Part shown: positions 1-34,371 of the stretch, piece by piece | Layout of the letters: each line of letters starts with the position of its first letter | Position numbering within the stretch: the stretch's first letter is position 1 | Virus record (IMG/VR): IMGVR_UViG_3300033155_001697 | Location: 1-34,371 of that record | Reading direction: 5' to 3' (one strand) | DNA length: 34,371 nucleotides | Origin: a virus | Made by a program: the position numbers and the translations under genes | Notes under the pieces: generated by a model | Told to the model about the DNA's origin: nothing | What the model saw: only the letters and a program-made list of their open reading frames with translations | The model's database searches: none

Positions 1-275
1 TAGTCCTCGAGTCGGTGTGTCACTTGTCGTGGGTTGGGTACGGGTGCGGATTCGTCGACGACCATCGTCGAGAAGACCATCGGTTCGAAGATCGCTTCAA
101 CCCAGACGAGGGTGACGTGACGCTCGCACTGGTCGATACACTGAAGCAGGTCGTCGGCGTAGGCGCGGAGATCGTGGATCTCGAGAACCGCGGCACCCGC
201 GGCGCATAGCGTGTTATAGGCGTGGTGCGTGTCGACGCGGAGCCGTTCGAAGTATTCGTGGGGGATGCAGGTCAC
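1..275 (-). CDS. Hypothetical phage protein, 3' end beyond window
   Basis: The frame is open from a GTG at 275-273 to the window edge (about 91 codons), so the C-terminus is missing. The GTG overlaps the stop codon of the upstream gene as GTGA, the same coupling used elsewhere in this genome, and this decided the start. The predicted protein starts with MTCIPHEYFERL and is mixed helical, with several Cys residues (LLQCIDQCERH). I recognise no family. It is the last visible gene of the minus-strand replication module. As written in the window, a 31-bp duplication in the upstream gene puts that gene into this same frame, so the raw sequence reads as one fused frame from 581 down to 1. Confidence 0.5.
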   Translation of the reverse strand, partial: MTCIPHEYFERLRVDTHHAYNTLCAAGAAVLEIHDLRAYADDLLQCIDQCERHVTLVWVEAIFEPMVFSTMVVDESAPVPNPRQVTHRLED

Positions 276-581
276 GACGCTTCGGGAGTCTCCGTCGGTG
301 GGGCTGGTGCCGGCCGTTGTTCCTGCTCGAGGATCATCCGGTGCATGACGTGTGCGGCTTGTCGCAGGTTCCCGGTGGCGAAGAACGACGCGTCGCAGGT
401 TCCCGGTGGCGAAGAACGACGCGGCGACGTTGTTGCTGTCGCCTTCCACGGGTGAGGAGACGAGGCAAGCGACGTGCAGTCCGGGTTGTCCTTCGCGCAT
501 ATCGTCGAAGGTCTTCTTGATCTCGTCGATGACCGCCTCGAGTGTCGGGTGTGCGGTTTGCTGGGGTTTCGGTTCGTTCAT
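272..581 (-). pseudogene. Small phage protein, frame broken by a 31-bp tandem duplication
   Basis: An ATG at 581-579 has a strong ribosome site (AAAGGAGC, six bases upstream). The frame begins MNEPKPQQTAHPTLEAV and has a helical stretch VIDEIKKTFDDMREG. At 361-422 the same 31 bases occur twice in a row. With one copy removed the frame continues through the segment LRQAAHVMHRMILEQEQ and a proline-rich tail to TGA at 274-272, giving a 92-residue protein whose stop overlaps the next GTG (GTGA). With both copies, as here, the reading shifts and runs into the next gene. That the single-copy version gives a sensible protein and a typical junction argues it is the ancestral or correct form. The function is unknown. 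Whether the duplication is biological or an assembly error cannot be decided from the sequence. Confidence 0.6.
361..422. repeat. Perfect 31-bp tandem duplication
   Basis: Positions 361-391 are repeated base for base at 392-422. The unit is not a multiple of three and disrupts the minus-strand gene that contains it. There are only two copies and no spacer, so it is not a CRISPR unit. Confidence 0.97.
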
Positions 582-593
582 GCGTTGCTCCTT

Positions 594-875
594 TTAGTGT
601 AGAGTCTGCCGTCCGAAGACGGTGTCGAGTATCTGTCCGAGTGTCCACACGACTTCGAAGTGTCCCCGCCAGGTGCGCTCGAACTTGATCTGGTTGGGTG
701 TTCGCTTCGCCTTCGCGCTCTTCTTGATCTCGAACAGGTAGGTGCGGTCGCGGTGTCCGACCGCGATGTCGCACGGCTCGCGCAGTATTGCGACGGAGAG
801 CCCGATGTCTCGCAGGGCTTTGACGATCTCGACCTGGTTGCCATCGACTGCGGCGTTGTAGCGGGGGACGCCCAT
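594..875 (-). CDS. VRR-NUC-like small nuclease
   Basis: This 93-residue protein has the compact PD-(D/E)xK layout of phage VRR-NUC or Holliday-junction-resolvase-like proteins. It shows an N-terminal DGNQVEIVKALRDIG helix (D11, E16), a central CDIAVG with D36, then LFEIKK with E49 and K51 as the ExK pair, followed by TPNQIKFERTWRG, the Gln/Trp segment usual after the core. Its length fits the family, which cuts branched or flap DNA. The ATG at 875-873 overlaps the previous stop as TGATG. It lies among replication genes, which fits a role in processing replication or recombination intermediates. I am fairly sure of the fold and less sure of the substrate. Confidence 0.72.
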   Translation of the reverse strand: MGVPRYNAAVDGNQVEIVKALRDIGLSVAILREPCDIAVGHRDRTYLFEIKKSAKAKRTPNQIKFERTWRGHFEVVWTLGQILDTVFGRQTLH

Positions 876-1303
876 CAGAGTTCGACCAGGTCCGAGATCT
901 CATCCGCCAGCGGTGTGAGTGAGGACTCGTGTCGCGGGAGTTTTGAGGGGAAGCCTTCCTCCGCTCGGTACTGCCGGAAGAGCTCGACCGAGTAGTCGTT
1001 GAAGCGCTCTTCGATTGGCCGCTCCTCTTCAGGCCGGTTGGCGCGCAGGTCGTCGGCCTGGGCTTCCCGGCAATTCTTCACGAGGACAGCGAGCGGGGGG
1101 AACGACTGCTGCTCTCTCGCGGCAATCGTTCGCTCGATGCCCTCGCGAACATGCTTGATCTTGAAGCCGAATTTCATCAGCTTGGTGATGTAGAGCTCTG
1201 TGCGCTTGGCGCTGGATCCGTTGGGGAAGAAGTCGGCCAGGTGCTGGAACATGTCTTCCCGGCGGTGGTCCTGGGGGTACAGGTTGTCGCGGTAGTGAGC
1301 CAT
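875..1303 (-). CDS. Helicase-loader-like replication protein
   Basis: This 142-residue protein starts at ATG 1303-1301, preceded by AAGGAGC, and the start overlaps the upstream stop as TGATG. The sequence is a chain of helices: a start MAHYRDNLYPQDHRRED, then AELYITKLMKF-type helices, VREGIERTIAARE, a FPPLAVLVKNCREA segment, and a charged tail. The pattern of a short helical N-domain followed by a segment like FP.la.lv..cr resembles the N-terminal region of lambda P / DnaC-type or T4 gp59-type loader proteins. No ATP-binding motif is seen. The position directly after an initiator-like gene also suggests a loader. This is an inference from context and weak resemblance only. Confidence 0.4.
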   Translation of the reverse strand: MAHYRDNLYPQDHRREDMFQHLADFFPNGSSAKRTELYITKLMKFGFKIKHVREGIERTIAAREQQSFPPLAVLVKNCREAQADDLRANRPEEERPIEERFNDYSVELFRQYRAEEGFPSKLPRHESSLTPLADEISDLVEL

Positions 1304-1725
1304 CAGGTTGCTCCTTCGGCTTTCGCCTGCGCCGCGACCTCCGCCGCGCCCTTGTCCTTCAGGTCCTGCAGCCACTCGCTGTGCTCCCGTATGCTGCGCT
1401 CGGTGGCCGATTCGTAGCCGGACTTCAGGGGAGCGTCCGAGGTGGTGGTCTTCCCCTTGCCCTTCGGTCTCTTGGGTTTCTCGCAGTGGGCCCGGTAGTA
1501 GCGGAAGGCGAGGGCCGCGAGTGCGGCGGCTCGGTTGGCGGTCTTCTTGATGTTCGGATCCTTGAGGACCTCGAGCCCCATCAGCCCGAGGTTCTCCTCG
1601 AGCCAGCTGTTCTTGACCTCCGGGGTGCCGGGTAGCTCTGCGATCGACTGCAGCAGGAGCGGCACGCTGACCCAGTCGGGGATCTGGTTGCCCTGCCCCG
1701 AAGCCTCCAAAATCCCGCCAAGGCC

Positions 1726-1739
1726 AGAGAGAGAGAGAG
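1726..1739. repeat. (AG)7 dinucleotide run at the frameshift point
   Basis: Seven AG units (CT on the coding strand). An eight-unit version would restore one continuous frame through the initiator-like gene; seven units shift it. Such runs are prone to slippage both in replication and in sequencing. Confidence 0.95.
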
Positions 1740-1744
1740 TTCTT

Positions 1745-1768
1745 GTCTGCGTCTGCGTCTGCGTCTGC
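1745..1768. repeat. Four tandem copies of the hexamer GTCTGC
   Basis: Four perfect hexamers, coding for alternating Ala-Asp on the minus strand, sit five bases from the AG run. Being a multiple of three, length change here keeps the frame and would only lengthen or shorten an acidic linker between the two halves of the initiator-like protein. Confidence 0.95.
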
Positions 1769-2129
1769 GTTCTCCCCCGTTTGCGCCACATTCGAGGGTG
1801 AGCAGAGCCCACCAAGGTTCTGTGTTTCCGCGAACTTAGGCCAGTGGATCAAGACGAAGTCGCCTCGAAGTTCGACAGACATCGACACGACATCGGCGAG
1901 ACATCGAAGCGACTTCAAGGCGATGTCGGCTCGATGTTTGCCCGATATGCGCATCATGGTGGGTTTATCCAACACCGTGTGACAGGCCTCTTCGGGTGAT
2001 TTCCCGTCCCGCGCCCAGCGGTCGTTCATGTGACAGAGCAGGAAAACCAGCGTCGTCACCTGATCCCGCGTGAGCTCCTCGTGGACCAAGCGAGTCTCAA
2101 CCTTCACCCACGCCTTGCGCGCATGCTTG

Positions 2130-2486
2130 CTAGGCATCGCATCGCCCCATGAAATCATCGACCGTCGGAACCCGGAAGAGCTCGCGGCACCCCCCAGCGC
2201 GCGAAGATCGTGGCATCGCGGCCAGGGTCGCTTGCTCGAGCAGTCGGCACTCGGGCTCACTCGAACAGGCGATCACGCCCATCAGCTGCCACAGGTCCGC
2301 ACCCTGGTATTCGTTGCGGAGCTCGCGAATCCTGCGCGAAAGCCGAATCGTGGAGCCGATCTTGATCAGCAGCGGGCTCAGGTCGGGCCCGAAAACTTCA
2401 ATCCCCATCGCGAGATAGACGCACGGCCCCTCGATGGGGCGCGTCTCCCGCGTGAATCGAACAGGTACTCGTCTTTGAATTGCCAT
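2130..2486 (-). CDS. GIY-YIG-like (T5orf172/MUG113 type) protein
   Basis: The 118-residue protein carries the layout of the GIY-YIG-related T5orf172/MUG113 domain: GPCVYLAMG as the first strand (in place of GIY), LIKIGST as the second strand (in place of YIG), then an Arg-rich helix LSRRIRELRNEY, a LMGVIACSSEPECRLLEQA helix with the conserved Glu, and a C-terminal CRELFRV strand. Proteins of this family are small nucleases or DNA-binding modules often found in phages. ATG 2486-2484 is chosen because a G-rich site lies just upstream; a GTG at 2492 in the same frame is possible. The gene ends eight bases inside the initiator-like gene, so the two are probably co-translated. The active nuclease role is not certain. 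Confidence 0.65.
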   Translation of the reverse strand: MAIQRRVPVRFTRETRPIEGPCVYLAMGIEVFGPDLSPLLIKIGSTIRLSRRIRELRNEYQGADLWQLMGVIACSSEPECRLLEQATLAAMPRSSRAGGCRELFRVPTVDDFMGRCDA

Positions 2487-2500
2487 TTCCACCCCCCACG

Positions 2501-2513
2501 TAGAATGTGTCTA
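2501..2513. promoter_or_regulatory. Short palindrome, possible operator
   Basis: TAGA and TCTA half-sites are separated by five bases just upstream of the GIY-YIG-like gene. The size suits a small XRE regulator, and one is encoded nearby, but half-sites this short can arise by chance. Confidence 0.2.
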
Positions 2514-2523
2514 GTGGCCGGAA

Positions 2524-2772
2524 TCACCCTCTCCCGGCCGGCTCCTGGTCGCGACCGGCAAGACCCGCCCATTGCGGGGCGAGCTCCCGTGCGCGCTTCT
2601 GCTTCACTGTGGCGTTATGGGGCAGAGGCTCGAGGTGCTCCTCTGCTGGACGATCGGGCCTCGGGCGGATGCCCGGCAGGTCCGGATGGTGCTTCTCGAG
2701 GCGGCGGCCCTTCCGGCCGTCGGCCCTTCCGGCCGTGCCTCCTGCGCTGTTGCTTTGCCACCGAGGCGGCAC
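2524..2772 (-). CDS. Hypothetical basic protein
   Basis: An 82-residue frame begins at GTG 2772-2770, four bases after the stop of the XRE gene and directly behind a G-run that may act as ribosome site. Codons favour GAG, AAG, CTC and CGC as in neighbouring genes, which supports a real gene. The protein is rich in Arg, Pro and Gly, with stretches RRLEKHHPDLPG and VKQKRARELAPQWAG, and has no recognised domain. It contains a 16-bp tandem duplication (2705-2736), and its frame depends on both copies being present. If the duplication is an artefact, this reading is wrong. It fills most of the 290-base stretch between the XRE and GIY-YIG-like genes, where nothing else is apparent. Confidence 0.35.
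   Translation of the reverse strand: MPPRWQSNSAGGTAGRADGRKGRRLEKHHPDLPGIRPRPDRPAEEHLEPLPHNATVKQKRARELAPQWAGLAGRDQEPAGRG
2705..2736. repeat. Perfect 16-bp tandem duplication
   Basis: Positions 2705-2720 repeat exactly at 2721-2736. The unit CGGCCCTTCCGGCCGT is itself partly palindromic (CGGCC/GGCCG), so it could also form a small hairpin. Confidence 0.95.
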
Positions 2773-2776
2773 CCCC

Positions 2777-3016
2777 CTATGCGGCGCGTGCTTCTCCGCG
2801 GAGCAGATCGTGTGCGCCGTAGCCCATCTGCGAGAGCTCGGGTCCGTAGGTGTCCCAGATCTTCAGCGCTGCCTCGGCTCCGATCAGGTACAGGCCCGTC
2901 TCGAGCTGCGAGATGTAGGCCTCGGTCAGGTTCGACTCGTCCGCCATCCGTTGCTGAGTCAGCGCGTGGCGGTCCCGCAGATCCTTGATCACATCGTTGC
3001 CGTCTAGTTTTCGCAT
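2777..3016 (-). CDS. XRE/Cro-type helix-turn-helix regulator
   Basis: The 79-residue protein from ATG 3016-3014 is a single XRE-type helix-turn-helix domain: LRDRHALTQQRMADES (first helix and turn), NLTEAYISQLETG (recognition helix with the conserved SQLE), and a following LKIWDTYGPEL helix. An upstream in-frame start would add an Arg-rich leader unlike the family, so the internal ATG is preferred, though its ribosome site is weak. It is the first gene of the leftward module and is divergent from the early rightward module across a 120-base gap. That is the usual position of a CI- or Cro-like switch protein. No peptidase or oligomerisation domain is present, so a Cro-like role seems more likely than a full CI repressor. 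Confidence 0.82.
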   Translation of the reverse strand: MRKLDGNDVIKDLRDRHALTQQRMADESNLTEAYISQLETGLYLIGAEAALKIWDTYGPELSQMGYGAHDLLRGEARAA

Positions 3017-3072
3017 GGGCTCACAATAACCGGGCCCCCCAGGGGTGGCAAGGACTTGGCCGCGGATTCTTC

Positions 3073-3101
3073 TTGTGGTGCACCGCTGCCTCACTTATAG
3101 T
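3073..3101 (+). promoter_or_regulatory. Sigma70-type promoter for the early rightward module
   Basis: TTGTGG (3073-3078) and TATAGT (3096-3101) are separated by exactly 17 bases. The start of the first plus-strand gene lies 36 bases beyond, after a strong AGGGAGG ribosome site. The direct repeat CCTCAC occurs on both sides of the -10 box (3089 and 3117) and could be a regulator half-site. The region lies between divergent genes, where a promoter is expected. Confidence 0.55.
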
Positions 3102-3136
3102 CTACCGATGGACGATACCTCACAAGGGAGGATTCA

Positions 3137-3499
3137 ATGGCAGTACCGATGAACCACCAGGAGCTGATCCTGAACGCCGAGAAGGCGCTCGCGTGCGTCC
3201 TCTCGGAGGGGATGCGCGTCGACCTGCTGCTCGACAACGACGAGGCCCTGCGCAGCTCATTCGAAGCGCGGCTTGTCGTGCGCGGCCTGGTCGACCGGTG
3301 CGGGATTGCACCGTCACCTGACGAGGGATCTCAGGATCCGGCCGGCGTCGAGGCCGAGGTCAAGGCAGCGGAGTTCGCCGTGTTCGACAGCAGTTGCCGC
3401 GCATGCGACCGCCCATTCAGCGACGACGTGCGGCAAGCGCCGCGCGACGGTGACCAATGGCCAGTGTGCGTAGAGTGCGCCACGGGGGATACGCGATGA
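3137..3499 (+). CDS. Early phage protein with zinc-ribbon-like Cys pairs
   Basis: The 120-residue protein starts at ATG 3137 behind AGGGAGG, the best ribosome site in the region. The N-terminal half is helical (ELILNAEKALACVLSEG, LLLDNDEALRSSF). The C-terminal part has CRACDRPF and then CVECATG, a CxxC-x(n)-CxxC pattern typical of small zinc ribbons. I do not recognise a named family. It is the first gene after the putative early promoter and overlaps the next gene as ATGA, so it is probably expressed early and strongly. A DNA-binding or host-interaction role is possible but not shown. Confidence 0.7.
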   Translation: MAVPMNHQELILNAEKALACVLSEGMRVDLLLDNDEALRSSFEARLVVRGLVDRCGIAPSPDEGSQDPAGVEAEVKAAEFAVFDSSCRACDRPFSDDVRQAPRDGDQWPVCVECATGDTR

Positions 3500-3840
3500 G
3501 CCAGTTCCACCCCGAGAACTACTTCGAAGCGCTGGGCGCGCTGCAGGCGTCACGCGATCACGCCGCCGACGAGCGGTCTGTGGCCGACAAGTTCCGCGAC
3601 AAGATGGAGGGTCGCGCGAAGTTCCTCGAGAACACCGGCCGACACTGCAAGGAGACGGGCTGTGAGGATTGGGCCCAGTACCTGCGCGCAGCGATGGAGA
3701 TCTGGGAACTACTCGGAGTCCGCGCCGCGTGGATCGCTTGCCACCGCGAGCTCCCAGTGGGCTGCAACAGTTGCGGCCACCTGCGGGAGACCGAAAACGA
3801 GATCTGCGCGGGCTGCACCGCGCTCGAGGAGGCGTCATGA
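3496..3840 (+). CDS. Small early protein with C-terminal zinc-ribbon-like motif
   Basis: This 114-residue protein (start MSQFHPENYFEALGALQ) begins at an ATG that overlaps the previous stop as ATGA. The middle is a charged helical region (RSVADKFRDKMEGRAKF). The C-terminus has CNSCGHLRETENEICAGC, two CxxC pairs eleven residues apart, which would form a knuckle-type zinc ribbon. Two further Cys residues lie in HCKETGCEDW. The family is unknown. Together with the upstream gene it makes a pair of consecutive small Cys-pair proteins in the early operon. A longer in-frame version starting at 3457 is rejected because it lies inside the previous gene and lacks the usual junction. Confidence 0.68.
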   Translation: MSQFHPENYFEALGALQASRDHAADERSVADKFRDKMEGRAKFLENTGRHCKETGCEDWAQYLRAAMEIWELLGVRAAWIACHRELPVGCNSCGHLRETENEICAGCTALEEAS

Positions 3841-4025
3841 TCGAGTTCGTCCAGTCCAGCTGGCCCGTCATCTGCATTCTCGTCGGTGTCGGGTTCACCT
3901 GCGGTGGAGTCTTCGGCTACAAGCGCGGCTATCGGTCGGCAACTGCAGACCACTACAGCCCCGCCGCTCTGCAACAAAGCGCTGCAGATCTGGGCGCTAC
4001 GGATTCCCCCGACGGAAGTTCCTGA
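3837..4025 (+). CDS. Small single-pass membrane protein
   Basis: A 62-residue protein starts at ATG 3837 (ATGA overlap) with GAGGAGG five bases upstream. The N-terminal third is a transmembrane segment (SWPVICILVGVGFTCGGVFGY region, residues 8-28), followed by a basic KRGYR that would stay in the cytoplasm and a polar tail. No family is recognised. Its place after two small early genes suggests a host-modifying membrane peptide. Confidence 0.6.
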   Translation: MIEFVQSSWPVICILVGVGFTCGGVFGYKRGYRSATADHYSPAALQQSAADLGATDSPDGSS

Positions 4026-4068
4026 GGGGGAGTGGCCGGCACCCTAGTAGATGGGGTGATGTGCCGGC

Positions 4069-4121
4069 GGGGCGTCTCGAGCGTGCGGCGGTTTGGCGAT
4101 TGACGCTGCTCGAGGCGCCCC
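4069..4121. promoter_or_regulatory. Long inverted repeat upstream of the recombination genes
   Basis: Arms at 4069-4082 and 4108-4121 pair over 14 positions as RNA (one G-U pair) around a 25-base loop. Both arms contain CTCGAG. It lies in the 121-base gap between the small early genes and the exonuclease gene, 25 bases before its start. The bases after it (ATTCTCATTTCT) are only loosely T-rich, so it may be a partial terminator, an attenuator or a protein-binding site rather than a classical terminator. Confidence 0.55.
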
Positions 4122-4146
4122 ATTCTCATTTCTGGAGGTGACACTG

Positions 4147-5040
4147 ATGGCATACATTCCCGACGCGGCCGAGTGGCTCGCGCATTCCAACAGCCGGCAA
4201 GAGTGGCTGCAAGCTCGTCGCACCGGCATCGGTGCCAGCGAGATCGCGGGCGTCCTCGGCGCCGGCCGCTGGTGCTCGGCGCTCTCCGTCTACGCGGAGA
4301 AGGTCGACCCGTTCCCGCCCGAAGAGCACCAGGACCACGAGCGACTCCTGCTCGGTCAGCTCCTCGAGCCCGTGATCCTCGAGCGCTACGCGAAGGTGAC
4401 CGGCCGACCGACGAAGTCCTACGGGCACCTGCTCCGCTCGAAGCAGTGGCCATGGATGCTCGCCACGATGGACGGGCTGAGCGGCGACCTTAACGAGCCG
4501 GTGATCCCGGTCGAGTGCAAGAACACCCAGGATCGCACGGGCTGGTCGAACGGTCTGCCCCGCGACGTGTGGATGCAGGTGCAGCAGCAACTCGCGGTGG
4601 CGGACCTCCCCATGGGCGCTGTCGCGGTGCTGCTCGCCGGGTGTGAGTTCAAGACGATCGACGTCACGCGGGACCAGGAGTTCATCCACGACGTGTTGGT
4701 GCCGGCGGGCGAGGACTTCTGGACCAACGTCAAGCGCCGCGGTCCCCCGCCGCAGGCCGACGGGAGCGAGGCGTCGCGGGTGGCCGTCAACAAGATGTTC
4801 CCCGAGTGCGACGAGACGACGATCGTGTTGCCCGACGCATTCACCGAGTTCGGCGATGAGCTCGAGGCGATCAAGGAGCGCCAGGAGGTCGACAAGGCAC
4901 GGCGCGCGGAGATCGAGAACCAGGTGAAGCAGAACATCGGGAGCGCCACGTTCGGAACGGTTCCGGACGGTGGGGACTTCAGCTGGAAGGCCAACAAGAA
5001 CGGTGTGCGCACGCTGCGCTACCGCAAACCACAGGAGTAA
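4147..5040 (+). CDS. YqaJ-like viral recombinase (lambda-type exonuclease)
   Basis: The 297-residue protein has the YqaJ/lambda exonuclease PD-(D/E)xK fold. RTGIGASEIAGVLG (residues 25-38) is the glycine-serine opening motif, HERLLLGQLLEPVI holds the conserved Glu, ATMDGL has catalytic D109, VECKN has E123 and K125, and VWMQVQQQLAV provides the Gln of the final motif. These enzymes resect double-stranded ends 5' to 3' and hand the 3' single strand to an annealing partner; the RecT gene is next door, two bases away. The start at ATG 4147 follows GGAGGTGA. A longer frame from 4093 would overlap the hairpin and lacks a ribosome site. The C-terminus is charged (KERQEVDKARRAEIENQ) and may contact RecT. 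Confidence 0.9.
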   Translation: MAYIPDAAEWLAHSNSRQEWLQARRTGIGASEIAGVLGAGRWCSALSVYAEKVDPFPPEEHQDHERLLLGQLLEPVILERYAKVTGRPTKSYGHLLRSKQWPWMLATMDGLSGDLNEPVIPVECKNTQDRTGWSNGLPRDVWMQVQQQLAVADLPMGAVAVLLAGCEFKTIDVTRDQEFIHDVLVPAGEDFWTNVKRRGPPPQADGSEASRVAVNKMFPECDETTIVLPDAFTEFGDELEAIKERQEVDKARRAEIENQVKQNIGSATFGTVPDGGDFSWKANKNGVRTLRYRKPQE

Positions 5041-5042
5041 AC

Positions 5043-5927
5043 ATGGATCAATCGAATGCACTGCTGTCCCCAGCCCAGCGGATGGACGCGGCCAAGAAGT
5101 GGCTGCTCGGTCCCGAGATGCAACAGAACATTGCTCGAGCGCTGCCGCGTCACATCTCCGCGGAGCGTGTCGCGCAGCTCTTCTTCGTCGAGGCGCGCAA
5201 GACGCCGCGCCTTCTCGAGTGCACGGGCGAGAGCCTGCTCGGCGCCGTGATGGAGGTCTCGAAGCTGGGCCTCGAGCTCGGCACGCTGGGCCACGCTTGG
5301 ATCCTTCCCTTCAAGGTGAAGGGCAAGCTCACCGCGACGGTGATCATCGGCTACAAGGGCATGCTGGCCCTCGCCTGGCGGTCGGACAAGATCTCGAACG
5401 TCTACGGGCACGTCGTCCGGGACGGTGACTTCTTCGAGTACACGTTCGGCAGCGACCCGGTCATCCGCCACACTCCGGCCGATTTCCCTGACCGGGGGAG
5501 GCCTACCCACGCCTACGCGGGGTGCACCACCGTGACCGGCGGACAGATCCTCGAGGTGATGGCCATCGAGGAGTGCGAGAAGGTTCGCTCGCGCTCCCGG
5601 TCGGGGAGCAAGGGTCCGTGGGTCGACGATTACGACGCGATGTGCGTCAAGACCGCGATGCGCCGCGCGCTGAAGCTGGCGCCCTGCAGCACTGAGCTCG
5701 CGCGTGCGATCACGGTCGACGAGGCGCAGGACGCTCGAGTCGATCAGCACCTGGAGGCGTCGCTCGAGCCGATTCCGGCCGCAGGCGACGGCGACGGAGA
5801 CGCACCGTACCATGCGTGCGAGCAGTGCCGGGCCGAGATCGACACTGACGACGAGCACTACCGGTACGAGAGCAACGACGGCGAGGCATTCCGCTGCGCC
5901 GAGTGCGGGAAGAGGGAGGATTCATGA
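5043..5927 (+). CDS. recT: RecT-family single-strand annealing protein with C-terminal zinc ribbon
   Basis: The 294-residue protein matches the RecT family: a conserved core with GAVMEVSKLGLELG, HAWILPFKVKGK, ATVIIGYKGMLALAWRS, and near the end of the core DDYDAMCVKTAMRRALK. It anneals complementary single strands and works with the exonuclease encoded just before it (start two bases after the stop, with AGGAGT upstream). Unusually, after an acidic linker the last 36 residues hold CEQC (259-262) and CAEC (285-288), which would make a zinc ribbon not part of the standard RecT core. The ribbon resembles the Cys-pair tails of the small early proteins at 3137 and 3496. It may bind DNA or a partner. 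Confidence 0.92.
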   Translation: MDQSNALLSPAQRMDAAKKWLLGPEMQQNIARALPRHISAERVAQLFFVEARKTPRLLECTGESLLGAVMEVSKLGLELGTLGHAWILPFKVKGKLTATVIIGYKGMLALAWRSDKISNVYGHVVRDGDFFEYTFGSDPVIRHTPADFPDRGRPTHAYAGCTTVTGGQILEVMAIEECEKVRSRSRSGSKGPWVDDYDAMCVKTAMRRALKLAPCSTELARAITVDEAQDARVDQHLEASLEPIPAAGDGDGDAPYHACEQCRAEIDTDDEHYRYESNDGEAFRCAECGKREDS

Positions 5928-6328
5928 AGACGCGCGACATCATCCTGGCAGCAATCGGCGGCGCGATCGTGCTCGCCGTGATCATCTTCGGCTTCGTCGA
6001 GTTCGCGGGCGCGCAGGAGCCGCACCCCGACATCGACCTCGCCCGGCAGGGATCGACCTACCCGTTCCACTGCCAGCCCGTTGAGCCAATCGACAAGATG
6101 GTTCAGATCTGTGCGGTGCGAACCGATCAGGTCGAGCCGGTCGAGCTCGGTTGCGTTGATCACTCGACGATCGACACCGCCACGATCACCATCAGTGTGG
6201 ACAGGACGCCTCACGAAGACGGGAAGATCCGCTGCTATGCGATCGACTCAGAGGGGAACGTCTCGGACATCTCAGACAACGCCGGCGTCGCGGACTTCAC
6301 TCCGAACGGCAAGCCGCACGTCAAGTGA
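5924..6328 (+). CDS. Exported or membrane-anchored Ig-like protein
   Basis: This 134-residue protein starts at ATG 5924, which overlaps the RecT stop as ATGA and is preceded by GAGGGAGG. The N-terminus is a signal peptide or anchor (residues 6-31, IILAAIGGAIVLAVIIFGF, then AGAQ as a possible cleavage site). The remainder is beta-rich with two Cys pairs likely (FHCQP, QICAV, LGCVD, IRCYA), and the ending CYAIDSEGNVSDIS resembles an Ig- or fibronectin-like domain. It is in the early operon, not the structural one, so a role at the cell envelope such as superinfection exclusion is possible. That is inference; no family is recognised. Confidence 0.65.
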   Translation: MKTRDIILAAIGGAIVLAVIIFGFVEFAGAQEPHPDIDLARQGSTYPFHCQPVEPIDKMVQICAVRTDQVEPVELGCVDHSTIDTATITISVDRTPHEDGKIRCYAIDSEGNVSDISDNAGVADFTPNGKPHVK

Positions 6329-6627
6329 AGGGTCGAGAGATCGGGAACCTCGGGCTCCACATTGGCGTGGGCGGCGCACTGACCGCTCTCGTCATGTGGC
6401 ACGTCCTGCTCGTGAACCTGGTTGTGTTCGTGTTCGCGTTCCTGCGGGAGCAGGCGCAGCACCGGTACATCCTGACGAGGAGCAAGGGGTGGGCGCAGGG
6501 CGTCCACGCGGTCGAGAAGCGCGGCTTCTTCGACTTCAGCTGGCTGGGCTGGAAGCAGGTGCGGGAGATCCTGCAGTGGGAGCTGGGGTCGCTGGCCGTG
6601 TCGTTGCCGTGGTACTTCTTCGGCTAG
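6325..6627 (+). CDS. Two-segment membrane protein
   Basis: The 100-residue protein starts at GTG 6325 overlapping the previous stop (GTGA). A long hydrophobic stretch (IGVGGALTALVMWHV to VFVFAFLRE, about residues 13-41) could cross the membrane once or twice, followed by the polar segment REQAQHRYILTRSKGW and a final hydrophobic stretch near the C-terminus (GSLAVSLPWYFFG). It is the last gene of the plus-strand module, and its last four bases overlap the end of the opposing lipoprotein gene. No transcription terminator fits between the two convergent modules. It could be a holin-type protein or an envelope protein; I cannot tell. Confidence 0.6.
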   Translation: MKGREIGNLGLHIGVGGALTALVMWHVLLVNLVVFVFAFLREQAQHRYILTRSKGWAQGVHAVEKRGFFDFSWLGWKQVREILQWELGSLAVSLPWYFFG

Positions 6628-6941
6628 TCCGCCTCGCTCTCAGCGCCGATCGCGGCGTTGACCGACACACCGTAGGCCTCGAGATAGTCGATGCGATTGG
6701 CGAGCTCGGGAAAGCAAAAGGGGGCGCACTCTTCGTTCAGGCTGAAGATGTGCGCCTTCTGCTTTGCGACCGCCGCGTAGTTGACCCAGTCGCGCTTCTC
6801 GGTGAAGGCGTGGAACCCGCAGACGTCATTCGATGCGCAGGAACTCAGCATCGGAATCGCGATCACGGCCGCGATGCTCATCAAAACTTTTGTCCTGGCG
6901 GATCCGCGCGCCGCGCTCTGCTCGCAAGATTTCATTCGCAT
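6624..6941 (-). CDS. Outer-membrane lipoprotein, o-spanin-like (Rz1-like)
   Basis: The 105-residue protein starts at ATG 6941-6939 with GGGGAG seven bases upstream. It has a basic N-region, a hydrophobic segment (VLMSIAAVIAIPML) and the lipobox LSSC with Cys35. The residue after it is Ala, which favours sorting to the outer membrane. The mature part contains three more Cys residues (VCGF, ECAPFC). The gene starts inside the preceding membrane-protein gene in another frame, the classical Rz/Rz1 arrangement, and is the last gene of the lysis cassette. Spanin pairs fuse inner and outer membranes at lysis. The mature protein is not the usual proline-rich Rz1, so the spanin call rests on the arrangement and the lipobox. 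Confidence 0.55.
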   Translation of the reverse strand: MRMKSCEQSAARGSARTKVLMSIAAVIAIPMLSSCASNDVCGFHAFTEKRDWVNYAAVAKQKAHIFSLNEECAPFCFPELANRIDYLEAYGVSVNAAIGAESEAD

Positions 6942-7044
6942 GCTCGAGCTCCCCTGTCCGCTTTCGAGTGCGAGCGTACAACCCCCACCCGGCTGCCGCG
7001 AGTAGAGCGAGCAGCCCGATGGCGGTCATTCCCTCCCACCCCAT
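6826..7044 (-). CDS. Small inner-membrane protein, i-spanin-like (Rz-like)
   Basis: A 72-residue protein from ATG 7044 (TGATG overlap with the previous stop). It has one N-terminal transmembrane segment (MTAIGLLALLAAAGWGLYA), then a charged helical region with coiled-coil character (RKRTGELEHANEILRAERG) and a very polar tail. This single-pass plus helix layout fits an i-spanin, and the lipoprotein gene begins within it. It is short for an Rz protein (usually 100-150 residues), so the call is tentative. Confidence 0.45.
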   Translation of the reverse strand: MGWEGMTAIGLLALLAAAGWGLYARTRKRTGELEHANEILRAERGARIRQDKSFDEHRGRDRDSDAEFLRIE

Positions 7045-7217
7045 CAGTCTGTCGGTCCGCCGCGGAGGCCGATCTTGTTGACCCACTTCCACATGGTATC
7101 GGCCCACTTGTTGTCGGACGTGTTAGGCGTGATTCTGGCGATAGCCGAGAACAGCCCGAGCACTGCGAGCAGCACCGGGACGAGTAGCACCGGGTTCTGA
7201 ATGATCGTTTCCAGCAT
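7044..7217 (-). CDS. Small single-pass membrane protein of the lysis cassette
   Basis: A 57-residue protein starts at ATG 7217 behind GGGGGAGCC. Residues 7-24 (QNPVLLVPVLLAVLGLFSA) form a membrane segment, followed by a conserved-looking amphipathic tail DNKWADTMWKWVNKIGL. Similar small proteins sit beside endolysin genes in many phages and are candidates for holins. A longer in-frame reading from 7310 would lie in the endolysin gene and lacks a ribosome site. Confidence 0.55.
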   Translation of the reverse strand: MLETIIQNPVLLVPVLLAVLGLFSAIARITPNTSDNKWADTMWKWVNKIGLRGGPTD

Positions 7218-7225
7218 GGCTCCCC

Positions 7226-7666
7226 CTATTGGATTCGCTCGAAGTGTCCGAGGTCGAAAGGTTTGTTGATGTCGTGGAGATCTCGATCGCCATCCCAGTC
7301 GCCACCCCACTTGATCCGGATCCCCATCGACTCTGCGGCCATCATCATGTAGCCGGCCAGGTAGATGAATTCGTTCTCGTTATCCCAGCGGATGTGCGGC
7401 TTGTCGGGGAACCAGGGCGCGATGTCGATCGCGTTGGACATCGGTTCATCCGGCTGGCCCTGGTGCAAGATGCGGTGGTTGTGCTTCGAGGTGGGCCAGG
7501 GCGCGTTGCTGAACCCGTTCAGATAGGCCTCGGTCTGCGGCCCCTCGCCACGAAATCCCCAGATCACCGCGAAGTCATAGTAGGGGATCACCGAGTTGCA
7601 GATCTTCCGGAGATCCATGTGGCACGTCTCGAGTCGCTCGATTGATCGTCGTCCAAAGCTCGGCAT
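7226..7666 (-). CDS. Endolysin, M15 L-alanyl-D-glutamate peptidase type
   Basis: This 146-residue protein is a phage M15-family peptidase like the T5 endolysin. It opens with SFGRRSIERLETCHMDL, the usual family start, and has the zinc ligands in order: His62 in SKHN, Asp81 in AIDIAPW and His141 in LGHFE. IKWGGDWDGDRDLHD is the conserved Gly-Asp region before the last ligand. It cuts the stem peptide of peptidoglycan. There is no signal peptide, so it needs a holin to reach the cell wall. The start ATG overlaps the stop of the upstream gene (TAATG). Length and all motifs are as expected, so it looks active. Confidence 0.93.
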   Translation of the reverse strand: MPSFGRRSIERLETCHMDLRKICNSVIPYYDFAVIWGFRGEGPQTEAYLNGFSNAPWPTSKHNHRILHQGQPDEPMSNAIDIAPWFPDKPHIRWDNENEFIYLAGYMMMAAESMGIRIKWGGDWDGDRDLHDINKPFDLGHFERIQ

Positions 7667-8037
7667 TATTCCAGAGGCTCCATCTCGGTTGGCCGGACCT
7701 TCGGCGCTTCGATGCGCTCGTTGACGCCACTCAGCTCCAGCAGTTTGTTCATCTGCTTGACGATGAGCCCGGTCTGCGATTCCCCGATGCGCTGGTTCTC
7801 GTCGATCTTCCGCATGTTGCGGTCCATCTTCGTGATGTTCTCTTCGATCTGTGTGTCGCGGGCGTCTGTTTTGGTGTGCTCTTCTTCACTTGTCACCTGG
7901 GCGTAGCCGAGCCACGCCACGGTGCCGATGGTCGAGAGCGTGGAGAGGATGAAGAGCTTGCCGATCCAGCCCCAGTGAATGGGCAAGGCTACGTTCTCGA
8001 TGCAGTTGATATGCGGAAACGGCGGCTTGTCAGGCAT
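7666..8037 (-). CDS. Membrane protein with coiled-coil tail, lysis cassette
   Basis: A 123-residue protein from ATG 8037, with GGGGGACAGGA upstream. A short N-terminal region is followed by a membrane segment (WIGKLFILSTLSTIGTVAWLGY, about residues 25-46), then a long charged heptad-like helix (TQIEENITKMDRNMRKIDEN and beyond). It is the first gene of the lysis cassette and overlaps the endolysin gene by one base. The layout matches several phage holin-associated or i-spanin-like proteins; which of these it is cannot be told from sequence alone. Confidence 0.6.
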   Translation of the reverse strand: MPDKPPFPHINCIENVALPIHWGWIGKLFILSTLSTIGTVAWLGYAQVTSEEEHTKTDARDTQIEENITKMDRNMRKIDENQRIGESQTGLIVKQMNKLLELSGVNERIEAPKVRPTEMEPLE

Positions 8038-8150
8038 CGTCCTGTCCCCCGTTCTGGGGCAAGCATCCGGCTCCGGCACTTTCCAGTCTCCTAGCTATAT
8101 CCCCAGACATAGTTGGTCCTGTTTTTCAAGCCCGCAATTGGGCATTCGCC
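8038..8150. other. Non-coding gap between secreted-protein gene and lysis cassette
   Basis: No convincing gene is visible in these 113 bases. A small hairpin (GCCC 8130-8133, GGGC 8140-8143) follows the end of the 8151-8471 gene on the minus strand, but the bases after it (TTGAAAAAC) are not a U-tract, so it is at best a weak terminator. A lysis-gene promoter may be here; no clear one was found. Confidence 0.35.
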
Positions 8151-8471
8151 TTACTGTTCTTCAGGAAAGACCAAGTTGAAGTCGATCATATCCTGCTGGT
8201 GCTGGAATTTCGAGTCGATCATTCGTTGAGTTCCCGATGTGTTCCGCTTGAAGTTCCGCATGCCCTTCTTCGCGAATCGCTTCAGGCATCGCTTGTTGCC
8301 CCACGGATCATCAGGGTTCGTGCGAGTGAGCCGCAGCTCCTCGCAAAGCGTGTCGAAAAGGAACTGCTCGGGCGCGTCGAAAGTCACCGTCACATCGTCA
8401 GCCGATGCGGGGACCGAGAAGAAGAGTAGTGCCAAGGTGGCAACGATCAGCGCATAAAGATGGTTCGGCAT
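8151..8471 (-). CDS. Small secreted protein
   Basis: The 106-residue protein has a clear Sec signal peptide: a short N-region, a hydrophobic core ([15 protein letters not shown]) and the cleavage site ASA before DD. The mature part of about 80 residues has a beta-like start ([14 protein letters not shown]), two Cys (LCEEL, RCLKRF) that may form a disulfide, and a basic helical middle. I do not recognise a family. ATG 8471 has CGGAGG upstream and lies inside the end of the preceding Pro/Thr-rich gene. It is the third consecutive gene with a signal peptide at the fibre end of the late block. Confidence 0.65.
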
Positions 8472-9505
8472 GGTGCGGGTCCTCCGGGTGTAGCGGTTGG
8501 CGTAGCGGTTGGCGTAGCAACTGGTGTCGAAGTCGGCGTGCCCGTGGGCGTCGCGGTCGGTGTGGATGTCGGCGTCGCAGTTGCAGTCGGTGTGCTCGTC
8601 GGAGTGCTGGTTGGTGTCGCAGTCGGCGTGGCAGTAGGCGTGGCGGTCGGCGTGGCCGTGGGCGTGGCAGTCGCGGTCGGCGTCGAAGTCGGCGTACTCG
8701 TTGGGGTACTCGTCGGCGTGCTGGTTGGTGTCGAGGTCGGCGTGGCAGTAGGTGTGGCAGTCGCGGTGGCCGTAGGCGTCGGCGGCACATCCGTGGGCGT
8801 TGCCGTCGGGGTTGAAGTCGGCGTGCTGGTGGCCGTGGCTGTCGGAGTCGGCGGTACGTCCGTGGGCGTCGCGGTCGGTGTTGCCGTCGGCGTGGCCGTG
8901 GCAGTCGGCGTCGAGCTCGGCGTTGAAGTCGGAGTGCTTGTCGCGGTAGCAGTCGCGGTGGGAGTCGGTGCCACCTCTGCCACCCGCCACTCTACGGCAT
9001 CGTAGGCGCAGGAATCTCGCTTGGTGGGCGCCCCGCCAGCCGGGAGGCACACGATCTCGACACACACATCGCCCGCTGCACTCACGCCGGTTGAAGTCCA
9101 GGCTTCGGTTAGCAGCACACCGCTCGTGCTGGTGATGTCCTGAGCTACGCCTGACTCGTGGAGATCAGCGCAGTTGGTCCCGTCCAAGATGTCGAGTCTC
9201 ACCTGTGCCTGCCCGGTCCCCCCGTGGCTCTCCTTCAAGTAGATTGCGAACACTTGCGCATCGGTCGTGTTGTCGAGCGCGGCGGTCGGGTCGGTCAGGT
9301 TCATGATGATGTGATGCGCGGAGTTGCTGGCGTTCGGATCGCACCAGTCACCACCAGGGGAATCAGGATCATCGTCCAGCGTGCCGTGTGCGGTCGAGGT
9401 GGTGCAGCTTCCATTCTCCGCAACGGTCGTGCCGTTGGGCTGCTGTTGAGAGTCAGCCAGGGCAGGCCCAGCCAGGACGATCAGCACCAGGGCGAGCCAC
9501 CTCAC
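8447..9505 (-). CDS. Secreted Pro/Thr-rich repeat protein
   Basis: The 352-residue protein starts at GTG 9505, overlapping the previous stop (GTGA). It has a signal peptide ([15 protein letters not shown], cleavage after ALA), a globular region of about 160 residues with six Cys (for example [24 protein letters not shown]), and then about 160 residues of [11 protein letters not shown] repeats ending in GGPAPC. Such Pro/Thr tracts are extended linkers or stalks in bacterial surface proteins and are often glycosylated. The globular part includes [14 protein letters not shown] and [10 protein letters not shown], possibly a beta-sandwich. It follows the fibre gene directly, so it may be a second fibre component or a surface-displayed protein. 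Repeat length is probably variable between relatives. Confidence 0.7.
8480..8975. repeat. Degenerate minisatellite coding the Pro/Thr tract
   Basis: On the plus strand the region is a chain of GTCGGCGTGGC-like 12- and 6-base units; on the coding strand it gives TPTA/TPTS repeats. Units differ at third codon positions and some larger blocks (around 8785-8890, with the VPPTPTATA segments) recur. Slippage or recombination could change its length. Confidence 0.9.
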
Positions 9506-12500
9506 AGGATCGCCTCGGGGTGGAAGCAGATCGAGACACGCTCTGCGGTGACGACGGTTCCGATGTCGAAGTCGAGCCGATCGCCTGCCGCCAGGGTTGC
9601 GCTATTGGCGAACGACGTGTCGGAGGTGCCGGTCGAGACGGCGCAGGAGATGTCGGAGCCGTTGATCCCGAGCGGTGTACCGTCGTCGATGTTGATGTCG
9701 AGGCCCACCGTGCCCGCGTCCGTTTCGCACCAGATCTCTTTAATCGTGACCGAATGTGTCGCACGCCAGATGCTCTCGAGCTGTTCCCCTGTGAGTGGCG
9801 CATACAGGACGGTGCAGACGGGAGGCATGTAGTTGAGGACGTAATCTTTGGCTATGTCGTCACTTGAAAAGACCGGCTCCGTTTCGGTGCCCACCTCTGC
9901 AATCCAATATTCTCCGTAGCCATCGAGCGTGAAGCCGCGCGCCCCCTTCTTCGCATACCAGAAGCCGCCATCCATGATGAGCGCACCGGCATCGGTGTTG
10001 AAGCCGAGGTACGTCACATCGACCGAGCCAAAGGTTAGCGGGCCAGCGCCGAAGCGGTCGAAGGTTATGGAGAACATCGTTCCTTCAGCGTAAATATCGC
10101 CAAGCACTTCAAGGTCATCTTGCACGCCGAGATCGGCTCCGGTTGCGGAGGTGTTGCAATCAATGTGCGTGAAGTTTTCGGAGCAGAGGATGTTGTCGCT
10201 GATGTTGTTCATCGTGGCAGCAGGGCCGATGACCATAGAGCGCGGGTTGTAGGTGGCCCGGTCAGCGCCTTCCGTTGGCATGACGAAGCGCGGGACACCG
10301 TTCGATCCCATGAACAGGAACTCTACGAAGGATGCTGGGGCCGTGGTGTTACGGAACATGAAGATGTCATCGGTTGCTACGCCTGCCCAGCTGGAGTCAG
10401 CCATGCCGATAGAAGCTGTGCCGAGTCGTAGCTGCCCACCAACGAGGTCGCCGATGATGGCATCGTAGGTGGGAGTTGGGTCCCATTGGCGGGTGCCCAC
10501 GTAGTCAAAGGTCTGGAGCCCGGTCCACGTGTGGTCAAACTCAATTCGCGCGAGCTGCCCTTCATTGTTCGCATCGTCGCTGAACATGGGCAGGTTGGGA
10601 GTGGCGGTCTTCGTCCAGAAGGTGCCGTACCCCGTGCCGTAGCCGAGGTTCGTGAGCATCTCTTCCATCGCGATGTCGCTGTCGATGACGACGTATCCGA
10701 GGTCAGAGAGGAAGTCGTACTGGGTTGGGATCGTTCCTTGCGTGCCGAAGCTCATGATCCCTGTGCCTGCGATTGCATAGAAGTCGGCAGCAACGTACAG
10801 ACCGAATGTTCCACGACCGAGAGGCGTGATCTCCCAACCAGACCCGTCCTGAATCCCCGTGAATGTGTTGGTTACGCGCGTGGCATAGTCTTGGTTGTGC
10901 TCGGTGCTGGTATTGAAGTAACCAATAAGCAGCCACGAACTCGTTGCGGCGTCGTAGATCCACTGTGTGATGTCTTCGTCATGCTGCGCGAGCAGTCCCG
11001 TACCGCAACTGATCGTTGCTGCACCACAGTCCCATGTCATCAAGTAATCGGCTCGCACCGTTATCATGGCACCGTCAATGCCACCGACAAGTGCCGTGAA
11101 GGTCACGCTGTTGTCGTCGTCAGTGACCCAATTCGTTGCACCACCTACGTCGGGCTCGGTGTCGCCATCAGCAAACACTGTCGGGGCTCCGTAGATCACG
11201 CCACCTTCAAGTGTCTGCGGTTCTGTGAAGGTGTTCTTGGTGGCGGTGCTGGCTTTGAGAGCGCCGCCGAGGTTGTTGTTCTCGAAGGCGATGAGGTGCC
11301 ACTCGTCGCTGACGCCGTTGTAGATCCACTGGCTTACGTCTTCGACCCCGGTAATGAGATCGGCTGTGCCGCATACGAGTTGGGGAGAGAGGGTGCAATC
11401 AAAGGTGAGGGTCTGCTCTTTCGTCACAACGATGATGAGCTGGCCGTCTACGCCGCCGTCGAAGTTTTCGATATACAACCCGCCGATCGGAGTGTCGGGA
11501 GCACTCGTTACGCCGTCGGCATCGCAGAAGGTGTCGGCAGATCCTACCCGCTGCGGAACTTGGGCTGGAACAGAGAGCGCGTCAAAGTCGCACAGTCCAT
11601 CATTACTACCGGAGCATTGTACGTCGCCATCGTTGCAAGGACCGCCAGAGCGCGAGTTGTAAATATCCACACAGTGCGAATCGTAGTTGTCCGTACACTC
11701 GTAGCTATAGAAGAACACGCCGTTTGATACGTTCGGTGTGTCGTCGTCCTCGATGAAATATTCAACCGAGCCTACGTCCACGTAGCCGTGGAATTTCGTG
11801 TCCTTGAGGTGTGTGATCCCGAACGATTGTGGGTCCACTTCTTGAAGGAACCGATTGCCGTAGCTCTGATCTTGGTCGGTGTAGCTGAGCAGGTTCCAGT
11901 AGGTCGATCCTGTCCCGTCGCGCTCGATACCCACCCACACCGCAATATCTCCAGCGCTTGTCGAGATGACGTTGGTTCCGCACTTCAGGTATCCCGCTGT
12001 GCAATCGTAATCGGTCTTGCCCATCGACCGGATGTAGAGGACGTGGCCGAACTCGTCGGCCTGAGCTCCGGACCACAGAAAGTTGGTAACCACCACTGGG
12101 TTCTCTGCGGTCTCGAAGAAGGTTCCGCCGTCTACGTCGGGGGTAGTGTCGCCCTCGAGGAACCGGATGATGGCGGTGTAGGTAGAAGGCGCCTCGCTCG
12201 AGCCTGGCCAGGCGTCGTAGAAGTCGAATGCCGTGGCCGTGAAGTTGAAGGCTGTCCATGTGCCTTTGTGATTCGTCGTGTCGCGGATGGTGACCTTGCG
12301 GCCGAATGTCCATGTGCCGCTTCCAGAGTACGTCCCGCCGGCGTTGGTGAATGTGAACGAGTCGTTGGACGTCGCGTTTGCCGCGTTGCATCCAGCCGAG
12401 CAGTCGTCGCCCATGAACGCATGCGTGAAGTCGAAGGTCGTTCCGCTCGCCGCCGTGATCGTGTGCGTCCCGTTGTAGTTCGTCGTGCCCGTGACTTCGA

Positions 12501-13716
12501 TCGACTCCCCGGCGATGAGGTAGTGCGTCGCCGATGTGGTGACCTGAACGTCCGATCCGTTCTGCAGGATGGACGACCAGGTGCTGCCCGGCGACACATT
12601 ATCGGAGGGGATGTACGCGCCGTTCTGGTCTCCACTCCCCTCGACGATGATCTCCTGGCCGGCGCTGTCCGTTGGCAGCTGGGCAGCGTGGGCGCAGACG
12701 TCGAGGCCGGCGCAGAGCCGGAAGGATGAGATGGCGACCTGCGAGCTCGTCAGCCCGTGCGTCTCTGCGGTTGTCGCCCGGATGATGTCGTTCGACGGCT
12801 CGGCAAACAGCGTGATGGAGTATGGGGTATCCGTAACCTGGAGCTGCCCGTTCACGATCACGTCGTCGGGAAATGTGTAGATGTCGTGGTGTGGGCTGCC
12901 GGCGTGATCGTTTGCAACCGTCGGGTCTCCGATGGTCCCGCCAAGCTCCCCATCGAGAGCTCGTCCCTCGAGGGTCTCAGGCGAGATCGTCATCTGGTTT
13001 TCCGTTCCAGCATCGACCTCCAGCTGCGTCGCCTTGCGCAATGTCCCGCGCTTCGTTTCGGTAGCGAGCTCGATCTTGGAACCGTCGATGTTGGCAGACG
13101 GGGCGACATCGCTGTTCATGATGCTCTGATAGATGTACTCAGGGAAGATCTCGCCAGCCGCGCCGCAGGCGATGATCGGCGACAAGGGACCGTCGCAGAG
13201 GGTCAGCTTGATGTCGTCCGAATCGAGGAAATCAGGGTCGGTGGCTTCAACCCCGTTCACCTTGATCGAACTCAGCCAAGGCCCAGGGAAAGTCGGCACC
13301 CATGCAGATCCGTCGAAGGTCTGGTTGTCGACGCCGTTGCACTGGACGGAAACCGTGCCGCCGCCGGACGACGACGTGATCCTGACCATTACCCAGTTGC
13401 GGGAGAAGTTGATCTCCCACGTTCCAGGATCCGATGTCGATACAACCTGGACGCACCGTGACGTGTCGGAGTCGCTCTCGTCGCAGTCGTACACCTGCAC
13501 GCCAGCAGGGCCTCCGGCGATGACCACCGTTGACCGTTCCACGCACGCAGAGATGTCCTGATGCGGGCTCGGCGAGTAGCCGTCGACCGTCCATGTGTAG
13601 GTGAAGGCCTGGTTGTAGAGCGCCTGGCCGTACTCGTCCGGAACTCCGTCGGCCCACGGCTGCGCGCTCGCTGGGAGCGCGAAGAGGATCGCGGCCAGCA
13701 GCAGCAGTCGACGCAT
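9502..13716 (-). CDS. Large fibre-like protein with signal peptide
   Basis: The 1404-residue protein begins with a textbook Sec signal peptide ([15 protein letters not shown], cleavage near residue 18). The rest is beta-rich. Residues about 300-510 hold repeats of the type ATTAETHGL / TSATHYL / [18 protein letters not shown]. Residues about 520-940 carry three longer repeats that begin DTTPDV, DDTPNV or DTEPDV and end with a Cys pair ([28 protein letters not shown]) and a W.Y....W.L strand. These resemble units of phage tail fibres. The last 110 residues ([17 protein letters not shown] to ICFHP) resemble a C-terminal beta-sandwich tip domain. It follows the tail-collar gene (TAATG overlap), the usual place for a receptor-binding protein. 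The signal peptide and many paired Cys are odd for a virion protein assembled in the cytoplasm. Confidence 0.75.
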
Positions 13717-14807
13717 TAGGCGACGCCAGTGTAGATGACGTATCCCATCACGATGTGCGGCTGGCGCAGGTCGAGCAGGTTGTTGGCCGCATCGCCCTGC
13801 GCGATGAAGTCGTGGTCATGGTCTCCAGCGGGCTGGACCAGATCCTCACTAGCAGGATCGGTCGGAGCGCCGACGCCCTGACCGTAGGAACTATTGACGC
13901 TGCCCTGTATGGTGGGGTTGTCCCCGTCAGCCGGGTGGACATGGGTTCCGCTCGTGACGTGTTCATGGTCATGAAGCGGCATCTCGGCCTCGAGAATCTC
14001 GTGAGTCTTCTCGCCGCCCCAGGCCTTGTCTCGCTTCTCCTCGATGTCGAGCCCGTTGGTGTAGTCGTAGTCGTCGTCCGGCTCCGATGCGACGCCGGCC
14101 GGGTGCGTGGCGTCATCCCAGAATCCGACAGGGACACGGCCCGCCATGTCCGGGACGCGCACGCTACCGATGGTCGGGAGACCGAGCGACGGGTGGTAGT
14201 CGTAGTGCCCGATTTGAGTGCCGAGCGGCGAGCCGAGCACCTCCGCCAGCACGGGGTAGTCAGCGATAAGCACCTCTTGGCCATTGCACTCGAGCCACCC
14301 CTCCGCGGCTGCTGCTGACTGCAGGCCCGCGGTCATCTTCATGTCGCCCACCGCCGGCTGGGAAGCGAACGCGCTCGGGTCGATCGACTTGGCGAAGTAG
14401 ACATCGGCGCCGTCGGTGTCCATCGTCGCCGGCACGTTGGTGCCGACGATTTCGACATCGGTGTGCGTCCCACCGAAGCTCGAGGACTTGACGGTGGCCT
14501 CCACTGCAGTGATGCCGTTGCGGAGCCGAACGCGCCGGCCCGTGGTGAAGTAGTCGGTCGCGTCGCAGTCCTGGACCTGGAAGGCGCTGGCGTTCAGCTG
14601 CACGACCGGCTTCGGGTTGCGAGTCGCGAGGTCCTCGGTGACCGACAGCCACTCGGGGTCGTCGTACCAGGTACGAATCACCGTCATGATCTCGCGGCCC
14701 CACCAGTTGATGTCTCCGCCGAACCATCCTTCCGGAGCTCCGTCAGGGACGGCGAAGCCGTTGGTGGAATGAGTGAGGGACCATTGTCCAAGAATAAGTG
14801 ACGGCAT
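13716..14807 (-). CDS. Tail collar-domain fibre protein
   Basis: The 363-residue protein has a phage tail collar domain: GWLECNGQEVLIADYPVL (about residues 170-187), RVPDMAGRVPVGF, then the histidine-rich MPLHDHEHVTSGTHVH and the end LRQPHIVMGYVIYTG. This pattern is typical of short tail fibres such as T4 gp12 and of microcystin-dependent-protein-like phage fibres, where the His residues can bind metal. The first 160 residues would attach to the virion (EWLSVTEDLATRN and a beta domain VRLRNGITAVEATV). The start ATG follows GGAGGCGAC and overlaps the previous stop (TGATG). Confidence 0.88.
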   Translation of the reverse strand: MPSLILGQWSLTHSTNGFAVPDGAPEGWFGGDINWWGREIMTVIRTWYDDPEWLSVTEDLATRNPKPVVQLNASAFQVQDCDATDYFTTGRRVRLRNGITAVEATVKSSSFGGTHTDVEIVGTNVPATMDTDGADVYFAKSIDPSAFASQPAVGDMKMTAGLQSAAAAEGWLECNGQEVLIADYPVLAEVLGSPLGTQIGHYDYHPSLGLPTIGSVRVPDMAGRVPVGFWDDATHPAGVASEPDDDYDYTNGLDIEEKRDKAWGGEKTHEILEAEMPLHDHEHVTSGTHVHPADGDNPTIQGSVNSSYGQGVGAPTDPASEDLVQPAGDHDHDFIAQGDAANNLLDLRQPHIVMGYVIYTGVA

Positions 14808-16534
14808 CAGTCGCCTCCAAGTTCGTCTTCAGTAAAGAGGCCGCGTCGCACCAGGGTCTGCCCCAGTCGCACGGCTGCAGCTTCGGCATTGTTGACGGCC
14901 GCGCCCATGGTCACTGCTCGATAGATGTCGGCATCCAACAGTGCCGCGACCGCCAGCTTCGCCACGCCCTGCTTGCCGTTCTGTCGCATGAAGGCCTCGA
15001 CGACACCGCCCAGTGCGAGCACCGCAGTCGTCGCCGTGGGGCTGAGTGTCGAGCCGTAAGATGCGCCGGCCAGATACAGCAGCATCCGCGATGCGATGGC
15101 GCCCGTCTTGCCGCCCTGCTTCCCAGCCTTCGACGCGGTGATCAGGTCCTCGAGGTGGCCGAAGCCGCGCTCGCCGAGGATCTCGGTCAGCGCCGCCGAC
15201 TCGCTCGAGGATCGTCCGCCGAGTGACATGAGCTCGCCGACCTGCGGGCTGCCGGCAACCGACGCCGCCTGCTCGCCCAGTCGACGCTGCAGGATGTGAA
15301 TCACTGCCGCGCGCCGCAGCGCGATGTCATCGCCGACGCTGTTCATCAGCGAGCGGATCCGCTTCACCTCGGTGACCGACATATCGCTCGAGAGGATTCG
15401 CTCGAGCGCCTTGCTCGCATTGTCGCTTCGGCCCTTGCCGATCAGGTACTGGTAGGTCCCGCTGCTCTCGGGGGCTGACTGCTCCACCGCTTCTCGAGCT
15501 CCGCGCATCTTCCGCACCGATTCGGCGGCGGGCCCGTACTCGTCGGCGGTCGAGGTGAGGTCGTCGAGCACCTGGTCGTAGGGCCCGTGCAGCTCGTCGT
15601 ACTGCCCCGCAGCGCCGCGGAAGTTCTCGGCCTCGTGCAGGCCGATCTCGCTGGGAAGGGCAGCGCCATCGCTGAGCACCTTCGGCGTGTCGTCCATGTG
15701 AGTGAACCGGTCGAGCAACTCCTCGCTCTTCCGGATGACGGGTTCGGCGCGGCCACGCATGCCCATGGTTTCCTTCTCGGCCTGGCGGCGCGCGCCCTGG
15801 TAGGTGTCGTTCATCATCTGGTGGCCACTGCGGACTTGCTCGCCGACATCGACGACCGGGTTGGTCCCGGCCGGCGGCGGCGAGGGCAGGTCGCTGACCA
15901 GCTTGCCGGCCTGACGCTGCGCCATGCCCGTCGACTCGGCTGCCCAGTTGCGGCCCAGGAAGCGCTTGACGGCTCCCCCTACGGAGTCCCACGCCTCGCC
16001 CTTGCCGAGGTACTCGATCGCGTCTTCCGTGAAGCCACGGACGCCTGGGATCTTCATGGCCATCTTCGCAGCGTGGCGCCTCGAGACCATCGACATTCCG
16101 GCATCCGCGAGCATGGATCCGCCCATCTGGGTGCCGCCGCCGAAGCCCATCTGGTTCAAGCCCATCGAGGCCACCTCACCCACGCCGCCGGCCGCTGCCC
16201 CGGTCAGGCCTCCAGCCGGGCCACCGAACGGGAGGCCCATGGCCCCGCCGATGGCAGCGCCCTTGCCGAAGCCGCCGGCGTAGTCCTGCCAGTCGTAGTC
16301 CGGCGTCGCGCGGTATTGCTCCGGCTTGCCAGGGTAGCCCCTGTCGTGAGGTTGATACCCACCCGACCCATCAGGCCGGGATCCGACTTTCGGGCCCACT
16401 GGAGCGCCTGACGGCGGTGGCTTGATCCCCTGGCTGGCTTCGAAGTGAGCGAGGGCCTCCTCTTCGGTGCCGTCGCCGCTGACCGTCGCCACGATCTTGC
16501 CGGTCTTCGGATCTCTGATTCTGAACGTCGCCAT
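14807..16534 (-). CDS. Large putative internal virion or ejection protein
   Basis: A 575-residue protein beginning FRIRDPKTGKIVATVSGDG...EEEALAHF, an opening found in many phage internal proteins. Residues about 85-140 are rich in Gly and Ala with membrane-like character (GKGAAIGGAMGLPFGGPAGG). The middle is a long helical region (QARRQAEKETMGMRGRAEPV), and a second hydrophobic helical zone lies near residues 470-520 (ASRMLLYLAGASYGS, TTAVLALGGVVEAFM). Membrane-active helices plus long coiled regions fit a protein that is ejected with DNA and helps form a channel across the envelope. ATG 16534 has CGGAG upstream and lies three bases after the previous stop. The assignment is by layout and position, not by a known domain. 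Confidence 0.5.
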   Translation of the reverse strand: MATFRIRDPKTGKIVATVSGDGTEEEALAHFEASQGIKPPPSGAPVGPKVGSRPDGSGGYQPHDRGYPGKPEQYRATPDYDWQDYAGGFGKGAAIGGAMGLPFGGPAGGLTGAAAGGVGEVASMGLNQMGFGGGTQMGGSMLADAGMSMVSRRHAAKMAMKIPGVRGFTEDAIEYLGKGEAWDSVGGAVKRFLGRNWAAESTGMAQRQAGKLVSDLPSPPPAGTNPVVDVGEQVRSGHQMMNDTYQGARRQAEKETMGMRGRAEPVIRKSEELLDRFTHMDDTPKVLSDGAALPSEIGLHEAENFRGAAGQYDELHGPYDQVLDDLTSTADEYGPAAESVRKMRGAREAVEQSAPESSGTYQYLIGKGRSDNASKALERILSSDMSVTEVKRIRSLMNSVGDDIALRRAAVIHILQRRLGEQAASVAGSPQVGELMSLGGRSSSESAALTEILGERGFGHLEDLITASKAGKQGGKTGAIASRMLLYLAGASYGSTLSPTATTAVLALGGVVEAFMRQNGKQGVAKLAVAALLDADIYRAVTMGAAVNNAEAAAVRLGQTLVRRGLFTEDELGGD

Positions 16535-16537
16535 CGC

Positions 16538-17764
16538 TTACTCCGGAACCCGCTCGATCGTCCAGCCGCCTGTGGTGGCCGGGGCAGGGGGGGCAGAACC
16601 ATTTGCCCCACTTGCGCCGCGGGGACCTCGAGCTCCGAAGCGTGCCTCCCAGGCTGCGCTCGCCTTGTCCTTCTGGCTCGCCGGCACCTGGCTGAGATAC
16701 GCGCGACGGCCCTTCCGGAACCAGGTGTCGAGCTTGACCTGCGCCGTGTCGCTGATCTTGCCGCCGCGGATGAGCTCGGTGTAATTGGGGAAGGTCGTGA
16801 GCAGGAACGCGCGCTCGGTCTCGTTGACCTGCGCTCCCGATGTCGCCTTCAGGAACTCGGCGACCGCGATCGTCTTCAGTTGCTCGTAGGCCTCGAAGCC
16901 CACATTGCCGGCACCCGTTGCGAGCCGGTCGGCCTTGTTCATCCCGGTCTGCAGGATGTTGGTGTCGCCCTGGCTGGCGATGTCTCGAGCGACCTGCTCG
17001 AGGTCAGCGAACGTGCCCTGGAACGCGACGGCCGCAGCCATCTGCTCCCGGACCTTCGCACTGCCGCGCACGACGATTCCAAGCCCTGGCTCCCGGAAGG
17101 CCTTCCCGTTGATCACGTCTCGAGCGAGCGGTTCGTCGCCGAGCTCGAAGACGAGCTCGTTGTACTGGTTGTCCTGGCTGGCCGCGGTCCTCTCGTCCAG
17201 GCGTCCGCCTTCTGTGAAACTCACCAGCGGCGGCGGCGGCGGGACCGGCATCTCGTTCCCGGTCATCGGTTGCAGCCCGAGCGCCTGGTCGCGTGATCCA
17301 TAGGTCGCTCCATCCTTGCTAAGAATCTTGACCGGCGCGTACTCGGTCGGGTTGTAGCCACCGGCGGCGGGATACATCTCGCCGAAGATCGCGCTCGCCT
17401 TCTCCGCGTACTCGAATGCGCCCTGGCCCATCAGGTACTGGATCGCCGCCTGGCGCTGGTTCGGGTCGCTCATGTCGGAGAAGTTCTCCTGCATGTGCGC
17501 CATGATCCCCTGCTGTCGTCGGGTGTGCTCCGTCTGCGCGGCCATCTGCATTTTGCGCATCTCTTGTTCGACGCCCTGCTGTCGCAGCTGCGCGAGCGCG
17601 TGAGGGCCTGCCCACGGATTCTGCGCGGCACCCGAGACGCCGGCCGCGTAGGCCGCGCCGCCGAGTACACCAGCCAGTGACTTCATGACGCTGAGCGCCT
17701 TCTGGCCTCCGGTGAGCTCCTCTTCTTCTTCCTGCGGTTGCGGCGGGATCATTCCGAACGACAT
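16538..17764 (-). CDS. Putative internal virion or ejection protein
   Basis: The 408-residue protein starts at ATG 17764 (MSFGMIPPQPQEEEEE), overlapping the upstream stop as TGATG; longer in-frame readings lie inside the previous gene. It has an acidic N-terminus, a Gly/Ala-rich hydrophobic helix (MKSLAGVLGGAAYAAGVSGA), a Gln/Met-rich helical region (QQGVEQEMRKMQMAAQTEH), and a C-terminal helical segment KATSGAQVNETERAFLLTTF, a motif type that recurs in internal or DNA-ejection proteins of many phages. Together with its two neighbours it makes a set of three helical proteins, as in P22-like (gp7/16/20) or T7-like (gp14/15/16) ejection modules. Confidence 0.5.
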   Translation of the reverse strand: MSFGMIPPQPQEEEEELTGGQKALSVMKSLAGVLGGAAYAAGVSGAAQNPWAGPHALAQLRQQGVEQEMRKMQMAAQTEHTRRQQGIMAHMQENFSDMSDPNQRQAAIQYLMGQGAFEYAEKASAIFGEMYPAAGGYNPTEYAPVKILSKDGATYGSRDQALGLQPMTGNEMPVPPPPPLVSFTEGGRLDERTAASQDNQYNELVFELGDEPLARDVINGKAFREPGLGIVVRGSAKVREQMAAAVAFQGTFADLEQVARDIASQGDTNILQTGMNKADRLATGAGNVGFEAYEQLKTIAVAEFLKATSGAQVNETERAFLLTTFPNYTELIRGGKISDTAQVKLDTWFRKGRRAYLSQVPASQKDKASAAWEARFGARGPRGASGANGSAPPAPATTGGWTIERVPE

Positions 17765-18519
17765 CACTTGCCTCCCATCTGGCTGAGCGGGTTGAACAGG
17801 CCACCGATGCCACCCATGAGCGCCTGCCCCCACTGGAAGGGCTGCACCATCGCCACGTCGCTCGAGCTTTCACCCATGAGCGGGTTCGCGCCCATCTGCG
17901 ACAGGAATTGATCCAGCTTCGCGTAGGGGTACTGGAACTGACGCATCTCTTCGGCTTGCTGGTTGCGAGTGTCCTGCTCGTACTCCATGCCGACCTTGCC
18001 CTGCATCGTCGCGTCGGCGTGCTGCAGTTGCTGCATTTGCCCTGTCTGGCCCATGGCCGTCATCATGTTCTGGCGCTCGGCCTGGTAGTTGCCGCCCCAG
18101 AGTCGTGCGGCCGTGTTCTGTCCGGCATCGGCCATCGCGTTCGCCATGGCGCCGCTGCCGAATCGGCCACCGCTCGAGAACCCAGACTGCGGACCCGCCA
18201 TCGCTCCACCGACGGAACGGTCGACAATCTCTTGCATCCACGGATTGGAGTCGGGGTCGAGGTAGGCCCCGCTCATCGTCTTCTGCCACTCCTTCCCGCC
18301 GACGCGCGCTGCAGAGTTTTGTGAGTTAGAGGTGCGCATCATCTGGTCGAGCGCGCCCTGGCGCTGGTCGGAGATCCCGACGTAGCCCGAGGGCAGCGAG
18401 GCGTCGTCGTTGTAGAGATTGCGCGCTTCGTCTAGCGCGAACTCGCCCTGCTTGCGCATGTGCCTGTTGATGCGCGTGTTCGAATACTGCTCTTGTCGTC
18501 CGCCGAATGCTGCGCCCAT
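17764..18519 (-). CDS. Conserved-type virion protein of the ejection cluster
   Basis: A 251-residue protein rich in Gln, Met, Ala and Gly. It includes the segment YLDPDSNPWMQEIVDRSVGG and SGFSSGGRFGSGAMANAMAD, a combination I associate with a podovirus structural protein located between tail and internal-protein genes. The second half is helical and Gln-rich (QAERQNMMTAMGQTGQMQQL), and the end is Gly-rich and hydrophobic (GQALMGGIGGLFNPLSQM). Start ATG 18519 directly abuts the GNAT-like gene stop. Function is not established; a DNA-transfer role is inferred from composition and position. Confidence 0.5.
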   Translation of the reverse strand: MGAAFGGRQEQYSNTRINRHMRKQGEFALDEARNLYNDDASLPSGYVGISDQRQGALDQMMRTSNSQNSAARVGGKEWQKTMSGAYLDPDSNPWMQEIVDRSVGGAMAGPQSGFSSGGRFGSGAMANAMADAGQNTAARLWGGNYQAERQNMMTAMGQTGQMQQLQHADATMQGKVGMEYEQDTRNQQAEEMRQFQYPYAKLDQFLSQMGANPLMGESSSDVAMVQPFQWGQALMGGIGGLFNPLSQMGGK

Positions 18520-19013
18520 CAGGCCTCCTCCTCCTGGTCAAGGTCGATCGCGTAGAATGTCGCGATCTCTTCCGCTCCAGGGATGAACCGCTTCCAACCT
18601 CGGCGGCCGGTGATTTCCAGCTGATTGAATCCCTTCTTCTTCGCGACGTGCTGCATCGCCGGCCACATCTTCTCGGCCCATAGGTGGATGTGCGCGCCGC
18701 CACAGAGACCGAGACTCATCACTCGCCGCTTCGGGTAGACGCGCGCTTCCGCGATGATCACCGCATAGATGCGAGACGCGGGCGGATCCCAGATCAACAT
18801 GACTTCAGCCATGCCGTCAGTGATCGCCTGCAGCGTGTCCTCGGGCCCGAGTCGTCCAGCCGATCGCTCGAAGACCTGGTCGAGATAGGGGACGATGGTC
18901 TCCCACCCGTCGACAGCCTGCTGCGTCGTCAGCACCGTCAACTTGATCTGGTCCGTGTCGATGATCGGGACGACACTCTCGGCGCCTTGTAGTGTCACCT
19001 GGTCCATGCTCAT
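18519..19013 (-). CDS. GNAT-like protein in the tail cluster
   Basis: The 164-residue protein has an acyl-CoA N-acyltransferase-like layout: MLIWDPPASRIYAVIIAEAR as the central strands, MSLGLCGGAHIHLWAEKM as a loop and helix at the place of the acetyl-CoA site, and HVAKKKGFNQLEITGRRGW, where a helix leads into the strand and ends in GRRGW. Related GNAT-like proteins lie between neck and tail genes in many podoviruses, and their role is unknown. The canonical Q/RxxGxG/A motif is not obvious, so enzymatic activity is uncertain. ATG 19013 overlaps the previous stop as ATGA; a start at 19031 is possible. Confidence 0.6.
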   Translation of the reverse strand: MSMDQVTLQGAESVVPIIDTDQIKLTVLTTQQAVDGWETIVPYLDQVFERSAGRLGPEDTLQAITDGMAEVMLIWDPPASRIYAVIIAEARVYPKRRVMSLGLCGGAHIHLWAEKMWPAMQHVAKKKGFNQLEITGRRGWKRFIPGAEEIATFYAIDLDQEEEA

Positions 19014-19444
19014 CCTGCGATTCTCCTCCACTTCTCGGTGACGCTGTCGTACCAGAGCTCCGTAGACCGCCCGGCGGCCATCGAGTGGTCCGCGACGATC
19101 GAGAACTGGTTCACTGCGAGCGATGTCGTCTCGTGCTTCAGCGTGATCGTGAACGCTGACACATTGATCAGAAGCAACCGTCGACCTGGACCGGCCTCGA
19201 TTCCGGTGAGGTTGTATGCGCCGTCGGAGTCGATGCGGACAATCGAGTATCCGCCGAAGTCGGCGTCGTCCGTGTTGGCCGTCATCGCGTGCTCGAGGTG
19301 CGAGAAGCTCACCATCTCGGTCAGTTCGTTGCCGTCACGCGACACGGGTCCGGTCGTGAGATAGTCGACGATCATCCGAAGATGCTCCTCGATGTTGCCC
19401 AGGTAGAATGCGGGCGGCTTCTGAGCTCCGACGACTCGACTCAT
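19010..19444 (-). CDS. Small beta-rich tail or neck protein
   Basis: A 144-residue protein. After a helical N-terminus (NIEEHLRMIVDYLTTG) it has the fibre-like beta module RRLLLINVSAFTITLKHETT and then ELWYDSVTEKWRRI, a pattern common in tail fibre and appendage proteins (an L.LINV.....TL..... strand pair followed by a W strand). It overlaps both neighbours by ATGA junctions. A tail-appendage or adaptor role is likely; the family is not identified. Confidence 0.55.
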   Translation of the reverse strand: MSRVVGAQKPPAFYLGNIEEHLRMIVDYLTTGPVSRDGNELTEMVSFSHLEHAMTANTDDADFGGYSIVRIDSDGAYNLTGIEAGPGRRLLLINVSAFTITLKHETTSLAVNQFSIVADHSMAAGRSTELWYDSVTEKWRRIAG

Positions 19445-20994
19445 TTCTTCCCAAGCCTCCCCGCCTTGAAGTCGAATCCAACGCAGTCACGGACGGGCCC
19501 CACGTAGACAAAGGCTCCCTCGTGATACCGGCCGACGGCGCGCTGCGGACAGACACCGCTAGGTTTCATCTCCGAGAACGACCATGAAGTCCGAGGCCCG
19601 CCTGGCTGAACTCGCGCGAGCACTCCGGCTCCGATGGCGACGTTGCTCAGATCCTCTGCGATATAGGACGGCCGAAGCATGCGGATCATCCCGCGCCGGC
19701 CTTCGGGTAGTTCGAACTTCCCGGTGTGGATTGTCGACCAGTCGCCGCCGATGCCGCTGTACGACCGGATCAGGTTGTCCGTGTTGAAGTAGGAGAGGAC
19801 GATGTCCTGGCCGGCGCCGGCGCCGAGCTCGTCCATGTTCTGATCAGCAAGCCCTGTCGGGAGAGCCACGTCCATGTCCAGCGAGGAATAGGTGGCGCCG
19901 TCCATACTCAGATCAGTGATGCGCGGCTCCATCGCGAACACGCGCTGGTTGCTCTCGCCCGAGTGCCAGAACTGCTTCAGGTCGTAGTTGTACCCGATGA
20001 GCGTGTTGTAGTTTCCGAAGACGATGTCGCCAGCGGTCATCGGGATGGACCACACTACGGAGTGCAACCGCGGCAGGTGAGCGACGGAGCAGTGCGCGTC
20101 GGCTCTCGACCAGTCGATTTCGTTTAGAACGGTACGGTCGATCTTTTCGAATCCGATCGTCTGCGTCTGCGCTCCGTTAAAGATCATGAAGCCTTCACGC
20201 GACAAGAAGTAGACGAAGTTCCCGACGGCGATCGCCGCGTTGGGAACGACAGCGCCGCGCTTGTTGTCGATCTTGCGGAACGTCCAGAACTTCGGGGCGC
20301 CGACCTGGTCGGCTCGCCACACCTGCTTCTGGCGAAAGACTGCGGTGTACTCGGCCGCATCGACGATCTGAACCACCGGGCCACCGTCGCCCTCGAGGAT
20401 CTGGAAGTCCGACTGCTTGTTGATCGCGTCGGCCGTGGCGATCGTCGGCCAGTCCGTCGGGTCGCCGATCGCGGACCAGTGCAGGGCGCCTTCGCCTTCT
20501 GCTCCGCTACCGATGTTGTTGCCGCGCGCCTCGAGGTTGCCGGCCATCAGGAACTCTTTCGCGGTAGCGATCGTGCCGGCGAACGGTGCGTGCGCGCTTA
20601 TATCGGCGAACGTGCCGCCAGGAGAAGCGGCTCGCTGAATCGGGTCGTTCTTGTTGGTGGCGTAGACGGCGTCACCGTAGACATCGAACTCCCAATGGTC
20701 GACGGGCCCGAGCGTGTAGTCGCCGACCTTCGATCGGTCAGTCCATGTGAACGAGCCCGACTCCTGGTAGATCTTGTCGTCGGTCGCCGCGAAGAAGAAC
20801 GCCTCGCCATCCTGCGTTCGACCGATGAACACGCCGCGCGCTTCGCCGAAGAGCGCCTCGATCTCCGACGTTTCGCGCTTTGGTAGCGGCTGCCATCCGG
20901 CCATGGACGGGCTCATGTGGTTGACGTAGAGCAGGCCGGGCGTCTTCACCTGGCGCTGGTCGGGCAGCCATTCTCCGAACTCGACATCCGGCAT
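19441..20994 (-). CDS. gp10-like packaged-DNA stabilisation / tail hub protein
   Basis: The 517-residue protein is beta-strand rich, with propeller-like repeats such as GVFIGRTQDGEAFFFAATDD, HWEFDVYGDAVYATNKND, EFLMAGNLEARGNN and NFVYFLSREGFMIFNG. This pattern, its length near 500 and its place next to the adaptor gene resemble the P22 gp10 (DNA stabilisation) family and related tail hub proteins that plug the portal after packaging. Start ATG 20994 overlaps the adaptor gene stop (TGATG). The family call is moderate because it rests on overall pattern and gene order. Confidence 0.6.
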   Translation of the reverse strand: MPDVEFGEWLPDQRQVKTPGLLYVNHMSPSMAGWQPLPKRETSEIEALFGEARGVFIGRTQDGEAFFFAATDDKIYQESGSFTWTDRSKVGDYTLGPVDHWEFDVYGDAVYATNKNDPIQRAASPGGTFADISAHAPFAGTIATAKEFLMAGNLEARGNNIGSGAEGEGALHWSAIGDPTDWPTIATADAINKQSDFQILEGDGGPVVQIVDAAEYTAVFRQKQVWRADQVGAPKFWTFRKIDNKRGAVVPNAAIAVGNFVYFLSREGFMIFNGAQTQTIGFEKIDRTVLNEIDWSRADAHCSVAHLPRLHSVVWSIPMTAGDIVFGNYNTLIGYNYDLKQFWHSGESNQRVFAMEPRITDLSMDGATYSSLDMDVALPTGLADQNMDELGAGAGQDIVLSYFNTDNLIRSYSGIGGDWSTIHTGKFELPEGRRGMIRMLRPSYIAEDLSNVAIGAGVLARVQPGGPRTSWSFSEMKPSGVCPQRAVGRYHEGAFVYVGPVRDCVGFDFKAGRLGKK

Positions 20995-21647
20995 CAGTAC
21001 CTCGTGTTGACCTTCCCGTCGTTGAATCCGGAGCGCGGCCTTGCCTCGCCGAAGGGTCGACCCCGGCCGCGAACGTCCAGGCTGATGAGACTGTCTTTCG
21101 CTTGCTTATACATCTGCGCCCACACCTGCAGTCGCTCGTCGTCGATCAGATACGGCTGCGCCTCGAGCAGTGACGCATAGAGATAGACATCGGGCGCCAG
21201 GTCGAGCAGCCAGTTTGTCGGGTTGTTAGTCGAGAGCTTCGGGACCATCTGGCGGTAGTACATCTGGAACGGATACGTGCCGGCGTCGACACCGGTCGGG
21301 TCTGGAGCGAAGAACAAGGACGAACCGATGATTGTGTAGAGACGCGGAATGCCCGATAGCGACGAGACACTCGAGGAGAAGAACAGGTGCTGCGGTCTCG
21401 GCTTCGCCAGCAGCCACGGCGAGTGCGACGTGAGGTAGAGCGATCGCAGCTCGAGGAAGTCCACGGGCAGCGGGACCTCTTGCTGGTCGATGTCGCCTTC
21501 GAAGATAGTTTCCATCCATCGCACCGAGAGCTCGCGATCGAACCGCGACTCGGCCAGGCGGATGAACGTCGGAATCTTCCCGCTGACATCTTCCTGCTCG
21601 AGGTAGTCCTCGATGATTTGCTGCAGCTCCGCGTATGTCTCGAGCAC
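20994..21647 (-). CDS. Head-tail adaptor protein (SU10/gp4-like)
   Basis: The 217-residue protein opens with TYAELQQIIEDYLEQEDV then IPTFIRLAESRFDRELSVRW, the helical signature of podovirus adaptor proteins (SU10-type adaptor; similar in role to P22 gp4 and T7 gp11). A beta part follows (GIPRLYTIIGSSLFFAPDP, PFQMYYRQMVPKLS), then a helical end. Adaptors dock under the portal ring and form the short tail. GTG 21647 immediately follows the previous stop and has GGGAGG upstream. Gene order beside portal, capsid and gp10-like genes agrees. Confidence 0.78.
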   Translation of the reverse strand: MLETYAELQQIIEDYLEQEDVSGKIPTFIRLAESRFDRELSVRWMETIFEGDIDQQEVPLPVDFLELRSLYLTSHSPWLLAKPRPQHLFFSSSVSSLSGIPRLYTIIGSSLFFAPDPTGVDAGTYPFQMYYRQMVPKLSTNNPTNWLLDLAPDVYLYASLLEAQPYLIDDERLQVWAQMYKQAKDSLISLDVRGRGRPFGEARPRSGFNDGKVNTRY

Positions 21648-22010
21648 CTAGATCCTCCCAGGGGCCGTCCGTAGGCCGCTCCACTCGTTGGAGTTAAGCC
21701 GGCGCACGATTCGCGCCTTGTCTTCATCGTTCCATCGGTAGAAGTCGATGTCCTCTTCGATCATCCACTTCTCGAGAACGGCGAACGGGATCTGCGCAAC
21801 CTGGACCCAGCTTCGCCCGGCCCACAGTGACCCGCTGAAGTTGTCCCTGTTCCGCAGCGCCGCGTTCATCTCGAGCACTTCGGTGCAGTCCTGCGCGACG
21901 TGCTCTTCGATCGAGTGGTTCGCGTTGTCGAGCGTATTGATCCGGATCTTGCGCACGACTTCGGAGTCCTGCGCGGAGACATCTTCCCACGGTGTGTACG
22001 CGCCAGGCAT
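21648..22010 (-). CDS. Small conserved-type head or neck protein
   Basis: A 120-residue protein with a middle region SLWAGRSWVQVAQIPFAVLE, followed by EKWMIEEDIDFYRWND and the end LNSNEWSGLRTAPGRI. A WRTAPGRI-like ending after a helix of this type is frequent in short proteins between capsid and adaptor genes of podoviruses. Function is unknown. The start ATG overlaps the stop of the decoration-like gene (TAATG). Confidence 0.6.
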   Translation of the reverse strand: MPGAYTPWEDVSAQDSEVVRKIRINTLDNANHSIEEHVAQDCTEVLEMNAALRNRDNFSGSLWAGRSWVQVAQIPFAVLEKWMIEEDIDFYRWNDEDKARIVRRLNSNEWSGLRTAPGRI

Positions 22011-22345
22011 TAGCCGATCTCCCGGAGACCCTCGAACCAGAGTCCCGCGATGTCGGCCACGGCCACATTGAACTTCATCAACTTGGCAGTGATCGCGATC
22101 CCGTATGCAGCATTCGGAACCGCAACATCAGACGTAAACTGAATTAGGACCTCGTTGGGGTCGTAGTAGGTGTGCCAGGTAGTGCCACCGTCCGGAGAGA
22201 CCAGGGCAGTGATGATGGCGTCGCCGGAGTCTCTGTCCATGTAGAGAACCCCGCTGGTGAACTCCGACACGTCGATCGCAGGCGTGTCAGCGCTAGACGC
22301 GACGGCTCCGAGGTCGATGATCTTGTGCCTCTGCTTGATCGGCAT
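22010..22345 (-). CDS. Putative head decoration protein (paralogue A)
   Basis: A 111-residue beta-rich protein from ATG 22345, preceded by AAGGAGC. It shares with the next gene upstream the layout HKIIDLGAVASS, AIDVSEFTSGVLYMD, VSPDGGTTWHTYYDP and an IAGLWFEGLREIG end. The position just after the capsid gene and the existence of two copies suggest small head proteins that decorate or stabilise the shell. An in-frame reading from 22399 is rejected as it lies inside the paralogue. Confidence 0.6.
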   Translation of the reverse strand: MPIKQRHKIIDLGAVASSADTPAIDVSEFTSGVLYMDRDSGDAIITALVSPDGGTTWHTYYDPNEVLIQFTSDVAVPNAAYGIAITAKLMKFNVAVADIAGLWFEGLREIG

Positions 22346-22358
22346 TTCTCGCTCCTTG

Positions 22359-22679
22359 TTAGGCGACCTCGCGGATGCCCTCGATGTAGCCGGCATCAAG
22401 GTCCGCTGTGGTCACGAGTCCCTTGAACAGTTTCGGCATGATGGGGATCTGGTATGAGCGCTCAACGCCGGAAATCGTGAACCGACCGCGAACGCCGTTA
22501 GGCCTCATCAGTACAAACCAGGTGCTTCCGCCGTCCGGGGAGCACTGCATCTCGAAGACCGCTCCCGTGCCGTCAATGTGAACGACTCCCTTCGTGAACT
22601 CGCCCATGTCGACGGCAGCGGTGCTGCCAGGAAAGGACACGGCTCCGAGCTTTCTGATCGAGTGTCTTCGGTTCGGCAT
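22359..22679 (-). CDS. Putative head decoration protein (paralogue B)
   Basis: A 106-residue paralogue of the next gene: HSIRKLGAVSFPG, AVDMGEFTKGVVHID, CSPDGGSTWFVLMRP and DAGYIEGIREVA align with the other copy along the whole length. Identity is low, so the duplication is old. ATG 22679 has a strong GGAGGTGTT site. A 93-base gap separates it from the major capsid gene. The same head-decoration role is inferred. Confidence 0.6.
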   Translation of the reverse strand: MPNRRHSIRKLGAVSFPGSTAAVDMGEFTKGVVHIDGTGAVFEMQCSPDGGSTWFVLMRPNGVRGRFTISGVERSYQIPIMPKLFKGLVTTADLDAGYIEGIREVA

Positions 22680-22735
22680 AACACCTCCGGGAAAGTGAGA
22701 GGACGGCCCCAGTGCCGGGCGGGCCAGAAACCTGA

Positions 22736-22753
22736 CTTCGGCATAACCCGAAG
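22736..22753 (-). terminator. Small hairpin after the major capsid gene
   Basis: CTTCGG and CCGAAG pair around a six-base loop, 20 bases after the capsid stop. The downstream bases on the minus strand (TCAGGTTTCTGG) are only weakly T-rich. It may reduce read-through or protect the capsid mRNA; a full terminator is doubtful because late genes continue beyond it. Confidence 0.3.
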
Positions 22754-22772
22754 CCGCCCTCTCGCGAGCCGC

Positions 22773-23744
22773 TTACGCCGCCAGGTCGTAGACCGCGCCG
22801 TGCGCCTTTTCGTTGCACATCTCGAGCGTCCACTCGACCAGCATCTCGCGCCGGATCGAGTCACCGACCTTGGCGAGGTCGAACTGCTGCCAGGGCCGGA
22901 GATACGCCACCTTCATGTACTCGGGATCGAGGCAGAAGATCGCGTGATCGACGTTCGCGTCTTCCTGCCGGACGTGCCGGCTGGGAAGAACCCGGAGCTC
23001 GCCGAAGTTGCTGACGTAGAGGTCAGCGGTGGCGTAGATCGTGCGACCCGAGCGGTCACTGCGCGTGACGCCCGAGGATCCGATCGTCCCGACACCGTCC
23101 ATGGTGGAGATCTTCGTCTTCTGGACGGGACCGCAGAGCATCACCGACGGCTTGCCGCCGTTGCTCCAGGCCGACTGGATCACGCCGTCGAGGTTCGCCT
23201 GTGTCAGCGCGTCCGTGGCGACGATGGTCCGAATCAACGTGACGCCGACGCCCCAGCCACCACCACCCGAGCCAACATCCTCATAGGTGTTGGTCTCGAT
23301 CCAGGTCTCGAGAGACCCGGACTGACGGGTGAGGCCGGCGAGTGACGGCTGATTCAGGCCGGTGATCGAGAAGTCGACATCGGTCTTGAGCTCGCGCGCT
23401 GCCTTCGCAGCGTGATACGCGATCTCGGAGTCGCGGCCGTACTTGTCGACCACTTCGGCGGTGCCACTGACCATGAAGACCTGAGACGAGATCTGCGTGT
23501 AGTTGCCACGCATCTCCGTCGGGGTCTTCTTGGCATCGGCAGCGTCCGCGCCTTCTTCGACGATGTTCGCTGCGGGCGTGTCGAGCGAGTCGATCTGCCA
23601 CTGGTGATAGATCCCGCTCGCGGACGTCGTGCCTGCGAGTGTGAGGAACGGGGTCTCGGTCGGACTGATGTTGTGGATCAGGTCGGAGATGTCCTCCTTC
23701 TCCCCGATCTGGTCGGATGTCCTGAAATAGTCGGTGATTGCCAT
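22773..23744 (-). CDS. Major capsid protein, SU10-like (DUF5309 type)
   Basis: The 323-residue protein starts with DISDLIHNISPTETPFLTLAG in its N-terminal region, the hallmark of SU10-like major head proteins. It also shows HQWQIDSLDTPAANIVEEGA, TQISSQVFMVSGTAEVVDKYGR, GKPSVMLCGPVQKTKIS, and the end DLAKVGDSIRREMLVEWTLE. The length matches the family, which has the HK97 capsid fold. The gene directly follows the scaffold gene (ten-base gap). The ribosome site is TGAGG upstream of ATG 23744. This is one of the firmest calls in the window. Confidence 0.92.
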   Translation of the reverse strand: MAITDYFRTSDQIGEKEDISDLIHNISPTETPFLTLAGTTSASGIYHQWQIDSLDTPAANIVEEGADAADAKKTPTEMRGNYTQISSQVFMVSGTAEVVDKYGRDSEIAYHAAKAARELKTDVDFSITGLNQPSLAGLTRQSGSLETWIETNTYEDVGSGGGGWGVGVTLIRTIVATDALTQANLDGVIQSAWSNGGKPSVMLCGPVQKTKISTMDGVGTIGSSGVTRSDRSGRTIYATADLYVSNFGELRVLPSRHVRQEDANVDHAIFCLDPEYMKVAYLRPWQQFDLAKVGDSIRREMLVEWTLEMCNEKAHGAVYDLAA

Positions 23745-23754
23745 CTGAAAAACC

Positions 23755-24918
23755 TCATGTACGGCGTCTCGCAGCGGGCTGCTTCGCGCGCTTCGCGCGA
23801 TCCCGAGCCATAAAGGCGTCCTGTTGTGCCTGTTTGCTCTCGGGGTTTGCTTTGAGGTTCGCCATAGCGACCTTCAGCTCATCGTTGGCCGTGTCCCCGG
23901 CTACGCTCTGCGTTCCGGAACGGATTGAACGAGGCTTCCCAGCCAATCGTTTGCGGGCTGCGGGCAGGGTCTTCCGTGTCGCCTTGTCGTATTCCCGTGC
24001 TTTCCACACGAGAGTGACATGGCGATGGTCGTCCAGCGCGTCCCACTCCTCGGGGCGGAGCTCCCCCCCGTCCGAGGCCAAAGCGTAACGGCTGAGCTGG
24101 TCGTACTCGCCGTTGAAATTCTTCTTGAATGCGGGGATCGCCTCGGCCAGCGCCTGGCGTTCGATCGGAACTCGAGCGGCCCGCTGCTCATCCCACAAGC
24201 GCGCAGCCTCCGTTTCGACATCCTTCTTCGCCTGCACCGCCTGCTGCACGAGTGCCTGCTTGCGGCGCATGTCTTCGATGCGCGCCGCGTACTCGCCGGG
24301 GTCGGTCGTGCGCAGGTGGTCCATTTGCTGCTGGGTCGGCCCGAACTGAGCCAGGCTCGCCTGCAGTTGCTCGGCCAGACCGGTCGCCATGGCGATCCGC
24401 TGCTCGTAGGCGGTGTGGGCCTCGCCCACCTTGCCTTCGAATAGCTTGCGTTGCTCGGCGAGCTCCATGGTCTTCGCCGTGTAGTCGGTCTCGCGCAGGA
24501 ACCCGCGGCGCAGCTCGTGGAGAGTGACCTCGGAGCCGTCTGGCATCGCGATCGGGGTCTCCAGGGTGATTGCTGCGTCCTCAGCCTCGCCAGGTAGCTC
24601 GAGGCCCTCTGGATCTTCATCGGAGACGGGTGCTTCTGCGTCTTCGTCTTCGATCGGCTCTCTGGGGGGATCCTCGACAGCCGGGGCCTTGTCGGGATCG
24701 GGTTCGGGGGTGTCTTCGCCCAGTGCGCGCGCTAGGCGCTCATCGGTGGGCGGATCGGGTGGCAGTACGATCGGGGGCTCTTCCTCGCCCTCGGGGAGGC
24801 CCATCGACTTGCGCTTGGCGGCTGTTTTCGCCGCTTCGTTCTTGAAAAACGTCTCAGCGGCCTCATCGAGGCCCTCTACGGAGCTCCGCTGGGTCTGAAA
24901 TTCAGCCGGCTGCGGCAC
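23755..24918 (-). CDS. Capsid scaffolding protein
   Basis: A 387-residue protein in the scaffold position before the capsid gene. The N-terminal 110 residues are very acidic and Pro-rich (EGEEEPPIVLPPDPP, EDEDAEAPVSDEDPEG). A middle zone (MPDGSEVTLHELRRGFLRET, a segment typical of phage scaffolds) leads into a long helical region (EQRIAMATGLAEQLQASLAQ, MRRKQALVQQAVQAKKDVE) and a basic C-terminus (ARDRAKRAKQPAARRRT), which would bind the capsid protein. It starts at GTG 24918 after GGGTGA; there is no in-frame ATG that keeps the N-terminus. Scaffolds organise coat protein and leave or are cut at maturation. Confidence 0.85.
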   Translation of the reverse strand: MPQPAEFQTQRSSVEGLDEAAETFFKNEAAKTAAKRKSMGLPEGEEEPPIVLPPDPPTDERLARALGEDTPEPDPDKAPAVEDPPREPIEDEDAEAPVSDEDPEGLELPGEAEDAAITLETPIAMPDGSEVTLHELRRGFLRETDYTAKTMELAEQRKLFEGKVGEAHTAYEQRIAMATGLAEQLQASLAQFGPTQQQMDHLRTTDPGEYAARIEDMRRKQALVQQAVQAKKDVETEAARLWDEQRAARVPIERQALAEAIPAFKKNFNGEYDQLSRYALASDGGELRPEEWDALDDHRHVTLVWKAREYDKATRKTLPAARKRLAGKPRSIRSGTQSVAGDTANDELKVAMANLKANPESKQAQQDAFMARDRAKRAKQPAARRRT

Positions 24919-24974
24919 ATTTCACCCGTCCGGGGAGGACTTTGGGCGTGTAACTACCCCATTGTGCGCGTTTT

Positions 24975-25352
24975 TCACCCGTTGGCAACTTTCTCCTGCT
25001 GCTCGTCGTATTCGGCACGGGCCTTGCGGGCAGCCACCAGGTGGTCAGCGAACGAGATCTTGTCGCGCTTCTTCTTGCGCATGTTCTCGTACTCGCGCTC
25101 GATCTTCGCGGTTTCCGAGCGGCCCAGCTGGATGACGGCCATCAGATACTGGATGAACTCGTCGACAGCCATCACCCGCAGCCGCGCGTTCCAGGCATCG
25201 TCCGGCGTCTTCGCCTGGTTGAATGCCTCCATCGCCCATTCGCGCGTGGCCTCGAGCGCCTGGCGGAGAACAGGATGCCGAGCGATCTCAGCCGCCTGTT
25301 CTCCGCGTTCCCTGGGGTTCAGGGTTACCGGTTGGGATTCATTGGGATTCAC
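24975..25352 (-). CDS. Small helical head-cluster protein
   Basis: A 125-residue, mainly helical protein: RGEQAAEIARHPVLRQALE, DDAWNARLRVMAVDEFIQYL, EREYENMRKKKRDKISF. GTG 25352 overlaps the previous stop (GTGA). Proteins of this size and character are usual between portal and scaffold genes in SU10-like phages; the role is unknown. The 56 bases after it hold no gene; GGGTGAAA occurs there twice. Confidence 0.6.
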   Translation of the reverse strand: MNPNESQPVTLNPRERGEQAAEIARHPVLRQALEATREWAMEAFNQAKTPDDAWNARLRVMAVDEFIQYLMAVIQLGRSETAKIEREYENMRKKKRDKISFADHLVAARKARAEYDEQQEKVANG

Positions 25353-25834
25353 CGCGCGCTCTTCCTCGTGAGCGCCTTGGTCCGAACGTCCTTGCGCTTC
25401 GGGGCGTCCTTCATCACCTGCTTGGCAGCCGCGCGACCCGCCTTGCGGGTGGCCTGCGCCTTGCCGCTGTTGCCGGCCTTCCGCAGGTTCTTCGCGGTCG
25501 TGCGCGCGGTCTTCTTGATCGCGCTGGCTTGCTTGCGTGCGGCCTTCCGCTCGGGCGCTTGGGCCACGCGGGTGTCCTTCTTGCCGATCAGGCCACCGGA
25601 CATGACCTTCGCGCCCTTCTTCGCCGCAGCGAGCTGGGCACCACCCACTGCCTTCGCGACCTTGCCGGGTTTCTTGGCGAGTCTGGCGACCTTCTTCGCG
25701 GCCTTCACGGCGCCCTTCGCGGCCTTCGATGCGGTCCTGGTTGCCGTCCTTCCGGCCTTCTTCGCGGTTCTCGTTGCCACCCTGGCTGCCTTCTTCTGCG
25801 CTGCGGTGCCGCTTGCCTTCGATGCTGCTCCCAT
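25349..25834 (-). CDS. Histone-H1-like Lys/Ala/Arg-rich protein
   Basis: A 161-residue protein made almost only of Ala, Lys, Arg, Gly, Thr and Val, with repeated AKK/AAK/RTA units (ARVATRTAKKAGRTATRTAS, AAKGAVKAAKKVARLAKKPG). The composition is like the C-terminal tail of histone H1 and bacterial H1-like proteins (for example HctB, AlgP), which bind and compact DNA. It overlaps the portal gene stop (TGATG) and precedes a small head gene, so it is expressed with the head genes and may be packed in the capsid. The low-complexity sequence allows no finer family call. Acidic residues are few. Confidence 0.7.
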   Translation of the reverse strand: MGAASKASGTAAQKKAARVATRTAKKAGRTATRTASKAAKGAVKAAKKVARLAKKPGKVAKAVGGAQLAAAKKGAKVMSGGLIGKKDTRVAQAPERKAARKQASAIKKTARTTAKNLRKAGNSGKAQATRKAGRAAAKQVMKDAPKRKDVRTKALTRKSAR

Positions 25835-28134
25835 CAGACTACTCCTTCAGGCCCGGCGTCTGCGGGCGTTGGTTGTTCGAGAGGCGGGGGCGGTAGCTCC
25901 GCTTCCTGCCTCGGTTCGAATCCCTCTTCTGGTTTCGGTTTCGGCAACGTCCACTGCATATCTGGCGTCGCAGCGTAGCCGTCCTTCCGGAGTTTCTGAA
26001 TCTCGACCTCGTGCTTGAGCTCGACCTCCTTGATGTTCAGCATCAGCTTGTCACGCTCGAGCTCGACCTTCTGGCGCTCGAGCTCCACCCGCATGAACTC
26101 GACTTCGGACGCGGCCTTCACCGCGTCGGCTGTCGGATCCGGCGGAGGCTCCGGCGGCTGGACCGTTGTCGGGTCCGTGAAATACTGCTCCGGCGATCGG
26201 AAGCCGAGCGCTTCGACCAGGTCGGAGACGGTGTTGTAGACGTTGGTCGGTGACACCATGTGGCTCAGCCCGGCCTCGTGGAGTTGCTTCTGAACCTCGC
26301 CAATGGTCTGCAGGTTCATGCCCTTCTCCATCTTCGAACCGTGGCCGAGGCCCACCGTCACCTGGCAATCTGCTTCGGTCGACCAGGCGGTCGGGTCGAC
26401 GTGCACGTACTTGCCGCGCACGCGAATCGTCATCCCGCGCGTGTCGTGTTGCATCAGGAGCATGTAGATCTTCTGGAAGAGGTGCTTGACGCCGGTCTCC
26501 GCGAAGATCCGCGCGTACATCGTCATCCGCGTCGCCGCCGCCGAGCTCTGCACCATCGTCCCGTAGACGTGCTTCGAGATCGACTCGGGATTGATGCCCA
26601 TCGCGTCGGGCGAGATCCCCGTGCGCGCCTCCTTCATCTTCGAGTGCATCTCCATCGCAGGAATGATGTCAGCGGCGTTGCTCTTCGACTCGAAGGGTCG
26701 GATCGCGTTGGGCGCATACTCCTCGATATAGCCGCCGGCTGCGGAGTCGAGCAGTTGGTCGAGATTCACCAGCGGAGTCGCCGCGTCGCCTTCGCCGCGC
26801 GACAACACGATGCTGCGCGGGTCGGTTGCGAGGTAGAGGCAATCCATGAACTGGCGCCACAGGGTGGTGTTGATCTCCTGCAGGTCGCTGCCGACATCGG
26901 AGAGCGACAGGCCATAGAAGCGATGAGGGACCGGAATGGGAGTGACTGACACAAACGGGTGACCGTTTGAGGGCTCAGCTGACAGCAGGGCTTGGCCGTA
27001 GTCCCCCCCGGTGACGACCTTCCACCACTCGCTGATGCCATCCCCATCCCGGTCCACCAAAATGTAGGACTCGGTGATGTAGACCGATCTCTGAGAGTCT
27101 TTGCGGTCGCCGAGCATCAGGGGGTGCGAGTCGTCCTGGCTGGCTCGAACGATCGCGTCCTGGTCGGTGCCGTAAACAGAGTGCGCGCTGGGAATCCGCT
27201 TGACCGTGGCCTCGTCGTAGCCCAGTGCGATCAGGGAGCTCTCGGTTGCGCGCACGCGGTGCGCTGCGAATCGACAGCTCGGGTCCTCGAGGCCTCGGCA
27301 GTCGCGATTGATCACGAACTCTTCCGGCGGGATGTTCTCGAGGCAGATCTTGCCGCGCCGCTTGTAGCGCACGCCCTCGATGTCGTATCGCACGCGCATC
27401 GGGTCATGGTTTTCGGGGAGCGGGCTGGTCTCGTCCAGGTCCTCGCGCTCGCCCGACTTCTGATTGATGTGCCACGCCTGTACGGCGCGGACTTCGTAGT
27501 CTTCGTCGTCGAAGACTGCCTGCAACTCCATCAGGTTCTTGCCCGCGTAATCTTCGAAGGTGACGGCGTCGGAGTCTTCGAACCACACCTTCACGATGCC
27601 ATTCTTCTGTGTCAGCGCGTCCTTGAACATCGTGTAGAGCACCATCGGCCCATCTTCGCGTGCGAACACATGGTTGACCATCTCGGTCGCTTGCTCAGCG
27701 GAGTCGGTGTCTTCGTCGCCCGTCGGCATGAAGCGGACCACTCTCGGGCCCGAGCAGAAGATCTCCATCAGCGACGGGAGCAGCCACTCGACCTGCTCGA
27801 ACACGTCGCGGGTGACCACCTGGCTGCGGCCTTCGCGCTCGTCGCCTCGAGGGTTGCCGAAATACTTGGCGAGCGAGTAGCGCCGCGCCTCTGAGATCCG
27901 CGTCCCGGTCCAGCCCAGGCCGGAGTCGAGCTCGGACTGCACGACCGCCAGCAAGTGACCATCGGAGAGCACCCACGCGCTCCCCGCCTCTTCATCGGAT
28001 GCCGGCGGCTGGTCTTCGGGGTAGTCCTCGGGCACGTCAACTTCTTCGAAGCCTTCGACCGATGGGAACGCGGTCTCCTCCCCCTGCTCGAGGTCTTCGT
28101 AGGGTGCGCGCGTTCCAGGAATTTCGTCTGCCAT
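25834..28134 (-). CDS. Portal protein, SU10/p22-type large form
   Basis: The 766-residue protein has an acidic N-terminal extension of about 50 residues, then the portal core: YSLAKYFGNPRGDEREGRSQ, VFEQVEWLLPSLMEIFCSGP, MVLYTMFKDALTQKNGIVKV, ENIPPEEFVINRDCRGLEDP, FVSVTPIPVPHRFYGLSLSD and IYMLLMQHDTRG. The C-terminus is a long coiled region with Glu/Lys heptads (VELERQKVELERDKLML) and a Pro-rich tail. Portals form the dodecameric ring through which DNA is packaged. ATG 28134 has GTAGGAG upstream and lies ten bases from the terminase gene. The long size and gene order fit SU10-like phages. Confidence 0.9.
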   Translation of the reverse strand: MADEIPGTRAPYEDLEQGEETAFPSVEGFEEVDVPEDYPEDQPPASDEEAGSAWVLSDGHLLAVVQSELDSGLGWTGTRISEARRYSLAKYFGNPRGDEREGRSQVVTRDVFEQVEWLLPSLMEIFCSGPRVVRFMPTGDEDTDSAEQATEMVNHVFAREDGPMVLYTMFKDALTQKNGIVKVWFEDSDAVTFEDYAGKNLMELQAVFDDEDYEVRAVQAWHINQKSGEREDLDETSPLPENHDPMRVRYDIEGVRYKRRGKICLENIPPEEFVINRDCRGLEDPSCRFAAHRVRATESSLIALGYDEATVKRIPSAHSVYGTDQDAIVRASQDDSHPLMLGDRKDSQRSVYITESYILVDRDGDGISEWWKVVTGGDYGQALLSAEPSNGHPFVSVTPIPVPHRFYGLSLSDVGSDLQEINTTLWRQFMDCLYLATDPRSIVLSRGEGDAATPLVNLDQLLDSAAGGYIEEYAPNAIRPFESKSNAADIIPAMEMHSKMKEARTGISPDAMGINPESISKHVYGTMVQSSAAATRMTMYARIFAETGVKHLFQKIYMLLMQHDTRGMTIRVRGKYVHVDPTAWSTEADCQVTVGLGHGSKMEKGMNLQTIGEVQKQLHEAGLSHMVSPTNVYNTVSDLVEALGFRSPEQYFTDPTTVQPPEPPPDPTADAVKAASEVEFMRVELERQKVELERDKLMLNIKEVELKHEVEIQKLRKDGYAATPDMQWTLPKPKPEEGFEPRQEAELPPPPLEQPTPADAGPEGVV

Positions 28135-28143
28135 TGCGGTCTC

Positions 28144-29616
28144 CTACGTCATCCAGCGTGTGTTCGGCTTGGGCCGTCGCGTGCTCGCGTTGTTGAGCCT
28201 TCCGAGTGATAGGTAGCGGAACGCATCCGCACCGTGTGACGCCCAGTCGTGTTCCGGGATGTCCGTGAGGCCGCCCGTCGATCGGTTGCGCTTGCGCCGG
28301 TAGGCCTCGAGTGCAGCGATACCGTCGCCCGCGTTTTGCTCGTCGAAGTAGCAGAGAGGGAGCGTGCGCCTAACAGCGTCGATGCCCTCCGATAGTTCTC
28401 CGCCCATCCTCACGACGATCTTCTCGAGCACTCGGAAGTTGATCCCGAGCTCGCTGGCCACGATCGTCCGCGCAACACCCGGACCCCAGTCACGAACTTT
28501 CATGTCGTGCGGTGCGATGTGTTCGCGGTAGACGTAGCCCTTGTCGTGAATCACCTTTGCGTAGTGCGGCAGGCCCTGGCCGGTCGCCTCGTAGTAGTCG
28601 ATGATGTGAATGCGGTTGCCGATCTGCTGGTAGAACCAGATTGCGGTTGCATCGCGCATGCCGATGTCCCATGCGGTGCTCACCTGATAGGCGGGGTCGT
28701 AGGGAAACGATGCGATGCGTCCTTCTTCGCGCGCCTTCGACATGAGCTCGCCGTAGTAGGCGCCCTCGACGATGGCTGGGAACTCGCCGCGGATCCGCGA
28801 CTGCCACGCCATCGAGTCAACTCCCCAGATCGCGAGACGCTCAGCTACCCACGCCGGCGTGATGAGCTCGGGGTGCGGCATCTCTTGATCCTTGATCTTC
28901 TCCTCCCACTCTCCCGAGATCATGTCGGCCTCGGTGATTCCGAATGTCTGGAAGTTCGGCGTATCCCACGCCGAGATCGGGATCGTGTGCACTGCCGGCG
29001 ACTCGCAGTCGCGCTGGAAGCTACACCCGGCGATGACGGGGTTCCCGATCAGGAGTTTGCGCGCATGGCCCCCGGCCAGGAGCGAGTCGATCTGATCCAT
29101 CAGGGCTGCTGAAATTCCAGAGGCTTCATCCACGATGACGAGGATGTGCGGCGCATGGAAACCCTGGAACCGCGACTCGTCCCAGTCGGGGGCGGTGAAG
29201 CCCCAGATCCAGTGATCGGCTTCGAACTTCAGCTGCATCGCTGTCGCCTCGCCGCCGAGCGGGATCTTCGAGCTCTTTGCTGCGCGGTGTATCTCTCCCC
29301 AGAGTACGCCCTTCACCTGGCGCTCGGTGGGTGCGGTGGTGATGACCTTGGCACCTGGGTGGCAGGCGCCGAACCAGAGTGCGACACGCCCAGCGGTCCA
29401 CGATTTCCCGCTCGAGTGGCATGACGGGACGGCCGTCACGCGGTGGTCGCGCACTGATTCCATGATGGCGACCTGGGTCTCCCAGGCGTTGTCGCCGATC
29501 ACTTCGCGCACGAAGAAGCCCGGATCTTTCTGGCAGCGCTCGTAGATCGACGCCGCCTGCACCGAGGTGCATTCCGGGACTTCATTGAACGCGATCATGT
29601 CGCCCGCAGTGCTCAC
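28144..29616 (-). CDS. terL: Terminase large subunit
   Basis: The 490-residue protein has an N-terminal packaging ATPase and a C-terminal RNase H-like nuclease. Walker A is PSCHSSGKS (residues 64-72, Lys71), Walker B is LVIVDE (Asp163, Glu164), and IGNPV near 190 fits motif III. The nuclease acidic residues are Asp317 in TAWDIG, Asp371 in PHDMK and Asp464 in HGADAF. It cuts concatemeric DNA and pumps it into the head. The start is GTG 29616, which overlaps the stop of the small gene before it (GTGA); ATG 29598 in frame is the alternative. The His-containing Walker A loop is a known variant. Confidence 0.95.
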   Translation of the reverse strand: MSTAGDMIAFNEVPECTSVQAASIYERCQKDPGFFVREVIGDNAWETQVAIMESVRDHRVTAVPSCHSSGKSWTAGRVALWFGACHPGAKVITTAPTERQVKGVLWGEIHRAAKSSKIPLGGEATAMQLKFEADHWIWGFTAPDWDESRFQGFHAPHILVIVDEASGISAALMDQIDSLLAGGHARKLLIGNPVIAGCSFQRDCESPAVHTIPISAWDTPNFQTFGITEADMISGEWEEKIKDQEMPHPELITPAWVAERLAIWGVDSMAWQSRIRGEFPAIVEGAYYGELMSKAREEGRIASFPYDPAYQVSTAWDIGMRDATAIWFYQQIGNRIHIIDYYEATGQGLPHYAKVIHDKGYVYREHIAPHDMKVRDWGPGVARTIVASELGINFRVLEKIVVRMGGELSEGIDAVRRTLPLCYFDEQNAGDGIAALEAYRRKRNRSTGGLTDIPEHDWASHGADAFRYLSLGRLNNASTRRPKPNTRWMT

Positions 29617-29807
29617 CCTGTGCGCGAGCTCGACTTCTTGCGTGTCGTCTTCTTGCTGGCCGGCGGCGGCGGCGGTGTCGGCGGCTTCGGCTTCTCCGCC
29701 ACCGCCACCTCTGCCACTCCCTCGCAGAGCAACGCGAGCTTCTCCCGAGACGAGATTCTGCGCATCATCACGTCGCGCGTGAGTTCACCTAGTTCGGCAT
29801 TCGTCAT
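29613..29807 (-). CDS. Small protein before terminase, possibly a reduced small-subunit analogue
   Basis: A 64-residue protein, MTNAELGELTRDVMMRRIS at the N-terminus, a short helical region (REKLALLCEGVAEV), then a Pro/Lys-rich tail (PPTPPPPPASKKTTRKKSSS). The position before terL is that of a small terminase subunit, but it is about half the usual length or less. Ribosome site GGGAGCC. The basic tail may bind DNA. I cannot confirm a terminase role. Confidence 0.5.
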   Translation of the reverse strand: MTNAELGELTRDVMMRRISSREKLALLCEGVAEVAVAEKPKPPTPPPPPASKKTTRKKSSSRTG

Positions 29808-29816
29808 GACGGCTCC

Positions 29817-30068
29817 CTACCGGCGCCGCGGGTCGCGCTGCTGCGGCCCACTCATCTGCTTGGGCATCTTCCCCAAGTCGGTGTTGAGCGGGGAGCTCTG
29901 CAGCGGCGTCGAGCTCTGGTTCTGCGGCATCTTCGAGCGCGGAACGTCCACCCGAGCCACCTCACCCCCGTTGGGGTGCCCCTCACGCCGCTGGCGACCT
30001 GCCGCCGGCGTGTCCTGCGTCGTGCCCTTCTTCGGGCTGTCCGAGATGTCGTTGTACTTGCCCTGCAT
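29817..30068 (-). CDS. Small polar protein at the start of the packaging block
   Basis: An 83-residue, disordered-looking protein rich in Gln, Pro, Arg and Ser (for example QDTPAAGRQRREGHPNGG and MPKQMSGPQQRDPRRR). ATG 30068 follows AAGGGGGTG. No family recognised. It is the first gene of the minus-strand block that includes terL and starts right at the divergent gap with the plus-strand gene at 30126. Confidence 0.5.
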   Translation of the reverse strand: MQGKYNDISDSPKKGTTQDTPAAGRQRREGHPNGGEVARVDVPRSKMPQNQSSTPLQSSPLNTDLGKMPKQMSGPQQRDPRRR

Positions 30069-30090
30069 GGTGCACCCCCTTATGGTGAGC

Positions 30091-30096
30091 TATAAT
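30091..30096 (+). promoter_or_regulatory. Possible -10 element in the divergent gap
   Basis: A perfect TATAAT lies 30 bases before the lone plus-strand gene. No good -35 box is found at 16-18 bases upstream. It may work with a phage activator or a modified polymerase, or be chance. Confidence 0.3.
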
Positions 30097-30125
30097 TCAT
30101 GGTCTGGTATGCCGAAGGAGTAGAT

Positions 30126-30302
30126 ATGACTCGACGCATCGAAAGTCCCCAGCACCAGGGCCTCACCAACGCCGAGCTCGTCCGGCTTCGCCGCGAGCGA
30201 GCCGAGGAAGAGCGCGAGCGCCGCCGCCTCGAGCCGCACGGCGTTTCTACGTCTCATCCTGAGCCTCCCCACCCATCGCCCACAACAGAAGCGGCAGGGT
30301 GA
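30126..30302 (+). CDS. Small charged protein on the opposite strand
   Basis: A 58-residue frame starts at ATG 30126 with GAAGGAG six bases upstream. The middle is a highly charged helix (AELVRLRRERAEEERERRRL) after the segment HQGLTNAEL, which recalls the TNAEL start of the small protein before terminase. It is the only plus-strand gene between 6627 and the right edge, and its last 56 bases overlap the 3' end of the giant gene antisense. Strong ribosome site and charged-helix pattern support a real gene; function unknown. Confidence 0.5.
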   Translation: MTRRIESPQHQGLTNAELVRLRRERAEEERERRRLEPHGVSTSHPEPPHPSPTTEAAG

Positions 30303-33300
30303 TCGAAGGCAGCCACGCTCCGTCAGCTAGTGCCTGGCGGAGCGCGGTCAGGCCCCCCTCCGAGTAGATCCGCCGCATGTTCCTGAGGTCCTTCCGGTCG
30401 AGCGTGCCGTCCTCGATCGCGCGGTCGGATGCCTCGTCCATGTGCTGCTTGACTCGAGCTCGAGATTCGGGGCTCTCGTCGAGTAGCTCGAGCACCTTGG
30501 GCGCCTCGGGTCCGTCGAGCTCCTTGAACATCGCCCGCAACTGATCACCCGAGCCCTCTTCGCTCCAGTCGTAGGCGGTCCTGACCGAGTCCGTGCGAGA
30601 CGGGTACAAACCGCCCGGCTTCACAGGCACACCGGCCTCGGTCAGCGCACCGTGAACCTGCGGCAGGTCGCGTGTCAGCCCGCCTCGGGGTCCATCGGTG
30701 CGGGTGACCACCGTCGAGGTTCCGCGATTCGACACAAAGGAGGCGTCTCCGGTGAAGCCGAACTCCTCGCCGATTCGAATCACTTCCTGCAGTTGCTCGG
30801 GCGACAGCGTCTCGCCGTGCTCGATCGTGAACCCGGTCGCCTGGCCGACGGTTGCACCTGCACCGCCGCGCTCGGTTCCCACCGGGATGTCCTTGTAGGC
30901 CTGCGTCGAGTAGGCGAGGCCCTCGTCGGAGCCCGACATCAATCCGCGGAATGCTTCGACCTTCCCCATCGCAGCCAGGTCCGTCTCGCCGACCTGCTTG
31001 CCGCTCTTCGAGGGTGAACCCGTCTTGCTGAACTTGCCCGTCGGGACGCCGGTCACGGTCACCTGCGGACGGGCGACTCGAGATGCGCCGGCGCCGGCTT
31101 CGATCGTCGGGTCCTGGTAGAAGTCGATCGCGTCGTAGAGGATGTCGCGCCCCTCGTCGTCCGCCCAGCTTGTCTTCGAGGAGTGCTCCGCGTAGCCGCG
31201 GTGCCAGTCGGCGAAGGACGAGTAGTCCGCCATCGCCTCGTCGAAGGCCTCGTCGAACCCAATGTTGCGCTGCCGCATCAGGCCTTCGGCCTTGACCACC
31301 GTCCAGATCGTCTCCTGGATGTCTTCGACCGCCCAGTCGGCGCGCCCGCCATGCGAGGCTTGCTGCGCTCGCTCCATCGCCAGGAGCATCTCCGCGTCGA
31401 TGAACCGGTGCTGCGTCGGGGTCGCGTTCTTCGCCGACTTCATGGGATAGCCGAGCCCCTCCATCATCTGCCGGTCTGTGACCGGATGTGTCATACCCCT
31501 GGACCAGGGCTGCAGCGTCTGAGCGAACGGGCCCGTCTTCAGCGACAGCGGCCCGACCGGATCGTTCTGCATCTGCTCCCACTGCCGGCCGGTGTGAAGG
31601 ATCCCGTCGGGAGGCGTGCCACCGACTGCTCGAGCGTTGTGCCCTTCGATCGCCCAGGCGTAGTTGGCTTGCGGCGGTGCATCGGCGCTCATAAGCGAGA
31701 TCTCGCGTGCGAACCTCGACTGCGCATCGCGGCCCTTCGCCAGTGCACCAATCGTCTCGCGGCTCTCGGGATACCAGGCCGGCTGCTTGCCTCGAGCTCG
31801 CAGCGCCTCGAGTCCGCGCTTGAAGTAGTCGTCGGCGTTGTCGCGGAATGCCTGCAGGCCTTCGCGCCCGACCATCTCCGTCGGTGCGCCGACGAACTTC
31901 GTCTTCGCTTTGTCTGCGTATTTCAAGTGGTTCCCGCTGCGCGCCCACGCCAGCGCTTCTTCGACGGAGTCGGTCTCGCGAGCCGGAAGGCTGTCGCTCA
32001 TGTTAGTCGGTGCGGGATGCAGCGCAGAGGGCTCGAACGGTTGCGCCAGGTCGTGCGCGCGTCCGTCGAGTGACTGCTCGAGACCCAGCCGCTGCTGCCG
32101 CTGCATCTCGGCCTCGGTCATCTCCGACCCGGTGCCTACTGACTCTTGCCGGCCGTATCTCGAGCGGTTGCGGCTTGCGAGGTGGACGAGCTCGCCGGCG
32201 TCGCCGATGTCGTAGCCGGCCGCTTCCAGAAGAGACTCAGCCAGGCCGTCGCCACCGTCGCCGGGGCGTGTCAGGCTTGCGACCGCATCGGCCAGGTGAT
32301 CTTCGTCAGCGCTGCTCAGTCGGATACTGCCCTCGCGGGTGCTTTGCCTGACTTCGTCGACCAGGCGCGCGATGTCGTCGAACTCGCCTTCGAGCAGTCC
32401 CCATGTCTGCGGGGGAGCAACGCCGTCACGCTCGATCCCAAGCTGGTCGCGCGGGTACGGGTTGGCACTCTGACCTCGGCTCCACACGACGACGCCGTTG
32501 TCGTTCACGTGATAGCCAGCAATCGAGATCAGGTTCTCCGCAGACTCGGTTGCGCCGCCCTCGATCAGGTCGTTGTAGTTCCTGCGCAGGGTATTGAGCT
32601 CGCGCTGGGGCAGCTGCGCCAGGCCGCGAGAGGTGCGCACCTCGAGTGCGTCCAGGAGCTCGATGAACTCATCGGTGCTGCCTTCGACATTTGCCCACGG
32701 AAGCTGCGAGCCCAGTGACGGGCTGCTCAGGTGGTGAGAACCGTCGGGCAATTCGTCGAGACGATGGAGCGACTGCTGGTCGTCGGAGATCCGATACCCG
32801 TGCCGCTCGGCCATTGAGACCGCGTCTTCGACCTCGCCCAGCTCGAGCAGGTCGGAGATCTGGTCGGCCACGGTCTGGTCAATCTCGCCTGCGGCCTGGC
32901 CGGGCTCTTCCGGAGTGGCCAGCCGCGACAGTCGCGCGTCGACCGTGGCGTCATCGAGCCCCATGTGCGTCCCGATCCCTCGAGCGGCGGCGATGTCGCC
33001 CTGGTCGGCGACGGCTTCGAACAGGTCCTGCAGGTCGGAAGCCTCGAGGTTGGCGAGAGGTCCGCCGGCGGCGCGCTCGGCTGCCTCGGTGCGCAGCAGC
33101 GCCCGGCGCTCGAGGATGCCCATGTCGTCCCAGCTCGGGATGTGCGCGCCGGTGTCCTCATCGGCCATCGCCCGGTCGCGCGCCATCGAGTCGGGCTCTG
33201 CGCCCTGGGCCGGCTCTCCCATTTCGTGGAGGTAGCCGTCGTCGTCTGCGTAAAAGCCGCGGTCCCTCAGGTAGCGGTCGGCCGCGAGAGGCTCCCCTGT

Positions 33301-34371
33301 TTCGCGCAGCCGGTCGTACTCTGCGACGATCTCCGACCGCTCTCTGGTAGCAGCCTCTCGAGCGGTCTGGAAGTTTGACTCGAGGGCTCTTCCTGTGCGG
33401 CTTGCCGTTGCACGCAGCAGGCTTGATTCGCGCGCCGTTCGCTGCATCGCGGGTGATACCGCGCCCTGCTCGTCGAGCCAGCTTTGCGTGTCGGGGTGGC
33501 GGTTGGCCGGCGCCTCGCCTTGCGGCGGATCGACCTCGTCCATCAGCCGCTGCGCTTCTCGAGCGTGCGCTTCGGGATCGGTCACGCCCAGGTCGTCGAG
33601 GTCCTCGGGGCGGAGACCTTGTCGAGGGATCAGCGCCGGCCGGTCGCCCTGGATCACGAGCTCGTAGCCGAGCTCCGTCGCCCGGTCGATGGCGCGCTGC
33701 AGCTCGTTGGCTTCGATCAGCGCGTGCACTTCTCGAGCAGCGGCCTGCGCACGCTCGCTGAACCTGCCGGTCCCGGCGATCGCATCGTTTCCCGAGGCTC
33801 TCTCGTCCCGTTGCCGCATGCGCTGCAGCTCAGCGAGATTTTCCGCCGACTCATCGGGGATGCCTCGAGCCATAACGCGGCCTTGCGTGCTGATGTCGAA
33901 GTCGTACTGCTGCGCCAGCGCGTAGGCGTCGTCGAAGTCGCCGTTCTCCAGGTGCTCGGTGACGCGGGTCTCGACGGCATCGAGGTCGGTGCTCCGCTGC
34001 GCATCGTAGAGGCTGTCGTCGATGCCGCGATTCTCCTGCAGGTATGCGCGGTGCGACTGCATCCAGTTGTCGGCCCAGGTCGGCCCTTCGCTCGCTCCCC
34101 GCAGATCGGGCCCGAGCAGTCGGTTGGTCAGCGAGCTGGTGCGCCACTCGGTGTTCGCGCGCCAGGCGTCCTCGGTGAACTGGTCGCGGATGCTGTCGTC
34201 GACTCGGTCGGCGAAGTCGTCGGCGGCTTGCTGCAGAGTCGCCGCCCCTCGGTTGTTCCCGCTCTGCAGGAACTCTTCGGCCACGTCGCGCGCTTCGAAT
34301 GCCACGTTGCTTCCGTGCTCGAGCTCGTCCATCTGGTTCAGGATGTCGAGCGCGAACTCGGCGTCTTCGTC
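30247..34371 (-). CDS. Giant repeat-bearing phage protein (3' part)
   Basis: At least 1374 residues are visible and the frame stays open at the right edge, so the N-terminus is missing. Counting from the Met at 34332, residues about 130-720 carry at least six degenerate repeats of the form (x)DA..LA...GY.I.D.G...: for example DDAYALAQQYDFDISTQG, RAIDRATELGYELVIQG, VEDAVSMAERHGYRISDD, ENLISIAGYHVNDNG, ESLLEAAGYDIGDAGELV. Residues 850-1010 hold YPESRETIGALAKG, REISLMSADAPPQANYAW, KTGPFAQTL and AVEDIQETIW, which resembles a domain found in other phage megaproteins. The last 350 residues are mixed, with a hydrophobic end (ITLPLLLWAMGG). It may be an internal virion or ejected protein. It is unlike tail fibre sequence: few Cys, highly acidic and helical. 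Confidence 0.7.
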   Translation of the reverse strand, partial: DEDAEFALDILNQMDELEHGSNVAFEARDVAEEFLQSGNNRGAATLQQAADDFADRVDDSIRDQFTEDAWRANTEWRTSSLTNRLLGPDLRGASEGPTWADNWMQSHRAYLQENRGIDDSLYDAQRSTDLDAVETRVTEHLENGDFDDAYALAQQYDFDISTQGRVMARGIPDESAENLAELQRMRQRDERASGNDAIAGTGRFSERAQAAAREVHALIEANELQRAIDRATELGYELVIQGDRPALIPRQGLRPEDLDDLGVTDPEAHAREAQRLMDEVDPPQGEAPANRHPDTQSWLDEQGAVSPAMQRTARESSLLRATASRTGRALESNFQTAREAATRERSEIVAEYDRLRETGEPLAADRYLRDRGFYADDDGYLHEMGEPAQGAEPDSMARDRAMADEDTGAHIPSWDDMGILERRALLRTEAAERAAGGPLANLEASDLQDLFEAVADQGDIAAARGIGTHMGLDDATVDARLSRLATPEEPGQAAGEIDQTVADQISDLLELGEVEDAVSMAERHGYRISDDQQSLHRLDELPDGSHHLSSPSLGSQLPWANVEGSTDEFIELLDALEVRTSRGLAQLPQRELNTLRRNYNDLIEGGATESAENLISIAGYHVNDNGVVVWSRGQSANPYPRDQLGIERDGVAPPQTWGLLEGEFDDIARLVDEVRQSTREGSIRLSSADEDHLADAVASLTRPGDGGDGLAESLLEAAGYDIGDAGELVHLASRNRSRYGRQESVGTGSEMTEAEMQRQQRLGLEQSLDGRAHDLAQPFEPSALHPAPTNMSDSLPARETDSVEEALAWARSGNHLKYADKAKTKFVGAPTEMVGREGLQAFRDNADDYFKRGLEALRARGKQPAWYPESRETIGALAKGRDAQSRFAREISLMSADAPPQANYAWAIEGHNARAVGGTPPDGILHTGRQWEQMQNDPVGPLSLKTGPFAQTLQPWSRGMTHPVTDRQMMEGLGYPMKSAKNATPTQHRFIDAEMLLAMERAQQASHGGRADWAVEDIQETIWTVVKAEGLMRQRNIGFDEAFDEAMADYSSFADWHRGYAEHSSKTSWADDEGRDILYDAIDFYQDPTIEAGAGASRVARPQVTVTGVPTGKFSKTGSPSKSGKQVGETDLAAMGKVEAFRGLMSGSDEGLAYSTQAYKDIPVGTERGGAGATVGQATGFTIEHGETLSPEQLQEVIRIGEEFGFTGDASFVSNRGTSTVVTRTDGPRGGLTRDLPQVHGALTEAGVPVKPGGLYPSRTDSVRTAYDWSEEGSGDQLRAMFKELDGPEAPKVLELLDESPESRARVKQHMDEASDRAIEDGTLDRKDLRNMRRIYSEGGLTALRQALADGAWLPSITLPLLLWAMGGEAQDET

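Follow-up and report, generated by a model that had tools for sequence, protein, structure and literature searches.

What does a RecT-family annealase do with four paired cysteines at its C-terminal end, and could that end bear on the partner with which the annealase works? RecT-type annealases are the workhorses of bacterial genome engineering. According to the available parts of two papers, the C-terminus probably accounts for some of their specificity for partner and host (PMC9772228, PMC5052646). The locus lies in a virus record of 34,371 bases, analysed at its full length and called the window here, which carries portal and terminase genes like those of tailed phages. A compact block on the plus strand (3137-6328) encodes small double-CxxC proteins and a probable membrane protein, followed by a YqaJ exonuclease, by RecT and by a 134-aa protein. 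Its features are given below, with RecT divided into its three parts; the sister phage is IMG/VR record IMGVR_UViG_3300033153_007667.

3137..3499 (+), 120-aa small protein with the end CxxC-x20-CxxC; no Pfam family
3496..3840 (+), 114-aa small protein with the end CxxC-x10-CxxC; no Pfam family
3837..4025 (+), 62-aa probable membrane protein (hydrophobic stretch by eye; 48% in the sister phage)
4147..5040 (+), YqaJ-family exonuclease, likely partner nuclease (PF09588; PHROG 434, RecE-like)
5043..5723 (+), RecT annealase core, residues 1-227 (PF03837 and TIGR00616, structure model, Foldseek)
5724..5813 (+), acidic linker of net charge -6, poorly conserved, residues 228-257
5814..5924 (+), C-terminal four-Cys tail, putative zinc-binding module, residues 258-294, net charge -7
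5924..6328 (+), 134-aa protein, no Pfam family; its ATG overlaps the recT stop (ATGA)

The RecT core and the neighbouring genes

The recT gene (5043-5927, +) encodes a product of 294 aa, the sequence of which ends in ...AGDGDGDAPYHACEQCRAEIDTDDEHYRYESNDGEAFRCAECGKREDS. Residues 43-232 matched PF03837 (RecT) at 129.9 bits against a cut-off of 24, and residues 11-227 matched TIGR00616 at 175.5 bits against a cut-off of 52.65; the score against NF007351, the equivalog model for E. coli RecT, stayed below its cut-off (228.9 versus 296). AlphaFold gave the core pLDDT values mostly above 90, and a Foldseek comparison matched this core to the RecT of Listeria phage A118 (7ub2, E 2.2e-9, TMt 0.76). 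The 5043-5927 protein is a RecT-family annealase, the annealing activity itself being predicted. The arrangement given for it in the preliminary description, a RecT core followed by an acidic linker and a CxxC-x22-CxxC tail, was borne out, as was the observation that two small proteins of the same operon have double-CxxC ends.

The product of the gene just upstream matched PF09588 at 74.3 bits (cut-off 22) and is 52% identical in the sister phage; a YqaJ-type 5'-3' exonuclease beside recT is common in the family, though membership does not depend on it. No sister-phage counterpart was detected for the 3137-3499 or the 3496-3840 protein. Small double-CxxC frames were seen in the sister phage at 450-743 and 719-955 of locus L171, upstream of its exonuclease and RecT genes, and no sequence relation was detected between these and the window's small Cys proteins; both phages thus have small cysteine proteins in an early operon, a common theme with no common sequence. 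The relative of the 134-aa protein in the sister record (41%, 13157-13729, minus) is encoded on the other strand, which marks an inversion or rearrangement at this place. Long TPTATPT-type repeats were also observed in a minus-strand frame of each phage (window 8447-9505; sister locus L171 6116-6847).

The linker and the four-cysteine tail

The tail cysteines are C259, C262, C285 and C288. When the whole protein with its nine Cys was shuffled 20,000 times, CxxC-x(8-32)-CxxC fell within the last 66 residues 8 times. Among the stop-to-stop frames of at least 60 aa in the window, 5 of 323 had a double-CxxC pattern: RecT, the 3137 and 3496 proteins, and two frames (17358-17600 and 18965-19156, both plus) that oppose minus-strand frames matching the sister phage.

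In the AlphaFold model of full-length RecT the last helix stops at residue 230 and confidence drops beyond it, with pLDDT of 35-43 by ten-residue block over residues 251-294; the tail modelled alone reached a mean pLDDT of 57.6. Most of the weak Pfam matches of the tail were to DUFs or to families of zinc fingers and zinc ribbons, and none passed its cut-off; the best were zf-H2C2_2 (E 0.0017, 19 bits, cut-off 40) and DUF7837 (E 0.0021, 18.5 bits, cut-off 27.8). The best PDB profile matches comprised an 11-residue stretch at a single knuckle, yRCaECGk. The two CxxC knuckles are at a spacing plausible for a zinc ribbon or treble clef, and are kept in one full-length homologue only. Zn(II) is probably bound by this four-cysteine module. 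The preliminary description had called it a zinc ribbon, a plausible label for which the weak zinc-family matches speak and to which neither a match over cut-off nor a confident fold could be added; given the low-confidence model of the tail, the label stays sequence-based.

The same tail in a sister phage

Among the matches listed, the closest homologue was the RecT of the sister phage (locus L171), 48% identical over residues 1-292. By region, the core was identical at 125/227 positions, the linker at 4/30 and the tail at 18/37, which makes the tail almost as well conserved as the core. All four tail Cys are kept, with a spacer of x28 compared to x22 in the window, and the two tails have CEQC, EI, DD, YRY and RCxECGxRE in common; E265, I266, Y273, R274, Y275, G289, R291 and E292 are conserved besides the cysteines. 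Tail and linker of the sister RecT each carry a net charge of -6. Over most of the window the sister phage has the same gene order, at differing identities (portal 76%, terminase 81%, RecT 48%, YqaJ 52%), and since phages that are collinear and yet divergent both have the tail, the tail survived long divergence. Linker identity is nearly gone while tail identity is kept at about 50% overall, which suggests purifying selection on the tail. On the basis of this one relative, the tail is conserved within the phage lineage and the linker is not.

An idiosyncratic tail, due to chance or artefact, was ruled out by this full-length homologue; two CxxC had been found in none of the 145 other distinct tails before it, a result that by itself would have pointed the other way. 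The next homologues listed, little farther off by local identity, were L173 (46%, residues 27-257), L097 (46%, 9-228), L309 (46%, 26-228) and L010 (44%, 1-245), and the tail cysteines are absent from all four. The preliminary description had held that close homologues without the four Cys would show the tail not to be conserved; relatives of the core at up to 46% identity do lack them, whereas the closest, at 48% and full length, retains them. The tail is lineage-specific, but conserved in that lineage.

Rarity of the tail

RecT loci were drawn from IMG/VR, GTDB genomes, annotated phages and five genome groups. The numbers of genomes with a PF03837 match at E 0.001 in the five groups were 18/385, 14/367, 35/381, 8/386 and 10/386, and in the third group (35/381) loci were obtained for part of the matches. 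A first census gave at least 331 RecT ORFs with 200 distinct tails, of which 10 had any Cys, 6 had two or more, and 2, those of the window and the sister phage, had two CxxC. In a wider census at least 385 loci matched the RecT profile; 26 ORFs of partial profile coverage were dropped and the remaining 359 ORFs formed 106 clusters. The tail of the window and sister RecTs (type A) was present in 2/106 of the clusters collected, a count that holds for what the scans could show, since the locus sets were the best 80 loci per scan, with many loci repeating one contig and near-window records possibly absent. Tails with at least three Cys were present in 5/106 clusters (types A, B and C). Among 32 further loci with a RecT outside the profile, only L354 has four Cys in the last 80 residues, its RecT-like ORF bearing yet another four-Cys tail. 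Its retention in a collinear phage and its absence from nearly all other RecTs collected support the first proposal, that the tail is a real added module.

The search for RecT homologues with the same tail, proposed at the outset, yielded the sister RecT; a DNA motif scan of IMG/VR (CEQC, a spacer of 21-31, CxECG) gave no further RecT with the tail. Because CEQC and some codons are fixed in this pattern, variants escape the scan. It returned 12 stretches, and the protein-level pattern was present in 10, namely the sister RecT and nine other frames. A terminase scan gave four contigs of the lineage besides the sister, and no RecT match was obtained in these fragments (0/4; 7.6-25 kb). Two of the four, the IMG/VR contigs L433 and L434, have a terminase 100% identical to that of the window; this phage, or one very close to it, has probably been sampled elsewhere too. 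The YqaJ scan returned the sister phage and one 23% match, and nothing more.

Other four-cysteine tails and the RecT tree

The other tails were of differing kinds. Type B (L282, L283, L287) is a conserved module, CxxC-x19-CC (AVCRSCG...LVCCE). Type C has the pattern C-x12-CxxC-x5-C in L157 (RecT locus 621-1985) and C-x11-CxxC-x5-C in L338 (128-1252, minus strand); the sources are a Desulfobacterales MAG and another genome of the same phylum. The RecT cores, without tails, were placed in a quick tree of 73 rows. Type A rows grouped at an SH-aLRT of 97 and type B rows grouped separately, also at 97; the two type C rows were non-adjacent within a weakly supported 11-row group, and a single type C origin followed by losses may account for them. 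The nearest tailless relative of type A was L010 (support 84). Four label changes were needed in all, with 27/69 forks open, and the number of tail gains is approximate because so many forks are weak. The presence of other four-Cys tail types in three further clusters indicates that four-Cys tails on RecT probably arose more than once. In the titles and abstract openings of mainly open-access papers we found neither a zinc tail on RecT nor a description of several different four-Cys modules on RecT C-termini.

Candidate sources of the tail

The tail was compared, as had been suggested beforehand, with the C-termini of the small proteins at 3137 and 3496; only the Cys pairs were in common, and common ancestry of the three ends found no support (p 0.23 and 0.52 with Cys fixed). 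Three phage matches seemed to span the tail (Mycobacterium phage Sejanus, Proteus phage Pm34 and Xavia). Sejanus was rejected as a tail homologue, having no cysteines in that region, and Pm34 likewise, the match crossing the RecT stop and continuing in a small ORF distinct from recT. This Pm34 ORF (L003, 3781-3978) encodes a small CxxC-x22-CxxC protein in frame directly after the recT stop, with the spacing of the window tail. It beat Cys-fixed shuffles against the window tail (p 0.014, one of 8 comparisons for that tail) and did not reach p 0.05 against the sister tail; with 8 comparisons, a p of 0.010 for the L338 tail and the null result for the sister tail, we make no claim of homology for the Pm34 ORF.

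An origin from a fused neighbouring small zinc gene was likewise unsupported, there being no excess of double-CxxC ORFs downstream of recT. Such an ORF was present in the 600 bases after recT in 5/102 loci, in 14/337 random background windows, and in 8/74 windows of 600 bases more than 1.5 kb upstream of recT. The tail alone, searched against 50,697 phage records, had a best E of 0.8 (a Vibrio phage protein), and neither this search nor the IMG/VR motif scan revealed a homologous free-standing gene.

Role of the tail

We tentatively propose, at slightly less than an even chance, that the C-terminal partner-binding segment of RecT has been replaced in this phage lineage by a linker and a Zn knuckle that docks YqaJ or a host factor. 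YqaJ, a 5'-3' exonuclease encoded just upstream, would work with RecT, the core of which would bind and anneal ssDNA. The tail, on its flexible acidic linker, would project from the RecT filament and dock onto YqaJ, by which RecT would be loaded on the new 3' overhang; alternatively, docking to a host replication protein such as SSB would bring RecT to the fork.

The preliminary description had named DNA as a further partner, along with the exonuclease and a host replication factor. Zinc ribbons and zinc fingers are frequent nucleic-acid binders, and the weak Pfam and PDB profile matches of the tail include C2H2 fingers; both points favour a rival reading, in which the tail is a zinc ribbon that binds DNA and so tethers the annealase. 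A C-terminal helix-turn-helix domain common to SSAPs of different families, perhaps spread by domain shuffling, is described as DNA-binding in the part of that work available (PMC8093625). Against this, the tail has a net charge of -7 in the window and -6 in the sister phage, following a linker of -6 in both, which fits a protein rather than a DNA contact, and the best PDB matches are confined to one knuckle. We regard the DNA tether as unlikely and favour over it a module that is stabilised by metal and docks a protein, either YqaJ or a host factor.

Further removed is a tail with no partner, a lineage accident that merely stabilises the C-terminus or is kept by drift: two sequences with the tail are known and RecT C-termini are highly variable in length and sequence, but nearly all linker identity between the two phages is gone and that of the tail is not, and we give this explanation little weight. 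Redox sites and rubredoxin-like sites can likewise contain CxxC pairs, and the four cysteines could work as a switch, redox or metal (disulfide or Fe), controlling filament formation and taking no part in docking; the conserved non-Cys residues of the tail suggest a binding surface instead, and a switch appears to us a shade less probable still. That a sequencing or frame artefact fused two ORFs is scarcely credible, with nothing seen in its favour, and is contradicted by the identical architecture in an independent contig, by the GC3 (0.89 in the core, 0.82 across linker and tail) and by the overlap of the recT stop with the next start.

The docking module that we favour would, being a compact Cys module kept while its linker drifts, provide a defined part for testing partner choice. 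Other four-Cys tails, on a few RecTs from phages and bacterial genomes, make the C-terminal end look like a swappable docking part, and the different Cys tails would fit such a port. A broader version, in which the RecT C-terminus is a general docking port repeatedly plugged with unrelated, partner-specific metal-binding modules (three kinds), is possible, and we are rather doubtful of it; if true, each plugged module would fit RecT to one partner of its own, an exonuclease or a host replication protein.

Comparison with known systems

The sister RecT is like the window RecT in its architecture, including CEQC...CxECGxRE, and in its YqaJ and small membrane protein neighbours; it differs in the wider spacing of its Cys pairs and in one extra Cys, and the small Cys proteins upstream differ between the two phages. 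The type B and type C RecTs resemble the window RecT in the core and in having a short four-Cys C-terminal module, whereas their Cys spacing, sequence and places in the tree are different, from which separate acquisitions are probable.

Lambda Redbeta is of the same superfamily as the window RecT, with a weak fold match (7ujl, E 7.9e-4). The C-terminal domain of Redbeta is helical and is not known to have cysteine pairs. According to the available part of one paper, this domain is dispensable for annealing and needed for recombination, its role being partly Red-alpha binding and perhaps involving a host factor (PMC5052646), and contacts of the region with Red-alpha and host SSB are described in the parts at hand of two papers (PMC5052646, PMC9772228). 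The RecT of phage A118 (LiRecT) is like the window RecT in its annealing core and fold. Its residues 225-271 are unmodelled and, according to the portion of the paper available, likely fold into a small helical domain that serves partners, SSB among them (PMC9772228); the window RecT has its linker and four-Cys tail there. The tail thus occupies the place of the RecT/Redbeta partner-binding segment, with no helix modelled past residue 230, and is a new, rare C-terminal variant on an ordinary RecT.
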